Positions 1 through 64,000 of a DNA stretch of 64,000 nucleotides are shown in pieces (positions within the stretch are counted from its first letter, which is position 1; every line of letters starts with the position of its first letter). The stretch is from contig MVZN01000004.1 of NCBI GenBank assembly GCA_002069125.1, forward strand, positions 1 to 64,000, given 5' to 3'. The translations under genes were made by a program, and so were the position numbers. Below the pieces are notes generated by a model. That model saw only the letters and a list, made by a program, of their open reading frames with translations. It ran no database searches and was not told the origin of the DNA. Source of the DNA: Spirochaetes bacterium ADurb.BinA120 (GTDB taxonomy: Bacteria > Spirochaetota > UBA4802 > UBA5368).

Positions 1-893
1 ATTGTTTCGTTTTTTTCCTTCATAAGTATTATTGGCCGCTCTTTCGACAGAAGCAGGGATTTTTCCGCTTCGCCGATATACAGAAACTCTCCGGCCCTTT
101 CGAGGTTTGCGGCCATCAGCGCAAAGGGCTTGAAGGGTCGCCCTTTTCTTCTCCTAAGTTCGAACACCGAACCGTCATTCTCGGCGTCACAGGCCAGAAG
201 GTAGCCCCCGACCCCCTTTATCGCGACTATGGCCCCGGCTCGAAGCCTCGCCGCGGTCATTACCGCTATTTCCCGGCCGTCACTGGAAAGCGAGGTCCCA
301 TTCGCGTCGCAAAGCTCCATGTGTGGACCGCACGCTGGACAGGCGTTCGGCTGGGTGTGAAAACGCCGATCGAGCGGGTCGGCATACTCCTTCGAACAGG
401 CCGGGCACATGGTGAAGGACGCCATGGAGGTGTTTTTTCTGTCGTAGGGAATGTCGTGCACGATACTGAAGCGCGGGCCGCAGTTGGTGCAGGTTATGAA
501 GGGATAGGCGAAACGCCTGTCATCGGGGCTGCGAAGCTCCGCCAGGCACAGGTCACAGAGCGCGCTGTCGGGCGGAATTATTGCCGAGCGCTCGTCCAGC
601 TCTTCGCTTGCCTCTATCTTAAAACCGGAAAAGCCCGCCGGACTTTCCTCCACAATCGTAATGGAATCGATTCGCGAAAGTGGCGGCGGGTTTAAGCGAA
701 GCTCATCGACGAAAAGGCGGACCCTTTCCTTCGGGCCCTGAGCATGGACAAGCACGCCGCGCGTGTCGTTCCGAACGGCGCCTACCATGCCGTGCTTCAA
801 TGCAAGCCGGTAGACGAAGGGGCGGAATCCGACTCCCTGGACGATCCCGGTCACTCGAAGGGATAAATGAAGTAGTTCTTTAATCCGTTCCAT
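1..893 (-). CDS. hypF: HypF carbamoyltransferase, N-terminal part (cut by window edge)
   Basis: The frame starts at ATG 893 and runs off the left edge, giving about 297 residues of a protein that is usually 700-800 long. HypF uses carbamoyl phosphate and ATP to make the group that becomes the cyanide ligands of the [NiFe]-hydrogenase centre. Seen in order: an acylphosphatase domain with GVGFRPFVYRL at residues 20-30; four CxxC pairs at C113/C116, C135/C138, C163/C166 and C185/C188, which are the HypF zinc fingers; then the start of the YrdC-like domain. It is transcribed away from hypB, with a 219 bp shared upstream region. The identification is firm; only the C-terminal part and the downstream partners are missing. 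Confidence 0.95.
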   Translation of the reverse strand, partial: MERIKELLHLSLRVTGIVQGVGFRPFVYRLALKHGMVGAVRNDTRGVLVHAQGPKERVRLFVDELRLNPPPLSRIDSITIVEESPAGFSGFKIEASEELDERSAIIPPDSALCDLCLAELRSPDDRRFAYPFITCTNCGPRFSIVHDIPYDRKNTSMASFTMCPACSKEYADPLDRRFHTQPNACPACGPHMELCDANGTSLSSDGREIAVMTAARLRAGAIVAIKGVGGYLLACDAENDGSVFELRRRKGRPFKPFALMAANLERAGEFLYIGEAEKSLLLSKERPIILMKEKNET

Positions 894-914
894 CACACGC
901 TATATTATCAATCC

Positions 915-950
915 ATGCCGGCATCGTAGGTTTATACACCTACATGTACA
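915..950. promoter_or_regulatory. Cluster of palindromes between hypF and hypB
   Basis: Three palindromes lie side by side: ATGCCGGCAT at 915-924, GTAGGT-N6-ACCTAC at 926-943 and TGTACA at 945-950. A further hairpin, cgcaat-ttgtt-attgcg, sits at 1021-1037. The position in a divergent promoter region suggests operator sites for a regulator of the hyp genes. None matches the known NikR box patterns (GTATGA-N16-TCATAC or similar), so no regulator is named. Confidence 0.35.
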
Positions 951-1112
951 AGAAATTTATAGGACCGAATATCACCGTTGCCGTACCCTGCGGGCCACAA
1001 TTAAAACAGCACGGGCAAATCGCAATTTGTTATTGCGCCCATGCGGCAATGAATTATCATATCCGGCGGGGGGGATATCTGGCCCCGCAATCAATTAAAG
1101 CCCGAGGCTGCC

Positions 1113-1781
1113 ATGGAGATAAAGGTTCTCAAAGACATATTCGCGTCGAACGAAAGCAGGGCCGAGGAGATACGTTCGCTCCTCAGGGAGAAAAAGGTGT
1201 ACATGGCAGACTTTATGAGCTCACCCGGTTCGGGAAAGACGACCCTGCTCGATTCAGTGATCGGCCGGCTCAAGGACCGATACCGCATCGCCCTTATCGA
1301 GGGAGACATCAAGACCACCAGGGACGCCGAAAGGCTCGCGGTGCACGGCATCCCGATCGTTCAGATAGAAACCTCGCTCTTTGGCGGCGACTGCCATCTT
1401 GAAAGCTCGTGGATAAGAAAATGCCTCGACGACTTCGACCTCGACTCCCTCGACCTCGTCATCATCGAGAACATCGGAAACCTCGTATGCCCGGCGGAAT
1501 TCGAGCTTGGCGACGATGAGCGCGTGGTAGTCCTATCCGTAACCGAGGGCGAGGACAAGCCGCTCAAGTACCCGCTCATGTTCAACTCGTCTCATACGCT
1601 GCTTCTAAACAAGATGGACCTTCTTCCTTATCTCGATTACAACGTGGACGAGGTCATGGAGAACCTAAGAAGGTCCAACCCAAAAATGACCGTGTTCAGG
1701 ACGAGCTCAAAAACCGGGGAGGGAATTGACGAATTCGTAAAGCATCTCGCCCGAAATATCGAAAAAAAGAGGCGCCCGTAG
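1113..1781 (+). CDS. hypB: HypB, hydrogenase nickel-incorporation GTPase
   Basis: HypB delivers nickel to the [NiFe]-hydrogenase large subunit, with GTP hydrolysis, together with HypA. The 222-residue protein has the SIMIBI-class G domain: P-loop PGSGKTT at 38-44, EGD at 63-65, and a late NKMDLL guanine-specificity motif. The metal site of the G domain is intact: C94, H95 and C126 have the same spacing as C166, H167 and C198 of E. coli HypB. The N-terminal CxxCGC motif and the His-rich stretch found in some relatives are absent, so this form has no obvious nickel-storage region. It is followed directly by a strong bidirectional hairpin. It is separated from and divergent to hypF. Confidence 0.95.
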   Translation: MEIKVLKDIFASNESRAEEIRSLLREKKVYMADFMSSPGSGKTTLLDSVIGRLKDRYRIALIEGDIKTTRDAERLAVHGIPIVQIETSLFGGDCHLESSWIRKCLDDFDLDSLDLVIIENIGNLVCPAEFELGDDERVVVLSVTEGEDKPLKYPLMFNSSHTLLLNKMDLLPYLDYNVDEVMENLRRSNPKMTVFRTSSKTGEGIDEFVKHLARNIEKKRRP

Positions 1782-1793
1782 CACTGCCAAACA

Positions 1794-1821
1794 AAAACGG
1801 CGGCCCTAGGGCCGCCGTTTT
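1794..1821. terminator. Bidirectional terminator after hypB
   Basis: A perfect 28 bp palindrome with A-run on one side and T-run on the other: arms aaaacggcggccct and agggccgccgtttt. It lies 13 bp after the hypB stop and before the convergent small gene ending at 1855, so it can serve both. Confidence 0.85.
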
Positions 1822-1854
1822 CCCTCCGTTCGGGCCCCTCGAGGGGCCGGGTCG

Positions 1855-2013
1855 CTACTGGTCCTTTTTCTTGAATTTGGCCTGCAGGCTCCCTATGGCA
1901 TTGAGAAGCTCCACGATGTCCTTCATGTCCTCGTCGTCCGCCAAGCGCTGGACGTCGGAAATGATGAGCTTCGCCTCGTTAAGCTGCTCCACCGCCTTTG
2001 CGTACTTCGTCAT
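1855..2013 (-). CDS. Small helical protein, 52 aa, unknown
   Basis: A short frame from ATG 2013 to TAG 1855, beginning MTKYAKAVEQLNEAKLI and ending AKFKKKDQ. A GAGGAGGGG ribosome site sits just upstream. The product is almost entirely predicted helix, rich in Glu, Asp, Leu and Lys, with no Cys or membrane segment. It is a stand-alone unit: a promoter lies upstream (2088-2116) and the shared terminator lies downstream. I do not recognise the family. A real gene is favoured by the ribosome site, by the promoter and by clean boundaries. Confidence 0.6.
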   Translation of the reverse strand: MTKYAKAVEQLNEAKLIISDVQRLADDEDMKDIVELLNAIGSLQAKFKKKDQ

Positions 2014-2087
2014 GGCCGGCCCCTCCTCTTGCTCGCCCCTCGCCCGGCACGGACGTCGGACGATGAATCTCCTCGCCTTCAGGGACT

Positions 2088-2116
2088 TTACTAAGGGGCA
2101 TCGGAATTTTTGTCAA
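2088..2116 (-). promoter_or_regulatory. Promoter for the 52-aa gene, with AT-rich upstream element
   Basis: On the minus strand, TTGACA (2111-2116), a 17 bp spacer and TAGTAA (2088-2093). Upstream of the -35, bases 2118-2160 are almost pure A/T in a GC-rich genome, like an UP element. Confidence 0.45.
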
Positions 2117-2174
2117 GCATAGAAATATAAATATACAATTATTTATATATAATGGTGCAAATAATTCACGACCT

Positions 2175-2513
2175 TCATCCTCCGCTCCACGTCTCGTCCC
2201 GCATCATCCTGAGGCACAACGGAAGCGATTCCTCATTTAGACGCATGTCACGCTTGGCCGAGGACATCCGGTCGCACTCGAACATTCTGCATCCCATCGG
2301 GCGTTTCTCGTAAATCGAGCATCTGCCATCCGCATCGAGGTAAAGGCAGGCCCTGGACTTGCCTCCATCGGGAAGCTTATAATCGACCTGCTCTCCCGTC
2401 AGGGGAAAGCGCGGGCAGCATAGCAGAAGTTTTTCGTCGATTTCACAGCCTTCACATATGCTCATATTCACCGCCTCCGGCGAAGTGCGCGGATTCGCCC
2501 TTTCCAGGCTCAA
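2175..2513 (-). CDS. YkgJ-type cysteine-cluster protein
   Basis: A 112-residue protein of the YkgJ/YcgN family, thought to bind zinc or an Fe-S cluster. The pattern is CEGCEIDEKLLLCC near residues 20-33, then C56, C65, C74 and C79 (RACLYLDADGRCS and MGCRMFEC). The function of the family is not established. Its ATG overlaps the stop codon of the upstream cyclase (ATGA at 2510-2513), so the two are translationally coupled. That link suggests the pair acts together, but the sequence does not show how. Confidence 0.8.
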   Translation of the reverse strand: MSLERANPRTSPEAVNMSICEGCEIDEKLLLCCPRFPLTGEQVDYKLPDGGKSRACLYLDADGRCSIYEKRPMGCRMFECDRMSSAKRDMRLNEESLPLCLRMMRDETWSGG

Positions 2514-3142
2514 TCGATTGAATAGAGCGTACGGTACGCCCTGCCGGCGCCCGGTGGAATCTCATCTATCTCCTCGAATGCCAGGTCCGGCAACTTGCCC
2601 GCGGCTTCCTTTACCGCCTCGGTCACCAGGATCTCCCAGGCCTTCGCCGTGTCCTCGCCGAGCTTGCTCGCCGCGTTCACCTCGGCTCCGAACACGTCGG
2701 TGTCTCCTATGCGAAGCATCTTGCCGAACCCGAGCCCCACGCACAGGAGGACCTTCTCCTCCTCGATCCTGTCCGCGTTATAGGTCTTCAGAACACGCTG
2801 CATATAGACCGCGGCCTGGAGCGCTTTTCTGACGTTCCGGAATATAACCAGGAAGCTGTCGCCTTCAACCTTCAGGAGTATTCCATCGTGGTCCTCAATT
2901 ACGGGGATGAGAATCCGTTCGGACTCGTAGATGGTCTGTAAAAAATGTATGATGCCGAATTTCGCGACTCCCCGAGAAAAGCCCGAAAGGTCGGTGAACA
3001 TCACGCACCACTCCTCGCCGAAGAGGTCCCATATCCGCGCGTCGATGTTTTCCTTGTCAGCGCCCGGCGCAAGGCGCGCCTCGATAAGCCGCCCCAGGCG
3101 GTCCTCCGACGCGCCCGCGATAATCGATCGTCTATATGCCAT
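2510..3142 (-). CDS. Class III adenylate/guanylate cyclase domain protein
   Basis: A 210-residue soluble protein that is mainly one class III cyclase catalytic domain. The two metal-binding aspartates are present, D51 (MFTDLSGFS) and D95 (KVEGDSF), at the usual 44-residue spacing. The purine-recognition positions K91 and D149 (DVFGAEVN) fit ATP rather than GTP. The transition-state Asn is N156, but the Arg four residues later is Lys160, so activity may be reduced. There is no sensor domain or membrane anchor. Ribosome site AAGGAGG lies just before ATG 3142. Adenylate cyclase is the likeliest reading; an inactive nucleotide-binding protein is possible. Confidence 0.8.
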   Translation of the reverse strand: MAYRRSIIAGASEDRLGRLIEARLAPGADKENIDARIWDLFGEEWCVMFTDLSGFSRGVAKFGIIHFLQTIYESERILIPVIEDHDGILLKVEGDSFLVIFRNVRKALQAAVYMQRVLKTYNADRIEEEKVLLCVGLGFGKMLRIGDTDVFGAEVNAASKLGEDTAKAWEILVTEAVKEAAGKLPDLAFEEIDEIPPGAGRAYRTLYSID

Positions 3143-3265
3143 ATCGCCTCCTTATGGATTCCGTGAGTATAGCGGTGATCGTCCTCATTGCAACGAAGAA
3201 TTTACCGATGGGAACGGCAAGGCGAACGTCCGCAGCGTCCGCCTTACGGGTGGTCGATGAGGATT

Positions 3266-3667
3266 TCAGCGCACGTCGCCGCGAAAAACCCTAATGATGA
3301 TTATTCCTAAAAGCACACAGGCGATGTTGATGAACAGGTTCGATACCAGGTCCATGGTCGATGCCGCATAGACGCCGTTCTGGTAATTGAAGCACATGTC
3401 GAGCACCCCTAAAAACATGAGCGCTCCGGCAGAGACCAGGGATATGAGTCTACCGAGCGGCCTACCTTTGAATAAAAGCGCCGAGGAGACAATAAGCGCG
3501 ACCGCCATTATGATATCCGGCACCGGAAAGGAGTGCTCATAGGCGAAGTAGCAGGGCGGCGGATTTTCCGGGGCCATCCCCACGGTGAAAAACCCAATCC
3601 AGAAGAGGATGAGGCCGAGCGCCATAACGAGCTGCAGCACAGCTATGGTCTTGTTCTTTTTCTCCAT
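3266..3667 (-). CDS. Four-helix membrane protein, unknown
   Basis: A 133-residue protein with four predicted membrane helices (about residues 8-28, 48-64, 72-92 and 104-124) and a short loop PENPPPCYFAYEH after helix 1. The chosen start, ATG 3667, forms a TAATG overlap with the nfnB stop and has GGGAG eight bases upstream; an ATG at 3673 is the alternative. It is the last gene of the nfnA-nfnB unit, but I cannot tie it to electron transfer. Family not recognised. Confidence 0.7.
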   Translation of the reverse strand: MEKKNKTIAVLQLVMALGLILFWIGFFTVGMAPENPPPCYFAYEHSFPVPDIIMAVALIVSSALLFKGRPLGRLISLVSAGALMFLGVLDMCFNYQNGVYAASTMDLVSNLFINIACVLLGIIIIRVFRGDVR

Positions 3668-5064
3668 TACCATTCTCCCGTTTTTAGATATTTATCTATA
3701 GCCAACGCGGCCTTTCGTCCGGCTCCCATGGCGAGGATGACGGTTGCCGCCCCGGTCACGATATCGCCCCCGGCGAATACGCCCCTGCGGCTCGTCTTCA
3801 TGCTCTCCTCATCGGCTACGATGTTCCCCCGTTTATTGAGCTCAAGCCCCGGCGTTGTCCTCGGTATTAGCGGATTCGGCCCGTTGCCTATGGCGACAAC
3901 GGCGACCTCGGCGTCTATGCTGAATTCCGAACCCTTCACAACGACAGGACGGCGCCGCCCCGATTCATCCGGCTCTCCAAGCTCCATCCGCACGCACTCC
4001 ACGGCCCTAAGGCGTCCCATTTCGTCGCCGATAAAGCGCACCGGGTTGGTGAGAAGGTGAAAGACAACCCCCTCCTCCTCGGCGTGATGCACCTCCTCGA
4101 CGCGCGCGGGCATCTCCACCCTGGAGCGGCGGTATATAAGATTCACCTTTTTACTCCCCAGGCGAAGGGCCATGCGCGCCGAGTCCATCGCCACATTGCC
4201 GCCTCCTATAACGGCGATCGAATCCCCCCGCGCGATCGGAGTGTCGTATTCCGGGAATCTATAGGCCTTCATGAGGTTCGCGCGGGTGAGGTACTCGTTC
4301 GCGGAGTACACCCCTCGCAGATTTTCACCAGGAATCTCGAGAAAAAGCGGAAGCCCCGCGCCGGTGCCGATAAACACCGCGTCGAAGCCCTCCGCGAGTA
4401 GTTCGTTCACCGTGCCGGCGGAGCCTATCACTCGGTTCAGCACTATCTCCACCCCGAGCTTTATCAGGGCGTCCACCTCGTACTGAACGATGGCTTTGGG
4501 AAGGCGAAACTCCGGAATGCCGTACACAAGCACGCCCCCGGCACTGTGGAAGGCCTCGAATACCGTCACGCGGTAGCCCATCTTGGCAAGCTCTCCTGCT
4601 GCCGTTAGCCCTGCAGGGCCGGAGCCGACTATGGCGACACGGCCGTTCTTTCTCTCCACAGGAGGGGTGATGACGAGCCTTTCGCGCTCTCGCTCGTAGT
4701 CGGCCGCAAAGCGCTCGAGCTTACCTATGGCGACCGATTCCCCCTTCTTCGCCAGCACGCACAGCTTCTCGCACTGCTCCTCCTGCGGGCATACCCGCCC
4801 GCATACGGCGGGAAGGGAATTGGTCAACTTTATCACCCGAATGGATTCCAGAAACTCGCCGTCGCCTATGGCCCTGATAAATCCGGGGATATCTATGCGC
4901 ACGGGACAGCCATCGACGCAGGTGGGCCGCTTGCACTGGAGGCAGCGGGACGCCTCGAGCCTGGCGGTCTCGTCGGAGTATCCCAAAGGCACCTCTTTGA
5001 AATTACGCACCCTCTCCGCCGGCGCCTGTTCGGGCATGGGCTGGCGTGGTATCTTCTCCTTCAA
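3667..5064 (-). CDS. nfnB: NfnB / glutamate synthase small-subunit-like NADPH oxidoreductase
   Basis: A 465-residue flavoprotein with two N-terminal [4Fe-4S] motifs (RCLQCKRPTCVDGCP near 38-52; CGRVCPQEEQCEKLC near 89-103), an FAD site VAIVGSGPAGLTAAG and an NADPH site IAVIGGGNVAMDSA. Annotation tools often call this NADPH-dependent glutamate synthase. Directly upstream, sharing ATGA at 5061-5064, is an NfnA-type FAD/[2Fe-2S] subunit, and no glutamate synthase large subunit is present. The pair therefore best fits NfnAB, a cytoplasmic electron-bifurcating ferredoxin:NADP+ oxidoreductase (transhydrogenase). The closely related sulfide dehydrogenase SudAB cannot be excluded from sequence alone. 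Confidence 0.88.
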   Translation of the reverse strand: MKEKIPRQPMPEQAPAERVRNFKEVPLGYSDETARLEASRCLQCKRPTCVDGCPVRIDIPGFIRAIGDGEFLESIRVIKLTNSLPAVCGRVCPQEEQCEKLCVLAKKGESVAIGKLERFAADYERERERLVITPPVERKNGRVAIVGSGPAGLTAAGELAKMGYRVTVFEAFHSAGGVLVYGIPEFRLPKAIVQYEVDALIKLGVEIVLNRVIGSAGTVNELLAEGFDAVFIGTGAGLPLFLEIPGENLRGVYSANEYLTRANLMKAYRFPEYDTPIARGDSIAVIGGGNVAMDSARMALRLGSKKVNLIYRRSRVEMPARVEEVHHAEEEGVVFHLLTNPVRFIGDEMGRLRAVECVRMELGEPDESGRRRPVVVKGSEFSIDAEVAVVAIGNGPNPLIPRTTPGLELNKRGNIVADEESMKTSRRGVFAGGDIVTGAATVILAMGAGRKAALAIDKYLKTGEW

Positions 5065-5900
5065 TGACGCCCTCCTTCAAGCCTGCACCTGTGCTCCCGT
5101 GTCGACTGGGCCTCCTCCTCGCAATATGTATTGAGCCGGGTCATGAGCTCATCGAAATCCACCTGGTGACCGTCGAACTCCGGCCCATCCACGCAGGTAA
5201 AGCGCTTCTCCCCGTTCACCGTTACGCGACATCCCCCGCACATGCCCGTGCCGTCAACCATAATCGAATTAAGGCTCACGAGCGTCCTTATCCCCTCCGG
5301 CCTCGTCTGTTCGCTCACCGCCCTCATCATTGGCACCGGCCCTATGGCCACGACCACGTCCACCCTCTCCGCCTCCATTATGTCGGACAGGGCGTCGGTA
5401 ACGAAGGCCTTGCGGCCGTGGCTTCCGTCATCGGTACAGACGATGAGCTCATCGCACACCTCTTTCATCTCGCGTTCGAGAATTACAAGTTCTCTGGTGC
5501 GTGCCCCTATTATTCCTATAACTCTGTTCCCCTCGGCGCGGAGCGCTGAGGCTATCGGGTAAATGGGCGCCACGCCGATCCCGCCGCCCACACAGACCGC
5601 AGTGCCGTAGTTTTTTATCTCGGTCGGATGGCCCAGCGGGCCCGCTATATCTTTGATGTATTCGCCGTCCCCAAGCAGGGACATCTTCTCCGTGGTCTTC
5701 CCGACTATCTGATAGTAGAGGGTGATGGTTCCCGTCTCCCGGTCCACATCCGCAATCGTAAGCGGTATGCGCTCGCCGTACTCGTCCACACGAAGCATTA
5801 TAAACTGCCCCGGCCTACGGTAGCGGGCGACGTCCGGCGCTTCGACCACCATTTTTCCGACGTTCGGCGAAATCTTCTGGTTTAAGCGTATCAGATGCAC
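5061..5900 (-). CDS. nfnA: NfnA / dihydroorotate-dehydrogenase electron-transfer-type subunit
   Basis: A 279-residue ferredoxin reductase-type protein. An FAD domain comes first (RPGQFIMLRVDE, then ERIPLTIAD). The NAD-binding domain follows (CVGGGIGVAPIYPIA). The C-terminal [2Fe-2S] cluster site is MCGGCRVTVNGEKRFTCVDG. The domain order and length match NfnA and the PyrK family. Because nfnB follows with overlapping start and stop codons, the NfnA reading is preferred: this subunit would bind NAD(H) and host the bifurcating partner site in the NfnAB complex. A 134 nt leader lies between the predicted promoter near 6040 and this start. Confidence 0.88.
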   Translation of the reverse strand: MHLIRLNQKISPNVGKMVVEAPDVARYRRPGQFIMLRVDEYGERIPLTIADVDRETGTITLYYQIVGKTTEKMSLLGDGEYIKDIAGPLGHPTEIKNYGTAVCVGGGIGVAPIYPIASALRAEGNRVIGIIGARTRELVILEREMKEVCDELIVCTDDGSHGRKAFVTDALSDIMEAERVDVVVAIGPVPMMRAVSEQTRPEGIRTLVSLNSIMVDGTGMCGGCRVTVNGEKRFTCVDGPEFDGHQVDFDELMTRLNTYCEEEAQSTREHRCRLEGGRH

Positions 5901-6038
5901 TGTTCACCCCGTCAAGTATCGGCCGGCCCCGTGTAGGCCTGCGGCCTGATCGAGAAGCCCTCCCGTTGGTCGGAAGTTAAGGGGGCTGTTTTGAGCATTT
6001 CGCGGGATCTTCACACGGCACGGGCCTCTCATTGTTGG

Positions 6039-6047
6039 ATTATAGCA
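6039..6047 (-). promoter_or_regulatory. Extended -10 promoter upstream of nfnA
   Basis: On the minus strand the sequence TGCTATAAT is a perfect extended -10 element. No good -35 is seen at the normal distance; a TTGACA lies 22 bp upstream, too far. Transcription would start near 6032, about 130 nt before nfnA. Confidence 0.5.
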
Positions 6048-6122
6048 CTATTTGGAGTTTATTGTATGTCAATTGGTTTTTTGTATGGCCAGGTGCCGCG
6101 GGAAACGCGAGCCTTCGTTAAA

Positions 6123-6157
6123 GCGACGGCATCACCCCACTGAGGCGATGCCGTCGC
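6123..6157 (-). terminator. Hairpin after the 166-aa exported protein gene
   Basis: Arms gcgacggcatc (6123-6133) and gatgccgtcgc (6147-6157) form a perfect 11 bp stem with a 13 nt loop. On the minus strand it is followed by TTTAACG, a weak T-run. Confidence 0.6.
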
Positions 6158-6194
6158 GGACAGCGGCAAGGCGAGGTCCATGAGCGGCAAAGGC

Positions 6195-6695
6195 TTACTT
6201 GCCCACAATTACCCTTATCGCCTTAGGATCGGCCTTATAGCCGCCCGAAACAGTCAGATAGCCTTTGTACAGGTCCGATACGTCGGTTATCTTTGCCATA
6301 AACCACGAGTTGGTTCGCGCCTGTTCCTTGTCCTCGGGCGCACGGTAGATTCCCCCTTCGCCCTGAAGATCGAGCAGGATCACTATTGCCCCAATTTTCA
6401 GATCGGCTTTGGAGGCCATGCGCGTCCGCCAGTAGTTGCCGGTCCACATCTCGCTTCCATCATCCACCCGCATGAACTCCGCCTCATTCTTGGTCTCTAC
6501 AGAGGGCGGGGTTTTCATCTTGGCAAGATGGACGTAGATCCACGCCTGGGTTTTAAAAGACTCCTTGGAGATGAAATAATCGTCGGACTGAATATAATGG
6601 TCGTCCTCCTCGGCAAAAAGCGCCCCCGATACGGCGATGAATGACAGCAACATGACCGAAACGAGAAACGTCTTCGATAAAGAAAAGCGCGTCAT
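6195..6695 (-). CDS. Exported protein, 166 aa, unknown
   Basis: The start chosen is ATG 6695, with GGGAGGAAGG just upstream, rather than the in-frame ATG at 6767. The product begins with a signal peptide (MTRFSLSKTFLVSVMLL, cleavage near ALFA-EE at residue 28). The mature part is about 138 residues, mixed charge, with aromatic stretches such as DDYFISKESFK and MWTGNYWRTRM, and no cysteine. It is probably periplasmic or secreted. A single-gene unit with its own hairpin terminator. Family not recognised. Confidence 0.7.
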   Translation of the reverse strand: MTRFSLSKTFLVSVMLLSFIAVSGALFAEEDDHYIQSDDYFISKESFKTQAWIYVHLAKMKTPPSVETKNEAEFMRVDDGSEMWTGNYWRTRMASKADLKIGAIVILLDLQGEGGIYRAPEDKEQARTNSWFMAKITDVSDLYKGYLTVSGGYKADPKAIRVIVGK

Positions 6696-7085
6696 ACCTT
6701 CCTCCCGGAAAAATTGTTTTAATGCGGTTGGCCTCATGTCGCCACCCGCAGAAGCCGGCATCCTCATAAAACGCTCGTATCCGCCGGGTTCTGAGAACGG
6801 CAGGCCCGGTTAATAATAATCAAATTATCCCTTTACGTCCATAGTATTTTTTTATCGAGAGGCATGATGGGGAGTGAATTCAATGATGAGGCGCAAATAG
6901 AGCGGCCTCCTGCTTCAAAAAAAGACCGCGGCGGCCATCCGATTGTTTGGAACAAAACACTAAACAAAACCGGAATCCACATCCCCCAATATTCCAGGCC
7001 GCTTAGTTAAATTCGGTTTGACAGGGCCTCTTTTGGCGGGCTAAATAAGCCCTGGCTTGCATTACATATCAGGAGAATCCCGCCC
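6696..7085. other. 390 bp divergent intergenic region
   Basis: Separates two divergent genes. It holds an inverted repeat TTGTTT (6943-6948) / AAACAA (6962-6967) and the promoter at 7018-7047. No small gene with a convincing ribosome site was found. Confidence 0.5.
7018..7047 (+). promoter_or_regulatory. Promoter for the glutaredoxin-FTR pair
   Basis: A consensus -35 TTGACA (7018-7023) with an imperfect -10 TAAATA (7042-7047) at 18 bp spacing. The -10 lies in the loop of a small repeat gggct-aaat-aagccc. The first gene starts at 7086 after AGGAGAAT. Confidence 0.45.
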
Positions 7086-7370
7086 ATGGCGACATTGACA
7101 CGGGTAGAAGGCAAAGATAGTGTCGGCATCGTTTTATACGCCCTCAGCACATGCGTCTGGTGTAAAAAGGCTCGAGAGCTGCTCGACAGGCAGGGAGTGA
7201 CTTACGACTACGTGTACGTGGACCTTCTGCCCCGCGAAGAAAACGCCTCCGTGAAGGAGGAGATGCGCAGGTGGAACCCGCAGGGGTCGTTCCCCACCAT
7301 CGTCATCGACAACGACCGCTGCATCGTCGGTTTCGACGAGGACAAAATACTCAAGGAGATAGGCGGATGA
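7086..7370 (+). CDS. Glutaredoxin-family protein
   Basis: A 94-residue thioredoxin-fold protein with redox motif C23-V-W-C26 in a TxCxWCKKA context, cis-proline FPTIVI, and the late GF glutathione-type motif. It is shaped like NrdH or a glutaredoxin-like protein. It overlaps the next gene (ATGA at 7367-7370), a ferredoxin-dependent disulfide reductase. The natural inference is that the reductase reduces this protein. Known archaeal parallels use a similar pair to feed anaerobic ribonucleotide reductase, but no nrd gene is in the window. Confidence 0.88.
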
Positions 7371-7876
7371 GCGAACCTGTCGGCAGGGACGAGAAGGAGA
7401 CGCTGTACCGGCGGCTTTTCGACGAGGCCGAGGCCGGAGGCTATCACCTCAATCCCGATGTGGACTTCACTATGGAGCTCGTGGAGGGCCTCATCGTAAA
7501 CCAGCGCCGATACGGCTACCCGGCATGCCCGTGCCGCCTGGCCTCGGGCCTTAAATCCGAAGACTTGGACATCATCTGCCCGTGCGACTACCGCGATCCC
7601 GACCTCGACGATTTCGACGCCTGCTATTGCGGGCTTTACGTTACCGGCAGGATTCTCGACGGCGAGATTCCTCTTCGCCCCATTCCGGAACGCCGTCCTC
7701 CCGAAGAAGAGCGCAAAAGACGGGAGAAAACGGGAGATTCGGCCGCTCTGCCCGGGACGCTTTCGCACCCTGTATGGCGCTGCCGCGTTTGCGGATATCT
7801 GTGCGCCCGCGACAATCCACCCGAAATCTGTCCCGTCTGCAAGGCGAAGAAGGACCGTTTCGAGCGATTTATTTAG
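7367..7876 (+). CDS. Ferredoxin:thioredoxin reductase catalytic domain fused to rubredoxin
   Basis: A 169-residue protein in two parts. Residues ~10-100 are an FTR catalytic (beta) chain with CPC at 54-56, CPC at 71-73 and CYC at 86-88, the pattern that holds a [4Fe-4S] cluster beside a redox disulfide. After a charged linker ([15 protein letters not shown]), the C-terminus is a rubredoxin-like site with C139/C142 and C155/C158 ([17 protein letters not shown]). No FTR variable (alpha) chain is present nearby. The likely role is to take electrons from ferredoxin, perhaps through the rubredoxin iron, and reduce the disulfide of the adjacent glutaredoxin. The start overlaps the glutaredoxin stop. 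Confidence 0.88.
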
Positions 7877-8046
7877 GGCCATTTTTTTTCCTTGACACCT
7901 GAACAGCGATACAAAATGTATCTAAGGATTTGCGTTCTTTCATAGGTCTTTATCCGATATCAGCCTTTCCGCGATATTTCCGCGCATATTATCTTTTCGC
8001 AGACGATAAAGGAACTCATTCTACGTATCCACACAGGGGGTCTGCA

Positions 8047-9810
8047 ATGCAGAAAGAGCCGTTGACGCGCCATCGGGGCGTATTGGACTGGGTAGACGAG
8101 GTCGCCCGGCTCACCACTCCGGATCAAATACTCTGGATCGACGGATCCGAAAAGGAGAAGGACGAGCTCTCACGAGAGGCCTTTTCCACTGGGGAACTAA
8201 TAGAGCTAAACCAGGAGAAGCTTCCGGGCTGCGTCTACCACCGAACCGCGAAAAACGACGTCGCCCGTACGGAGAACCTCACCTATATCTGCACCTCCAA
8301 AAAAGAGGATGCCGGCCCGACAAACAACTGGATGTCGCCCTCCGACGCCTACGAAAAGCTCGGCGCCATCTTCCGCGGATCCATGAAGGGAAGAAAGATG
8401 TACGTTCTCCCCTTCATCATGGGCATCCCCGGTTCCCCTTTCAACAAAATCGGCGTGGAGATCACCGACAGCATTTATGTCGTTCTCAATATGCGCATAA
8501 TGACGCGCATGGGAACAATAGCGTGGAAGGAACTCGGAGAGTCCGGCGTATTCACTAAGTGTCTTCACGGCAAGGCCGACCTCAATTTGGACCGCCGCTT
8601 CATCTGCCACTTCCCCGAGGACAACACCATCTGGAGCGTCGGCTCGGGATACGGCGGAAACGTTCTGCTTGGCAAAAAGTGCCTTGCGCTGCGCATTGCG
8701 AGCTATCTGGCGCGCAACGAGGGCTGGTTCGCCGAACACATGATGATAGTGGGCGTGGAAAACCCAAAGGGCGAGATAGCCTACATCGCCGGCGCCTTCC
8801 CAAGCGCCTGCGGCAAAACCAACCTCGCCATGCTGATCCCACCCGACAGCATGCCCGGCTACAAGGTATGGACGGTAGGCGACGACATAGCGTGGATGCG
8901 CATCGGCAGCGACGGCAGGCTCTACGCGATCAACCCGGAGTACGGCTTTTTCGGAGTGGCGCCCGGCACCAATTATAAGACCAATCCCAACGCCATGGAA
9001 ACGGCGAAAAGGAACACCATCTTCACCAACGTCCTTTTAAAAAATGACCTCACCGTATGGTGGGAGGGGATGGACGGCCCTGCCCCCGACGAGGGAATGG
9101 ACTGGAAGGGCGACCACTGGACCAGGGACTCGACCGAGCCCGGAGCGAACCCCAACAGCCGGTTCACCGCGCCCGCAGGCCAGTGCCCAAGCATCTCCCC
9201 GCACTGGGAGGACCCCGAGGGTGTTCCCATATCCGCCTTCCTCTTCGGCGGGCGCAGGGCAAGCCTCGCGCCCCTGGTTTACGAGTCCCTCGACTGGCGG
9301 CACGGCGTATTCGTCGGCGCGACCATGGCCTCCGAGCGCACGGCCGCCCAGTACGGAAAGCTCGGCGAGGTTAGGCGCGATCCTATGGCCATGATCCCCT
9401 TCTGCGGCTACAACATGGGGGATTACTTCGGACACTGGCTTTCCATGGGGAAAAAGCTTACCCATCCTCCGCGCATATACAACGTCAACTGGTTCCGGCA
9501 GGACGCAAATGGAAAATTCCTCTGGCCCGGATACGGCGAGAACCTGCGCGTTCTCAAATGGGTCATCGACCGCTGTTTCGAAAGGGTGGACGCGGTAAAG
9601 ACGCCTATAGGATATGTTCCAAAACCCGGCGACATAGATATAAAGGGTCTCGATATAAACGCCGAGACCATGAAGGGTCTTTTAAGCATCGACCAGGCGG
9701 AATGGAAAGGGGAGCTCGGCGGCCTAAGGGAATTCTTCGAGAAATTCGGAGATCGCCTTCCCGAAGAGATCTGGGAGGAATTCGCCGCCCTCGAAAAGCG
9801 GCTCGCCTAA
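8047..9810 (+). CDS. pckG: Phosphoenolpyruvate carboxykinase (GTP)
   Basis: GTP-dependent PEPCK interconverts oxaloacetate + GTP and PEP + GDP + CO2, the entry step to gluconeogenesis. The start ATG 8047 follows AGGGGG by six bases and gives 587 residues, normal for the family; the upstream in-frame extension is rejected. The nucleotide P-loop with the reactive cysteine is visible as FPSACGKTNLAML, followed by the metal-binding WTVGDDIAWMR and the FGVAPGTN region. With pyruvate phosphate dikinase at the right edge and phosphoglycerate mutase at 28 kb, the window carries several glycolysis/gluconeogenesis enzymes. A TTGACA lies at 7892 upstream, but its -10 is unclear. Confidence 0.97.
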   Translation: MQKEPLTRHRGVLDWVDEVARLTTPDQILWIDGSEKEKDELSREAFSTGELIELNQEKLPGCVYHRTAKNDVARTENLTYICTSKKEDAGPTNNWMSPSDAYEKLGAIFRGSMKGRKMYVLPFIMGIPGSPFNKIGVEITDSIYVVLNMRIMTRMGTIAWKELGESGVFTKCLHGKADLNLDRRFICHFPEDNTIWSVGSGYGGNVLLGKKCLALRIASYLARNEGWFAEHMMIVGVENPKGEIAYIAGAFPSACGKTNLAMLIPPDSMPGYKVWTVGDDIAWMRIGSDGRLYAINPEYGFFGVAPGTNYKTNPNAMETAKRNTIFTNVLLKNDLTVWWEGMDGPAPDEGMDWKGDHWTRDSTEPGANPNSRFTAPAGQCPSISPHWEDPEGVPISAFLFGGRRASLAPLVYESLDWRHGVFVGATMASERTAAQYGKLGEVRRDPMAMIPFCGYNMGDYFGHWLSMGKKLTHPPRIYNVNWFRQDANGKFLWPGYGENLRVLKWVIDRCFERVDAVKTPIGYVPKPGDIDIKGLDINAETMKGLLSIDQAEWKGELGGLREFFEKFGDRLPEEIWEEFAALEKRLA

Positions 9811-9827
9811 TACCGCCGGCCTGTCCC

Positions 9828-9862
9828 ATTGAAAAGCCCCCTCGCAAAGGGGGCTTTTCAAT
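9828..9862. terminator. Bidirectional terminator between pckG and nadE
   Basis: Arms attgaaaagccccc (9828-9841) and gggggcttttcaat (9849-9862) form a 14 bp stem with loop tcgcaaa. The right arm overlaps the nadE stop codon. Confidence 0.85.
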
Positions 9863-11501
9863 GCCTGAAGCGCTGGGCCATGGGAAAGCGGCGGCCGATA
9901 CCAAAGGCCCTTTCGGTCACCTGGAGCCCCGGCGGCGCCTGCCGCCTCTTGTACTCGTTTCGATCGACCCTCGCCAGTATGTCGCGGACGAGCTCGGCGG
10001 AGAAACCGTCGGCGACGATTTCGTCCGCCGTCATGGCGCGCTCTATATAGCGCTCGAGGATTCCGTCCAGTATCTCGTAAGGCGGAAGGCTGTCCTGGTC
10101 CGTCTGGTTTTCGCGAAGTTCCGCCGACGGCGGCTTCTCGATGCTCGCACGTGGGATGAGCTCGCCGTTTCGATTGATGTGCCCCGCCAGGCGGTACACC
10201 AGGGTCTTGGGCAGATCGGCGAGCACCGCAAGCCCCCCCGACATATCTCCGTACAGCGTGCAATACCCAACCGCGAGCTCCGACTTGTTCCCGGTCGTAA
10301 GCACCAGGCCCCCGAACTTGTTGCTCATAGCCATAAGCAGGTTGCCACGTATACGGGCCTGTATGTTCTCCTCGGTTTCGTCCTCCCGTGTTCCCGTAAA
10401 AATATCCGAGAGCTTTTTTCTGTACAGATTGTAGATTTCATCGATTCGGATGGCCTCTATACGAATACCGAGGTTCTCGGCGAGCCTTATGGAATCGTCC
10501 ACGCTTCCCTTCGTGGAAACCGGGGACGGCATCGTTACACCCAGCACATTGTCCCTCCCCAGCGCCTCCACGGCGAGGGCAGCGGTAACGGCCGAATCGA
10601 GTCCGCCCGAAAGCCCCAGAATCGCGCCCTTAAAGCCGCTTTTCGCCGCATAATCGCGGATACCGAGAACGAGCGCCATCCTTATATCCTCGAGCTCTTC
10701 CTCTCCGGAAAGCTGCCCGGCTCCGGAAAGCGAATCGTCGACCAGCACGAGGTCCTCCTCAAAGCCAGCGGCGCGAGCCAAAAAGGCGCCCCGGGCGTCG
10801 ACCGCGAAGCTGTTGCCGTCGAATATTAGGCTGTCGAAGCCGCCTACCTGATTGACGTAGACGATAGGAACGGCGTTTCCCCGGGCGAGCGCCGAAATCA
10901 TCCCCCATTTTTTCGAATTTTTCCCCCGGGCGTATGGAGAGGCGTCGATGCAGACAATCAGGTCCGCCCCTTCATCCACCAGCCGCTTGGCCGGATCGAG
11001 GGGGTAATCCGCAGCCGCACGCTGGATGCCGCTGCCATCGGACCCGCTCCATATATCCCCGCCGAAAAGCATGCCGATGCTGCGCCCTCCGTATTCCACC
11101 GGCTTTCGATTTTTTCCGGGCGAGAAATACCCCGATCCGCTATAAGCATCCCCGGGAGGAATGCATGCCTTGTGTCGGCTCGCAAGCACCCGCCCTCCGG
11201 CCAGAAGAGCGGCGGAGTTGAAAAGCATCGGGCCGTTTTCTTTATCGTAGTCCACATAGCCGCAGATGGCGGCTATTCCGGCGCAGGCGGCGGCAAGGTC
11301 CTCGATCGCCGCGAGGTTTTCGTCGATCAGCCGGCTATTTTCGAGCAGGTCCATCGGTGGATGGCCGATAGTCGCCATCTCCGGAAATACGACGATCTCC
11401 GCGCCCGCGCTCCGCGCCCTTCCAATGAACGATACGAGCTTCGCGAGGTTTCCCTTGATATCGGCGATCACGGGGTTCGTCTGTGCGAGCGCTATCTTCA
11501 T
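9858..11501 (-). CDS. nadE: NAD+ synthetase, glutamine-type architecture with altered glutaminase site
   Basis: A 547-residue protein: N-terminal nitrilase/glutaminase domain (1-~265) and C-terminal NAD synthetase domain (~270-547) with the ATP motif GLSGGLDSAVTAA. NadE amidates nicotinate adenine dinucleotide to NAD+. In the glutaminase domain the catalytic Glu (E41, FPEMATIGHPP) and Lys (K111) are kept, but the nucleophile Cys, normally in the CED-W motif, is Gly147 (LFGGDIWS); the next Glu is Gly148. The codons are clear in the DNA (TTC GGC GGG GAT). The synthetase half looks normal. The inference is an enzyme that uses free ammonia, or takes it from another protein. It sits 7 bp after a HEAT-repeat gene. 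Confidence 0.93.
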   Translation of the reverse strand: MKIALAQTNPVIADIKGNLAKLVSFIGRARSAGAEIVVFPEMATIGHPPMDLLENSRLIDENLAAIEDLAAACAGIAAICGYVDYDKENGPMLFNSAALLAGGRVLASRHKACIPPGDAYSGSGYFSPGKNRKPVEYGGRSIGMLFGGDIWSGSDGSGIQRAAADYPLDPAKRLVDEGADLIVCIDASPYARGKNSKKWGMISALARGNAVPIVYVNQVGGFDSLIFDGNSFAVDARGAFLARAAGFEEDLVLVDDSLSGAGQLSGEEELEDIRMALVLGIRDYAAKSGFKGAILGLSGGLDSAVTAALAVEALGRDNVLGVTMPSPVSTKGSVDDSIRLAENLGIRIEAIRIDEIYNLYRKKLSDIFTGTREDETEENIQARIRGNLLMAMSNKFGGLVLTTGNKSELAVGYCTLYGDMSGGLAVLADLPKTLVYRLAGHINRNGELIPRASIEKPPSAELRENQTDQDSLPPYEILDGILERYIERAMTADEIVADGFSAELVRDILARVDRNEYKRRQAPPGLQVTERAFGIGRRFPMAQRFRH

Positions 11502-11508
11502 TCCGGCC

Positions 11509-12822
11509 CTACCTCGTCATGAGACCGCGTACGACAATGCGCAGCTTTTCCTTTAACACGGGATCGGTCTCGACCGCGTACTGGTCGAAGAGTGGAAGCA
11601 TCGAGGATCTATCACCTATTCTCGAAAGCGAATAGAGGGCCGCAAGGCGCACATACAGGCTCTTTTCCAAACAGACCACCTCCTGTAGCTTAACGGTTAT
11701 CGCCCTATTTCCTTTAAAAACTCCAAGCGAATTGCAGGCCTCGGCCCTCACGCGCTGATCCGAATCATTCATCGAGGCAAGCAGGAGCCCAACCGCCCGC
11801 GCGTCTCCTATCTCGCCGCAGGCCATCGCCGCCCGCACCCGCAGCGACACGCTTGTGTCGGAGGAGAGGATGCGCTCGATCCCCCTAAAACCGCCTCCGC
11901 CTCGGGAGGCGATCAGAGTATCGATCAGCACCGCCTTTATCTCGTCATCATCCTCCACCGCAAGCTGGTTGGACACGGAAATCGTGGCCGCCACAGCGCG
12001 GAATTCCAACAATGCGCGGGCCGCCGCCATTCGAATGTCTTTGTTGGCGTCGACCAACGAGCGGAGCAGGACATGCATCGAGCCGGCGTCGCGGAATTTC
12101 CGCACGATCTCTATGCACTTTATCCTCACCTCCCAGTTTGGATCCGAGAGCGCGATCACCCTTATGCCCGGCATGTTCTCGATCAGGTTGTTTTGCTCGA
12201 CGCACTTCAACGCGTAATAGCGCACGGACTTGTTCCCGTCCCTAAGCATATCCTTTATCAGATAGCCCATGCGCCTGTCGTACAGGTGATAGATGGCCTC
12301 GAGGGCGTATACGCGATAGATGGGATCCGGGTTTTTGGCCATATTGAGGATATGCGGGAACATGCGGTCGTCCCCCAGCCGGGAGAGGGCCCTTATCGCG
12401 CTTTCCCGCACGGTAGAAAACGGGCTCGACAGCTCCTCGACCAGCGCCGGCACAACGCGGCGGTCATCCGATTCGGCCATGAAATCGATTATCCTTTTTT
12501 TTATCGGGAACGACATGCTTTGTCCGAGGAGCTCCATCCAGAGCCAGGAGACGCTTCTAAAGGGATAACATGAAAGGGCCTCTAGGGCGTATTCCTTTCT
12601 TGTCATATCCCAGTCGTCAATGACTGTGCCGCGAAGAAGCGGAAGGAGGTCCCCAGGCCGGTGGGACTCGACATAGGCCAGCGCCGTCCGGCGCTCGTCC
12701 TCTCCGCCGCGCGTCAGGGATAGGTGCAGGGATGCCGGCGCCTGTTCCCCGGCCGCTCCGTCCGGAGATATCGCGAGTATCGTGGCCAGAAACCACATGA
12801 TGATCGCGGCGCCGTGTCTCAT
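11509..12822 (-). CDS. Exported HEAT-repeat protein, 437 aa
   Basis: A signal peptide (about residues 1-25, MRHGAAIIMWFLATILAIS) is followed by roughly ten HEAT-type helical repeats of ~31-35 residues, recognisable by D-x-R-V-R-A-x-A-x-x-x-L-G-style helices (VRESAIRALSRLGD, VRVRAAMACGEIGDA analogues, QRVRAEACNSLG). Such solenoids act as protein-binding scaffolds. It is predicted to be periplasmic. It precedes nadE with a 7 bp gap and may be co-transcribed, though a functional link is not apparent. A second HEAT-repeat exported protein is at 17.3-18.0 kb. Confidence 0.82.
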   Translation of the reverse strand: MRHGAAIIMWFLATILAISPDGAAGEQAPASLHLSLTRGGEDERRTALAYVESHRPGDLLPLLRGTVIDDWDMTRKEYALEALSCYPFRSVSWLWMELLGQSMSFPIKKRIIDFMAESDDRRVVPALVEELSSPFSTVRESAIRALSRLGDDRMFPHILNMAKNPDPIYRVYALEAIYHLYDRRMGYLIKDMLRDGNKSVRYYALKCVEQNNLIENMPGIRVIALSDPNWEVRIKCIEIVRKFRDAGSMHVLLRSLVDANKDIRMAAARALLEFRAVAATISVSNQLAVEDDDEIKAVLIDTLIASRGGGGFRGIERILSSDTSVSLRVRAAMACGEIGDARAVGLLLASMNDSDQRVRAEACNSLGVFKGNRAITVKLQEVVCLEKSLYVRLAALYSLSRIGDRSSMLPLFDQYAVETDPVLKEKLRIVVRGLMTR

Positions 12823-12907
12823 GGGCTTATACGCGGCCCGCAGCCACGCGGCCGGGCCTTTCGTGTGTATTGAACGCGGAACGGCATTTTTGTCAATAAA
12901 TAAGAAA

Positions 12908-12929
12908 GCCCGGGGTCATTTCCCCGGGC
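12908..12929 (-). terminator. Terminator after the TetR gene
   Basis: Stem gcccgggg (12908-12915) / ccccgggc (12922-12929) with loop tcattt. On the minus strand it is followed by TTTCTTATTTATTG. Confidence 0.8.
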
Positions 12930-12954
12930 CTATCCTTTCCAGCGCCTTTCGGCC

Positions 12955-13563
12955 TCACTTCATGACGCCGTAGAGGTAGTTAGCGACGATAGCCTCCAGC
13001 ACCTCTTTCTCGAGCACATTCAGTTTCTTCCTGTCGTAATCGTATACAACATACATGACGGCCCCGATGAGCATAAGCGCCGTAAGCTCGGGGTTGATGG
13101 TCTTCTTGTAGACGCCCTTCTTCTTGATCTCGTCCATGTCGCGGGTGACGACCTTGGTTAAATATTCCAGGAATTTTTCCACCCGATTTATAACCTCGTC
13201 GTCGATACCGACGATGTCCTTGTAAATGAGCTTGATGACAATCGGCTCCCTCATGATTACGTTTACACAGCCCGAGACGCGCTCCGAAACGAACTTGAGC
13301 ACGGTTTTCTGCGCCGGATTGGTCTTCAGAAAATCCTTGAGATCGTCGGGATCGAGAATGTCGTCGACGTTCTCCTCGACCGATTCCAGAATCGCGTAAA
13401 GTATCTCGCGTTTGTTCCCGAAGTACTGGTACACCGTCCCGCGCGCGATATTCAGCTTCTCGCACACCTGTCCGATATGTGTGCTCTGAAAGCCGTTCTG
13501 GATGAACATATCCTTCGCCGTATCGATTATCTGCTGCTTCCTTTTCTGACCTTTCGCAGGCAT
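12955..13563 (-). CDS. TetR-family transcriptional regulator
   Basis: A 202-residue TetR protein. Residues ~10-56 are the helix-turn-helix domain (QQIIDTAKDMFIQNGFQST, then ARGTVYQYFGNKREILYAI). The C-terminal ~140 residues form the ligand domain, with no family-specific motif that names the effector. A good ribosome site (AAGGAG) precedes ATG 13563. Its closest neighbour is a 44-codon frame upstream on the same strand, so no target gene is obvious. The AT-rich region upstream (13780-13970) is a possible place for self-control. Confidence 0.9.
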   Translation of the reverse strand: MPAKGQKRKQQIIDTAKDMFIQNGFQSTHIGQVCEKLNIARGTVYQYFGNKREILYAILESVEENVDDILDPDDLKDFLKTNPAQKTVLKFVSERVSGCVNVIMREPIVIKLIYKDIVGIDDEVINRVEKFLEYLTKVVTRDMDEIKKKGVYKKTINPELTALMLIGAVMYVVYDYDRKKLNVLEKEVLEAIVANYLYGVMK

Positions 13564-13587
13564 ATTGCCGCTCCTTCACCGAAAATT

Positions 13588-13722
13588 TCACTCCATTCCG
13601 GGCGCGTCATCGTCATACCCGGGGCGCTGGCTGATTCTTCTCATCTCACGGCGAATGGGTACCAGCGCCTCCCTAAGCTCCCGCATGATAACGTCGGCCC
13701 TTTCCTGGATCTCTCTGCTCAT
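13588..13722 (-). CDS. Possible small protein, 44 aa
   Basis: ATG 13722 to TGA 13588, reading MSREIQERADVIMRELREALVP and onward to DDDAPGME. It is helix-forming, with alternating acidic and basic residues. It lies 24 bp upstream of the TetR gene on the same strand and could be co-transcribed. There is no clear ribosome site before the ATG, which lowers confidence. Family not recognised. Confidence 0.35.
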   Translation of the reverse strand: MSREIQERADVIMRELREALVPIRREMRRISQRPGYDDDAPGME

Positions 13723-14034
13723 TACCGATTGATTATTGCAATACCCGATATATACGACCGAAAGGCGTTACTACGCCGTTATTTAAATATCGTTGAGACC
13801 ATCTTAATATACTAACACTTAAACAAATATTCCTCAAAAAAAATATTAATTACCAAAATATTTTAATAGTCATAATTATCAATAATATTATGTTTCAATC
13901 CGACACCAATCAGATATATAACAACAACGCGGAATAAATGTCAATTAGAACAATAATAATATTTTTGTTACAGCGAAGAGCACGGCGTCGCCGTGCTCTG
14001 CTCATCCCGAATCCAATTTTCGCCCCCGCGCCCA
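13723..14034. other. AT-rich intergenic region, 312 bp
   Basis: Bases 13780-13970 are strongly A/T-rich with long runs such as aaaaaaaatattaatta, in contrast to the GC-rich surroundings. It contains a short inverted repeat ggcgt-tact-acgcc near 13766-13779. No gene was found. It probably holds the promoter of the 44-aa/TetR unit, and possibly a binding site for a nucleoid protein. Confidence 0.5.
13977..13999 (-). terminator. Terminator after the 80-aa gene
   Basis: A perfect 10 bp stem, agagcacggc (13977-13986) / gccgtgctct (13990-13999), with a 3 nt loop, 35 bp beyond the stop of the gene ending at 14035. The T-run on the minus strand is poor. Confidence 0.6.
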
Positions 14035-14277
14035 TCAGGCCACGCGGTCGACGTTTATACCTATCCGCTCGTCCTGTTTGACCTGTATCTCGGCGCCGAT
14101 TAGCATATAGAGGAAATTTCGGACCTCTTCCAGGTCCATCATCACCTTGTCGTAGTCGAAACGCGCCGTCTCGGCCCTGGGGCCCGGAGCGGTCCTTGCG
14201 TCCAGCGCAAAGATTCTTTCGTCGACCGCAGCGGATCGTACTGAGGGGAAGCCGGGGATCATCGATGTGACATCCAT
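14035..14277 (-). CDS. Small protein, 80 aa, unknown
   Basis: A very strong ribosome site, AAGGAGGTG, lies seven bases before ATG 14277. The product begins MDVTSMIPGFPSVRSAAVDE, has a Pro/Ala-rich N-terminal half, and a helical C-terminal half (DYDKVMMDLEEVRNFLYML) ending in GINVDRVA. There is no signal peptide, membrane segment or cysteine. It is a single-gene unit with a hairpin terminator. I do not recognise the family; the strong translation signal and clean boundaries support a real and probably well-expressed gene. Confidence 0.7.
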   Translation of the reverse strand: MDVTSMIPGFPSVRSAAVDERIFALDARTAPGPRAETARFDYDKVMMDLEEVRNFLYMLIGAEIQVKQDERIGINVDRVA

Positions 14278-14340
14278 TTCAGCACCTCCTTCCGTGGAGT
14301 ACTTCTATTACTGCATCGGCATTTTATTGAAATTTTAAAG

Positions 14341-14373
14341 GTTTTTTTTAAAAAACCGGCCCTGGGAGGGCCG
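14341..14373 (-). terminator. Terminator after the surE-TPR unit
   Basis: Stem cggccct (14357-14363) / agggccg (14367-14373). On the minus strand it is followed by GGTTTTTT and further A/T sequence, a canonical Rho-independent terminator just past the stop at 14386. Confidence 0.85.
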
Positions 14374-14385
14374 TTACAGGGCCTT

Positions 14386-15096
14386 TTACACTCCCTTTCC
14401 AGGCCTCGTATTCAGGAGTTCGGATATATGGCTCTTTATCTCCGCCGAGTCCGGCATGAGGGCAAGGGCCTTCTTGAAAAAGTCCCGTGCGGCGCGCGCC
14501 TGGCCGCGCTTCATGCAGACATAGCCCATCGTGTCAAGATATGCCGGATTTAGCGGTTTGGCCTTCATGGCCCTCGACGCAAGCGTGGCCGCCTCCGTGG
14601 AATCGAAGCCCTGCCCTGCGAGGAGATACGCAAGGGAATTGTGTGCGTTCCAGTTGTCGGGCTCCCCGGCGATTATCTCGCGAAAGACCTCTATGGCCTC
14701 ATCGTGCCGGCCGGTCTTCTCCAGGCAATACCCCTTCATGTTGAGGGCGGTCGAATCTCCGGGAGACAGGGCGATGCTTTCCGCCAGTATGGACAGCGCC
14801 TCCTCGTAGCCTCCGGAGAGAATCACGCAATAGGCCAGCAGTTTACGAACGGTATTGACATCGACAAAGGTGAGGGGCTGGCCGAGTATGCGCCTGAAGT
14901 AGTCCGCGGCGCTCTTGAAAAATCCGGTGCGCGCATAGCAGATTCCGAGGTTGTAGAGGATCTCCGGATTTTCCCTGTCCAGGACCTCGGCGGCCCTCAG
15001 GTCCTCCAGCGCGCTTCCATAATTTCCTGTCCCCGTTTTGCGAAGCGCGGCGGCGAGGAAGCCCCTTATTCTGTCCTCCAGGCCGGTTTCAGCCAT
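14386..15096 (-). CDS. TPR-repeat protein
   Basis: A 236-residue protein made of about five tetratricopeptide repeats (for example NPEILYNLGICYARTGFFKS, then STALNMKGYCLEKTGRHDEA, and NPAYLDTMGYVCMKRGQARA). There is no signal peptide, so it is probably cytoplasmic. The start ATG 15096 is preferred because a GGAG precedes it and it overlaps the surE stop by only eight bases; an ATG at 15132 would overlap further. TPR solenoids bind other proteins. Coupling to surE is clear but the partner is unknown. Confidence 0.85.
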   Translation of the reverse strand: MAETGLEDRIRGFLAAALRKTGTGNYGSALEDLRAAEVLDRENPEILYNLGICYARTGFFKSAADYFRRILGQPLTFVDVNTVRKLLAYCVILSGGYEEALSILAESIALSPGDSTALNMKGYCLEKTGRHDEAIEVFREIIAGEPDNWNAHNSLAYLLAGQGFDSTEAATLASRAMKAKPLNPAYLDTMGYVCMKRGQARAARDFFKKALALMPDSAEIKSHISELLNTRPGKGV

Positions 15097-15835
15097 GGAC
15101 GCCCCGCTCCGAAAACCGTCGTAAAAACGCATGGTCCGTGCAATCCAGCCCCAGCGGTGTTATGGAGATATACCCCTTCCTTAGCTCGACCGCGTCGCTG
15201 CCCGCAATCTCGTCGCTCTCTATCCTGCCCTCCAGCCGCATGCTCATGCCATTCTCCCCGTCTCCAGTCAGATTGTATGAATCCCTGTAACGGCGCTTTC
15301 CCAGGGTCGTGTAACGTACGCCGGCTATATGCTCGGCTGGAAGGTCGGGATAGTTGATGTTGAGAAACAGCGGCCCCAACTCCGCGAGCTCGGGGTAATC
15401 GTCGATATAGGTGGCCATGAAGTCGGCGGCCCCGCCGAAATGGTCCGATGAGCCCATGCAGTCCAGCGACAGGGCAATCCCCGATACCCCGAAGATGAAC
15501 GCGGTTCGGGCACCCGCCGTCGTTCCCGAGAAATAAATGTCGTCCCCAAGGTTCGGCCCGTGATTTATGCCGGAGATCACCAGGTCTATGGCCGGAAGCA
15601 ATCCGCCGTGCAGACCTACGTTGACGCAATCGGCCGGGTATCCGTTCACCGAATAGCGGCCCTCCGAGAGTGTCTGTACGCTTAGATCGTGACGAACGGT
15701 AATGGCATTGGAACAAGCGCTCCTCTCCCCGTCGGGCGCTATTATATATACCTCGTGCGCCGCGGACAGGGACTCGTACAAGGCCTCGAGCCCCCTGGAA
15801 TGGATTCCGTCATCGTTCGTAAGCAGGATGTTCAT
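15089..15835 (-). CDS. surE: SurE 5'/3'-nucleotidase
   Basis: SurE is a metal-dependent phosphatase acting on nucleoside monophosphates, linked to stationary-phase survival. The 248-residue reading starts at ATG 15835 with the signature MNILLTNDDGIHSRGLEAL, whose D8-D9 bind the metal; the longer in-frame extension upstream does not look like SurE. Further family motifs are the Ser/Asn site ACSNAITV and VISGINHGPNLGDDI. The C-terminal end overlaps the following TPR gene by eight bases. In other bacteria surE sits next to pcm; no pcm is seen here. Confidence 0.95.
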   Translation of the reverse strand: MNILLTNDDGIHSRGLEALYESLSAAHEVYIIAPDGERSACSNAITVRHDLSVQTLSEGRYSVNGYPADCVNVGLHGGLLPAIDLVISGINHGPNLGDDIYFSGTTAGARTAFIFGVSGIALSLDCMGSSDHFGGAADFMATYIDDYPELAELGPLFLNINYPDLPAEHIAGVRYTTLGKRRYRDSYNLTGDGENGMSMRLEGRIESDEIAGSDAVELRKGYISITPLGLDCTDHAFLRRFSERGVHG

Positions 15836-16162
15836 TAAAACCGTCGCCTCGATCCCTGTATGTACGGCCGGCGGGTCTCCGCGGCCCGATAGCGCGGGCC
15901 CGGCACGCTTTATAAGCGAACGGCCGGATATTTCAGGGTATTTATATTTATGGAATAGGGCCTCGTCAAATACCTTTCTCCCATTAATCCATCTATTCGA
16001 AAAAAATCCAACCCCCACAGAGCATGCAATATGCGGCTTTAGCGTTGACATCCGGCGGCCCGAACCGCATTATTCACTTCATTCGACCCCGGGAGGCCGG
16101 GCACAGGTATGCATGCCCTCCGGCTTAACTATCCGGAAGGGGTCTAAACATCGAGGTAAACA
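15836..16162. other. 327 bp divergent intergenic region
   Basis: Lies between divergent surE and the FmdB gene. An in-frame extension of surE covers most of it without start-site support. No RNA gene or small gene is recognised. Confidence 0.4.
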
Positions 16163-16357
16163 ATGCCGGTTTACGAATTCAGATGCGCCGAATGCGGAGC
16201 CACAACGAGCGAATTGCGCAGAATGGGCGACTACACCCCGCCCGTCTGCACCCGGTGCGGATCCGCCCATACGGAAAAGATGTTCTCCATGTTCGGCGGC
16301 GCAGGCTCCGGCGCCAACTCTTGCGGAAGCTGCACGCCGTCCCATCCCGGGGCCTGA
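16163..16357 (+). CDS. FmdB-family zinc-ribbon protein
   Basis: A 64-residue protein that opens with MPVYEFRCAECG and has the second pair CTRCGS, the CxxC...CxxC zinc ribbon of the FmdB/CxxC_CxxC_SSSS family. A Gly/Ser-rich tail (GGAGSGANSCGSC) carries two more cysteines, as is common in the family. The first members were described as regulators of methylamine/formamide use, but most are of unknown role. It stands alone on this strand. Confidence 0.9.
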   Translation: MPVYEFRCAECGATTSELRRMGDYTPPVCTRCGSAHTEKMFSMFGGAGSGANSCGSCTPSHPGA

Positions 16358-16443
16358 AGCTCGTGCCGCTAGTCCGGTCCGGACAGCACAATCATCCAAA
16401 AACCCCTCTCATTTACAGCGCCGTGGCTTATCGAACATTTTAC

Positions 16444-16471
16444 TTGACTTTATTGAATTATACTTTACAAT
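16444..16471 (+). promoter_or_regulatory. Sigma-70 type promoter for the 218-aa gene
   Basis: TTGACT (16444-16449), 16 bp, TACAAT (16466-16471): five of six matches at each element. The leader to ATG 16598 is about 120 nt and GC-rich. Confidence 0.6.
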
Positions 16472-16597
16472 TCCATGTAAAATAATTGTCGGGCGATTCC
16501 GGGCGGGCGGCTGAAGCCGCTGCCGGATCCGACTCGGCCGCCGGGGGTCCACGCCGGGTTCCCGGCTTAAAACGACTCAATGGGAATGGAGTGAAAA

Positions 16598-17254
16598 ATG
16601 GCAAAGGGATGGCGAATCATCGGCGTATTCATCTGCTCAATGGCCTTCGCGGCCGCGCTCGTCGCACAGCAGGCCGAGCCAAACAGGGAATTCAATCCGC
16701 TGTATAACCCGCTTCAGCTCATCCAGAGGCTGAGTTACGACAATTTCAAGAGCATCAAACTGCTGCACACCGCCATCATCAATTACGGCGGGGGCGAGTC
16801 CGAATTCGACAAACTGGTTAACGACTATGCCGAGGCCACATCCTACTATTTCAGGGGAAGCCTGGTTGAATCCGCCAATCTCTTTACAAAAAACGAAAAG
16901 GACATCCAGGCGGTGGGCATCAAGCTCGCCCAGAAATTCAAGGAAGACACCGAAGCGCTCCATCGCGAGATCATCAAGCATCATGTAAAAACGAATGTTA
17001 CGCTTTCGCTCAAAGGGGGGAAGGCCGATCCCACTGCGGAGCTTCTGGTGTCCAACGGGGCCTTTGGAGTCAACAAGGCCAACGACTTCCTCGCGCGCTC
17101 CAGGCCGGTCGACGCCATTTATTACTTTCGCCGGGCAAAGGAATCCTGCTTTAAATACTGGGAATACACCAAACAGCCGCTTCCCGACCAGTATAAAAAG
17201 GATGAGGTTGACGCCCAGAACAAGATCTACACCTCGAAGGAAAAGGAGAAATAG
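16598..17254 (+). CDS. Exported protein, 218 aa, unknown
   Basis: A signal peptide (MAKGWRIIGVFICSMAFAAA, cleavage near ALVA-QQ at residue 23) is followed by a helical domain of ~195 residues with repeated features of the TPR type (YAEATSYYFRGSLVESANLF; AIYYFRRAKESCFKYWEY). It is Lys-rich at the C-terminus. It may be a periplasmic helical adaptor. It ends one base before the convergent HEAT lipoprotein gene. Family not recognised. Confidence 0.75.
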   Translation: MAKGWRIIGVFICSMAFAAALVAQQAEPNREFNPLYNPLQLIQRLSYDNFKSIKLLHTAIINYGGGESEFDKLVNDYAEATSYYFRGSLVESANLFTKNEKDIQAVGIKLAQKFKEDTEALHREIIKHHVKTNVTLSLKGGKADPTAELLVSNGAFGVNKANDFLARSRPVDAIYYFRRAKESCFKYWEYTKQPLPDQYKKDEVDAQNKIYTSKEKEK

Positions 17255-17255
17255 C

Positions 17256-18044
17256 TCATTCGTCGTTTTTCTTCAATTCCCGATCGCGCTTTAAAAGCCT
17301 GAGCGCCAGAACGCGAATTTCCGCGTTCTGGTGCACCAGAAGCGAGGTCACCCGCTTCAGGGTGAGCCCGTCCAGCCTGTATCCCGCAAGCGACTTCAGC
17401 AGTGCCTTAAGCAGCGCGTGTCCGCCAGCCGATTCGTCTCCGAGCATCGAGGCCAGGGCCTTATAAATCCTTTCATCGCGAACAGAGAGGTTCTCGATCG
17501 CGGCCAGCCTTACGTTCAGATTCGGATCATCCAGCGCCTGGAGGATGTAGGGAATCGAAACATACATTATCGCGAAATCGTCAATTGCGAGAAGCCCCTT
17601 TACGCTCTCCTCGCGAATGAGCCAGTCCTCGCTCGAGAGCCCCTTCGCGAAAACGACCGCGTCGCGCGCGTCTCTGAAACCTCCAAGCACCCTGATCGCC
17701 TGCCATCGGACGTTTCCGTTCGGCTCGTACTCCGCCAGCGACCGGACGCGCCGACGCGACTTGCCGCTCGCGGTCCCGTCGAGCGACCGGAGCGCCTCTA
17801 TCCTGACCAGGGTATGGCTGTCGTCCAGGGCCCGCAGAAGCAGCTCCTCCGCCTCGCGTCCCCGGAAGCCCGCCAGGTCCCTAACGGCGCCGAGTCTATC
17901 CTGCCAGCCGCCGGTCTCGTAGCGCGCCGCGGCCTCCCGCGTTTTTTGGCGCTCGTCCCTATTTTTCTGCTGCGCGCCCCCCACGCATCCGGCCTGGAAA
18001 ACGAGGGCCAGAAGAAGCGAAAGCGCGGCGAGATGGAGCCTCAT
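17256..18044 (-). CDS. HEAT-repeat lipoprotein
   Basis: A 262-residue lipoprotein: signal peptide with lipobox FQAGC, so Cys20 would be lipidated. A short charged linker is followed by about six HEAT-like repeats from residue ~45 (LLLRALDDSHTLVRIEALRS; ILQALDDPNLNVRLAAIENL). It lies 12 bp downstream of a FecR-domain gene, which itself follows the SLT transglycosylase gene, so all probably form an envelope-related unit. It is likely a membrane-tethered protein-binding scaffold in the periplasm. Confidence 0.85.
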   Translation of the reverse strand: MRLHLAALSLLLALVFQAGCVGGAQQKNRDERQKTREAAARYETGGWQDRLGAVRDLAGFRGREAEELLLRALDDSHTLVRIEALRSLDGTASGKSRRRVRSLAEYEPNGNVRWQAIRVLGGFRDARDAVVFAKGLSSEDWLIREESVKGLLAIDDFAIMYVSIPYILQALDDPNLNVRLAAIENLSVRDERIYKALASMLGDESAGGHALLKALLKSLAGYRLDGLTLKRVTSLLVHQNAEIRVLALRLLKRDRELKKNDE

Positions 18045-18056
18045 CCCATCGAACGC

Positions 18057-18749
18057 CTAAAAATCCTTCTTTCTGAGGATTCCGTCGAGCAGGCCCTCGT
18101 CCCCTTTGTTGCGGATGATTATCCTGCTACGCTGGTCCACCTCATAGTAATCGAACCACGAGTTGAGTATCTCGTTGGGCACAACGCGCGGCGCGGTGGG
18201 GGGCTCGTCCTTTTTCACGCTCACCTCCTCCCGCTCCTTGACCATATAGGCTTTTATCACATCCTGGTTCGAGCTCGCCACCTCGACCTCTCCCTCGAAA
18301 ACCACCAGCTTCGTCTCCAGTCTGCCTACCACCACGCCGAAATCTGTCCCCCTGACCCCCGCCACGGCAGTCGGTGTCCTTAGCAGAAGCGAGCGGCTGC
18401 GAAAGGTCTTCTTCATGGTGATCCTCAGTTTGCCCGTCACTACCTGGATGCGTGTGGGCGGATCGGCTTCGATCATTTTAAGCCCCGACAGGTTTACTAC
18501 CGTCACTTCCCGAATGAACAACTTGCTTCCATCGTTTAGAAGGACCTCCACGTACGACCTTCCCCCGGTGCGGATCCTGTGGTCGTCCGTGATCATGGCG
18601 CCGACCTGGGGTACGAATTTGGCGCCGCCGGAGATGGATGTGATGTCCACATCCCCCACGATGGACAATATGCGTCCTATATTCTGCTGTGCCGGCGCCC
18701 GGGTGGCCCCGGCAAGCAGGATCAGCGTCACAACGAGTATTTTTTTCAT
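18057..18749 (-). CDS. FecR-domain exported protein
   Basis: The start ATG 18749 follows AGGAGG by seven bases and gives a signal peptide (MKKILVVTLILLAGATRAPA). Residues ~25-150 form a FecR domain: IGRILSIVGDVDI, then TDDHRIRTGGRSYVEVLLND, and the diagnostic TPTAVAGVRGTDFGV. In this architecture, without a sigma factor or TonB receptor nearby, the FecR domain is more likely a structural or peptidoglycan-associated element than an anti-sigma factor. Mature length is ~210 residues. Confidence 0.88.
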   Translation of the reverse strand: MKKILVVTLILLAGATRAPAQQNIGRILSIVGDVDITSISGGAKFVPQVGAMITDDHRIRTGGRSYVEVLLNDGSKLFIREVTVVNLSGLKMIEADPPTRIQVVTGKLRITMKKTFRSRSLLLRTPTAVAGVRGTDFGVVVGRLETKLVVFEGEVEVASSNQDVIKAYMVKEREEVSVKKDEPPTAPRVVPNEILNSWFDYYEVDQRSRIIIRNKGDEGLLDGILRKKDF

Positions 18750-18804
18750 AATCGCCTCCTGGATTCTCGGTATCTTCATTGGGCGCGGGTATCTCCGGCC
18801 CCCT

Positions 18805-21114
18805 TTATCGCCTTCCGTTTAATATACTATATTGAATCAAAAACTTCCTTGCCCGCACCACGTAATAACGCGTCTCGCTGAATGGAATGAATTCGGTAAA
18901 ATAGTCCGGGTCTTCCCCGGCCATTCGGGCCTGCCATTTCCGCACGTTTCCCGCGCCGGCATTATACCCGGCAACCACAAGATCGAAATCGCCCCTGAAC
19001 ATCGCAAGAAGCCCGGCGATATATTTCGTTCCGAAGCGTATGGACGTACACGGATCTTTCAAATCGTAATCGGACACACCCATCCCGCGGGCAATGCCGC
19101 GCGCCGTGGACGGCATTATCTGCATCAAGCCGACGGCCCCGGCCGACGACACCGCCCTCGGATGAAACAGGGATTCGGCCTTCATAACCGCGTAGATCGC
19201 GTTCGCGTCGACCCGGAAAGTCACGGCCGATTCAGTGACACATTCCCCGAACGGCGCAGGAAGCACGCGAGCGAGCAGTCTTTCGGGCATAAGCGCGACG
19301 TTTTCTCGCAATCCCCTCGCGCGCATCATTTCGAGCGTGCTGAACAGTGAAAAATAATGATGACCGTAGCGCCCGCCGAAATGGGCCAGAGCCGCCGCCC
19401 GGTCCTCCTGGGCGATCGGATCGCCCAGGAGGAGCGAAAGCTCCCTGTTTATGCCGTCCGTATTGCCGATCGTGAAATAGCGCTCGAGCCTCTTTAAATT
19501 CCCCGAAAATCTGGAGCGGTAACGCGGCTTTTCGATGTCCCGCTCGATGATCTCGAAAGGCTTCCTGTCGACCGAGGGTATTTTTGCAAGCCGGGAGTCG
19601 CGCCTGCCAATGTCCTTTTCCAGGAGGAACAGCATCGAGTGCGCGAAAAGATAATCAGTGCGCCTTCCCTCTCGAATTGCCCTTTCAAATTCCAAAGCCA
19701 GCTCGTCCGCCTTATATCCGGAGGCCCGCCGCTCCATAAGCGTCCAGGTGAGCGTGGACTCCGGGTTCTGCGCGACCAGATCCCGGAACATCCTCTCGGC
19801 CGCGCCCCCCTCGTCGCGGTCCTCGTCGAATCTCAGCAGCCAGAACTTCATCCGGTCGGAGTTCTCTCCATCCGGGAATTTTGAAAGGGCCTCCCTGAAA
19901 TATGCCTCCGCGCCCCTCCTGTCCTTACGCCTGAGGGCCTCCCTGCCAAGCGTCCACAGGCAGTACTCGGCGAAAGCGTCGCCGGCGAAGCGTTCCTTGA
20001 AATCAAGAAGCGCCTTTTCGAATCCCGCGGCGCGATTGTCAGAGAGATGGATCGCGACCCTTCTCAGCGCGGGAAGCGCGATCTCCCTACGGTCGGCAAG
20101 GGCCAGGGAACGGTATATGTCCACGGCGGGGCCCTTTCTGTTCCGGCCCCACAGCTCGTCGGCGGCCGCAAGTCGTATTTCCTCCCTCTCCCCGGGCTCC
20201 GCTTTTGCGGCCACCTCCTCCGCCTGCTTGATTTTATCGAGCCCCGCGTAGGCCCGGGCGGACAGGCGCCTTTTTCGGGTCCTGGTTTCGACCGCCGCCG
20301 GTTCCATGCGAATCTCCCCTAAAACGCGGACAGCCTCATCATAGCGTTTTTGCGCGCACAGGGAGCCGGCCAGCTTAAGAAGTAGCGCATCGGCAGGAGC
20401 CCGGTCAAGCCGCCCCTTCAGATCCATGATCCTCCCTGCGGCTATGGACGATTGCCAGCTCGCCTCATCGAGCCCGATCACCTCGGCGTAATCCCCAACC
20501 GCGCCGGCGTAATCCTCCGCCTTCTCGCGCAGCGACGCGGTCCTGATAAAGATCAGTGACCTCGAATCCGGGTCCCTATAGGTCTTTAAAAGGGCCTCGA
20601 GGGTTCCGAGCGCCTCCTCGTCGCGCCCTAGCTCGGACAGGGCGCGCGAGCGGAGGACCATGGCGTCCCTATACAGGGCGCTTCCGTCATTTGACAGGAG
20701 GTCCGCGAACCTGATTACGTATTCGAACTCCCTGTACAGAAACAATATATCGGCGATCTCGGCGACCGCGTCGGCATAATACTCGGATTTGAGATTGTAC
20801 GAGTTCACGAAGCCATAAACCGGGTGCGCGAACAGGCGCAGGCGGTAATCCCTTTCCCGCGCGAAACACCCGTTTGCGAAATGGAAAAGCGCCTTTTTGT
20901 AGTTTTTAAGCCTTTTATACGCGACCCCGAGCATAAAATGCTCCCTGTAGGAGGCCCCTTCCCGCTCCAGGGAGCGGATAGTCTCGTTAGTCGACGAATA
21001 AAAACCCAGCGCGGGCAGCCGTCCAGCCCCGCTTCCGCCGTCCACACAGCACAGCGCGAATATCGCAAGCAGAACCATCGTCTTGCCCGCCTTCACCCTC
21101 TCAGGCTTCATCAT
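18805..21114 (-). CDS. Lytic murein transglycosylase (SLT family) with long helical N-terminus
   Basis: A 769-residue protein from ATG 21114 (AGAGGATGG upstream). After a signal peptide comes a ~550-residue TPR-like helical region, then the SLT domain near residues 625-760. The catalytic Glu is E647 in MKAESLFHPRAVSSAGAVG, followed by GLMQIMPSTARGIA and the late VAGYNAGAGNVRKW. The layout matches soluble lytic transglycosylase Slt70, which cuts the glycan chains of peptidoglycan. Unlike Slt70 the solenoid contains clear TPR-like units (FANGCFARERDYRL, then ALSELGRDEEALGTLEAL). Confidence 0.93.
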   Translation of the reverse strand: MMKPERVKAGKTMVLLAIFALCCVDGGSGAGRLPALGFYSSTNETIRSLEREGASYREHFMLGVAYKRLKNYKKALFHFANGCFARERDYRLRLFAHPVYGFVNSYNLKSEYYADAVAEIADILFLYREFEYVIRFADLLSNDGSALYRDAMVLRSRALSELGRDEEALGTLEALLKTYRDPDSRSLIFIRTASLREKAEDYAGAVGDYAEVIGLDEASWQSSIAAGRIMDLKGRLDRAPADALLLKLAGSLCAQKRYDEAVRVLGEIRMEPAAVETRTRKRRLSARAYAGLDKIKQAEEVAAKAEPGEREEIRLAAADELWGRNRKGPAVDIYRSLALADRREIALPALRRVAIHLSDNRAAGFEKALLDFKERFAGDAFAEYCLWTLGREALRRKDRRGAEAYFREALSKFPDGENSDRMKFWLLRFDEDRDEGGAAERMFRDLVAQNPESTLTWTLMERRASGYKADELALEFERAIREGRRTDYLFAHSMLFLLEKDIGRRDSRLAKIPSVDRKPFEIIERDIEKPRYRSRFSGNLKRLERYFTIGNTDGINRELSLLLGDPIAQEDRAAALAHFGGRYGHHYFSLFSTLEMMRARGLRENVALMPERLLARVLPAPFGECVTESAVTFRVDANAIYAVMKAESLFHPRAVSSAGAVGLMQIMPSTARGIARGMGVSDYDLKDPCTSIRFGTKYIAGLLAMFRGDFDLVVAGYNAGAGNVRKWQARMAGEDPDYFTEFIPFSETRYYVVRARKFLIQYSILNGRR

Positions 21115-21206
21115 GCCATCCTCTGAAATAATGATAACGCACGGTCCCCAGTGGGTCCCGGTTACGCGGCCTCTCCGGTCCCGTCCCATGCGGGCGGAGC
21201 GGCCCA

Positions 21207-22046
21207 TCAGTCTTCGGTGCCGTATTCCTTCCGCGAGAAATACTCTTTATAGTCCTCAAGCTCCTGGAGCGCCGGGTTGTCCCATATCTCGTCGTAAAAC
21301 GATCGTGGGCCCCTCGACCGGTAGTAATTGTCCCAGTGAATGAGTAGATACCTCTCGCGCTTATCGTCCGGCCCCATTTTTGAAAGCCTCTCTTCAATCT
21401 CCGCAAAGCCATAATTATTAACCGGGCGCCTTTCCGCTCGGGGCGTCGAAATCTCTATCTGGGACAGAAAGGCGTACCGCCTGGCGTGCTTTGCAAGCTT
21501 GATCGCCCTGACGTACTGGTACAATCTCATCGAATACAGCTTTTCGGTGATATTATCGCCGATCATCCTGGCCGTACGGGCGCTCGTCATATCCCGGTAT
21601 CCGAGGTGTAGATATCCCCTGGCCCGGCTGTCTTCCAGCTCGATCACCCTCGGAGCGAACTCGTTGAGGAGCCCGCCAGCGATTCCGATGTCCCTTGCGA
21701 GCGTCTTGCCGTACAGATCGATGAGGATTCGCTGGGCCTTGCGTATCTCGCCATAGGATTCCTTGAAATGGAACTTCATATATAAAAGCTGCGCAAGTAT
21801 ATCCCGCTGAATCGCCTCTCGGAAAAGCTTTTTCTCCTCGTCCGTTCCCAGGTTCGAGATGGATGAATCGATAAAATAAAAAAAATAGCGGTTGTCCTTG
21901 AGGCCCGTTTCGGCCTTGCGCTGCTCGCCCGCCCGTTGACTGGTCTTTGTCCTCTGAGCGAAGGCGTCAACAGGCTTTATAAACGAGGGGGCGACGGCAA
22001 GAGCGGATACTATAAAGGCGCCCGCCGCTATCTGTGGTATCCGCAT
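21207..22046 (-). CDS. Exported helical protein, 279 aa, unknown
   Basis: A signal peptide (MRIPQIAAGAFIVSALAVA, cleavage near AFA-QR at residue 30) is followed by a helical domain with many Arg, Tyr and Leu, no cysteine in the mature part and an acidic end (EYFSRKEYGTED). It is directly upstream of the SLT transglycosylase (93 bp gap) and probably belongs to the same envelope unit. No ribosome site of quality is seen at ATG 22046. Family not recognised. Confidence 0.7.
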   Translation of the reverse strand: MRIPQIAAGAFIVSALAVAPSFIKPVDAFAQRTKTSQRAGEQRKAETGLKDNRYFFYFIDSSISNLGTDEEKKLFREAIQRDILAQLLYMKFHFKESYGEIRKAQRILIDLYGKTLARDIGIAGGLLNEFAPRVIELEDSRARGYLHLGYRDMTSARTARMIGDNITEKLYSMRLYQYVRAIKLAKHARRYAFLSQIEISTPRAERRPVNNYGFAEIEERLSKMGPDDKRERYLLIHWDNYYRSRGPRSFYDEIWDNPALQELEDYKEYFSRKEYGTED

Positions 22047-22208
22047 TGTCCAGTACCCGAAATTAGCTTGATTTATCCCGCAAACGGGCCGGATATGGAC
22101 TGTCGAGGTTCCTCACGCCAGTCATGCCGCGCCGACCCTTTGCCGGTAAACGGCTTGAAGTATACGGATGGGACCGGCGCTACGTCAAATATCTTTTAGG
22201 GTGATGCG

Positions 22209-23306
22209 ATGAGCGGAAAAACCATGAAGGTGGTCCCCGTAATTATGGCTGGAGGGGCTGGAACGCGTCTATGGCCCCTCAGCAGGGAGGAGAAACCCAA
22301 ACAATTCCATGACCTCTCGGGCGAGGGCACGCTCCTCGAACAGACCATCAAGCGCCTCCTTCCTCTCGATCCCGAATCCTGCGTGATCGTCACCGCACGG
22401 CGCTACGAGGAGGCCTCTTACCGTGAGCTCGCCAGAATCGGCATGGAGGGAACGGTCCTCTCCGAACCACGGCCGCGCAATACGGCCGCGGCCGTCCTCT
22501 ACGCCGCCTCGTACCTCACAAAAGTCTACGCCGATTGCGTGATGATCGTGCTTCCCGCCGATCATCACATCAGAAAACCGGACGAATTCGCCGGTGTCCT
22601 ACGGCTCGCCGTTGCCGAGGCGCTAAAGGATAATCTGGCCACAATAGGGATCAAGCCGCTCTACCCCGAAACCGGTTACGGATATATAAAGGCCCCGCCC
22701 GGCGAGGGTGATGCCTTCCCCGTCGAAGGCTTCGTCGAAAAGCCCGACCTCCCTACAGCCGAGCGCTACCTCGAGGAGGGCGGATACTACTGGAACAGCG
22801 GCATCTACGCCTGGAAGACCTCGGTCATACTGGAACGCTTCGCCCGGCACCTCCCCCGCCACAGCGATGCCTTTAAGCCGCTGTTCGCGCTCGACCGGGA
22901 CCAAATAGCGTCAAGCGAGGGCGGGCCCTGGGAGATTAAGCGCGCGGTGTTCGACGCGGTGGAATCGATCTCCATCGACTACGGCATAATGGAGAAGACC
23001 GACGGGCGTATGGTCGTACCGGGCGATTTCGGCTGGGGCGATCTGGGAAGCTGGAATTCCATCGACGATATCCTGCCGGCGGACGCCGACGGCAATCGCA
23101 GCCCTTCCGGTAAAAAGGCCGTCTTTGTCGGAGCGAAGAATTGCTCGGCCTTCTCCGAGGACAAGCGTATTGCCGTGGTCGGGCTGTCCAATGTCGTGGT
23201 GGTGCAGTCCGGAAACGACATACTGGTGATGGAAAAGGACGCGTCTCAACGCGTCCGGGAGGTCGTCGAAATCGTTCGCGCTCTCGACTCAGGCGCTCAA
23301 TCGTAA
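22209..23306 (+). CDS. manC: Mannose-1-phosphate guanylyltransferase
   Basis: A 365-residue nucleotidyltransferase making GDP-mannose from mannose-1-phosphate and GTP, for surface polysaccharide. The pyrophosphorylase signature is intact: PVIMAGGAGTRLWPLSRE with the activator KPKQF. Other family blocks are VLPADHHIRK, FVEKPDLPTAERYL, YYWNSGIYAW and FGWGDLGSW. It stops before the mannose-6-phosphate isomerase domain found in bifunctional enzymes. The 3' end overlaps the convergent cysteine-rich gene by 18 bp. Other genes of a polysaccharide locus are not adjacent. Confidence 0.95.
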   Translation: MSGKTMKVVPVIMAGGAGTRLWPLSREEKPKQFHDLSGEGTLLEQTIKRLLPLDPESCVIVTARRYEEASYRELARIGMEGTVLSEPRPRNTAAAVLYAASYLTKVYADCVMIVLPADHHIRKPDEFAGVLRLAVAEALKDNLATIGIKPLYPETGYGYIKAPPGEGDAFPVEGFVEKPDLPTAERYLEEGGYYWNSGIYAWKTSVILERFARHLPRHSDAFKPLFALDRDQIASSEGGPWEIKRAVFDAVESISIDYGIMEKTDGRMVVPGDFGWGDLGSWNSIDDILPADADGNRSPSGKKAVFVGAKNCSAFSEDKRIAVVGLSNVVVVQSGNDILVMEKDASQRVREVVEIVRALDSGAQS

Positions 23307-23969
23307 CAGTTGGCGTAGCGAAAGGCGGTGCCTCTCCGTCTCCGGCGAGCCCGACGCCGGGGAGAAGCGATGGTAGTCCAGCAGATACTCCGATCGCGAA
23401 TAGTAAAAGATCGGCCCATCCAGGCGGTTCAGAAAGGCGGCATGCGCCTCCAGCGCCGACTTGACGGCCGCCGCCTCGGCGGGCGACAACCCCGGACCGG
23501 ACGATCGGCCGTCGTTCCCAAAGGCCTCGTCGAGCATCCAAACGAATCCCAGCGGGTCGAGGATTGCGATGCTGTACAGGTACCAGTCGAGCTCCATGCT
23601 CAGAAGCAGCCTCCTCGCCCCTTCGTCAAGCAGATGGTGCGCCGGGCAGAAAAACTCCCCGCAGATGCGCTCCCCGTACAGTGAGGCCCCACGCCCGTCC
23701 GATCCATGTATGGCCGGATGAAGCAGGCAGCCGGGCAGGGCCTCGGCGAGTCCCTGAAACGGGCAGATGTGCGTCGTCTCATCACGGACCTCCGAATGGA
23801 GTTCCGGCTCGCTCCCCCCGCCAAACAAACTAAGCCTTTCCAGGCCCCTTTCCAAAAATGAGCTTAGCGATTGCCGGGAGATGTCCCGCATATTGAAGCA
23901 CCCGCAGCAAACGCTGCACGCGCGGCGTCCGCCGGGCCTGCAGAGGGTGATGTCCATGGTATTATTCAT
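23289..23969 (-). CDS. Cysteine-rich protein with YkgJ-like features
   Basis: A 226-residue soluble protein with clustered cysteines: CSVCCGC near residues 18-24, C69 (HICPFQ), C80 (GCLLHP) and a CGEFFCPAHHLL block near 103-114. The spacing resembles Fe-S or zinc-binding cluster proteins of the YkgJ type, but the rest of the chain is not recognised. It overlaps the end of manC and is divergent from the DnaJ-domain gene with a 65 bp gap. A metal-binding role is the most that can be said. Confidence 0.65.
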   Translation of the reverse strand: MNNTMDITLCRPGGRRACSVCCGCFNMRDISRQSLSSFLERGLERLSLFGGGSEPELHSEVRDETTHICPFQGLAEALPGCLLHPAIHGSDGRGASLYGERICGEFFCPAHHLLDEGARRLLLSMELDWYLYSIAILDPLGFVWMLDEAFGNDGRSSGPGLSPAEAAAVKSALEAHAAFLNRLDGPIFYYSRSEYLLDYHRFSPASGSPETERHRLSLRQLLRLSA

Positions 23970-24034
23970 AAAAGTGCTTTCAATTCGCGCAAAAAAGACT
24001 ATGATTGTAAAGAGGTTTTACACCGGTTCCGGCC

Positions 24035-24739
24035 ATGAATATATCCTTTTTGGACGACAGGGGCTCCCTCGTAAATTTTTACGAGGTCCTCAATATTCCG
24101 CCCACGGCCGAAAAAGCGTCGGTACGGGCGTCCTTCTGCGCCCTGATAAAAATCTTCCACCCCGACGCCTCCGGAATCGACAGCGAGGATCGCCGCCGCA
24201 AGGCCCATCTCATCATACGCGCATACAAGGTCCTAAGCGACCCTCTCATCCGTGCAGAATACGACCGATTGCTTTCCGCCCAGCGCCGGGCTGACCGCCC
24301 CGGCTTCGCTGTCATCGCGCGGGCCCGTGTCAGATACTCGGTGTCGCTCGAAGGCCTGCTCCGAACCCGTATGCTCAACAAGCGCATCCGGCGCAACGAG
24401 CGCCTTCGCAACTTCGGACAGGACGTAGAGGTGTTCATCACCCCGGGAGAGGCCCGAAGCGGCGTCATCGTGCGCATCGATCTACCCTCCCGCATGAGCT
24501 GCCCTCTGTGCTACGGCGAGGAAAGTGAATGCCATGTGTGTCACGGTGTGGGGCGCATCAGCGCGACCTCGGCCGTGGAGATTACAATCCCCCCTCCTAT
24601 CGCCCACGACGCACTGTACGAATTCGATCTCATGAAGGCCCGCCCCGACCGTTTTACAGCCTTTACCATGAAATCCCTTAAAACCAGAATCTGCGTAATA
24701 GGAAAGAAAACCGCTGGGCCCACGTCCCCTCAGCACTGA
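24035..24739 (+). CDS. DnaJ-domain protein with a single zinc finger
   Basis: A 234-residue protein with an N-terminal J domain (residues ~14-80) carrying HPD at 42-44 and the helix AYKVLSDPLIRAEYDRLL. It lacks the Gly/Phe region and the four-repeat zinc domain of DnaJ. One zinc-finger-like pair remains at C156/C159 and C166/C169 (CPLCYGEESECHVCHGVG), followed by a short beta-rich segment resembling the DnaJ substrate-binding domain. It would stimulate a DnaK-type ATPase for a specific client. It overlaps the M28 peptidase gene end by ten bases. Confidence 0.82.
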   Translation: MNISFLDDRGSLVNFYEVLNIPPTAEKASVRASFCALIKIFHPDASGIDSEDRRRKAHLIIRAYKVLSDPLIRAEYDRLLSAQRRADRPGFAVIARARVRYSVSLEGLLRTRMLNKRIRRNERLRNFGQDVEVFITPGEARSGVIVRIDLPSRMSCPLCYGEESECHVCHGVGRISATSAVEITIPPPIAHDALYEFDLMKARPDRFTAFTMKSLKTRICVIGKKTAGPTSPQH

Positions 24740-25656
24740 AGGGAGGCGATGTCCTCGCAATCGGCTACCACTCGTATCGTATTGAAGCTGTTTAAGATGT
24801 GCTCTGAAAGAAATTTGAAGTTGATGGTGTCGATGGTGTCCTCTCCCGTGTGGTAATTCCTGTTCCGGTAGAAGGCCGTGTCCGTTAGCATGATGGCCGG
24901 GTATCCGTGGCGGTTGAAGGAAAAGTGGTCCGAATGGTTTATCCCCGGAATGGATGAGGGGCCTACTATGTCCACAATGTTTTTCCTGGCGAAGCGGTTA
25001 TACACCTGTTTCCACGCGTAGGCGTAAGGCGCAGAGGATGGCAGGGCGACCACGGCGAGAAAATCGCCCCTGCGGGGGAAATTTCGGGCCATATCGCGGA
25101 ACGGCACGTTCTGCTCATAACGCCTCCCGGCGAAGCCCAGCATTTCGAGGCATATCATGAGCTCGATATTGTCCTCACGCTCCCTGGCGCGGCGCGCGCA
25201 CACCATGCTGCCCATGTTATCTCCGGAGAAATACGGCGGCTCCTCCAGGGTAAAAGCGACGAAGCGTATGGTCCGCTTGAACCTGAATGGCGACAAAAGC
25301 CTGTAGAGCTCCAAAAGGCCCGCTATTCCGCTGGCGTTGTCGTCGGCCCCGGGGGTGTCCTCTATGGTGTCGTAGTGCGCGCCTACCACTATGATCTTCT
25401 CCGGGTATTCGATGCCGGGGAGCTCCGCGCGGATGTTGGCCACTCCGCGCCCCTCGACCTCATACTCCTCGTTTCGCACAGGCGCGCCGCCGGCGGCGAA
25501 TCTCCCCCGTATGAATTCGGCGGCGGCCTGCAGGTTCCCGTAACGGCGCAGGGTCCTCTCCCCGAGGTCCACAGCGAGAAAGCGCAGGATGTCCCTGGCG
25601 TTTCGCTCGATGCTCTTTCTCAATCTGTATTCAGCCGGGAAATAGTCGCTAATCAC
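24730..25656 (-). CDS. M28-family metallopeptidase
   Basis: A 308-residue zinc aminopeptidase-like protein. The two-zinc ligand set is visible: VVGAHYDT, PGADDNASG, the EE of FTLEEPPYFSGDN, CLEMLGF, and HSDHFSF. No signal peptide is seen, so it is likely cytoplasmic, although many relatives are exported. The catalytic Glu is in the LEE pair. The substrate is unknown. Confidence 0.9.
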   Translation of the reverse strand: MISDYFPAEYRLRKSIERNARDILRFLAVDLGERTLRRYGNLQAAAEFIRGRFAAGGAPVRNEEYEVEGRGVANIRAELPGIEYPEKIIVVGAHYDTIEDTPGADDNASGIAGLLELYRLLSPFRFKRTIRFVAFTLEEPPYFSGDNMGSMVCARRAREREDNIELMICLEMLGFAGRRYEQNVPFRDMARNFPRRGDFLAVVALPSSAPYAYAWKQVYNRFARKNIVDIVGPSSIPGINHSDHFSFNRHGYPAIMLTDTAFYRNRNYHTGEDTIDTINFKFLSEHILNSFNTIRVVADCEDIASLQC

Positions 25657-25884
25657 TTGCCGCTTCCGTTCGTAGATGGTGTCTCATTCTTAAAATATAA
25701 CGCCATCCCAGTGCGAGCACAATCCCCCCGATGCCGCCGGGGAAACCGAACCACAGGGAAGAGCGTTTTTCTTACGGTCCGAATAAAATGCGTAATACGA
25801 CGGAGCACGAATACCTGTCAATGATTATAAGTATGATTGTCCTACAAGCGCCCTCGGCCACTCCCCATCCGGCAATCCGGCTGA

Positions 25885-26727
25885 TCAGTAGGTATAGAAA
25901 CCCCTTCCGGATTTTTTTCCGAGGTAACCGGCCGCGACGTATTTTTTAAGAAGCGGACAGGGGCGGTACTTGGTATCGCCGAAGCCCCTGTACAGCTCAT
26001 CGAGGATTGCGAGCACTATATCGAGCCCGACCATGTCAGCGAGCTCCAGCGGCCCCATGGGCTGGTTCATGCCGAGTTTCATAACCTTGTCTATCGCCTC
26101 GACGGTGCCCGCCCCCTCGTACAGCGCGAAGATCGCCTCGTTGATCATGGGCATCAGGATGCGATTGGCGATAAAACCCGGATAATCGCGCGATTCCACA
26201 TATTCCTTGCCCGCCTTTTTGACTATCTGCTTGACCGTCTCGAAGGTCTCGCGCGTGGTGGCGAGCCCACAGATTATCTCCACAAGGCGCATTGCCCGAA
26301 CCGGATTCATGAAGTGAAGGCCGATGACCGATTCGGGCCTCCTGGTTGCGGCCGCTATGGCCGTTATGGATTTGGACGATGTGTTCGAGGCGAGCACCAC
26401 CCCGGGGCGGCAGGTTTCGTCCAGCTCGGCGAACACTCTTTTTTTTATCTCCAGGTCCTCGGTTACGCACTCTATAACGATGTCGGCCCTCGAGAACTCA
26501 TCGAGAGACTCCGCAAACTCCACGCGCGACTCGAGGTCGGCCATCCTGTCGGCATCCAGCCTGCCCCTGCGTTCATAGGAGCTCAGGCGGTCGTGTATTT
26601 TCCCCCGGGCGGTGTCCAGCCGGTATGGGTCGATGTCGTTAAGTAGCACCCGGTATCCCGACTCCGCGAAGAATATCGCCAGATCATTCCCCATTATCCC
26701 AGCGCCTACAATGCCGAATATATCCAT
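25885..26727 (-). CDS. 3-hydroxyacyl-CoA dehydrogenase
   Basis: A 280-residue NAD-dependent enzyme. The N-terminal Rossmann motif is FGIVGAGIMGNDLAIFF, the catalytic region SVIGLHFMNPVRAMRLVEI, and the C-terminal dimer domain contains GFIANRILMPMINEA. Length and motifs match 3-hydroxybutyryl-CoA dehydrogenases (Hbd/PaaH). It acts in fatty-acid or butyrate-type pathways. Its neighbour is a D-2-hydroxyacid dehydrogenase on the same strand, 73 bp upstream; no thiolase or crotonase is adjacent. Confidence 0.93.
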   Translation of the reverse strand: MDIFGIVGAGIMGNDLAIFFAESGYRVLLNDIDPYRLDTARGKIHDRLSSYERRGRLDADRMADLESRVEFAESLDEFSRADIVIECVTEDLEIKKRVFAELDETCRPGVVLASNTSSKSITAIAAATRRPESVIGLHFMNPVRAMRLVEIICGLATTRETFETVKQIVKKAGKEYVESRDYPGFIANRILMPMINEAIFALYEGAGTVEAIDKVMKLGMNQPMGPLELADMVGLDIVLAILDELYRGFGDTKYRPCPLLKKYVAAGYLGKKSGRGFYTY

Positions 26728-26800
26728 ACCCCCTCCTTCGTCCGGTGTACATCAACAACACCCGACCGCCGTGTCAACGCAAAACAACCAGCCTCGAGCC

Positions 26801-27757
26801 TCAGATCACCCGATTGCGGGCCTCGCCGCGCAGAAAGGCGCCTATATTGGCGGCCACCTCCTCGAGGAGGCGCCTGCGCGATTCCACGCTCGCCCAGGCG
26901 ATATGCGGCGTGACGATGCAGTTGGGCGCCGAGAGGAGCGGCTCGTCGGCCGGCGGCGGCTCCTTTTCGAGAACGTCGATCGCGGCGCCGGCAATGCGGC
27001 CCTCCCGAAGCGCCCGGTCCAGGGCCGCCTGGTCCACGATGGCGCCGCGCGCCATGTTGACGACGAAGGCCGTGCGCTTCATCCTCGAAAGAAAGTCCGC
27101 GCCGATAATCCCCCTCGATTCGGGGCTAAGCGGCAGATGGACACAGACGAAGTCCGAACGTTCCGCGAGCTCGTAAAGGCCCACACGCTCCCAGGTATCA
27201 TCGTATCTTACCCCCTCGCGGCCGAGGGCGATCACCCGCATGCCGAAGGCGCCGGCCAACCTTGCGACCTCGCCACCTATCGCTCCCATGCCCATTATAC
27301 CGATCATCCTGCCGTTTAGTTCGAACGTCGGCCACGCTGTGAAGGTGAAGATGGGCGAGGAGCTCCATCTTCCGTCGCGTGAGGCGGCGCTGTACTCAAG
27401 TAGTCTCGTCGCAAAGGCCAGCACGCAGGTCATGGTGAACTGTGCGACGGACGGGGTCGAATAGCCCGGCACGTTCGACACGGCGACGCTTAGGCGTAAG
27501 GCCGCCTCTATGTCTATGTTGTTGTATCCGGTGGCGGTGACCGCTATGAGCCGAAGATCGGGACAGGCCCGAAGGGTCTTTTCATCGAACACGCACTTGT
27601 TCGTTACCGCCACCGTCGCCCCCTTCAGCCTCTCCGGCATCTCCATGGGCGAGGTGATGGCATGTTTAATCAGGCGGCCGTGCGCCCCCAACGGAGCGCA
27701 GTCGATGTCCCCGTAGTCGACCGTCGCCGAATCGAGAAAGACTATCGTTTCACTCAT
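26801..27757 (-). CDS. D-2-hydroxyacid dehydrogenase
   Basis: A 318-residue NAD-dependent dehydrogenase of the SerA/glycerate dehydrogenase family. The start ATG 27757 (MSETIVFLDSATVDYGD) is chosen over a longer in-frame one. The cofactor motif is IGIMGMGAIGGEVARLA; the catalytic Arg, Glu and His are in NMARGAIVDQ, the EKEPPP region and TPHIAWAS. The substrate may be hydroxypyruvate/glycerate or a 2-oxoacid, which the sequence cannot decide. No ACT domain, so it is not a feedback-regulated SerA. Confidence 0.9.
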   Translation of the reverse strand: MSETIVFLDSATVDYGDIDCAPLGAHGRLIKHAITSPMEMPERLKGATVAVTNKCVFDEKTLRACPDLRLIAVTATGYNNIDIEAALRLSVAVSNVPGYSTPSVAQFTMTCVLAFATRLLEYSAASRDGRWSSSPIFTFTAWPTFELNGRMIGIMGMGAIGGEVARLAGAFGMRVIALGREGVRYDDTWERVGLYELAERSDFVCVHLPLSPESRGIIGADFLSRMKRTAFVVNMARGAIVDQAALDRALREGRIAGAAIDVLEKEPPPADEPLLSAPNCIVTPHIAWASVESRRRLLEEVAANIGAFLRGEARNRVI

Positions 27758-28052
27758 TATCTTCGGTCCACTCCTTTCAATGAGGCTCCCCGTTTCCCCT
27801 GGCAAAAAGCTTTCGCCGTGGCCCTCCATAGGGATTAAGATGATGCATGACCCGGCGAAAATTCACAACCCCATTTTTCCCCCAGGACAAATAATCGCGA
27901 AAGCGACCAAAACCTTCAGGCCAAGTCGCTCTCTTTTCATTTGTCTTTTTCCATTTCTTCGATTATTATAATGGATCGACTTCATCGCTCATGGCCGCCC
28001 GGTGGAACCGCCCTTCGGGGAAAAACGCTTTCCGGGCGGCGGGGAGGTTTCA
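27758..28052. other. Divergent intergenic region
   Basis: Contains a perfect -10 TATAAT at 27967-27972 facing gpmA, with no good -35 at the right spacing (TTGTCT lies 20 bp upstream). No gene found. Confidence 0.4.
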
Positions 28053-28799
28053 ATGCGTAAACTGGTGCTGCTTCGTCATGGTGAAAGCGACTGGAACAGG
28101 GAAAACCGGTTTACCGGCTGGACCGATGTCGGCCTCTCCGAAAAGGGCGTTATGGAGGCCCGAAGCGCAGCCGCACTGCTTTCCGAAGGCGGCTTTATCT
28201 TCGACCTTGCCTTCACCTCCGTCCTCAGGAGGGCCATTCAGACCCTGAACATCGTGCTGGACGAGATGGACCTGTTGTGGATCCCCGTAACCAAGACATG
28301 GAGGCTCAACGAGCGCCACTATGGCGCCCTGCAGGGCCTCAACAAGGCCGAAACTGCGGAAAAATACGGGGACGAGCAGGTCCATCTCTGGAGGCGCAGC
28401 TATGACGTTCCGCCACCACCGCTCGACCCATCCGACCCCCGGCATCCGGGCCGCGACCCCCGGTATGCCGATGTACCGGCCGCCGAGCTCCCGTCCGGCG
28501 AATGCCTCGCCGATACGGTGCGCCGTTTCATGCCCTTCTGGAAGAATACGGTCAAGCCGGAATTGATCGCCAAACGCCGCATCATCATAGCCGCCCACGG
28601 CAACAGCCTTCGCGCGCTGGTAAAGCACCTGGATCGCGTAAGCGACGGGGACATAGCGGAGCTCAACATACCGACCGGCATCCCCCTCGTCTACGAGCTC
28701 GACGATGATCTCATTCCTCTTCGGCACTATTACCTCGGCGACGAGGAGGCCGCGCGCAGGGCCGCGGAGGCGGTGGCGGCGCAGGGCAGGAGGAAATAA
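28053..28799 (+). CDS. gpmA: 2,3-bisphosphoglycerate-dependent phosphoglycerate mutase
   Basis: A 248-residue histidine-phosphatase-fold enzyme interconverting 3- and 2-phosphoglycerate. The start ATG 28053 follows GGGGAGG. The phospho-histidine is in [19 protein letters not shown]; further blocks are [23 protein letters not shown] and the second histidine in [16 protein letters not shown]. It matches the cofactor-dependent family, not the cofactor-independent one. It is a single gene facing the convergent alpha/beta hydrolase gene. Confidence 0.96.
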
Positions 28800-28861
28800 G
28801 CGTCAGGCCGGAGAGAACCCAAGTGCCATATGGTACGCCCGCTTTCGCGATGAGTTCCCGG

Positions 28862-29692
28862 TCAGGCCGTGGATGCGACCAGCGGGAGCACCCGATCAAT
28901 AAATAGATCCGGTCGCTCCATGACGGGATTATGAAGGCTTTCGGGAATTGTAACTATGCTAAGGTCATTGTAATAGGTCTCCACCAGGTCCCTGAAGGCC
29001 TTGACCGGCCCGAAGCTCCTTCCGCCCTCCACATAGATGGTGGGAACATCGCTTCGATAGTTGGAATGATAATAGTCCCTTCTGCGCCGGGCAAAACTGT
29101 GGATGGCCCTCATGAAGAGTATCGCGGTGCGGACCGGTGTACGCCGGAACCCATCCTCGGTATAGCGAAGGCCGTTGCTGCCGCCGGCTTTCTGAAGAGG
29201 CAGAAAGCTGTTTAAAAAATGAAAACCCGTCATGCTTCGAAGAAACATGCGATAGAGAAGGCCGTTGAGCCCGGGAACCAGCAGCAGGTGAAGATACCAG
29301 GGCACGAAATCATAGACCTCTATGAGCACCAGCCGCTCGATCATTTCGGGATGGAGTCTGGCGAATTCCATCGCCGTATTCCCGCCAAGGCAGTTGCCGA
29401 AAAGGGTCACCCTATCGTGTCCGAGCCCCAGTATAAAACCCCTCGCAAGCTCCACGAGTTCCTCGATGGAAAAACGCCCGAGGGGCCCGCTCCCGCCGTA
29501 ACCGGGCCACGCCGGACGGTATACGGTGAAATGGCGCCCAAAGGCCTCCCGGCAGAAACCGAAGGTGTCCTCATTGCCTATCCATCCGTGGAGAAATACG
29601 AGGGGTGGGCCGGAGCCGTTCTTCTTGTAGGAAATTCGTTTGCCGCCGACCCATGAGGTCAACAGCTCCTCTCTGTTCACATGGTCAAACAT
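28862..29692 (-). CDS. Alpha/beta hydrolase with Cys at the nucleophile position
   Basis: ATG 29692 gives 276 residues; the long frame that extends upstream through the membrane-protein gene is not real. The alpha/beta fold is clear: oxyanion region LVFLHGWIGNEDTF, and the nucleophile elbow LFGNCLGGN, where the usual Ser is Cys101 (TGC in the DNA). The catalytic His is likely the one in PESLHNPVMERPD. The acid residue, normally after strand 7, is not obvious (VEGGRSFGP). It starts five bases after the stop of a DedA-type gene, so the two form one unit. Substrate unknown. Confidence 0.85.
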   Translation of the reverse strand: MFDHVNREELLTSWVGGKRISYKKNGSGPPLVFLHGWIGNEDTFGFCREAFGRHFTVYRPAWPGYGGSGPLGRFSIEELVELARGFILGLGHDRVTLFGNCLGGNTAMEFARLHPEMIERLVLIEVYDFVPWYLHLLLVPGLNGLLYRMFLRSMTGFHFLNSFLPLQKAGGSNGLRYTEDGFRRTPVRTAILFMRAIHSFARRRRDYYHSNYRSDVPTIYVEGGRSFGPVKAFRDLVETYYNDLSIVTIPESLHNPVMERPDLFIDRVLPLVASTA

Positions 29693-29697
29693 ATCGG

Positions 29698-30342
29698 TCA
29701 AAGGAGATATTTTATAACGACGAACCCGCCGACCAGGAGCACGACGAACACTATGGCCAGCAGGTTGAAGCGCTTCTCGATGAACTCCCGTATGGGGGGC
29801 CCGAACCTCCATATCAGCCCCGCCACAAGGAAGAAACGGAGTGACCTGCTGATCAGCGAAGCGAACGCAAAGACCGCTATGTCTATCTTCGCGACCCCTG
29901 CCGTGATGGTTATCACCTTGTAGGGGAGCGGCGTAAAACCCGCGGTGAAAACGATCCAGAAACCAAACTCCTCGTACATCGCGGCCACTCTGTTGAAAAC
30001 GTCCACGGTAAATCCCGGTATATATTCGAAAAAGAAGCGCGCTATGGACGAGAACTCGCCCCCCGTATACCACAGACCCCAGCCGATAAAATATCCGAAA
30101 AGGCCGCCCAAGATCGAAGCGAACGAGCAGGCCAGCGCGTACCCCCACGCCTTTTCCCGGGCTCCGAGGACAAGCGCTATGAGCAGTACGTCCGGCGGTA
30201 CCGGGAAAAACGACGACTCGGCAAAAGCGAGGATAAAAAGCGCCGTCACGCCGAACGGGGATTCGGCCCACGAGAGAACCCAGTCGTAAAGAAAGCGGTG
30301 CAGGTTCCAGCCGTAGCGCTCACGGGAGTAGTGTATCGGCAT
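29698..30342 (-). CDS. DedA/YqaA-family membrane protein
   Basis: A 214-residue integral membrane protein with about five helices. The family motif is visible as ESSFFPVPPDVLLIAL in the first re-entrant part and FTPLPYKVITITAGVAKI in the second. DedA/SNARE-associated proteins are lipid flippases (undecaprenyl phosphate and phosphatidylethanolamine types are known in some members) in the inner membrane. It is coupled to a downstream alpha/beta hydrolase and lies 9 bp after the lysS stop. Confidence 0.88.
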   Translation of the reverse strand: MPIHYSRERYGWNLHRFLYDWVLSWAESPFGVTALFILAFAESSFFPVPPDVLLIALVLGAREKAWGYALACSFASILGGLFGYFIGWGLWYTGGEFSSIARFFFEYIPGFTVDVFNRVAAMYEEFGFWIVFTAGFTPLPYKVITITAGVAKIDIAVFAFASLISRSLRFFLVAGLIWRFGPPIREFIEKRFNLLAIVFVVLLVGGFVVIKYLL

Positions 30343-30351
30343 TGGAGCTCC

Positions 30352-31839
30352 CTATTTGCCTTCCGGCCTTAAAAGCGGAAAGAGTATGGTGTCCTTTATC
30401 GACGCGGTGTTTACGAAAAGCATGACCAGCCGGTCTATGCCTATTCCCATGCCCCCCGCCGGCGGCATGCCGTATTCGAGGGCGTTGATATAGTCGTAAT
30501 CCATCATCTGCGCCTCGTCGTCGCCTGCCTCCCTCTTGCGCACCTGTTCCTCGAAACGGGCCTTCTGATCGAAGGGGTCGTTTAGCTCGCTGAAGGCGTT
30601 CGACATCTCGCGGCCCGCGATGAATATCTCGAAACGCTCTACGAAATCGGGATTGTCCTCGCGCGACTTCGAGAGCGGCGAAAGCTCCCTGGGATAGTCG
30701 GTCACGAAGACCGGCTGTACCAGGCTCGCCTCCACCTTCTCATCGAAGACCTCCCCGGCGATCTCCCACAGGTTCATCTTATCCGTCGTTTTTACGCCGA
30801 TCGATTCGGCCACGCGGCGCGCCTCCTCCACGGAGGCGATTGTCGAGAAATCGAGCCCGGAATACTCGCGTATTAAGTCCACGAACGACGCCCTCTTCCA
30901 TGGGGGGGTGAGGTCGATCTTCGAGCCCTGGTATTCCAGACTCATGGAGCCCAATAGCTCCCGGGCCAATTTCGAGATCATGTCTTCGGCTATGTGCATC
31001 ATGGTCTCGTAGTCGGCATAGGCCTCGTAGAGTTCAAGCATGGTGAACTCCGGGTTGTGGCGCGTGGAGATGCCCTCGTTCCTGAAATTCCTGTTGAGCT
31101 CGAAGACCTTCTCGAAGCCCCCTACCACGAGGCGCTTCAGGTAGAGCTCCGGGGCTATGCGAAGGTAGAGGTCGATGTCGAGCGCGTTGTGGTGGGTGAT
31201 GAATGGGCGCGCAGCGGCGCCTCCGGGTATGGCCTGCATCATCGGCGTCTCGACCTCGATATAACCCCGCCGCGTCAGATACTCGCGGATGCCCGTAATG
31301 ATGCGGCTTCGCATGATGAAGTCCTGCCGCGTCTTGGGCGTTACGATGAGATCCACGTAGCGCTGCCTATAGCGCATCTCGCGGTCGGCGAACTCGTCGA
31401 AGAGCCGCCCGTCCTTCTCCTTGACCGACGGAAGCGGCCGTATGCATTTGGCGAGAAGCGTGAGTCCCTCCACGTGGACGCTGATCTCGCCCTGTTTGGT
31501 CTTGAAAACGAACCCCTCCACGCCGATAACGTCGCCTAAGTCGAGGGATTTGAAGAGTTCATAAGACTCCTCGCCCATATCGTCTCTGCGGGCGTAGAGC
31601 TGCATCTGGCCGGACTGGTCCTCAAGGTGCGCGAACGAGGCCTTGCCCATTACGCGCTTGGAGCGCAGGCGGCCCGCTATACTGACTTTGGGTTTTTCAT
31701 CCTCCCTGAAGACGCCCCGGGCCTCTTCGGTGGTGTGAGTGCGCCTGTAACGAGGTGGATATGGATTTATGCCGCTACGGCGGTACTGATCTATCTTTTC
31801 GATCCGCTGGCGTACCAGCTCGTTGATTTCCTCGCTCAT
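30352..31839 (-). CDS. lysS: Lysyl-tRNA synthetase, class II
   Basis: A 495-residue class II synthetase: N-terminal OB-fold anticodon domain ([20 protein letters not shown]) and a catalytic domain with motif 1 ([20 protein letters not shown]), motif 2 ([19 protein letters not shown]) and motif 3 ([13 protein letters not shown]). The start [15 protein letters not shown] at 31839 is chosen because GGGAG lies upstream and a likely promoter overlaps the longer extension. It charges tRNA-Lys in the cytoplasm. The gene is followed by the DedA and hydrolase genes. Confidence 0.97.
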
Positions 31840-32209
31840 GCGGCAGGACTCCCAGTTGAAATTAGTGCTCATTACGTCGTTTGATGGCTCTTTGTGTCAA
31901 ATTCTTTTTATCCGCTTTTCCATGAGCTGCCGCCGGGGTGAATTGAATTATTGGCTTAGTTAATGCCATAGTAAGCATCGGCCTTATCGAGGCATGGCAA
32001 TCTCTTTATGCTAAACTCCATGGTCTGATTTCTTGCCTTTTTAGATCGCTGCGTCGCTACGCTCCTCGCGATTACAGCATATTCACCCGGATTTTAATTC
32101 ACACCCGCTGCCGGCCGCCATTTTATGGTAGCCGAGTCGACCGGGTTCTGTTTACTTGTCTTCAGGGCTTGTACCTACATCATCAACAATGGGAATTCAG
32201 AAAAGCGCA
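31840..32209. other. 370 bp divergent region with repeats
   Basis: Holds the putative lysS promoter, an inverted repeat TGCCAT (31964-31969) / ATGGCA (31994-31999) with an inner stem around gcc-ttatcga-ggc, and a repeat-rich segment atcgctgcgtcgctacgctc near 32044-32066. No gene was found. The folded segment could be part of the lysS leader only if transcription started further upstream. Confidence 0.4.
31871..31900 (-). promoter_or_regulatory. Promoter for lysS
   Basis: On the minus strand TTGACA (31895-31900), 18 bp, CGTAAT (31871-31876). Transcription would begin near 31864, leaving a short leader before ATG 31839. Confidence 0.4.
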
Positions 32210-33346
32210 ATGAACAACTCGTTCGAAATCGGCCCCATCCGCCCTCCCAGTGAGGCCTACAGCATTCTGCTCCGCATCACGCGAAATTGCCCCTGGAACC
32301 GCTGCGCCTTCTGCTCTACCTACCGGGACCAAAAATTCTCACGGCGCACGGTCGATGAAATAAAGGCCGACATCGACGGCATGCATAGCATCGCGCTAAG
32401 GCTTTCCGAGGCGTCCGTCCGGCAGGGCCTCGACGGACGAGTGAGCGAGGAGGTTCTTACCGAGGCTCGCGCGGACGACCCCACCCCAGAATCATATTAC
32501 AGGCAGGTGGCCTTCTGGATGCAGTACGGCATGAGGACGGCCTTTTTGCAGGACGCCAACTCGCTCATCATGAATACCCAGGACCTCGTGGAGATACTGC
32601 GGCATCTCAAAGCGAGATTCCCATTCATCGAACGCGTCACCTCCTACGCGCGGGCAAAAACCGTAAGCAAAAAAAGCCCCGAAGAGCTATCAGAACTCCG
32701 AGCCGCCGGGCTTACTCGCCTCCATATCGGCATGGAATCGGGCTGCGACGGCGTGCTCGAGCTAATATCAAAGGGGGTAACGGCGGAAGAGCACATTCTC
32801 GCCGGCCGCAAGGCCATGGATGCGGGTTTCGACCTCTCCGAATACTACATGCCCGGCCTTGGAGGCGAAAGCTTCAGCAGGGAGAATGCGCTCGAATCGG
32901 CCCGTGTGCTCAGCGCCATAAATCCGACCTTTATCCGCCTGCGAAGCACCGTTCCCTTGCCCGGGACACCGCTTGCGGACATAATGGCCGCGGGGGAATG
33001 GGTTCCCCTCTCGGAGGATGGCAAGGTACGGGAGATCCGCCTCTTTGTCGAAAATCTCGGGGACATAACGAGCACGATAAAAAGCGATCACATGATGAAC
33101 CTGCTTGAAGACGTCGAGGGGAGCATGCCGGCCGGCCGGGGGCGCATCCTATCGGTCATCGACCGCTATCTCGGCATGAGCGCCGACGACAGGGAGAGCT
33201 TTATCATCGGGAGGCGTCTCGGACTGTACAGGCTTCTCTCCGACTTCGGCCGCGACGGCCAGGTGGAGGCTGTAAAAAGAGAGCTAAAGTCCCGCTTCGG
33301 CTCCGTGGACGCGGCGGTGATGGAACTGCTGAAGAATTATATATGA
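32210..33346 (+). CDS. Radical SAM protein
   Basis: A 378-residue radical SAM enzyme from ATG 32210 (MNNSFEIGPIRPPSEAYS); the start is uncertain, with a TTG at 32156 and an ATG at 32189 as alternatives. The [4Fe-4S]-binding cysteines are in the motif NCPWNRCAFCSTYRDQKF. A radical SAM TIM-barrel follows, with GLTRLHIGMESGCDGVLELI and YYMPGLGGES blocks. The C-terminal domain contains LRSTVPLPGTPLADIM and an HMMNLLEDVEG region. The reaction is not predictable from the sequence. Single gene on this strand. Confidence 0.88.
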   Translation: MNNSFEIGPIRPPSEAYSILLRITRNCPWNRCAFCSTYRDQKFSRRTVDEIKADIDGMHSIALRLSEASVRQGLDGRVSEEVLTEARADDPTPESYYRQVAFWMQYGMRTAFLQDANSLIMNTQDLVEILRHLKARFPFIERVTSYARAKTVSKKSPEELSELRAAGLTRLHIGMESGCDGVLELISKGVTAEEHILAGRKAMDAGFDLSEYYMPGLGGESFSRENALESARVLSAINPTFIRLRSTVPLPGTPLADIMAAGEWVPLSEDGKVREIRLFVENLGDITSTIKSDHMMNLLEDVEGSMPAGRGRILSVIDRYLGMSADDRESFIIGRRLGLYRLLSDFGRDGQVEAVKRELKSRFGSVDAAVMELLKNYI

Positions 33347-33574
33347 TCCATAAGGAGCGGTGCAACAGGCTACGACTTCCGACATTATCATCGAAAATAA
33401 ATACAAAATCCCAAAAGAAAATCGTTGATTAATATAAAACAAATACTAATTTTGGGCCACGTATTTATATGTTTATTATACAGTATTCAGTTTTTAATGG
33501 ATAGCCCGATGCGGTCAGAGTCGGCGGCCGCCCGTCGGAGAAAGCGATCAATCGCAATTATCGAGAGGTGACAC

Positions 33575-34291
33575 ATGAGCCGCTACATAAAAGGATCGGC
33601 GCTCGAGAAATCGATTCAGAAACAGCTCAAACTCTGGGAGACGCAGAAAGCCAGGCTTGTCGAAAAACAGGAGCCCCGTCCCTTTATCACCATCTCGCGA
33701 GAGTATGGGTGTAACGCGGCCGCGATAGCGGATACCCTTGCGGAGGCCCTTAACAAATACGAGGATATAGACATCTGGAAGTCCTACGACAAGGAACTGA
33801 TAGACAAGATATGCGAGGACCACAATATAGAGGAAACCCTGTGCGAAACCATCGACACCAGGCGCAGGGAGGAGATCGGCGAATTCTGGAGGACCATACT
33901 GACCGACTACCCTCCGCAGGTTTCGGTATACCAGAAGCTCGTTCAGACCATCCGAAGCCTGTCCATTCACGGACGCTCCATAATCATTGGGCGCGCCGGC
34001 GTCATGATTACGCGCTCGCTCAGATACGGCGTCCATATAAAGCTGGTCGCTCCGCTCACATACCGCATCCAGAAGACCATGGAAACAGCCGGTATCAAGG
34101 ACCGCCTTGAGGCGGAAAAACTCGTCGAGCGCAAGGACCGCGAGCGCCACGACTTCCTGACCCAGTACCTCAAGTTCGACGCCAAGAACCCATCATCCTA
34201 CGACATTACCTTCAATGTCTCGAGAATCACCCCGGAGGAGATATCCCAGTCCATCATCTGTATCCTGAAATCCAAAGAGTTCATAAAATAG
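33575..34291 (+). CDS. Cytidylate-kinase-like family protein
   Basis: A 238-residue protein with GAGAGGTG just before ATG 33575. It fits the cytidylate-kinase-like family (PF13189): FITISREYGCNAAAIADTLA replaces the usual P-loop, then a DxxLIDKICEDH block, RSIIIGRAGVMITR, and a helical C-terminus KDRERHDFLTQYL. These proteins resemble P-loop kinases, but whether they phosphorylate CMP is untested in most cases. Its terminator is at 34321. Confidence 0.85.
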   Translation: MSRYIKGSALEKSIQKQLKLWETQKARLVEKQEPRPFITISREYGCNAAAIADTLAEALNKYEDIDIWKSYDKELIDKICEDHNIEETLCETIDTRRREEIGEFWRTILTDYPPQVSVYQKLVQTIRSLSIHGRSIIIGRAGVMITRSLRYGVHIKLVAPLTYRIQKTMETAGIKDRLEAEKLVERKDRERHDFLTQYLKFDAKNPSSYDITFNVSRITPEEISQSIICILKSKEFIK

Positions 34292-34320
34292 AGCCGCTAA
34301 CCACATTGCCCGACAACGAT

Positions 34321-34339
34321 GGGGGGATGATGTCCCCCC
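34321..34339 (+). terminator. Terminator after the cytidylate-kinase-like gene
   Basis: Stem gggggga (34321-34327) / tcccccc (34333-34339), loop tgatg, followed by gtttcattttctttc. Confidence 0.8.
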
Positions 34340-34342
34340 GTT

Positions 34343-36346
34343 TCATTTTCTTTCGATGAAACGAACCCCATACGGCTCTATACGGCGCAAACCATACCAG
34401 CGGCGCCCGGCCGTATGATTGAGCACCACATCCATCCGAGTCCCCTCTTCTGTCGTCCTGCTTACCACCTCCATCCCCATTCCCCTGAAACGCGGCTTTA
34501 GCCCGGCCCTTTTCAGTATTTTTCGAAACAGCAAGAATACCGCCAACGGCCCCGGGGATGTCCCGAAGTAATAAACCCTACCCTTGCCGTACTCGTTCGC
34601 CGTTACGCACGGCGCGCCGCTATAGTGTTTGCGGAAGTCGCGATACCAGGCGATCGGCTTCGCCGTCACCGGCTCCAGGATCTCCGCCCAGACCTCGCTT
34701 TTGGCCGGAATCATGCCCACGCGTATACCCACCTTCCCGGCATTGAGCGACTCGAAGCGTTTTATCCTCAAGCCCGCCATATCCGTAAAAATACCGGGAA
34801 GCTGTGCTCCTGCCGCGTGGTTCTTCAAGTCCCTCGCACCCGCCCTCCATCCGAGCACCAGGGTCCCTCCTTCCCGCACCCACTCGCCCAGACGCCCCAC
34901 AAATTCCGGGTCGGCCATCTGGTACAGCGGGAGGCTCACTATTTTGTAGCGTGAGAGATCCACGCTTTGAGCGCTCTTCACATCGGCGTTTACATTAAAG
35001 AGCGAATATGGAACGAAATGTCTCGCCAACTCGAGGTCATATCCTACCTGCATATAGGGCGTGGGAGTCAGATAGATCCCCTTTGAAAGATATTGCTCCT
35101 TTATCACCCGGCTGTTGTCCTTGTCGTAAACGACGCACGCCGTGGAACGAACGCCCTGATCGGCGAAACGCTCGAATGCCTCGCGGTGCGCGCTCATGTT
35201 TTCCGCGATCGCCGCCGATCTGGAGGTCGGAGCACCATCCGGATCGAACAGCCCGTAACAGAGCTGCTCCTGCCCGAAAGGCGCAGTCCTCCAGCGGAAG
35301 TAATAGATGTGGTCGGCCCCATGGGCGATGGCCTGATTTGTCCACAGCGTCACCTGTTTGTCCGGCGGAAGGTAACCAAGACAGGTGTGGCCCTGGAATC
35401 CGCTGAACTGCTCGAAAACAGCATAGCGGCCCCGATCGTTCAGACCGCGGATATAACTAAGGATATACGCGGTGAAATAGTACGGCAGCGGCTCGTCCTG
35501 GTCGCCCCACACCGGATAATTGTCGAAGGCCACCATCTCCATGTTACGGCAAAGGCGCTCCATGTCGATGACCGGATAATGCGGCGTCGGATAGAGGTTG
35601 GTGGTCACCCATTGGCCTTTTCTGATGTGCCGGCGCAATATTTTCATCTGCATATCGACAAAAGCGACCGCCGAATCCGAACAGAAACGGTCGTAGTCGA
35701 GCGCGAGCCCCGGGCTCTGTATGCTGGAGACCTGTTTTCGCGGAACGGGGACCTGGTCGAAGCGGTCGTAGCAGGTACCCCAGAACACGGTTCCCCATTC
35801 GGAGTTAAGTGATTGAATTTTTCGGTATTTGTTTTTTAGCCATGAGACCCAGGCACCGGCACAGTTAGGACAGACGCATCTGTCCGAGCCCTCATGCCCG
35901 ATCTCGTTGTCGATCTGCCAGCCGATTACCGCTGGATGCTTTCCGTAGCGGCGCGCGAGCGCATCGACAATTTTCGACGCGGCCCTTCGGTAGGTGGTCG
36001 AGTTGTAACAGGCCTGTCGGCGCGTTCCGAAATCACGATAAACCCCCGAGGGATGGATCTGGACCATCCCGGGGTCCTTCTTATACAGCCAGGCGGGGAA
36101 GCTTGCCGTCGGAGTCCCCAGAACCACGCTCAGGCCGTTTGATGCTGCAAGAGCGATCGCCTCGTCGAAAAGGGAAAAGTCGAACCTCCCGGGGGCCGGC
36201 TCCAATAGCGCCCACGCAAACTCCATCATCCTGACCGAGCGAAACCCCATCTCCCTCATCCGCCGAAAATCCGACTTCCATAAAGAACGCTCCCATTGCT
36301 CGGGATAGTAATCCACTCCGAACAGCACGCCCCTTTCATTCTTCAT
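34343..36346 (-). CDS. Beta-galactosidase, glycoside hydrolase family 42
   Basis: A 667-residue GH42 enzyme. The N-terminal barrel opens with LFGVDYYPEQWERSLW; the acid/base Glu is E148 (GWQIDNEIGHEG) and the nucleophile Glu is E312 (VFEQFSGFQGH). Zinc-cluster cysteines typical of the family are in CVCPNCAGAW and ARRYG regions. The trimerisation domain and a small C-terminal beta domain follow. There is no signal peptide, so it works on imported oligosaccharides in the cytoplasm. No transporter or regulator is adjacent, which is unusual for a catabolic GH42. Confidence 0.95.
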   Translation of the reverse strand: MKNERGVLFGVDYYPEQWERSLWKSDFRRMREMGFRSVRMMEFAWALLEPAPGRFDFSLFDEAIALAASNGLSVVLGTPTASFPAWLYKKDPGMVQIHPSGVYRDFGTRRQACYNSTTYRRAASKIVDALARRYGKHPAVIGWQIDNEIGHEGSDRCVCPNCAGAWVSWLKNKYRKIQSLNSEWGTVFWGTCYDRFDQVPVPRKQVSSIQSPGLALDYDRFCSDSAVAFVDMQMKILRRHIRKGQWVTTNLYPTPHYPVIDMERLCRNMEMVAFDNYPVWGDQDEPLPYYFTAYILSYIRGLNDRGRYAVFEQFSGFQGHTCLGYLPPDKQVTLWTNQAIAHGADHIYYFRWRTAPFGQEQLCYGLFDPDGAPTSRSAAIAENMSAHREAFERFADQGVRSTACVVYDKDNSRVIKEQYLSKGIYLTPTPYMQVGYDLELARHFVPYSLFNVNADVKSAQSVDLSRYKIVSLPLYQMADPEFVGRLGEWVREGGTLVLGWRAGARDLKNHAAGAQLPGIFTDMAGLRIKRFESLNAGKVGIRVGMIPAKSEVWAEILEPVTAKPIAWYRDFRKHYSGAPCVTANEYGKGRVYYFGTSPGPLAVFLLFRKILKRAGLKPRFRGMGMEVVSRTTEEGTRMDVVLNHTAGRRWYGLRRIEPYGVRFIERK

Positions 36347-36630
36347 TCATTTTCTCCGTTTCAAGCGTGTTAGCGCCCGCCGCGACGCTGAATATATAAC
36401 GCCCGGCGCAACGCCGCCAGTATTAATTAATTCGAATTCGCGTGAATTCTACCCCCGTTCCCTTATTCCCGACCATCGCCCGAGTCTCCTCTCGCTGCAC
36501 CGAAGGGCCCGTCCTGGCCGGCATCACCCTCACTATGGGAAAACTCTAATTATTATGGGCAGTCATAAAAGTTGGGTTTTCCCGCCCCGCGAAAGTAACA
36601 AAGCTCGTTATTTCTTTCACCGACTGAAGA

Positions 36631-36666
36631 GAGGGGCTGCCAAAAAAGCAGCTTTTGGACAGCCTC
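36631..36666. repeat. Imperfect inverted repeat beside the dispersed sequence
   Basis: Arms ggctg-ccaaaa (from 36635) and ttttgg-a-cagcc (to 36664) give an 11 bp stem with one bulge, flanked by gag / ctc. It resembles both a terminator and the end of a small transposable element. Read on the minus strand it follows the dispersed 31 bp sequence. Confidence 0.55.
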
Positions 36667-36673
36667 GAAATAA

Positions 36674-36704
36674 AAGTACTGATTTTACCGGCAGTTGCAA
36701 TTTA
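36674..36704 (+). repeat. Dispersed 31 bp sequence, copy 1
   Basis: aagtactgattttaccggca at 36674 onward, ending at 36704. It matches the reverse complement of 51951-51981 at 27 of 31 positions. Both copies are intergenic and both have a GC-rich hairpin beside the aagtac end. Confidence 0.6.
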
Positions 36705-36916
36705 AGAAACGGAGCCGGGAATCGTCGGCCTAAGCGAGATGCCCCGGGCATTCAGCTTCAAGGATTTGCCCGCTTCGGCGGGGAACATTTCTGCTCAGCC
36801 GCCAACGGATCGACGGGAATGGGGGGACGGCGGCCTTCGTCTACAAGCCGGGGAACACCCGGGCCAAGCCAAGAAAAAATCGCAAGCTCCAACACGGCGG
36901 AACCGGGCCGGGGATA

Positions 36917-37900
36917 TCAGCTCCTCTGGGGCAGATATTTCAAGGGATCCACTGGCTTTCCGCCGTGCCCTATCTGAAAGTGGATGCTTCGGCTTCCATC
37001 ATCGATCCTTCCTATTACGGCGCCCGAAGGTATGCTTTCACCCTCCTTCACCCTTATCTCTCCCATGCGAGAATACACGGACACGAAGCGTTCGCCATGC
37101 GATATGATCACGTAGCGGCCGTAACCCCGCATGTCTCCGATTCGCTTCACCACTCCGGGCGCGGCCGATACCACGACAGTGCCGGGCCTCCCCGTAATCT
37201 CCACCCCCAGGGGCTTTACACCTTCGGCGGAATCCCTTCGCACGGCGAGCACGCGCGGAAGCGGCCATCTGAAGTCGATGTTCGCCGCCGGTTCGGGCCT
37301 TCCGGCCACGGTTTTTTTTGCTTTAGAGACAGGCCTTCCGCAGGAGGGAACCCTCAGTTTCATTCCCACTTTAATCGCGTCGTTTTTTCTAAGACCGTTC
37401 AGATGGGCAATATCATTGACCGAGCAGCCGTACCGCCTGGAGAGGCCGTAAAGGGTGTCGTTTTTCTTAACCGTGTGGCTTATTGTCCCTTCTGTATTCG
37501 ATGTCGCAGGCTTTTGACTTTGCTTGCGAGCGTTCTCCGCACCGATGAGCTTTTGCCGGTCGCGTGAATCCGGTGTATCCGCCTTTCCGTCGGGCTCGCC
37601 AGCGCCTTTCCCTTCACGCGGGAGTGGCCGTGCTCGACCATGGCCGGTATTTTCATTCCCTGCGTATCCGTTGTCTTCATTTCGGTCCGAATAATCAAAC
37701 CCGAAATCTTCATACACCGTCTCTTCATCACTCCAACGGTGCAGGATGGTCATATCTCTGGCCTGGCTGCGTTCGTAATTTTCGTTATGTATACCGCCAT
37801 CGCCGCGTACGGATACGCTTCGCGGCGGCGCGCAGTACGATCCCCCGGAAAAGACGAACAGCGCAAGCCAGGCGATTGCGCACATCCCTGTTGCCTTCAC
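36917..37900 (-). CDS. LysM and M23-like (LytM) domain protein, probably non-catalytic
   Basis: The start is GTG 37900 (AAAGGAG upstream), giving 327 residues with a signal peptide (ATGMCAIAWLALFVFSGGS). A low-complexity linker precedes a LysM domain (SHTVKKNDTLYGLSRRYGCS to VGMKLRVPS) that binds peptidoglycan. The C-terminal LytM domain (ARGVVKRIGDMRGYGRYVII-type) lacks the HxxxD zinc motif and has a single His (SIHFQIGHG) in place of HxH. This is the degenerate form seen in EnvC/NlpD amidase activators, so a regulatory role in cell separation is likelier than hydrolysis. Confidence 0.88.
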   Translation of the reverse strand: MKATGMCAIAWLALFVFSGGSYCAPPRSVSVRGDGGIHNENYERSQARDMTILHRWSDEETVYEDFGFDYSDRNEDNGYAGNENTGHGRARPLPREGKGAGEPDGKADTPDSRDRQKLIGAENARKQSQKPATSNTEGTISHTVKKNDTLYGLSRRYGCSVNDIAHLNGLRKNDAIKVGMKLRVPSCGRPVSKAKKTVAGRPEPAANIDFRWPLPRVLAVRRDSAEGVKPLGVEITGRPGTVVVSAAPGVVKRIGDMRGYGRYVIISHGERFVSVYSRMGEIRVKEGESIPSGAVIGRIDDGSRSIHFQIGHGGKPVDPLKYLPQRS

Positions 37901-38063
37901 GGAACAACTCCTTTCGTTCCCGGCGCGCGGGAGGCCCTTCCGCTGCCTCAGCGCGGCCAAATGAGCACAGTATCCCTTTATCTAATTATCGGCCCGGCGG
38001 TCTTTATAGTTGAGCATTTTTCCATTCTGGATTCCGGAGAGCCGCGCCCCACCGGCGACTAAG

Positions 38064-38486
38064 CTAACCCTGGCCGCTTCCCGCCGTCGTTATGGTTAGC
38101 TTCCCGTGCCGCACGTCTTTTATGGACAGGAGCCGGTCGGCGATCTTTTTTACGATCCTGGATTCTCCCTTTAGAATGAGGACCTCCAGGCAGTTGTGCT
38201 CGTCGAGGTGGACGTGCACGGCGGAGATAATGTTGCGGTAATTATCGTGCTGGATATCGTTAAGGCGCTCGGCGATCTCCCGCACCTCGTGGCTGTAGAC
38301 GAGGGTGAGGGTGCCAATGACCTCGGACTCCGGCGACGAAGCTTCCTCGCGCACGAGCGCGTCTCGTATCAGATCCCTGATCGCCTCTGACCGGTTTACA
38401 TAGCCTTTCTCCGATATAAGGCCGTCGAACTGCTGGAACAGTTTCTCCTCTATCGAGACGCCAAAGCGCAAAATTCTGTTTGCCAT
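38064..38486 (-). CDS. nikR: NikR nickel-responsive regulator
   Basis: A 140-residue ribbon-helix-helix/ACT protein. The DNA-binding part is ILRFGVSIEEKLFQQFDGLI. The high-affinity nickel site is complete: H80, H91, H93 and C99 (DIQH; SAVHVHLDEHNC), with the same spacing as H76, H87, H89 and C95 of E. coli NikR. The ATG at 38486 is used; a TTG at 38504 is an alternative. It controls nickel uptake or use. The hyp genes at the left edge are a possible target 37 kb away, but no NikR site is seen there. Confidence 0.95.
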   Translation of the reverse strand: MANRILRFGVSIEEKLFQQFDGLISEKGYVNRSEAIRDLIRDALVREEASSPESEVIGTLTLVYSHEVREIAERLNDIQHDNYRNIISAVHVHLDEHNCLEVLILKGESRIVKKIADRLLSIKDVRHGKLTITTAGSGQG

Positions 38487-38519
38487 CGGGGGGCCGTCCT
38501 GCAAGCGCTGATTGACAGC

Positions 38520-38547
38520 AGTCTACAATATTTACGGCGCGTGTCAA
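38520..38547 (-). promoter_or_regulatory. Promoter for nikR
   Basis: On the minus strand TTGACA (38542-38547), 16 bp, TAGACT (38520-38525). A second TTGACA on the plus strand (38512-38517) makes an inverted pair with N24 between them, a candidate site for self-control. Confidence 0.45.
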
Positions 38548-38631
38548 GCAAGTGCGGATTTTCTCTTTACGCTCCGAAAAATCGGCGGGGCGAAGCGGCT
38601 GAATTAATTTTTCCAGGGCCATCATATAGTA

Positions 38632-38660
38632 TTGACATACGGTTTTTACCGGTATAGCAT
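38632..38660 (+). promoter_or_regulatory. Promoter for the 77-aa membrane protein gene
   Basis: TTGACA (38632-38637), 17 bp, TAGCAT (38655-38660). The spacer contains tacggtttttaccggta, an imperfect inverted repeat. Confidence 0.5.
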
Positions 38661-38733
38661 TGATCTGTACGCGGTTTAACGTCTTGATACAGGGCCGTTC
38701 GCCGATCACAAACAACCGTGAGGAACATCCAAT

Positions 38734-38967
38734 ATGACACAGGCCAGCGAAAAGAACGGCCAGAGCGCTTCCGCGCCTCGACGCCGACCGAAAGGCAAAC
38801 CCGGCTCAAGCAGCAAGATTTTCAATATAATCCTGGAATACCGCGAGTCCGGGCTCTTTCAGTGGATAAAGAGACATCCCGAGATCTCGATAGGGATAGT
38901 GGCGCTCTGGGGGATGCTCATCATCGTCTTCTTTCTCTGGTTCATCTTTCACATGATTCCCGGCTGA
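38734..38967 (+). CDS. Small single-span membrane protein, 77 aa
   Basis: GAGGAAC precedes ATG 38734. The N-terminal ~25 residues are polar and basic (APRRRPKGKPGSSSK), then an amphipathic stretch FNIILEYRESGLFQWIKRH, and one membrane helix near residues 51-74 (SIGIVALWGMLIIVFFLWFI). It is divergent from nikR with its own promoter. The family is not recognised; the good translation signals support it. Confidence 0.7.
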   Translation: MTQASEKNGQSASAPRRRPKGKPGSSSKIFNIILEYRESGLFQWIKRHPEISIGIVALWGMLIIVFFLWFIFHMIPG

Positions 38968-39000
38968 GCTTCCCCTGGTGTCGAATGGCCCGCGGCCGGA

Positions 39001-42000
39001 TCATTCCGTTTTCTCGATAATCACATAGCGCCGCTCGGCCCTCTGTATCCCCTCGCAGAAGTCGACGAACTCACCATAATCGGCCGGTTCTATCCTCGCC
39101 GCGCCGACGTGGACCTCTTTCTCGACTACTAGCTCGGTTTCGCCCGCGGCCTTCGACGCGCGTATAGAGGCGTACCCAAACCTGCTTTTAAGCGAGTCCT
39201 CTCTTTCTATTGCCGCTTTACGATAGCCATCCGGCAGCCTGAACCGATACCGCTCCGATTCGTTTACCGGGCGTATTATACGGTATGGATGTGTCCGTGC
39301 CCGTTCGTCCGCAAGGCCGAGCGCCTCGCTCTCGTTTAGCACCGGCGTTAGGATGATCCTGTCGGGGGTCGTAGCGGTAATGGCGAACGCCCTGCCGCTT
39401 ATCCTCAGATCGAAAGGCCCATCCACCGAATCGAGTCCCTCCATTTGAAAATCATCGAGACTGAAGGCAGGGAACATCCGCCCCAGCAAGCGGTTGATCA
39501 TCTCCTCCCTCGTATCCGCGTTAAAAAAAAGGGATCGCAGGCCCTCCCTGCCGCCGTGGAAGCTCACCCGTCCCCTGAATACGGCGTTTCCTCCATCTTC
39601 CAGGCGCACGTCCAGATCGATCCTGCTTCCATCCATCCTCGAGCCCGCGATGGTCCGAATCTCGGCGTAATCCCGGATAACTACAAGGGCATCGGCGCCC
39701 TCCAGGGCCGGAACCACTACCCCAAAACCATTGTAGGATCGCGAGTAATCCATCCACACGCCTCTATGGCGGTCGATCGGGACAAAGAGCAAGGCGTGTG
39801 TGAAACCGGCAGGAGACACAAATCCGCCCAGATCCGGAAAATCCCGTTCCGCGGCAAACGCGATGTATGAGCGTATCCCCAGACACTCCAGGATGGCCCT
39901 GGAAAGCACTGCCTTGTCCTCCGGCGTTCCCCGTTTTTTCATCATCGTTGCCGCCGCGCTATCGGGATAGTACAGTACGTTTCCAAGCGTATCGATTTCC
40001 CGGGAAACGTACTCGTACACGGCGCGGATCGTATCCCGTACATCCCTTGAGCCGAATTTCGAGCGTATGTCATCGGCCCGCAGGTCGGAAGAGCCCCGTA
40101 TGAGAGAGTTGTACCATCGTACGAAATCCTTTTTGTCGCGCATGGTGGATATCGCGTAAATAGGCAGGTAGTTAAGCCGGTTGCCCATCGCCTTCTCCAC
40201 TCTTACCGGGGCCCGATTTTCAATCCTCATGGAGTATTCCATTCCTCCATCGCGCCTTCTTTTACTCACCGGCCCACCGGTAAATACCACCCGCACATCC
40301 ATGTCCTCCGGAACCGTCACCCTGCACGAAAATACGCCGAGCGCCTCGTCAAAATCGTGCACCTCAAGGAGCGGCGTCGCGAAGAACACCGAATCACCAC
40401 GCAGGCTGAACGGATTATCCGCGTAATACGAAACATGTATAATCGAACGCTCGCCAAGTGAAGGAAGTGACAGGAATGAGGAGCCGTCAACCCTGACAAT
40501 CCTGCCCGCATCGCTGTAACCCCCACCCTCCCTATAGACCCGGGCCCTGAGCGGATACACCCTGGAGCCATGATCGAGCCTGAATTCACCATAGCGTTCT
40601 ATTCCTCGGCTGTCGTGCACATAGATTACGTCTTCGCAGAACACGCGGCCGCTTCCGTCACGGTTGAGGCGATACACCCTCTGCCTGAAGAGCACCTCGG
40701 AAGGGGCGCCCGAAGGCTTGATCCCTCCGCGCACCCATCGGTCAATATAGTCCTCCCCCTTTTCCTCGCGTTCCCGTGAAAGAGGATAATCCGGCCCGAG
40801 GCCGGTAACATAGTCCAGAAGATCGCCCATCAGGAAAAGCGACGGGGATATGGCAAGCATCTTACCCCAGTACAGGGACGGCGCCTCTCCCTCGAGATAC
40901 GATATCATTCCGAGACGCAGATAATATTCGGGGTCCTCCTTAACGGCGATGCTTTCAAGGAGCAGCCCGGAGGCGCGTTCGTATTCTCCCATTTCAATTA
41001 GCGCGTCTATCCTCTCGTTATCGTATTCGTGGAAATGATCGAAACGCTCTACAAGATCCACTATTTCAGAGTGTCGCCCCATGCCTCGAAGGATACGGAT
41101 CAGCGCTTCAAGCGCGTTTTTATCGAATTCCGTCTCGATCGCTTTGTGGTACAGCCGGGCGGAGCGCGCCGGGTCGCGTTTGGCGTTGAAAGAGGCTATA
41201 ATCTTTGCCGGAGAGGACGAAGAGGGAAATTCTTTTATTAAAGCCTCGGAATCCTGTTCGAATTCCCTCTCGTAGCCCAGCCCCGCCAGCATGGAGGAGT
41301 ACAAAACCCGAAGCGGCAGAAAGCGCGGCGCCTCCTCCGTCAGGCGCCTTCCCTCTACAAAGGCTTCGGCCATGGACTGGCGGTCGATTAGGTTCTGGAG
41401 ACGGCGGTAACGCGCGGGCATAAACGCAGCGTCGGAATCCGACAGTTCACGATAGATAAGCGCCGCCTCCATATACTCCGCCGTTCCCCGGTCATTGCCG
41501 GAGGCTCCAAGCAGGGATTCCGCCAGAAAATATCGGCACGGAAATCCCGCCTCTGAGCCAATTCCCAGCCTGAAATACTTTTCCGCCTCACGGCTCTCCC
41601 GTTCGCTGAAAAAGCTCCCCAGATGAAAAAGCGCGCCCCTTTCTTTGCCATGCAGCCGCCGAACGAGCTCCGCATAGGGATAATCCATCACCTCCGTAAA
41701 TTCACAAGAGCCGGTCGGGCTGTTCATGGGTATCGTTTCCGTATCGATAGGGACATCGTTCAAATCGGTCACGATCGCCCTGAATTTCCAGTCGTCCTCC
41801 CTGTATAGCTTAATCATCAGCGCCACGGCGCCTTCCGCCTTTAGTTCGACTACGCGAGATGAACGGCGCGCGGCCCTCTCGACATTGGCGAGGGCCAGGC
41901 GACCGTTCAGGTACAGGCGATAAGGGCAGGATGAATAGATCCGTAACCTCACGGGACGTCCCGGGCCGATGGCGGTCGCGGCATAGGCCACCCCCCTTCC

Positions 42001-42570
42001 GGGCGCCAGAACGCGGGCAAAGTCGATTTCCCCTTGTTTAGGGTCGGCGGATACCCTCTTCCAACGCGCTACCTCTCCGGTCGCCGGTGGGGCGATTTCC
42101 GGTAGAAATGGATGATCGATGTCGCCCGCGCCATAGCGATGATAGGGCCCGCTGACCATCCATTTGGATATGGGACGCAGCTCCTTCACTATTCCGGCCA
42201 ACGCTCCAGGCGAGTAGCGGCGCGCCAGCCTTTCGCGTTGCAGCAGAATGCCAAGCCCATAAAGGCCGGCGTGTTCCGGTTTTTCCTCATTCAGTCGCGC
42301 CGCAATCCGCGAAAGGGAATCCTCGACCCTTGCCCTCCCGTAAACGTCTGCAAGCGTCACCAGATCCGACAGGTACAGCGCAGCTTCCGGTGAACCGGGG
42401 TGTTCCATCAACAGGCTCTCGATAGCTTCATACAGGGCGTAATAATCCCCCGCCGCGAATGCCGAAAAAACCCGAGCCTCATACGATGCTGGGTCGCCTC
42501 CAGCGGCCTTTGAAGCGGCCGATAATATTAGAAGAATCGATGCCACGGCGGCGAGATATCTAACGCGCAT
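39001..42570 (-). CDS. Giant exported DUF3857/transglutaminase-like protein, Cys-less paralogue
   Basis: A 1189-residue exported protein (signal peptide MRVRYLAAVASILLILSAAS). Order: TPR-like helices, a beta-sandwich domain (~150-290), TPR repeats, a DUF3857 domain (~640-800), a transglutaminase-like core (~850-950), and a C-terminal beta domain. In the core the nucleophile position is Pro883 (RGTPEDKAVL instead of GDCKD), while His925 and Asp941 remain. Enzymatic activity by the usual mechanism is therefore unlikely. Its start overlaps the end of the active paralogue by 11 bp, so the two are translationally coupled. Confidence 0.88.
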   Translation of the reverse strand: MRVRYLAAVASILLILSAASKAAGGDPASYEARVFSAFAAGDYYALYEAIESLLMEHPGSPEAALYLSDLVTLADVYGRARVEDSLSRIAARLNEEKPEHAGLYGLGILLQRERLARRYSPGALAGIVKELRPISKWMVSGPYHRYGAGDIDHPFLPEIAPPATGEVARWKRVSADPKQGEIDFARVLAPGRGVAYAATAIGPGRPVRLRIYSSCPYRLYLNGRLALANVERAARRSSRVVELKAEGAVALMIKLYREDDWKFRAIVTDLNDVPIDTETIPMNSPTGSCEFTEVMDYPYAELVRRLHGKERGALFHLGSFFSERESREAEKYFRLGIGSEAGFPCRYFLAESLLGASGNDRGTAEYMEAALIYRELSDSDAAFMPARYRRLQNLIDRQSMAEAFVEGRRLTEEAPRFLPLRVLYSSMLAGLGYEREFEQDSEALIKEFPSSSSPAKIIASFNAKRDPARSARLYHKAIETEFDKNALEALIRILRGMGRHSEIVDLVERFDHFHEYDNERIDALIEMGEYERASGLLLESIAVKEDPEYYLRLGMISYLEGEAPSLYWGKMLAISPSLFLMGDLLDYVTGLGPDYPLSREREEKGEDYIDRWVRGGIKPSGAPSEVLFRQRVYRLNRDGSGRVFCEDVIYVHDSRGIERYGEFRLDHGSRVYPLRARVYREGGGYSDAGRIVRVDGSSFLSLPSLGERSIIHVSYYADNPFSLRGDSVFFATPLLEVHDFDEALGVFSCRVTVPEDMDVRVVFTGGPVSKRRRDGGMEYSMRIENRAPVRVEKAMGNRLNYLPIYAISTMRDKKDFVRWYNSLIRGSSDLRADDIRSKFGSRDVRDTIRAVYEYVSREIDTLGNVLYYPDSAAATMMKKRGTPEDKAVLSRAILECLGIRSYIAFAAERDFPDLGGFVSPAGFTHALLFVPIDRHRGVWMDYSRSYNGFGVVVPALEGADALVVIRDYAEIRTIAGSRMDGSRIDLDVRLEDGGNAVFRGRVSFHGGREGLRSLFFNADTREEMINRLLGRMFPAFSLDDFQMEGLDSVDGPFDLRISGRAFAITATTPDRIILTPVLNESEALGLADERARTHPYRIIRPVNESERYRFRLPDGYRKAAIEREDSLKSRFGYASIRASKAAGETELVVEKEVHVGAARIEPADYGEFVDFCEGIQRAERRYVIIEKTE

Positions 42571-45500
42571 CCCGGATCCCCGCTCCTTCCAAATTTCTGA
42601 TGATTATCCTCTCATTCTCCTTTCTATATATGAAGATGAGGAAATCTCTAAAGATGCCGTAATCCTCCGGGCGGACCTTCGAATCCTGGAAAACGACCCT
42701 GGATCTCGCCTCCACTTCCGAGTCGCCCCTTCTTATGTACTCGAACCTGGCGGAAAAGGACGGATGCGTTCGCTTCTCGGGGGCAGGCAGGACCTCGAAG
42801 GCCCATCCCTTCGGAATGCTGAAGCGAATCACGGTATCGCTCGTCCATCCCCCCGAAATCATGACCGGGGAAACACGAGATTTCATCATGCCATACTCTC
42901 GGTAATAATCCGAGGGCGCAATGAACGCGGGAAACGCCGCGTATTCTCCGGTTGTCGAAAGGAAGTATGGCAGCCTGACCTCATAAGAATATACCGCCGG
43001 TTCCTCGGTCCCGGTTTGGAGCGCCTTAAGGCCGCTCACCCTGGCCCCGCTGTATTTCGAATTCCAGTAAGCGCCAATCTCCCTGAGTTTTTTCGATTCA
43101 TCGAGAAGGTCACTCCTCACCGTTCGGGCGAATGCGCCGCCTTTGCTAAGACTACGTTTGAATACGGCCCCGCCTTGCGGATCGATGTTCACATCGGTGA
43201 CCACCGTTTCATTGTTCTCGTGATAAAACCGCCCGCCGGTGTCGATGAAGGAGTGGCCCCTCTCGCCGATGACCAGCGACTGGACGTTTCTATCCCCGGA
43301 TGGAAGCTCGCGGAAACCGGCCATCCTGGCCGTGGCGTCGAGAAATATCCCCCCTTCGAGATTGACGTAGCAGATCGCGTGATTAAACTGGCCGACGCAG
43401 GGAATCGACCGGTCCAGCGCGCCCCGCTCCCTGGTCCGTATCAGGGCCATGCGCGCATCGATGCCCGCCGCGCGAAGCATTGAGACCAGGACCAGACTCA
43501 TATCCTTGCAATCCCCCATGCGCGTGGCGTAGGTCAGGTCCGCTCTTCGCGGCTGTAACCCACCCAGGCCGAGCTCGAAACCGACGTAGCGGATCAACGA
43601 ATTGACGTGATTGTAAATTTTTCGCGTTTTTTCGATATCGGAATCCCCGCCGGCAATCAGTCGCGCCAGATCGCGCCGCATCTCCGCGCTCATGGAGCTT
43701 CTACCGCGCATAAGGGAGGCGTACCAGCCCGCCGCCTCATCCCAACCGCCATGAGAGCTCACCGTGAGCGAGGGGATGATCTCGCTGTGATGGGGCATGG
43801 CGACTTCGTTCCGGACTGGCCTGAGGTTCTCGATCCTTAAGAGGTTGATCAGACTCTCGCCGTCCCTTTTAACGGAGATTCTGTTCTTATCCAATAAGCT
43901 CGGCCATACGTGCAGGGGCATACCCTCGGGCCTGCTTATGACTATGTTGGAAACAAGAGTCCGGTATCCACCCCCGGCCATTATCCGCTCGCCGATATAG
44001 CCCCTGTACAGGCGCGCCTCTCCCGAACGAAGCCTGTAGCTCATATCCACAAGGCTCCCCCGCCCCAGCGAGGGGATGGCGAGCACCCTGGCCTGCACGT
44101 CATAGTACAGGCGGCTTTCGGGGTCGGACAGAGAACGGGTATATGTCTGTGAGCTTTCAACGGTTTCACCGCCATGGCTCACCACGCAGCGCACGTTGTC
44201 TACGCTGTCCGTCTCCGGGTTGAAAACGATATACTGGGTGGAAAAATCGCCTATGGCGCTATCGGCGTTTATTCGGAAGACCTTTCTCACGTTTTTTTCG
44301 AAGGAGCCGTCCGCCGTTATTTTAATGACACACTCGTCCAGGATCATCACCGCGGCCTCGGAGCGGTGCTCTTCCGCCCTCTCGATCAGCGCGTCGTTCA
44401 CCGGAACTCTGTAAGACGCCAGGGCGTCGGGTGTGCGTTCTATGGCCTCTATGTATTCCTTGATCCTGTAGTCGTCCGGATTCCGCGCCAATGCCTCCTT
44501 CATATATCGAAGGCCCATGCGGCTGTTCCCCCTGCGGTGGTACAGGGAACCAAGGTCGAACAGGATGCCGCCGTGGTCCGGAGCCATGCCGAGAGCGGCG
44601 CCAAGATATGGAAGCGCCGCGTCCCATCCCCGAACGGTCGCCGCCATCGTCGCCAGCCGGCGGCGCATCGAGGCGTCACAGTAGAAGATATGCGCGGACT
44701 CCTCGAGGATGGACAACGCCGCCGCCGGCTCCCCCGAGAGCTCCAGCGATTCCGCGAGCGCTTTCGCGGTCTCCCTGTTGAAGCGGTCCATTTCCAGGAG
44801 CCTTTCGTATTCGGATGCCGCCTTGGCGTATAGTCCCCTTGAAAACATCACCCGCGCTCGAATGGAGGCCCCGACCGAAGGAAAGCCCGAATCCTCTAGA
44901 GCCGAAGCCCGTTTGAGCGCCTCATCATGCCAGCCCCTCGCCAGAAAGTACGACGCCTCCAGCTCCCGGCCCGCCGGACAGGAGGGATTCATGCCCTTTA
45001 TCCGATCGATCAGCGGAGGGGCCTCATATATGAATCCGCCATCCATGCGGGACTGGACGATCTTCGCCATCGGCAGCAATGCCGTTTCGTCGCCATCCGC
45101 CGCCTCCCTCAACAGGCTAAGTCGCTTCTCCTCGTCGTCCCTGCATAGCGCCAGATAGTATCGCGCCATGCGCCCGTAGTCGCCGCTTTCCATCGCCGAC
45201 TGTAATAACGCGGCGGCTTCACCTCCCTCCTCGCTGTTCAAGCCCGCAGCATACAATAAAAAGCCGGCCCGGTAAGCCTCATCCGGTCCGCCGCTTGAAG
45301 CGCGGGACCGCATGGCTTCAAGGGCCTCGAAGAAATTTGCACGGCGCTCTTCCTCTCCTGTCGCCCTGTGCCGCAGTGAAAAACGGATTCCATCCGAGAG
45401 CGAATCCCCAATGCGGACGAGCACGCGGTGCCGACCGGGCCCGCAGCGGACGACGACCCTGTACTGGTCATGTATGAAGCGGTGCCGCGTATCGCTCCGG

Positions 45501-46216
45501 AATATGGGCTTTCCATCCACCCATATCCGGGTATGGCCGGTCTTCCCTATATGGAACACGCGGGTGGACGCCTCTCCTGTCGTAAACTCCGTCTCCAGAT
45601 AATACTGAGCGTTCGATGTATCCAGGCTCCTCTCCGCGGGATCGAGCACCCCGAGGCGGTCCGTGCGCGCGTCGAACCATCGAACCGGATACAGCTTGCC
45701 CGGATGATGAGAGAGCAGGCCGTGGGTGCCGGCCGCACTGCTCATCGCGTCGAAATTATCCGCGGTCGCGCCTGAGAAAGGCCCTATCATCCTGAACTCC
45801 CGCACGAAACCGAGTTCCCCAAGCGCCTTTTCCGCGGCCGGGGTGTCCCCTGCCATAAGCGAGAGCCCGGCTCGTAAAAGGCGAAGCCTTGCCCCAAGCT
45901 CCTCATGCCGCTCAAAGGCCCGGTTCTCCCTTTCAAGGCGATCACACGCGACGATGCCGTCACCGACCATCTCCGGATATCGCAGCGCTTCGGTCATCAC
46001 GAACAGGCCGTACTCGAGGAGGGCCGGATCATCAACGCCCTGCGCCGTCTTCACGATCTCCCCTAGAGCGCCGCGGTAGTCCCCATGCCAGAGCAGCTTT
46101 TCCGCCCGGTGCAAACCGGATTCGGCCCCACTAAAATCCGCGGCGAGGGCAAGCCCGCAAAGCGAGAGCGGAAGGATAATCCCCAGAAGGGGAATCAAGC
46201 CCCTAAGGGTTCGCAT
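42560..46216 (-). CDS. Giant exported DUF3857/transglutaminase-like protein, active-site paralogue
   Basis: A 1218-residue exported protein (signal peptide MRTLRGLIPLLGIILPLSLC, then GLALAA). The architecture matches its neighbour: beta-sandwich (~150-285, HIGKTGHTRIWVDGKPIF), TPR repeats, DUF3857 (KNVRKVFRINADSAIGDFS), and a transglutaminase core with the full triad Cys903 (RMGDCKDMSL), His946 (FNHAICYV) and Asp960 (FLDATARM). A role in cross-linking or cleaving periplasmic or surface proteins is plausible; no substrate is known. It is three bases after the TPR lipoprotein gene. Confidence 0.9.
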   Translation of the reverse strand: MRTLRGLIPLLGIILPLSLCGLALAADFSGAESGLHRAEKLLWHGDYRGALGEIVKTAQGVDDPALLEYGLFVMTEALRYPEMVGDGIVACDRLERENRAFERHEELGARLRLLRAGLSLMAGDTPAAEKALGELGFVREFRMIGPFSGATADNFDAMSSAAGTHGLLSHHPGKLYPVRWFDARTDRLGVLDPAERSLDTSNAQYYLETEFTTGEASTRVFHIGKTGHTRIWVDGKPIFRSDTRHRFIHDQYRVVVRCGPGRHRVLVRIGDSLSDGIRFSLRHRATGEEERRANFFEALEAMRSRASSGGPDEAYRAGFLLYAAGLNSEEGGEAAALLQSAMESGDYGRMARYYLALCRDDEEKRLSLLREAADGDETALLPMAKIVQSRMDGGFIYEAPPLIDRIKGMNPSCPAGRELEASYFLARGWHDEALKRASALEDSGFPSVGASIRARVMFSRGLYAKAASEYERLLEMDRFNRETAKALAESLELSGEPAAALSILEESAHIFYCDASMRRRLATMAATVRGWDAALPYLGAALGMAPDHGGILFDLGSLYHRRGNSRMGLRYMKEALARNPDDYRIKEYIEAIERTPDALASYRVPVNDALIERAEEHRSEAAVMILDECVIKITADGSFEKNVRKVFRINADSAIGDFSTQYIVFNPETDSVDNVRCVVSHGGETVESSQTYTRSLSDPESRLYYDVQARVLAIPSLGRGSLVDMSYRLRSGEARLYRGYIGERIMAGGGYRTLVSNIVISRPEGMPLHVWPSLLDKNRISVKRDGESLINLLRIENLRPVRNEVAMPHHSEIIPSLTVSSHGGWDEAAGWYASLMRGRSSMSAEMRRDLARLIAGGDSDIEKTRKIYNHVNSLIRYVGFELGLGGLQPRRADLTYATRMGDCKDMSLVLVSMLRAAGIDARMALIRTRERGALDRSIPCVGQFNHAICYVNLEGGIFLDATARMAGFRELPSGDRNVQSLVIGERGHSFIDTGGRFYHENNETVVTDVNIDPQGGAVFKRSLSKGGAFARTVRSDLLDESKKLREIGAYWNSKYSGARVSGLKALQTGTEEPAVYSYEVRLPYFLSTTGEYAAFPAFIAPSDYYREYGMMKSRVSPVMISGGWTSDTVIRFSIPKGWAFEVLPAPEKRTHPSFSARFEYIRRGDSEVEARSRVVFQDSKVRPEDYGIFRDFLIFIYRKENERIIIRNLEGAGIRDAR

Positions 46217-46219
46217 GCC

Positions 46220-47050
46220 CTATCTTCCCCCGCCGTCGTTTGCCGGCAGGCGAACGGCCCTGTTCACCATCTTTCCAGCCTCCTCGTTTCTACCCTGCCG
46301 TAAAAGCATCGAGGAATAATCAATGTACGCCTGCCTGTAATGCGGAAACGATCGCACGCAGCGGCGGTAGAAGATCTCCGCCTCCTTTTCCCTTCCCGTC
46401 CTTTCCATTAGGAGCGCCATTCGGTGCAAAGTCACCGGGTTGTCCGGGTCCGCGGCCAGCGCATCCCGGTAAAAACGCTCGGCCATGCCGTAATCCTCCC
46501 TCTCGAAAAAGATGTCCCCAAGCTCCAGGTCCGCATAGCTGTTCTCCGGATAGCGCTCCTTCATCAATAGCAGGGTCTTGGCCCCTTCCTCGAGTCTTCC
46601 GGCATATCTGTAGAGGATGTACAGATTGTAATATGCCGGGATGATCGCCTCGCGGCCCGCGATCAAGGCGAGCAGAATCCCCTCCGCCTCCTTCAACCTT
46701 CCGCTTTCGAGCCGAACGCAGGCGAGGTTGTTCAAGGCCATGGCGCGGTTTTCCATGCCCTCATCGGCTAAGGCTTCGTACTGCACGGCCGCTCTGTTAA
46801 AGGCCTCCCTGCCCTTTTCCATAAGGTGGTGGCGCCGGGCAAGGCTCCATCTTTCGCAGTAGCTCTTTTCCAGCTTTCCCTCGATGGCTTCCACGCTCCT
46901 CTTCCATTCGTCACCGCAGCCGCCGGGAAAGCGCAGAGCGAGAGGAAGGCGCCCGGGCCCCTCCCCAATGACATCCTCGTGCCCCTCTCGCACGGCCTGG
47001 GAGGCGCAAGACGTTAAAAACATTACAAGTACAAGGGCAAGACTTTTCAT
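46220..47050 (-). CDS. TPR-repeat lipoprotein
   Basis: ATG 47050 (GGGAGACG upstream) gives 276 residues with a lipobox LTSC, so Cys14 is the lipidated residue of the mature protein. Six or so TPR repeats follow (MALNNLACVRLESGRLKEAE; AYYNLYILYRYAGRLEEGAK; YADLELGDIFFEREDYGMAE). It is first in the operon with the two giant paralogues and may anchor or assemble them at the membrane. Confidence 0.88.
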   Translation of the reverse strand: MKSLALVLVMFLTSCASQAVREGHEDVIGEGPGRLPLALRFPGGCGDEWKRSVEAIEGKLEKSYCERWSLARRHHLMEKGREAFNRAAVQYEALADEGMENRAMALNNLACVRLESGRLKEAEGILLALIAGREAIIPAYYNLYILYRYAGRLEEGAKTLLLMKERYPENSYADLELGDIFFEREDYGMAERFYRDALAADPDNPVTLHRMALLMERTGREKEAEIFYRRCVRSFPHYRQAYIDYSSMLLRQGRNEEAGKMVNRAVRLPANDGGGR

Positions 47051-47210
47051 GAGCGTCTCCCGCGCCGGCCTCGGCCAATATCCCGGCAAATTTCACTTGA
47101 ACCGACTGGTTATATCGGTTAGAAAGGCACAGAGCTCCTCGCGGCGCAATGGCGGCCCTCCGGTAAACCACCGCGCGAGACCCCCGCCGTGGATGTCGTC
47201 GTGCGCTCAG

Positions 47211-47237
47211 TTGAACCCCCAATGGCGGGGTTTTCAA
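47211..47237 (+). terminator. Hairpin with T-run just before the 316-aa gene
   Basis: TTGAACCCC (47211-47219) pairs with GGGGTTTTCAA (47227-47237) with a bulge, followed by gattttttc. It looks like a Rho-independent terminator or attenuator. The next gene starts 29 bp later. Confidence 0.45.
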
Positions 47238-47265
47238 GATTTTTTCTTCGGAGAACGCGTTTAGG

Positions 47266-48216
47266 ATGAAGGCGCGACTGTGGAAACCCTTGCTCTGCGC
47301 GATCGTGCCACTTATAACCGCAGGGCATCCATCCGCCTTCCCCGGCAAGGCGCCCCCGGACCCCTTCCATGATGTGTTTTACACTTATTATACCGAAAGC
47401 CGGCCCCAGGCCCGCCGTATGCTCTCCTCGCTGCTCGGAAATCATGTGCATCGAGGCCGCGCCCTTATAAACTCGGGAAAGATCGAGGAGATCGAAAAAC
47501 GCCCGGAAAGGGCCGCTGCCCTGTACCGCGACGCCTTCAATCGGGGCGAACGCATGGCGCTCCCCTATCTGTACCGCTCTCTGCAAAAGTCCGATCCCGC
47601 GGCGGCCGGTAAATTGCTCGATTCGCTCTCCACTAAGGAGCCCGGGGGCTGGCTCGCCTATGAGCGATCGCTCGTTATGCTCCGACGCGGGGACCCGGCC
47701 GGCGCTCTTCGCCTTCTCGGCGCTGCCGTCAGCCTTGGATTCAACTCGCGCGATCTCCTGCTGCGCGAGCCCCTCTTCGACCCTCTGCGCACAACGCCTG
47801 AATACAGGGACATCATTATGAGGATTAAACCGCCGGCCCCGGGAAGGCTTACGAGAATGCTCGACGACATTCGCAGGGAACGGCTTAAGGGGACCCCCCT
47901 CCATATCGATCCGGCCTTCTCCATAATCGGGGAGCTCGAAAGAAAGGGGAGGTTGGCCGAGGCGGAACACGCCCTCACCCGCCTTCTCGCGGCCCCCCTC
48001 GCCTTCAACGAAAGGAGCCTGGCGCTTTATCGGATGGCCCGAATTCGCGCGCGGCGTGGGGACGCCTCGGGCGCGCGTGAGGCCCTGGCGCGGCATGATG
48101 AACTCTTTAAAAATACCAGGGACGAGGCGAGCGGCTACCGGGCCATTATCGCGCCCTTCATTTCCGACATAATCGCCAATGACGATGCGGGCCTACTTCC
48201 CTATGCAAAACCGTGA
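47266..48216 (+). CDS. Exported TPR-like protein, 316 aa
   Basis: A signal peptide (MKARLWKPLLCAIVPLITAG) is followed by a ~295-residue helical protein with TPR-like units (RPERAAALYRDAFNRGERMA; GGWLAYERSLVMLRRGDPAG; MARIRARRGDASGAREALAR). It is divergent from the TPR lipoprotein operon and may share its envelope function. Its 3' end overlaps the convergent mnmE gene by 24 bp. Confidence 0.78.
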   Translation: MKARLWKPLLCAIVPLITAGHPSAFPGKAPPDPFHDVFYTYYTESRPQARRMLSSLLGNHVHRGRALINSGKIEEIEKRPERAAALYRDAFNRGERMALPYLYRSLQKSDPAAAGKLLDSLSTKEPGGWLAYERSLVMLRRGDPAGALRLLGAAVSLGFNSRDLLLREPLFDPLRTTPEYRDIIMRIKPPAPGRLTRMLDDIRRERLKGTPLHIDPAFSIIGELERKGRLAEAEHALTRLLAAPLAFNERSLALYRMARIRARRGDASGAREALARHDELFKNTRDEASGYRAIIAPFISDIIANDDAGLLPYAKP

Positions 48217-49548
48217 GAATATGGAATTGAGGACGTCGTCGGCCGTCACCTCACCCGTTACGGCCCCGAGCGTGTCGAGGAGGGTCTGAAGTTCGAAGGC
48301 GATTATCTCGCCCGGCCCTTTGTCCTTTATGATGCCATCGGTCCTTTCCATCACCGCGAGGGCCTCCTCCAGAAGCGCGGTCATACGGATGTCGGCCACA
48401 AAGAAATCCCTCTGATCCGCGAAATCCCCGGCCAGGGTCGAGACGATCGCCGCCTCAAGCTCCTTAAGGCCCCTGCCGGTTTTAGCGGAGAACGAAATCC
48501 CCTCTCCGCCAAGCTCCTCGCGCAGTCTTGCGAGCGCTTCATCGTCCACCAGGTCGGCCTTGTTCAGAAGGACAATCCTCCTCTTTCCGGCCGCCAGATC
48601 GAGGACCCTTCGATCCTCGCCGAGTATGCCGCTCGAAGCGTCAACGACCACCATAAGCAACGAAGAGGATGACATCCGGGCCAGGCTCAAGCCTATCCCG
48701 ATCTCCTCGATCTCGCAGGAAGGGGTATCGATCCCTGCAGTGTCCATCAGGTTGATGAAAAGGCCCCCCATGCGGACGCTCTCGCTGATGGTGTCGCGCG
48801 TGGTCCCCGGTATGGATGAAACTATCGCGCGCTCGGCGTTCAGCATGAGGTTGAGGACGCTCGATTTTCCGACATTGGGCCTCCCGACTATCGGCAGGTC
48901 TATACCCCGGCTCACGCGCTCCCCGACGCGACACCGGCGCAGCACCGTCTCCACGAGCTCCCTTATCTCGGAGAGCCGGCAGGAGGCCTCCTCCTCGCCG
49001 ACGAACTCGATTTCCTCCTCCGAGAAGTCGATACCGCACTCTATGTCGGCCTTCAACTCGACGAGGCCCTGTCTTATCCGGTCTATTGCAACGCGGAGCG
49101 AGCCGTGCATCTGCCGCACGGCGGCCTCGATCTCCCATTCCCCGCGGGCCGTTATAATGTGGTTGATCGCCTCGGCCTCGGTGAGGTCTATCTTGCCGTT
49201 AAGGAAGGCGCGGCTGCTGAACTCGCCGGGTTCGGCGATGCGAAGGCCGCGCGATAGGAGCAGGGCGAGAATCCTGTTAACCACGATCGGGTTTCCATGG
49301 CACGAGATCTCGGCCATGTCCTCCCCTGTAAAGCTCGATGGAGCCCTGTAACCCACCACGACGACGTCGTCCACGATGGAACCCTCATCGATTATGGAAC
49401 CGTAAACCGCCCGCCGGTGTTCGAGCGCCTTGCCCCGGCTGAACAGAGACGCGACGGCCCTGAAGGTATCAGGGCCGCTCACACGTATCATCGCGATGGG
49501 CGAGTTCACCGGCGCGGTGGCCGGCGCACAGATGGTGTCGTCCGACAT
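48193..49548 (-). CDS. mnmE: tRNA modification GTPase MnmE
   Basis: MnmE (with MnmG) makes the 5-carboxymethylaminomethyl group at U34 of certain tRNAs. The 451-residue protein starts MSDDTICAPATAP at 49548. The N-terminal tetrahydrofolate domain, a helical domain, and an inserted G domain are visible: GRPNVGKSSVLNLMLNAERA, the switch IPGTTRDTI, DTAGID and LLNKADLVD. The C-terminal FCIGK motif that carries the catalytic Cys is present. It is the last gene of the conserved rpmH-rnpA-yidD-yidC-khpB-mnmE block. Confidence 0.97.
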   Translation of the reverse strand: MSDDTICAPATAPVNSPIAMIRVSGPDTFRAVASLFSRGKALEHRRAVYGSIIDEGSIVDDVVVVGYRAPSSFTGEDMAEISCHGNPIVVNRILALLLSRGLRIAEPGEFSSRAFLNGKIDLTEAEAINHIITARGEWEIEAAVRQMHGSLRVAIDRIRQGLVELKADIECGIDFSEEEIEFVGEEEASCRLSEIRELVETVLRRCRVGERVSRGIDLPIVGRPNVGKSSVLNLMLNAERAIVSSIPGTTRDTISESVRMGGLFINLMDTAGIDTPSCEIEEIGIGLSLARMSSSSLLMVVVDASSGILGEDRRVLDLAAGKRRIVLLNKADLVDDEALARLREELGGEGISFSAKTGRGLKELEAAIVSTLAGDFADQRDFFVADIRMTALLEEALAVMERTDGIIKDKGPGEIIAFELQTLLDTLGAVTGEVTADDVLNSIFSRFCIGK

Positions 49549-49558
49549 CGCCATCCCT

Positions 49559-50194
49559 TCATCTGTTGGGCGATATCTTCACCTTGCGATAGATGCCCAG
49601 CCCTTCGCTTTTTGTGGTGACGCGGGAATCGTTCTGCAATGTGAGATGGATAAGCCGCCGTTCGAATGGATTCATGGGCTCGAGCGTCCAGGGTTTCCCG
49701 GTCCTGGCCACCTTGATCGCTATCTCCTTCGAGAGTTTCCTCAGCGCTTTTTCGCGTTTGGCCCTGTAGGATTCGATGTCGAGAATGATCTTCTTCTCGC
49801 TCCTGGCCTTGTTGTTCACCATCAGGTTCACAAGGAACTGCAGCGATTCGAGCGTTTTGCCCTTTTTACCGATTATCAGGCCCGACTTGGGGCTCTCTAT
49901 CTCAACATACACCTTGTTCTCGCCCTCTTTGATGTCCTTTACCGTTCCCTCAATTTCCATCTTCTTCAGGATTGTAAGAAGTATCTCTCTTGTAATGCCT
50001 CCGACATCGGCCGCCGAATCGTTATAATATACTCTAAGCCTCGCCGGCCGTGAAACGCCGAAACCGAAAATTCCGCTTTTACCCTGGTCGAGCACCTCAT
50101 ATTTGACTTTCGAGACGTCATCGACGCCAAGCTCGGCCATCATCTTCCTTGTCGCGTCCTCAACCGTTTTCCCCTCGATCTCCAGCACTTTCAT
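49559..50194 (-). CDS. khpB: RNA-binding protein KhpB (Jag/SpoIIIJ-associated)
   Basis: ATG 50194 (GAGGAGG upstream) gives 211 residues; the longer in-frame stretch runs into yidC and is not used. Order: Jag-N domain (VLEIEGKTVEDATRKMMAEL), KH domain with GLIIGKKGKTLESLQFLVNL, and an R3H domain near the C-terminus (MNPFERRLIHLTLQND). KhpB binds small RNAs and mRNAs with KhpA in some bacteria. It lies between yidC and mnmE, the usual place. Confidence 0.95.
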   Translation of the reverse strand: MKVLEIEGKTVEDATRKMMAELGVDDVSKVKYEVLDQGKSGIFGFGVSRPARLRVYYNDSAADVGGITREILLTILKKMEIEGTVKDIKEGENKVYVEIESPKSGLIIGKKGKTLESLQFLVNLMVNNKARSEKKIILDIESYRAKREKALRKLSKEIAIKVARTGKPWTLEPMNPFERRLIHLTLQNDSRVTTKSEGLGIYRKVKISPNR

Positions 50195-50241
50195 ATATGC
50201 CTCCTCACCGAAATGATAAAATCGCCCCTTGCGGCATGCGA

Positions 50242-51897
50242 TCATTCCGCATTCTTGATTTTCCCCCTTCTGTTGATGTAGATCTGGTGCAGCATCTGCA
50301 GGGCGTTCTGCATTATCCAGTAGAGCACCAGCCCCGACGGCATGTTCCAGAAAATAACGATAAAAATAAGCGGCATGAACATAAGCATCTTCTGCTGCTG
50401 CCCGACCGCCTCCCCGGTCGTCATGCGCTGTTGGAGATATGTCGTTCCGGTCATTATGATAGGAAGGACATTGACGTTGAACCCGGATATCTTGAAAATC
50501 GTATCCGGAAGAGAAAGGTCCCTTATCCACAGAACGAACGGGGCCTGCCACAGGTCTATGGCGTTGATGAGAGCGCTGTACAGCGCGAAAAAGAACGGCA
50601 TCTGCAACAGAAGCGGCAGGCAGCCGCTCGCGGGGTTGACCTTGTTCTTTTTATACAGGTCCATTATCTTTTTATTGAGAATCTCCGGCTTCTCCTTGTA
50701 TTTCTCCCGCAACTCGGTAATCTGCGGATTTAACGCCTGGAGCTTTTTCATCGACTCCGTCGACTTTTGTGTAAGCGGCAGCAGGATGACCTTTGTGATG
50801 ATGGAGAAAACCACCAGGGACCACCCGAAGTTACCGAAGAGGATATTGATCTTCAGAAGCGCCCACAGAAGAAAATCGCGGATGGGCTCTATCCATTTGC
50901 TCACATCGGCCGCGTCGATAACGCTCTCCGAAACGGCCCTAAGCTTCTCCTTGTTTTTCTCACCGGCATAAACCTTGAAGTTTCTGGAAAGCGTGTCCCC
51001 GGCCTTCAACTCATCGAGGGGAAGATACATGCCGGCCCTAAAGCCGGCGCCGGGTCTGTTGTCCGATATGACCCCCGTACCGGTAAAGTCCTCCGGTATC
51101 ATGATGAGCAGAAAGTACCTGCTCATCATCCCCACCCACTGGATGACGCCGTTTTCCTTTTTTACGATTCCCGCCTTCGAGAAAAAGCCGCCGCCCTTCG
51201 AGCTCTTCTCGAAGCTGCCATTGACTGAGTATATCCCGTGGACCTGGTTGTAGGTGTTGTCGAAGTCCATGGCCGGCCCCAGGAAATCGGAGGCGGAGAA
51301 AATTACAGCCCCGCCGGGGAGGACCACGCTCCGGTTTCCGGCATTTTGTATCCTGAACGAAACCGTAAAGTAATCCGCATCTTTTAAAAAACGATAGGTC
51401 TTTTCAACGCGAACAGGAACGCCTTGTAGCGTGACTGCGGCGACAAAACGCACCTCGCCATCCGTCACCCCGCCCAGGCCCCACATCGCTTCGTCCAGCG
51501 CTCCGCCCTGCAGAAATTCGTTCTCACTGAGATGCAGCGGGAAATCGAAGACTCCCTTCGCCTCGAAACCGCTGTTTTCCACCACAAGCTCGGTGCCGCG
51601 CGCGTTGTATTTGAAGCTCTTTATCACCGCGCCGCGATTGCTCAACACGGCCGTGTACTTCCCTGTCGCTATCGAAACGGTCTCCTCCCGAAACGCCCCC
51701 TTCACCGATATGGCCGTCAGCGCCGCCGGGCGAGCGGCCTCGCGCGTCGGAGGTGTTTCGGCCGCCTGCTCAACGCGTTCAAGCTGTTCAGGCGCCTGTT
51801 CCTGGCTCTGCTCATGAGGCCTTACGAAAAAATACGACCACAGGAGCCAGACTCCCAGGGCAAGCACGACCGCGAGCAATGTTCTCTTTTCCATCAT
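50242..51897 (-). CDS. yidC: Membrane protein insertase YidC
   Basis: A 551-residue Gram-negative-type YidC. An N-terminal membrane helix (LLAVVLALGVWLLWSYFFV) is followed by the large periplasmic beta domain (~60-330) and five C-terminal membrane helices with the conserved core (NPASGCLPLLLQMPFFFALY). It inserts membrane proteins with or without SecYEG. The two start codons ATG ATG at 51897/51894 are both possible. The periplasmic domain supports a diderm cell. yidD should be next upstream but is 290 bp away. Confidence 0.97.
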   Translation of the reverse strand: MMEKRTLLAVVLALGVWLLWSYFFVRPHEQSQEQAPEQLERVEQAAETPPTREAARPAALTAISVKGAFREETVSIATGKYTAVLSNRGAVIKSFKYNARGTELVVENSGFEAKGVFDFPLHLSENEFLQGGALDEAMWGLGGVTDGEVRFVAAVTLQGVPVRVEKTYRFLKDADYFTVSFRIQNAGNRSVVLPGGAVIFSASDFLGPAMDFDNTYNQVHGIYSVNGSFEKSSKGGGFFSKAGIVKKENGVIQWVGMMSRYFLLIMIPEDFTGTGVISDNRPGAGFRAGMYLPLDELKAGDTLSRNFKVYAGEKNKEKLRAVSESVIDAADVSKWIEPIRDFLLWALLKINILFGNFGWSLVVFSIITKVILLPLTQKSTESMKKLQALNPQITELREKYKEKPEILNKKIMDLYKKNKVNPASGCLPLLLQMPFFFALYSALINAIDLWQAPFVLWIRDLSLPDTIFKISGFNVNVLPIIMTGTTYLQQRMTTGEAVGQQQKMLMFMPLIFIVIFWNMPSGLVLYWIMQNALQMLHQIYINRRGKIKNAE

Positions 51898-52187
51898 TCA
51901 TCCTTTTAAGCTCAAGGGAACCTCAAAGAATTTAATTTTTAGGATCCCCATAAATTGTAACTGCTGGTAAAACCTGTACTTATGTCTCAAGCCCGCCTTC
52001 GGCGAGCGGAAAAACTTAATAATTAAAGGTTGCTTTAAAAATAACCGTCCACAAAATACCGGGATTGTTACATATCCAAACGGAAACGCGCCGCGACTCT
52101 CACGCTATGACATGGCGAAAGGATCTGTTCCTCAAGGGGGGAAAGGCGCCGGGAACGGCGGGATGCGACCGGGGCGGATATCCGGTG
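51898..52187. other. Unusual 290 bp gap between yidD and yidC
   Basis: These genes are normally adjacent. The gap contains the second copy of the dispersed sequence (51951-51981), a hairpin cccgcc-ttc-ggcgag near 51992-52007, and a run of A/T. No small gene with a ribosome site is seen. It could be an inserted small element. Confidence 0.55.
51951..51981 (-). repeat. Dispersed 31 bp sequence, copy 2
   Basis: Reverse complement of the copy at 36674-36704, 27 of 31 bases identical (differences are single substitutions). On this strand the core reads taaattgtaactgctggtaa. Confidence 0.6.
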
Positions 52188-52418
52188 TTACGGCACCGGA
52201 TCGTATCCGCCATCGCAAAACGGATTGCAGCGGATAAGCCGCCAAAGTGACAGCAGAAGGCCTTTAACCAGACCGTGCCGCTTAAGGGCTTCCATCGCGT
52301 AAACCGAGCATGTCGGAGTAAACCTGCATGCGGGCGGAAGATATGGCGAAACAAGCGTCTTGTAAAACCATATCGCCCACCTTAAAATCGTGGACGCAAG
52401 GGCGCCTGCTCTTTTCAT
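52188..52418 (-). CDS. yidD: Membrane protein insertion factor YidD
   Basis: A 76-residue protein with the family blocks WFYKTLVSPYLPPACRFTPTC and IRCNPFCDGGYDPVP, including its conserved cysteines. An amphipathic N-terminal helix places it at the inner membrane, where it helps YidC insertion. Its ATG overlaps the rnpA stop (52415-52418). Confidence 0.96.
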   Translation of the reverse strand: MKRAGALASTILRWAIWFYKTLVSPYLPPACRFTPTCSVYAMEALKRHGLVKGLLLSLWRLIRCNPFCDGGYDPVP

Positions 52419-52798
52419 CGCTTCAACACCCCCGACATTCTCAACAGGCTCTGTATCGAATCCCGAGCCTCCTGGTAGGCAATGGCGCCGAAGCGGCCAG
52501 TAGGCCTAAGCACGAGATAATAACCCCTCTCCATCGACGGCAGCATCTCCCTGCATATCGCCCGAACTCTTCTCTTCGCGGCATTCCGCTCGCAAGCACA
52601 TCCGTATCTTCCCCCGATGGAGATTCCGATTTTTACCGTTTGAGCGTCGTTAAAGCGCCCGCCGCCTTCCGTCGATGAAGTCCCTTTCGATTTCAGTCTT
52701 AACACGATCAACTGTATTCCTTCGCTGTTGAATCGCTTCCCTTTTCCGAAAACCTCTTGAAAATTCCCTTTCCCTTTCAAGGAATAGATCTTCTTCAC
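52415..52798 (-). CDS. rnpA: Ribonuclease P protein component
   Basis: A 127-residue RNase P protein. The signature is ERNAAKRRVRAICRE, the RNR motif region that binds the RNA; LKGKGNFQEVFGKGKRF is the typical start. It lies 12 bp after rpmH. The RNA component was not found in the window. Confidence 0.96.
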   Translation of the reverse strand: MKKIYSLKGKGNFQEVFGKGKRFNSEGIQLIVLRLKSKGTSSTEGGGRFNDAQTVKIGISIGGRYGCACERNAAKRRVRAICREMLPSMERGYYLVLRPTGRFGAIAYQEARDSIQSLLRMSGVLKR

Positions 52799-52810
52799 CC
52801 TTCGATGTCT

Positions 52811-52969
52811 CTATTTGGGCAGCCTCTTTTCATCGGACACGGTCAGTTTATGCCTGCCCTTCGCCCTTCTCCTTCTCAGCACGTCCCTGCCCTCGGGCGT
52901 ACTCATGCGCGCGCGAAACCCGTGCGTTCTGTAGCGTTTGAGTCGGCTCGGCTGAAATGTCATTTTCAT
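52811..52969 (-). CDS. rpmH: 50S ribosomal protein L34
   Basis: A 52-residue basic protein, [20 protein letters not shown] to the end DEKRLPK. The start ATG at 52969 is followed by a second ATG two codons on. The sequence matches L34 across its length, including the GFRARM and RRRRAKGR blocks; a short extension after the usual C-terminus ([11 protein letters not shown]) is slightly longer than in E. coli. First gene of the block, with two possible promoters upstream. Confidence 0.97.
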
Positions 52970-52993
52970 CGCTTATACCTCATTATTAGCTAT

Positions 52994-53022
52994 CATATAG
53001 TTGCATTGGAAGCGGCATGCAA
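52994..53022 (-). promoter_or_regulatory. Proximal rpmH promoter
   Basis: On the minus strand TTGCAT (53017-53022), 17 bp, TATATG (52994-52999). The -35 is part of an inverted repeat ttgcat...atgcaa. Confidence 0.45.
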
Positions 53023-53119
53023 TAAATCTTTTCTAACGGGAAGAACACAATATCCCCTGCCACGGGGCAGAGTTTCCGATACAAAGGCCGGTTAAAAAGC
53101 CTGTCCAGTCAAGAGGAAA

Positions 53120-53147
53120 ACGATAAAATAAATTAAATAAATGTCAA
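53120..53147 (-). promoter_or_regulatory. Distal rpmH promoter
   Basis: On the minus strand TTGACA (53142-53147), 16 bp of almost pure A/T, TATCGT (53120-53125). Confidence 0.5.
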
Positions 53148-53172
53148 ACCCTTTTTGGCGAGCGCCCAAACC

Positions 53173-54057
53173 CTATTTTCTGGCATATATCTCGATCGTG
53201 TCGGAAAAGCGCACTAGCGGGGCTATTCCCCTGTACAGGAGCGCGAAAGGAGGGTATAGCGGTGACCCGCGCGGAACGATCCGTTCGGGATGCACCCCCG
53301 AAGCGCGCACCCTTACGGTCCGGAATCCCATTCGCTTAAGGACCCTCACGGCGGTCAGAGGCGAAAAATCGACCCTATGGTCGACGGGGTGCCTGGCTGC
53401 CCAGTCTCCCCGATCGAACACGAACTGCGGCCCGAATACCGAAGGGGCCGAAAACGCGAAAATGCCACCCGGATTCAGCAGGGCGTATATGCGCTGGATG
53501 GTCTCGCGCGGATTTTCGCAGTGCTCCAGAAAATACCATGCGGACACAATATCGAAGGTTTCATCGAACACGGCGTCCTCGAATGCCGAGTTCACCACGG
53601 CCAGGCCGGATTCCCGCCTGCACCACTCCGACGCGTAACGCGACAGCTCCACCCCGCATACCCTCCCCAGGCCCGCGTCTCTCGCGCTCTCCAGGAAGAA
53701 GCCGAGCGCCGAGCCCAGGTCCAGAAGGCTTAAGCTCCCGCGAGGCGCCCCTCCGCCGTACAGGGAAAAAATGCGAACAAGCCGCGCGTCCGCTAGGCGC
53801 CGAATGGCTTCTCTGTCTTCAGCGTAGGTTTTACCGTACTGGCCGCGGTAATCGTCGAGAAAATAGCTTTCGTCGTAGCTTAGGGGTCTATAGGCGGAGT
53901 TGAAAACTATACCGCAGCGACGGCAGCGGAAGAAAACGCCACCGCCCGCTCGTAGCGGCCGTACGCCCGAGGCCAGGCATAAGGGGCAGACCAGGCCGCC
54001 CTGGAAAGGGCCGTCAGGCCTGCTAAGCGTTTTTTTTCCTTTTTTTCGCCGGCTCAA
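53173..54057 (-). CDS. SAM-dependent methyltransferase with zinc ribbon
   Basis: A 294-residue protein from TTG 54057; the first codons overlap the DbpA-type gene and a later start is possible. Residues 24-47 form a zinc ribbon (CPLC...CRRC). The class I methyltransferase domain has motif I LLDLGSALGFFLESA and later VSAWYFLEHCENP. Similar zinc-ribbon methyltransferases modify sugars or lipids of the surface. It follows the DbpA-domain gene and is in the same direction as a glycosyltransferase upstream. Confidence 0.85.
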   Translation of the reverse strand: MSRRKKGKKTLSRPDGPFQGGLVCPLCLASGVRPLRAGGGVFFRCRRCGIVFNSAYRPLSYDESYFLDDYRGQYGKTYAEDREAIRRLADARLVRIFSLYGGGAPRGSLSLLDLGSALGFFLESARDAGLGRVCGVELSRYASEWCRRESGLAVVNSAFEDAVFDETFDIVSAWYFLEHCENPRETIQRIYALLNPGGIFAFSAPSVFGPQFVFDRGDWAARHPVDHRVDFSPLTAVRVLKRMGFRTVRVRASGVHPERIVPRGSPLYPPFALLYRGIAPLVRFSDTIEIYARK

Positions 54058-54514
54058 TTACGATGGGAACTCCCTTGATCTTCACATTCTCGAATGAAAG
54101 CAGCACAAGCTCAGCGTACTGCTCCGGGACCTCGAGAAACGAATATGTGGGATGTATGTCTATCTTTCCGATCTGTTTGCCGTCTACACCGGACCTCTTT
54201 ACGACCTCGCGGATGAGGTCCCCCGGCGAGATCCCATGGTTTTTCCCTATGTTGATGAAAAGACGGGCACGTCCATCCTTGATGTCCTCGAATACCACCG
54301 TTCCGGCCGCCTGTTTACGGGTGAACCTTTCCGACGAGAGATCGAGCCTGGAGATATCGCCCAGGCTTTCCTTCAACAGCGCGGCGGCAATTCGCTTTGT
54401 CGCCCCGAAAAATGGAAGGCGCTTTTTAAGCAGTTTTAACAACGCTACATAGTCGGTCAGCTCGTCCGAGAGGGCACTTTCGAGGACCTTTTCCAGCTTC
54501 TTCTCCTGATTCAT
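54023..54514 (-). CDS. Stand-alone DbpA-type RNA-binding domain protein
   Basis: A 163-residue protein. Its C-terminal half (ARLFINIGKNHGISPGDLIR, then KIDIHPTYSFLEVPEQYAEL) is the RNA-binding domain found at the end of DbpA-type DEAD-box helicases, where it recognises a 23S rRNA hairpin. Here the helicase is missing; instead there is a ~75-residue helical N-terminus. The C-terminal tail is basic (PAKKRKKNA). It may bind rRNA alone or work with a helicase elsewhere. Confidence 0.8.
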   Translation of the reverse strand: MNQEKKLEKVLESALSDELTDYVALLKLLKKRLPFFGATKRIAAALLKESLGDISRLDLSSERFTRKQAAGTVVFEDIKDGRARLFINIGKNHGISPGDLIREVVKRSGVDGKQIGKIDIHPTYSFLEVPEQYAELVLLSFENVKIKGVPIVIEPAKKRKKNA

Positions 54515-54729
54515 GGAATCCTCTCACATAAAAATCGCCATCCGCCGGGACAGGCCCGGCTCTTCCGGGTTTCTCGGTTATGGCATGGCTGCGGTCATAT
54601 ACTATGGGATGGTAGTCGAGCAACTTTCTCTGACAGTGTGTTAGAAGCGCCCGGCAGGCGGCCTCTCTCGCGAAAAAACCTTGGACAGTATCGGCGTATG
54701 GAATAAAATAGCAAGCAATTTTCGGCTCA

Positions 54730-55407
54730 CTACGCCCCTCGAGTCCGGCAGCGATAGCCGACATTACGGACCGTTTCGATTACGCTGTTAAACTCGTCCC
54801 CCAACTTGCCCCTTAGCCGCCGTATATGAACGTCGACGGTCCTGGTGCCGCCGATATATTCAACCCCCCATATTTTCGCCAGAAGGTCCTTGCGGGAAAA
54901 AACGGTCCCCCTGTTCTGGGCGAGAAGTCGGAGAAGCTCGAACTCTTTATAGGTGCATTCGATCTTCTCATCGCTCAGATAGACCGAATATTCCGGAAGA
55001 TCGATCCGTACATTCCCGATGACGATGACATTCCCATCCTCCGAAAGCTTTCTTTCCCGTAAAAGCCCGCGCACCCGGCTTCTAAGCTCGTTCTTCCTGA
55101 AGGGAAACAGGACAAACTCGTCATAGAACCACTCGTGATCGAGGTCCTCCAGGTGGCCCACCCTGAGTATCAGCAGCACCGGCACCCCCTGCAGCTTCTT
55201 TCTCAATCTGGAGAGATGGAACTGTATAAGATCGCTCGACTCGAACATGTCGGCGTCGATCCCCAGAAGCAGCAATCCATCGCCCCTTACGGCGTCCACC
55301 GATCGAAACACACGCACCTCGTGTTCGGCGTACTGTTCGGCAAAATCGTCGATCAGCTCGCCGCTCTCCGAAAGAAGCCCGACCGCGCGTTCCGAGCCAT
55401 CATCCAC
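54730..55407 (-). CDS. OmpR-type regulator with a degenerate receiver
   Basis: GTG 55407 with AAGGAGG upstream gives 225 residues; ATG 55455 would overlap the glycosyltransferase by 56 bp. The C-terminal winged helix is complete (CTYKEFELLRLLAQNRGTVF; TRTVDVHIRRLRGKLG; VRNVGYRCR). The receiver-like N-terminus lacks the acidic pair, has Gly49 at the phospho-Asp position (LLLLGID) and Phe in place of the KP lysine (FVLFPF). It probably works without phosphorylation. No histidine kinase is nearby. Confidence 0.85.
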   Translation of the reverse strand: MDDGSERAVGLLSESGELIDDFAEQYAEHEVRVFRSVDAVRGDGLLLLGIDADMFESSDLIQFHLSRLRKKLQGVPVLLILRVGHLEDLDHEWFYDEFVLFPFRKNELRSRVRGLLRERKLSEDGNVIVIGNVRIDLPEYSVYLSDEKIECTYKEFELLRLLAQNRGTVFSRKDLLAKIWGVEYIGGTRTVDVHIRRLRGKLGDEFNSVIETVRNVGYRCRTRGA

Positions 55408-56554
55408 GGCTTTCCGAAACCTCCTTGAATGTATTCGTATATCGCGCGGCAACATTTTCGGCGTAAAACTCCTTAATCCTCAGGCGGTTGTTTTTCGAAC
55501 ACCTCTCGTAGAGCTTTTTATCATCCATATATCTTTTTATGGAACGCGCGTATCCCTCTATGTTCCCGACCTCCACCAGAAGCGCATTTTCCTCGTTCTT
55601 TAAAAAATCAACCTGCCCGCCATAGTTGCTGCAGATGATGGGCAGCCCGCAGTGCATCGCCTCCATGAAGACTATCCCGAAACCCTCATGCAATGAGGTC
55701 GAGATGAACACGTCCGAAATTTCAACGTAATCGAACTTTTTCCGCTCCGTAACATAACCCACAAACACCACCCTGTCGCCCATGCCGAGCTCACCCGCGA
55801 TCGATTCGAGGTATTCGCGCTCCGGCCCGTCACCGAGCACCAGAAGGCGTACACGAACCTCAGGCACCCCGGCCAGGGCGCGGATCATGTGGTCTATGGC
55901 CTTTCGCTTTATAAGCCTTCCAATCGTTATGAGAAGAAATTCTTCCTTGCCAAAGCCCATCTCCGAACGTTTGGCGCCCGAAAGCACAGGCGGATGAAAG
56001 GCGAGGGGTATGATGTCGACCTCTTTTCGCGGCCTGTAGTATTGGATTGCGTTGTCGCGCGTATTGCTCGATTGGGCCACTATGCGGTCCGCACGGTTCA
56101 TGATGAAACGCACAACCTTCCTCCAGAAAAGGCTGCGGTGCGGAGACATCCTCTTGCTCGGATCGTAGATGTCGCCCCCATGGAGGGAAAGGACGTTCGG
56201 TATTCGAAAAATCATTCCGAGGGCGAACCCCAGCGGTCCCGACGGCACGGCAAAATGGGTATTTATTACGTCGTAACGGTTCTTGCGGCACAGGCGCAGC
56301 CCCTTTAAAAAACCGAAGGGGAGGTACGAGAGCATGGAAAGAAAGCTTGCCGCGTCCCTGGATTTGCGAAAGAATATGGGGACCCTGTAAACGTTGATCC
56401 CATTCACGCTCTCGTAATACGGGAGCCCCTTGAACCAGGAGGTAAGAACGTCGACCTGCGCTGTTTTCACCCACTCGAGCGCGAGGTCCAAAGTCGCCAC
56501 CCCCCCGCCGCCGCCAAGAGGGGGGAATTCGTAATTGATGATGAGTATCTTCAA
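55400..56554 (-). CDS. Glycosyltransferase family 4
   Basis: A 384-residue GT-B enzyme; start TTG 56554 with GGAGAG upstream. The acceptor-side domain begins MKILIINYEFPPLGGGGGVA; the donor domain holds LLITIGRLIKRKAIDHMIRA, LLVLGDGPEREYLESIA and SLHEGFGIVFMEAMHCGLP, the EX7E-type motif. It likely makes a surface glycan or glycolipid. Its stop overlaps the start of the OmpR-type gene. Confidence 0.93.
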   Translation of the reverse strand: MKILIINYEFPPLGGGGGVATLDLALEWVKTAQVDVLTSWFKGLPYYESVNGINVYRVPIFFRKSRDAASFLSMLSYLPFGFLKGLRLCRKNRYDVINTHFAVPSGPLGFALGMIFRIPNVLSLHGGDIYDPSKRMSPHRSLFWRKVVRFIMNRADRIVAQSSNTRDNAIQYYRPRKEVDIIPLAFHPPVLSGAKRSEMGFGKEEFLLITIGRLIKRKAIDHMIRALAGVPEVRVRLLVLGDGPEREYLESIAGELGMGDRVVFVGYVTERKKFDYVEISDVFISTSLHEGFGIVFMEAMHCGLPIICSNYGGQVDFLKNEENALLVEVGNIEGYARSIKRYMDDKKLYERCSKNNRLRIKEFYAENVAARYTNTFKEVSESRG

Positions 56555-56703
56555 GGGGATTCTCTCCGTGGATTATATCCGGCACTGGCTCAATGGTTAG
56601 GGTCTTTGACATTAAGTAAAGCCATTTTTGGCCGCTCTATCTTACGCTTCATATATCTCCGCATAGCGTTCTTTATCGGAGCCGCGCGCCTGAGTTATTA
56701 ATA

Positions 56704-56732
56704 TTGACACCCGCCGGTCCCTGTTTTATCTT
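56704..56732 (+). promoter_or_regulatory. Promoter for the CsgG-like/barrel operon
   Basis: TTGACA (56704-56709), 17 bp, TATCTT (56727-56732). The first gene starts at 56793. Confidence 0.55.
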
Positions 56733-56792
56733 CAAAGCCGCGCGGGCATTGAACGCACCCAAAAGAAGCGTTTCCACATATTTGGAGGCATC

Positions 56793-57425
56793 ATGAAAAA
56801 TTATATCGCGGCTGGCGTCTCGCTCCTACTGGCGGGGGTATTTGCGTGCTCCACCATCGATGTCGCACTCACCAAAAAGATCGATGTCAGCAAGAAGCTC
56901 AAAAAGATAGTGGTTTTCCCCTTTGACGTAAAGGGTGCCGGCTGGGGTGACGAGTTTTCCGACGCCATAAGCCTCTGCTTTTTCAAAACTGGAAGGGTGG
57001 AAGTGGTGGAACGGGAAGCATTGGAGCGCATTCTCAAAGAGCAGAGATTGTCAATGACGGGCTTGATAGACGACCAAAGCGCCGTCAAGGTGGGGAAGCT
57101 CCTTGGCGCGGACGTAATACTCGTGGGGCGCGGCAGTTCGCTGCGGGCCTATCAGAAGGACAGGGAGGTCCCGAACCTCATCGATACATTTACCCTGAAG
57201 GCGCTAAGCGTAGAGACGGGCGACATCCTTTTTATCGTGCGCAAAGAGCCGGGAACGGCGTGGGCGGGGCGATATTACGCCAAATACTGCTGCAGCCTGT
57301 CCCTTATCTGGAACCGGAACGACATACTCATCGAAAGCTCCCGTTACGACGACATCTCGCGCCAGATTGTCGAGAAGGTGCTGCTGGCGATTGACGAGAT
57401 TGAAAGAAAGAAGAACATCAAATGA
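56793..57425 (+). CDS. CsgG-like lipoprotein
   Basis: A 210-residue lipoprotein with lipobox GVFAC (Cys19). The fold matches the CsgG/TolB-N type periplasmic domain: KKIVVFPFDVKG, RVEVVEREALERILKEQRLS, VGKLLGADVILVGRGSS. CsgG itself forms an outer-membrane pore, but this protein is shorter and lacks the obvious transmembrane hairpins, so it is better called CsgG-like. ATGA overlap with the next gene at 57422-57425 shows co-translation. Confidence 0.85.
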   Translation: MKNYIAAGVSLLLAGVFACSTIDVALTKKIDVSKKLKKIVVFPFDVKGAGWGDEFSDAISLCFFKTGRVEVVEREALERILKEQRLSMTGLIDDQSAVKVGKLLGADVILVGRGSSLRAYQKDREVPNLIDTFTLKALSVETGDILFIVRKEPGTAWAGRYYAKYCCSLSLIWNRNDILIESSRYDDISRQIVEKVLLAIDEIERKKNIK

Positions 57426-58231
57426 GCTTTTGCCTTCCACGCGCGGCACTCGCCCTCGCCCTTGTGCTGGCCTCGACGGCCCTTTTTGCCGCCGACTTCG
57501 ACGAACTCGACAAACCGCCCGAAGGCGCCCATAGGGGCCAGATGCTCCTTGGCGCCTTTTTTTCCATCGGATTGCCTTTCGGTAGCTGCATCGACGCGGA
57601 AAACGCGTTCGTCAAAGGTTCGCATCATACTTTAGACAAGGACGAGGGCACGGCAAAGCTGTTCGAGGTATCCCACCTTTTCTTCGGGCTGGGCCTATCG
57701 TTCGAGTATATGCCATTCGACCATGTAGGGGCAAAAATCAGGTTCAAGCGCAACAGCGTGGTGCAAAAAACCAATTTCGGGCCCGATTACGAGAACCGAC
57801 GGGAATACCTTTACAAGGACCTGTCGATTTATCTGGGGCCGTCATTCCACCTGACAACACGTAAGCGCTGGGACTTCACTCTGACACCGATGATCGGCTA
57901 CGCCTCGGCCGTATACCACGCTGCCCCCGTCCCGACCCGGATACTCGTAAGCGACGACGAGCCCCCGGTGGGAATGAGCGGCGAAAACGAGCGGAGCTTT
58001 TCGTCCCTAAGCTACGGCGCGGAACTCAATTGTACGATTTATTTCTCGGGCGGGCTTTTCGTATCTTTCGGGTGCGATTGGACCAGACTCAACTGCGCGT
58101 TTGGAAAGCCCTTTGACATCACCAATCCGCAGGACTCCCCCACAAGCCGGGTCTATCTCAACGGAGGGACATCGGGCGTCATCGACGCCGCGGCATTCAT
58201 ACTGACAGCCGGCTACGCATTCTCAAACTAA
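57422..58231 (+). CDS. Predicted outer-membrane beta-barrel protein
   Basis: A signal peptide (ending TALFA-AD at about residue 24) is followed by ~245 residues with alternating beta strands and a terminal strand ending in AGYAFSN. Strand pairs such as FFGLGLSFEYMPF and GAKIRFKRNS, with a C-terminal aromatic near the end, support a barrel of about 8-10 strands. It is coupled to the CsgG-like gene and ends in overlap with the convergent toroid gene. Confidence 0.75.
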   Translation: MSFCLPRAALALALVLASTALFAADFDELDKPPEGAHRGQMLLGAFFSIGLPFGSCIDAENAFVKGSHHTLDKDEGTAKLFEVSHLFFGLGLSFEYMPFDHVGAKIRFKRNSVVQKTNFGPDYENRREYLYKDLSIYLGPSFHLTTRKRWDFTLTPMIGYASAVYHAAPVPTRILVSDDEPPVGMSGENERSFSSLSYGAELNCTIYFSGGLFVSFGCDWTRLNCAFGKPFDITNPQDSPTSRVYLNGGTSGVIDAAAFILTAGYAFSN

Positions 58232-59260
58232 CTCCTCCGGCCTGACAAGTCCGGCGCGCGTAAGAATACGGAGCGCGTTGAGCGTAACCCATGGATCGCG
58301 CGCAAGCCTTCCCCCCCTGCCCGGCATGCCCCGAGACCTCCCCATTGCCGGAAAGCTTCCGTCGGCATTCTGCGCGGCGAGCATCGCGTTGAACGCTCCG
58401 TTCGCCCGCCAGTCGGCGAGGCGTCCCGAGCGCGCAATGGCAATAAGTCCGGAAATCGTATCGTACTGCAAAAAGACCGGGTACCCGTACCGCGAAAAGC
58501 CCGAGCGTCTTCCGCCCGCCACGCAGGCCGCGCCCGCGCCGCGGAAGGGACCCATAAACATCCGGTTTTCGAGAAAAAACTCGATCGCTCTCCCCGAGGC
58601 CTCGGCCGCGACGCCGCGCCGCTCTTCGTATTCCAATAACGCCATGAGGCACTCGAAGCTGGCGAATACGCAGCTTCCCACCATGCGGTCCTCCTCCCGC
58701 GACAGCCCCGAGCCGGCCCTTCTAAGGAGCAGCAATCGAAAGACATCGGCCGTGCCGGCGATGGGGCAGTGCAGCCATCCGCCGTCATGCCTCTGATGGG
58801 ACGTTATCCATGCGATGCCCCGCCCGATCGAGTCGTCATCGAAGCCGGCCTCGATGAGCCTGCGGACCATGGCGCCGGTTACGCATGCCGCCTCCACGGC
58901 TGGAGTCCAGTTCATCACGAACCCCCCGGACCCGCCGCGGCACCGCCCGATTAAAAAACCGGCGGTCTCCCGTACGGCCAACTCTCTCCGGTCATATCCC
59001 CGCGCGACGGCCTCGGCGAACCTCCACATGGCGCCCCGCCCGACAAGATCGAAACCACGCCTGTCGCCAAGCACCCCATCCCGCGCAAGTGAGAAAAAAT
59101 GTCTGTACTCGTGTGAAGCTCGGAGCCTTTCGTATTCATCGGCTACCGCGCTCTCGCCCAGAAGCGGCCGCAGGATGTCGCGTGCGCAGAGATGGCGAAT
59201 CTCCATGCCGCAATCCTCCATAAGCCATTTGATGGGATTCCCATTCAGGTAAGCGCTCAT
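58223..59260 (-). CDS. Terpenoid-cyclase-like alpha/alpha toroid protein
   Basis: A 345-residue protein with repeats of the squalene-cyclase/prenyltransferase fold: QRHDGGWLHCP (QW-type), QNADGSFPAMG and helical pairs such as SCVFASFECLMALLEYEE. The DXDD catalytic motif of squalene-hopene cyclase is not seen, nor is there a membrane anchor, so cyclase activity is unlikely. The role is unknown. It overlaps the start of the M23 peptidase gene by four bases (ATGA) and is probably co-transcribed with it. Confidence 0.75.
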   Translation of the reverse strand: MSAYLNGNPIKWLMEDCGMEIRHLCARDILRPLLGESAVADEYERLRASHEYRHFFSLARDGVLGDRRGFDLVGRGAMWRFAEAVARGYDRRELAVRETAGFLIGRCRGGSGGFVMNWTPAVEAACVTGAMVRRLIEAGFDDDSIGRGIAWITSHQRHDGGWLHCPIAGTADVFRLLLLRRAGSGLSREEDRMVGSCVFASFECLMALLEYEERRGVAAEASGRAIEFFLENRMFMGPFRGAGAACVAGGRRSGFSRYGYPVFLQYDTISGLIAIARSGRLADWRANGAFNAMLAAQNADGSFPAMGRSRGMPGRGGRLARDPWVTLNALRILTRAGLVRPEELV

Positions 59261-61005
59261 CTTAGCACGTACCTTCCGATCAGCTTTTTCATCTCGTTGC
59301 CCGCGCCGTCCCTAAGCCAAAGCTCTACCCGGTGAACGCCCTTTGACCAGATCGGATTGTGCCGGAGTATCTCAATCCGTTGATAATCCGGGTCATAGTC
59401 CCATTTGGCCGCCTTCCCGTCGACCAATAGAACTACGGAAGACAGGTCGACCCCGCAGCCGACATCGGAAACATATATATAAAGGGGCCGTTCTGAGGTC
59501 AGTGCGGCGGGCGAGGAAAAACGCGCAATCGGAGGGGCGTCGTCGCGAATGAGAAAAAAGCCGCCGGTACGATAACCGGTATATTTGAACGAGCCGGTTT
59601 TCGCGTCAAAAACGCCTCCGGCGTAGGAAAAGCGGCCGGTGGCTGGGCTTATATAGTAGACGCCCACCTTTCTAGTGTCCTCCCCTGGATAGGAAATCGA
59701 GATGTTCATCGGGCGATCCACGCAGAGGTCTTCCGGAAACACCGTGTACACCGGGCTTTTTATGGACAAGCCCTTAACCACCAGCTTAAACGGCGGATCC
59801 TCCCTAAGCCAAACGCGCTCCGAATAGAACGCGGCCTTTTTATCGAAATAGACCTCGAAAGCCCCATCGGCGCTATTTATACGAAGCTCCTTCCCCTTTT
59901 TAAGATTGGCTTCGGGCCTCCGTACCGGGACGTTCAAGGGGGGACTAACGGCAAGATCGAACTCGAGCCTGGCGCTGTTGCCGGCGGCATCGCTCGCTAT
60001 GATCTCAACGCGCGCATTTCGGGCGAGCCGCGTGGTGTCGATACGGCCGGCGTCTCCGGTCCGGGAATAGAGATAATGCGTATAGCGCGTTCCTCGCGTT
60101 TCCGAATAGTCGTAAAAGAGCCCCATGTGATGGGCCTCCTCCCGCCGCATCCGGTCAAATCGCGTCTCGAACACCGGCCTCCCGTCGAGCTTGAGCTCTA
60201 TCCTGTATACCGCGAGCCTGCTCGTATATCCCGCGCGATCGGCGGCCGTAACGGAAAAACCGAGGACGCCCCCCGCAAAGGGAGCTCCGTCTTTGAGCGG
60301 CCTGTAAACGCCATCCGGTGTTTTTTTTACTGGGAAGAGCCTCCGCCCCGCCGCTTCACCCTCCACATGCGAGCGCTCCTCGAGCGCCGCTATGCCGAAC
60401 TCGAAGATCTCCGGAGGAATATCGTCCTTAACATTAAGGCCATGAACAAGCGGATTTAGGTGAGCGCCCTTTTCGTCCCGAACTTCGAAATGAAAATGCT
60501 CCCTGCCGATTCCGCTGTCGCCCGAAAAGCCTATCAGCTCGCCCCGACACACAGGGATAGCTTCCTCGCCTAACTCCACCCTGAAATCCACTCTGTCCAT
60601 AATCTTTTCGGCGAAGCTCGCTATCTCCGGGCGGCCGAGCACCCGATCCGCAAAGCGGTCCATGTGGCCGTAAAAGCTCTTCCGCCCGTCGGGGTGGGTA
60701 ATGAAGATGGCGTAACCGATGCCCCATTTCTGATACATGACAGTGCTTATATACCCGTCATCAGCAGCAGATATGGCGAACCCCTTCCTTCCGCCGGTGC
60801 TCACATCGAGACCCAGATGAAAACGCGAACCTCGCGGTTCGCAGAATGTCCCGGTTATACGCTGTGGGCGGTCTATTGGCCAAATCAGTGTGCGCTCGGG
60901 GGCGGCCGACATCGCCAAAAAAGCGAACGGCGCGGCGAAAACGCATAAAGCCGCCGCTGTACGGCGGGCGATTGCCATGCGGGAGTGTTTGCGGGCAAAG
61001 GGCAT
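59257..61005 (-). CDS. M23-family peptidase, exported
   Basis: A 582-residue exported protein with an intact LytM/M23 active site: H63 and D67 (RFHLGLDVS), H114 (YGHM), and H170/H172 (EHFHFEV). The N-terminus is a signal peptide (AALCVFAAPFAFLAMS). A ~400-residue beta-rich region (FNIII/Ig-like, AGNSARLEFDLAVSPPL) follows. It should cleave peptide cross-bridges of peptidoglycan or another substrate. The next gene, a toroid protein, overlaps its end by four bases. Confidence 0.9.
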   Translation of the reverse strand: MPFARKHSRMAIARRTAAALCVFAAPFAFLAMSAAPERTLIWPIDRPQRITGTFCEPRGSRFHLGLDVSTGGRKGFAISAADDGYISTVMYQKWGIGYAIFITHPDGRKSFYGHMDRFADRVLGRPEIASFAEKIMDRVDFRVELGEEAIPVCRGELIGFSGDSGIGREHFHFEVRDEKGAHLNPLVHGLNVKDDIPPEIFEFGIAALEERSHVEGEAAGRRLFPVKKTPDGVYRPLKDGAPFAGGVLGFSVTAADRAGYTSRLAVYRIELKLDGRPVFETRFDRMRREEAHHMGLFYDYSETRGTRYTHYLYSRTGDAGRIDTTRLARNARVEIIASDAAGNSARLEFDLAVSPPLNVPVRRPEANLKKGKELRINSADGAFEVYFDKKAAFYSERVWLREDPPFKLVVKGLSIKSPVYTVFPEDLCVDRPMNISISYPGEDTRKVGVYYISPATGRFSYAGGVFDAKTGSFKYTGYRTGGFFLIRDDAPPIARFSSPAALTSERPLYIYVSDVGCGVDLSSVVLLVDGKAAKWDYDPDYQRIEILRHNPIWSKGVHRVELWLRDGAGNEMKKLIGRYVLR

Positions 61006-61054
61006 AGCTGGCGTCGATCGGCAAAGCTATCGGGAAAAGCCGGCTTCCCCTCTC

Positions 61055-61777
61055 CTATCCGCCCGCAGAGAGGCGCGACAGGTTCCGCCTGACCGCCTCG
61101 TTTTCGGGGCCCAGGCGCTCGGCTTTTTTATAGTACTCCAGGGCCTCCTTCCGTTTCCCCATCCTTTCGAGGCTAAGGCCCATATTGTTTAAAAGCTCCG
61201 GAGAGGACGGGGCCGCGGCCAGCGCCGCCGCAAAGGCGGTGTTGGCCTGGGTGAACCTCCCGAGCCGCATGAGAGTCATTCCGAGCCCGTTATACGCGGC
61301 GAAGAACTCCGGGTCGATGGATATCGCCTTTTCGAAGAATTCCTTCGCCTTCCAGTAGCTTCCCACCCCGTAGGCTGATTTGGCGACCACGTGATAGGCT
61401 ACAGGGTTCTTCGCTATCGCTAGTGCGCGCTGGGCGAAGGGCTCCGCCTCCCTGTATCTCCCCATGTCGGTCAGTAAAAGCCCGAGGTCAATCAGAGGAT
61501 CTGGCAGGTCCTTCTGGATATCGGCACACCGCCGAAAATGCGCGATGGCGGCTTCGTGATTTCCCATCTTCCAGTGGTTGTGCGCGGCCAGAAACCTTAG
61601 CGCGTAGTTGGGCGAATTCTGCTGGAAATCCCTGTCCACGGATAGCTCCGCGGCGATCATATCGAGGGATTCCCGGAACTTATTCTCCTGAAACAGCTTT
61701 AGCGCCTCGTCGTAGGAGGCAAGGGCCCCGCTCGAAGAGAAGAGGAGAATGAGCGCGCAGTATAGCGTTTTTTTCAT
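61055..61777 (-). CDS. Exported TPR-repeat protein
   Basis: A signal peptide (MKKTLYCALILLFSSSGALA) and six or so TPR repeats (FLAAHNHWKMGNHEAAIAHF; LLTDMGRYREAEPFAQRALA; AYNGLGMTLMRLGRFTQANT; LLNNMGLSLERMGKRKEALE). 240 residues. It lies 57 bp after the pyruvate phosphate dikinase stop, with GGAG before the ATG, and just before the M23 peptidase. Likely a periplasmic adaptor. Confidence 0.87.
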   Translation of the reverse strand: MKKTLYCALILLFSSSGALASYDEALKLFQENKFRESLDMIAAELSVDRDFQQNSPNYALRFLAAHNHWKMGNHEAAIAHFRRCADIQKDLPDPLIDLGLLLTDMGRYREAEPFAQRALAIAKNPVAYHVVAKSAYGVGSYWKAKEFFEKAISIDPEFFAAYNGLGMTLMRLGRFTQANTAFAAALAAAPSSPELLNNMGLSLERMGKRKEALEYYKKAERLGPENEAVRRNLSRLSAGG

Positions 61778-61834
61778 TGGCTTTCCAGCTCCATTCAGAC
61801 AGCGGAGAGGGGCCAGCCCCCCTCCGCTATATGG

Positions 61835-64000
61835 TTACTTTTTCACGCCCTTTTTCTTGAGCGGCTTCTTCGAGGAAGAGACCGTCTTGGCCGGCTTTTT
61901 TACCTGTGTCTTCTTCGTCGTGATTTTTTTCGCTGCCGGTTTCGCCGCTCCGGCCCTTTTAGGTGCCGCTTTCTTCACCGCCCCTGAGGGTTTCGTCTTT
62001 CCAACCGCCTTCTTCACTGCGGCGGGCTTCGCCGGCGCGGTTTTCGCCCTCTTTACCGGCTTTGCGGGTTTCGCTCGTTTCACGGCCTTTATCGGCTTTT
62101 TACCGGCCGGCCGAACGGCTGCCTTTTTCACTTTTCCCCCGGCTCTCGCTTCGCGTACTGCCGCCTGCGCAGCGGCAAGCCGCGCAATAGGCACCCTGAA
62201 GGGGGAGCAGCTCACGTAATCCATGCCGACCCTGTGACAGAACTCGACCGACGACGGCTCTCCTCCGTGCTCGCCACAGATGCCGACCTTCAAATTGGGC
62301 CGCGTGCGCCTTCCCCTCTCTATGCCGATTGAGATCAGCTCGCCGATGCCATCCTGATCAAGTATCTGGAAGGGATCGGCCGGAAGTATATTCTTCGCGA
62401 GATAATCCGGCACAAAACCTCCAATGTCGTCTCTGGAGAACCCGAAGCCCATCTGGGTAAGGTCGTTGGTGCCGAAGGAGAAGAATTCCGCGGTCCTGGC
62501 TATCACTCCCGCCGCCAGCGCCGCCCTTGGAATCTCTATCATGGTGCCGAACATATAGTCTATGTCTTTCACGCCGTATTTGGCCCGGACCTCGGCGGCA
62601 ACCGCGTCCACAATCGCCTTCTGGTGATCGAGCTCCGCCCTGGTGCTCACCACCGGGACCATTATCTCCGGCTCGACCTTTTTGCCCTCCCGCGCAAGCT
62701 CGACCGCCGCTTCGAGGATCGCGCGTACCTGCATCTCGGTGATCTCCGGATATGTAATGCCAAGGCGCACGCCCCTGTGCCCCATCATGGGGTTGGACTC
62801 GTGAAGAGCGTCCGCGCGCCTGGCAAGCTCCTCCATGGATATGCCGAGTCCCTGCGCCAGCCGCTCGCGCTCGTCTTCGTGGTTCGGAACGAATTCGTGC
62901 AGCGGCGGGTCCAGAAGCCTTATGGTGACGGGCAGCCCGTTCATTTCATCCAGCGTGGCCTTGAAATCCTTTTTGACGAAAGGATAAAGCTCGTCCAGCG
63001 CGGCCCTTCTCTCCCTTTCGTCCTTGGACATGATCATACGCCTCAGGAAAAAGAGGAGCTTTTCGGAGTCTTTGCCATAGAACATATGCTCGGTCCTGAA
63101 AAGGCCTATGCCCTCCGCCCCGAAGGCGCGCGCCTTGGCCGCGTCAGCCGGGGTATCGGCGTTCGTCCTTACCTTCAGCCGGCGCCGCGCGTCCACGAGC
63201 TTCATGAAGCCCATAAAGCGGGGGTTCTCTGTCGAATCCATCATTGCCAGCCTGCCCTCGTACACATAACCACGTGTGCCGTTCAGCGTCAGGTAGTCCC
63301 CCTCCTGGAAGGTATGGCCGTCAACGCGCAGGGTCTTAGAGTGCACATCGACATTCAGCGCCCCGCAACCCACGATGCAGCATTTGCCCCAGCCGCGGGC
63401 CACGAGCGCAGCATGCGAGGTCATCCCCCCCCTGGCCGTCAGAATGCCGATCGCCGCCCGCATCCCCTCCACGTCCTCTGGATTTGTCTCCTCGCGCACC
63501 AATATCACGCCCTTCCCCTGCCGCTCCCACTCGACGGCGTCCTTCGCGGTAAACACGATCTGCCCGGAGGCTCCGCCCGGCCCTGCGGGGAGCCCTCTGG
63601 CGATCACGGTCGATTGCTTCTCGGCTGCCGGGTCCACAATCGGGTGCAGAAGCTCGTCGAGCTGCGTCGGCGAAACGCGCATAATCGCCTCGTCGGAGTT
63701 GATTAGCTTTTCCTCCAGCATGTCCATCGCCATGTTCAGCGCCGCCGTTCCGGTGCGCTTTCCTACGCGGCATTGGAGCATCCACAGACGCCCTTCCTGT
63801 ATGGTGAACTCTATGTCCTGCATGTCCCTGTAGTGTTTCTCGAGCTTCGCGCGATATCCGTCGAGCTCACGGTAAACCTCCGGCATCGCGGTCTGGAGCG
63901 AATGGAGGTGCCTGTTCTGCTCGCCCTTTGTCTCCTCGTTGAGAGGATTCGGAGTGCGAATGCCGGCCACCACGTCCTCGCCCTGGGCGTTGACCAGCCA
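61835..64000 (-). CDS. ppdK: Pyruvate, phosphate dikinase, C-terminal part, with a histone-H1-like tail (cut by window edge)
   Basis: The frame enters from the right edge and gives 721 residues of the C-terminal part, beginning WLVNAQGEDVVAGIRTP. PPDK interconverts pyruvate, ATP and Pi with PEP, AMP and PPi. The phospho-histidine domain is visible (GGMTSHAALVARGWGKC), as is the PEP-binding TIM barrel (MFGTMIEIPRAALAAG; FFSFGTNDLTQMGFGFSRDD; VGICGEHGGEPSSV). The catalytic fold ends at LAAAQAAV. It is followed by 106 extra residues (61838-62155) of which about 40 are Lys or Arg, in PAKKA-type repeats. This tail is unlike any PPDK known to me. Confidence 0.95.
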   Translation of the reverse strand, partial: WLVNAQGEDVVAGIRTPNPLNEETKGEQNRHLHSLQTAMPEVYRELDGYRAKLEKHYRDMQDIEFTIQEGRLWMLQCRVGKRTGTAALNMAMDMLEEKLINSDEAIMRVSPTQLDELLHPIVDPAAEKQSTVIARGLPAGPGGASGQIVFTAKDAVEWERQGKGVILVREETNPEDVEGMRAAIGILTARGGMTSHAALVARGWGKCCIVGCGALNVDVHSKTLRVDGHTFQEGDYLTLNGTRGYVYEGRLAMMDSTENPRFMGFMKLVDARRRLKVRTNADTPADAAKARAFGAEGIGLFRTEHMFYGKDSEKLLFFLRRMIMSKDERERRAALDELYPFVKKDFKATLDEMNGLPVTIRLLDPPLHEFVPNHEDERERLAQGLGISMEELARRADALHESNPMMGHRGVRLGITYPEITEMQVRAILEAAVELAREGKKVEPEIMVPVVSTRAELDHQKAIVDAVAAEVRAKYGVKDIDYMFGTMIEIPRAALAAGVIARTAEFFSFGTNDLTQMGFGFSRDDIGGFVPDYLAKNILPADPFQILDQDGIGELISIGIERGRRTRPNLKVGICGEHGGEPSSVEFCHRVGMDYVSCSPFRVPIARLAAAQAAVREARAGGKVKKAAVRPAGKKPIKAVKRAKPAKPVKRAKTAPAKPAAVKKAVGKTKPSGAVKKAAPKRAGAAKPAAKKITTKKTQVKKPAKTVSSSKKPLKKKGVKK

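Follow-up and report, generated by a model that had tools for sequence, protein, structure and literature searches.

The locus lies in the 3.5-Mb draft genome of an uncultured spirochaete, within the 64,000-nucleotide stretch of DNA that was analyzed (the window). Three consecutive genes, all on the minus strand, encode in this order a TPR lipoprotein of 276 residues (46220–47050), an exported protein of 1218 residues (42560–46216, protein A) and a second exported protein of 1189 residues (39001–42570, protein B). The lipoprotein gene starts with an ATG near 47050; its product was assigned from a TPR match and from a lipobox (...FLTSC, core LTSC) whose Cys is invariant in eight relatives. A and B both begin with signal-peptide-like N-termini, and in the window neither has a lipobox. 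The lipoprotein stop codon (46220) and the A start codon (ATG, 46216) are separated by 3 bp, and the reading frames of A and B share 11 bp (42560–42570), an overlap that probably couples their translation. These reading frames, their coordinates and the two spacings match those given in a preliminary description of this DNA, as do the positions of Cys903, His946 and Asp960 in A and of Pro883, His925 and Asp941 in B.

The trio is placed after a yidC-jag-mnmE locus, for which mnmE (48193–49554, minus strand) serves as the upstream landmark. A divergent exported TPR protein of 316 residues is encoded on the plus strand at 47266–48216. Its relatives (cluster c3) occur in 11 other sampled genomes, mostly adjoining A, and it is a possible associate. 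Reading a function from the neighbors (yidC-jag-mnmE, tsaD, an S41 protease, a CHASE2 cyclase, PLD and radC) was abandoned, these being mostly housekeeping genes that outline no coherent pathway. Promoter and terminator scans gave signals near chance level. Downstream of the trio, 36917–38504 encodes a LysM/M23 peptidase and a NikR-like regulator.

A consists of an N-terminal helical domain, a β-sandwich, a TPR solenoid, a DUF3857 domain (residues 635–773), a transglutaminase core and a DUF3858-like C-terminus. Pfam recognizes the TPRs, DUF3857 (PF12969; 47.5 bits, curated cut-off 24.6 bits) and Transglut_core (PF01841; 39.8 bits, cut-off 23 bits). B is too divergent to reach these cut-offs (13.5 bits for DUF3857 and 16.3 bits for Transglut_core), and its family membership is based on profile–profile and fold comparison. 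Profile–profile alignment of A with B (hhalign) covers 1133 columns at 18% identity with a probability of 100%; given this end-to-end homology, B arose by duplication of the giant protein as a whole. The AlphaFold models of A and B have the same pLDDT of 88, with a pTM of 0.62 for A and 0.84 for B. Both models contain, from the N- to the C-terminus, helices, a β-sandwich, an α-solenoid, a β-domain, a transglutaminase-type domain and a C-terminal β-domain. The same order of domains that had been proposed for the two proteins is therefore borne out by the profile–profile alignment and by the fold matches. The top fold match of the A and B models is PDB 3KD4 (TM by target 0.83 and 0.76), followed by TPR solenoids. 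Over ∼220 columns the B model also resembles two M1 metallopeptidase structures (6koz and 6iff); our guess is that this reflects the DUF3857 part.

The two proteins were compared across 46 genomes of the order to which the source belongs and in other Spirochaetota genomes. The catalytic Cys is present in 25 of 26 A proteins, and 23 of 24 A sequences have a complete Cys-His-Asp triad, the exception being genome G033. No Cys was found at the Pro883 position in any relative of B. The 26 full-length or fused B proteins carry Pro, Val, Ala or Ser there, the triad positions of B in the distant genome G068 are Thr, Ser and Asp, and none of 11 shortened B proteins has the Cys, most of them being without the Asp as well. 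A chance Cys-to-Pro change in one strain is ruled out by the absence of Cys from all 26. The His is kept in eight of the 26 and the Asp is invariant in all of them, and a motif of the type G-T-x-E-D stands in place of G-D-C-K-D. The residue pattern of the main A and B sets extends to both proteins of G068 and to A of G056.

In the tree, A forms one clade and B another, both well supported. Since each clade includes the distant G047 and G068, B most likely lost its Cys before these lineages parted. The pseudo-transglutaminase domain is the best-conserved domain of B across the order, and its dN/dS is 0.08–0.10 (from two of three species pairs, dS being saturated in the third), compared with 0.09–0.13 for the active domain of A. 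The pseudo-domain is under strong purifying selection. An assembly error or a decaying pseudogene is ruled out by the open frame in sampled relatives together with the dN/dS of about 0.1. The preliminary description was thus right to place a pseudoenzyme beside an apparently active paralogue: B is a true and ancient pseudo-transglutaminase paralogue. For A, the probable activity is that of a cysteine peptidase or transamidase in the periplasm. That B is still an enzyme, with a different nucleophile or with another reaction that uses the retained Asp, is very improbable. Conservation of the pseudo-domain, the invariant Asp of full-length B and the replacement motif would fit such an activity, but the Cys position is variable (P, V, A, S or T), as is the His position (H, D, N, S, A or R), and even the Asp has gone from most shortened B proteins.

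Cys-bearing A occurs together with B in 21 of the 46 genomes, in some as fragments at contig ends. One further genome (G033) has a full-length A with Cys mutated to Ser and His to Arg, three (G029, G034 and G030) have a short A that lacks the catalytic half, and in two (G011 and G020) the N-terminal half of A is fused to B. Shortened B alone is present in 11 genomes, neither protein in seven, and A without B in one (G043, whose assembly is 81% complete). Beyond the order, the pair was found in G047, G068 and, partially, G056. The expected co-occurrence of A and B is thus seen in about half of the genomes of the order and outside it. With no Cys in the relatives of B, this removes both grounds on which the preliminary description would have put the pair down to chance. 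An alignment of B across the order proved too diverse to yield a pattern for scanning contigs, and a scan with a closer B alignment retrieved seven named Spirochaetota contigs, from metagenome assemblies. In G006 (L088:9700–13736) A is split into several frames by frameshifts or assembly errors. G017, which has neither A nor a full-length B, carries a remnant of the B C-terminus with an internal stop (G017:C1:442654–442884), an apparent recent loss.

Linkage of the two genes varies. They overlap or almost touch in family f1, in f3 and in G047, with spacings from −26 to +2 in linked genomes other than the one analyzed here; in G008 one alcohol-dehydrogenase-like gene lies between them. They are distant or on separate contigs in f4, in G015 and in those f7 genomes that have both, and overall about one genome in two shows no linkage of A with B. 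The lipoprotein is present in all eight sampled f1 genomes and in G030, where it precedes the short A and B, and was not found elsewhere among the sampled genomes. It is a probable membrane anchor. Given its confinement to f1 and G030, the trio is ruled out as a conserved unit, and the three-part layout put forward in the preliminary description is not supported as such a unit.

On the MnmE tree, B without an active A occurs at four or more positions, namely genus g12, family f6, the f7 clade of G022, G036 and G039–G042, and the f5 fusion pair; the B tree concurs for the fusions and for g12. The A protein of G033 (L070:7858–11517), with both substitutions in its triad, is by its residues independently inactivated. 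In G029 and G034 the short A gene retains its neighbors on both flanks and is therefore not a contig end. In G011 and G020 a single gene joins the N-terminal half of A to B, the catalytic half of A being gone (L092:7081–11142 and L095:9847–13929). Among the 11 genomes with shortened B alone, five have it at the mnmE site. In genus g8 of f6 it immediately follows mnmE, at the place that the trio occupies in f1 and G030, which suggests that the lipoprotein and A were lost in place. Genomes without an active A were searched with A-based queries, and they may contain another active enzyme.

These observations bear on the view that B is a dedicated regulator of A catalysis (an allosteric activator, an inhibitor or a chaperone), as in a classic pseudoenzyme–enzyme pair. 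The overlap of the genes in several genera, their co-occurrence, the fusion of the A N-terminal half with B and the correlated rates of the two proteins are what a regulator would lead one to expect. A pure regulator is also expected to decay along with its target, but B and its pseudo-domain persist where A is truncated, mutated, fused away or, in 11 genomes, absent. This retention without the catalytic site of A argues that B is more than a regulator of A catalysis, and we regard the regulatory explanation as rather unlikely. It had been advanced, alongside complex formation, in the preliminary description on the strength of the pairing, of which the co-occurrence stands and the regulatory reading is weakened. 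It is concluded that the role of B does not everywhere depend on catalysis by A.

Several lines of evidence tie A to B. Their evolutionary distances remain correlated after correction for MnmE distance (partial r 0.80, permutation p 0.0002), a result that is only suggestive of a common task, MnmE being the one protein used for correction. The fusion in G011 and G020 is a Rosetta-stone link between the two proteins. Fusions, overlaps, co-occurrence and correlated distances together support a common task of A and B. They speak against independent jobs for the two proteins, in which an old duplicate, inherited in common, would explain the co-occurrence and tandem duplication would have left the genes adjacent. 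Such independence would account for the unlinked genes of f7 and f4 and for shortened B alone in 11 genomes, but A without B is nearly absent, and neither the A–B fusions nor the tight overlaps and correlated rates would be expected; we consider it unlikely.

The explanation we favor, and to which we give an even chance, is that A and B arose by whole-protein duplication and work in the same pathway, A as the enzyme and B as a durable non-catalytic binding or scaffold partner. An ancestor with a helical domain, a β-sandwich, a TPR solenoid, DUF3857, a transglutaminase fold and a DUF3858-like domain would have been duplicated whole. A would have retained Cys-His-Asp and probably acts in the periplasm on proteins or peptides of the envelope, as a cysteine peptidase or transamidase, and B would have lost its nucleophile early and been kept as a non-catalytic partner. 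The pseudo-active site and TPR solenoid of B may bind a protein or peptide. The two proteins most likely share a pathway and frequently a complex, which in family f1 the TPR lipoprotein would anchor at the membrane. B would be the more durable part, devoted to binding or scaffolding, and catalysis by A would be dispensable in some lineages. It is an unusual direction of evolution for a pseudoenzyme to outlast the enzyme, as is seen here in four or more lineages.

PDB 3KD4 is BDI_1141 of Parabacteroides distasonis (sequence identical to P0009); no other solved structure of the DUF3857 family was found. It has AYGTPLEIAQL at the site of the Cys motif (G-T-P), and its His and Asp are also missing as aligned. 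Given that it has no catalytic Cys, the label 'putative protease' is probably a misnomer. In P. distasonis a DUF3857 paralogue bearing Cys-His-Asp is followed, after 13 bp, by the 3KD4 gene (NZ_OY725779.1, L256:4650–8205). Like A and B, 3KD4 combines DUF3857, a transglutaminase fold and DUF3858, and like B it is a Cys-less protein beside a Cys-bearing paralogue. Unlike A and B, 3KD4 and its neighbor have ∼500–650 residues and are without the TPR or β-sandwich half; no TPR lipoprotein was seen adjoining the 3KD4 gene. Pairs of Cys-less and Cys-bearing proteins thus recur. Plasmid searches for DUF3857 pairs returned one clear tandem pair.

Further pairs were found in three other Spirochaetota genomes, G059, G070 and G105 (L208:3820–7964, L209:3084–7276 and L210:3281–7478), as tandem DUF3857 proteins of ∼700 residues. 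They resemble A and B in placing Cys-less and Cys-bearing DUF3857 proteins side by side, and differ in that the TPR half is missing, the Cys-less gene comes first, followed by the Cys-His-Asp gene, and the proteins cluster together, apart from A and B. Constraining B and this group together in the tree gave an AU p of 0.30, so one origin of the inactivation is not rejected. For B and 3KD4 the AU p was 0.59, by which a common origin is neither rejected nor shown. A tentative and somewhat doubtful extension is that 3KD4, B and the other Cys-less DUF3857 proteins with a transglutaminase fold make up a single old lineage common to Bacteroidota and Spirochaetota, which pairs with an active paralogue and is able to outlive it. 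An envelope system not described before would then have the pseudoenzyme as its conserved core and the enzyme as an optional component. The biology of DUF3857 proteins is almost absent from the literature; a full-text search returned a single paper that names DUF3857, and nothing useful on the function of DUF3857 or BDI_1141. The question now is what the conserved dead transglutaminase fold binds.

A TPR lipoprotein is also known to serve a periplasmic protease in the LbcA–CtpA system of Pseudomonas aeruginosa (PMC8764530). The fold matches of B include LbcA, via the TPR solenoid. CtpA, a C-terminal processing protease (S41), differs in fold from A with its transglutaminase fold, and the TPR lipoprotein described here, limited to f1 and G030, is not a constant companion of A. 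We know of no pseudo-protease paralogue in LbcA–CtpA. The likeness would thus be one of analogy and not of family membership. In another arrangement of these domains, L196, L199 and L200 encode large DUF3857-transglutaminase proteins of ∼1290–1380 residues in which the catalytic half comes first and TPR-like regions follow, the reverse of the order in A.
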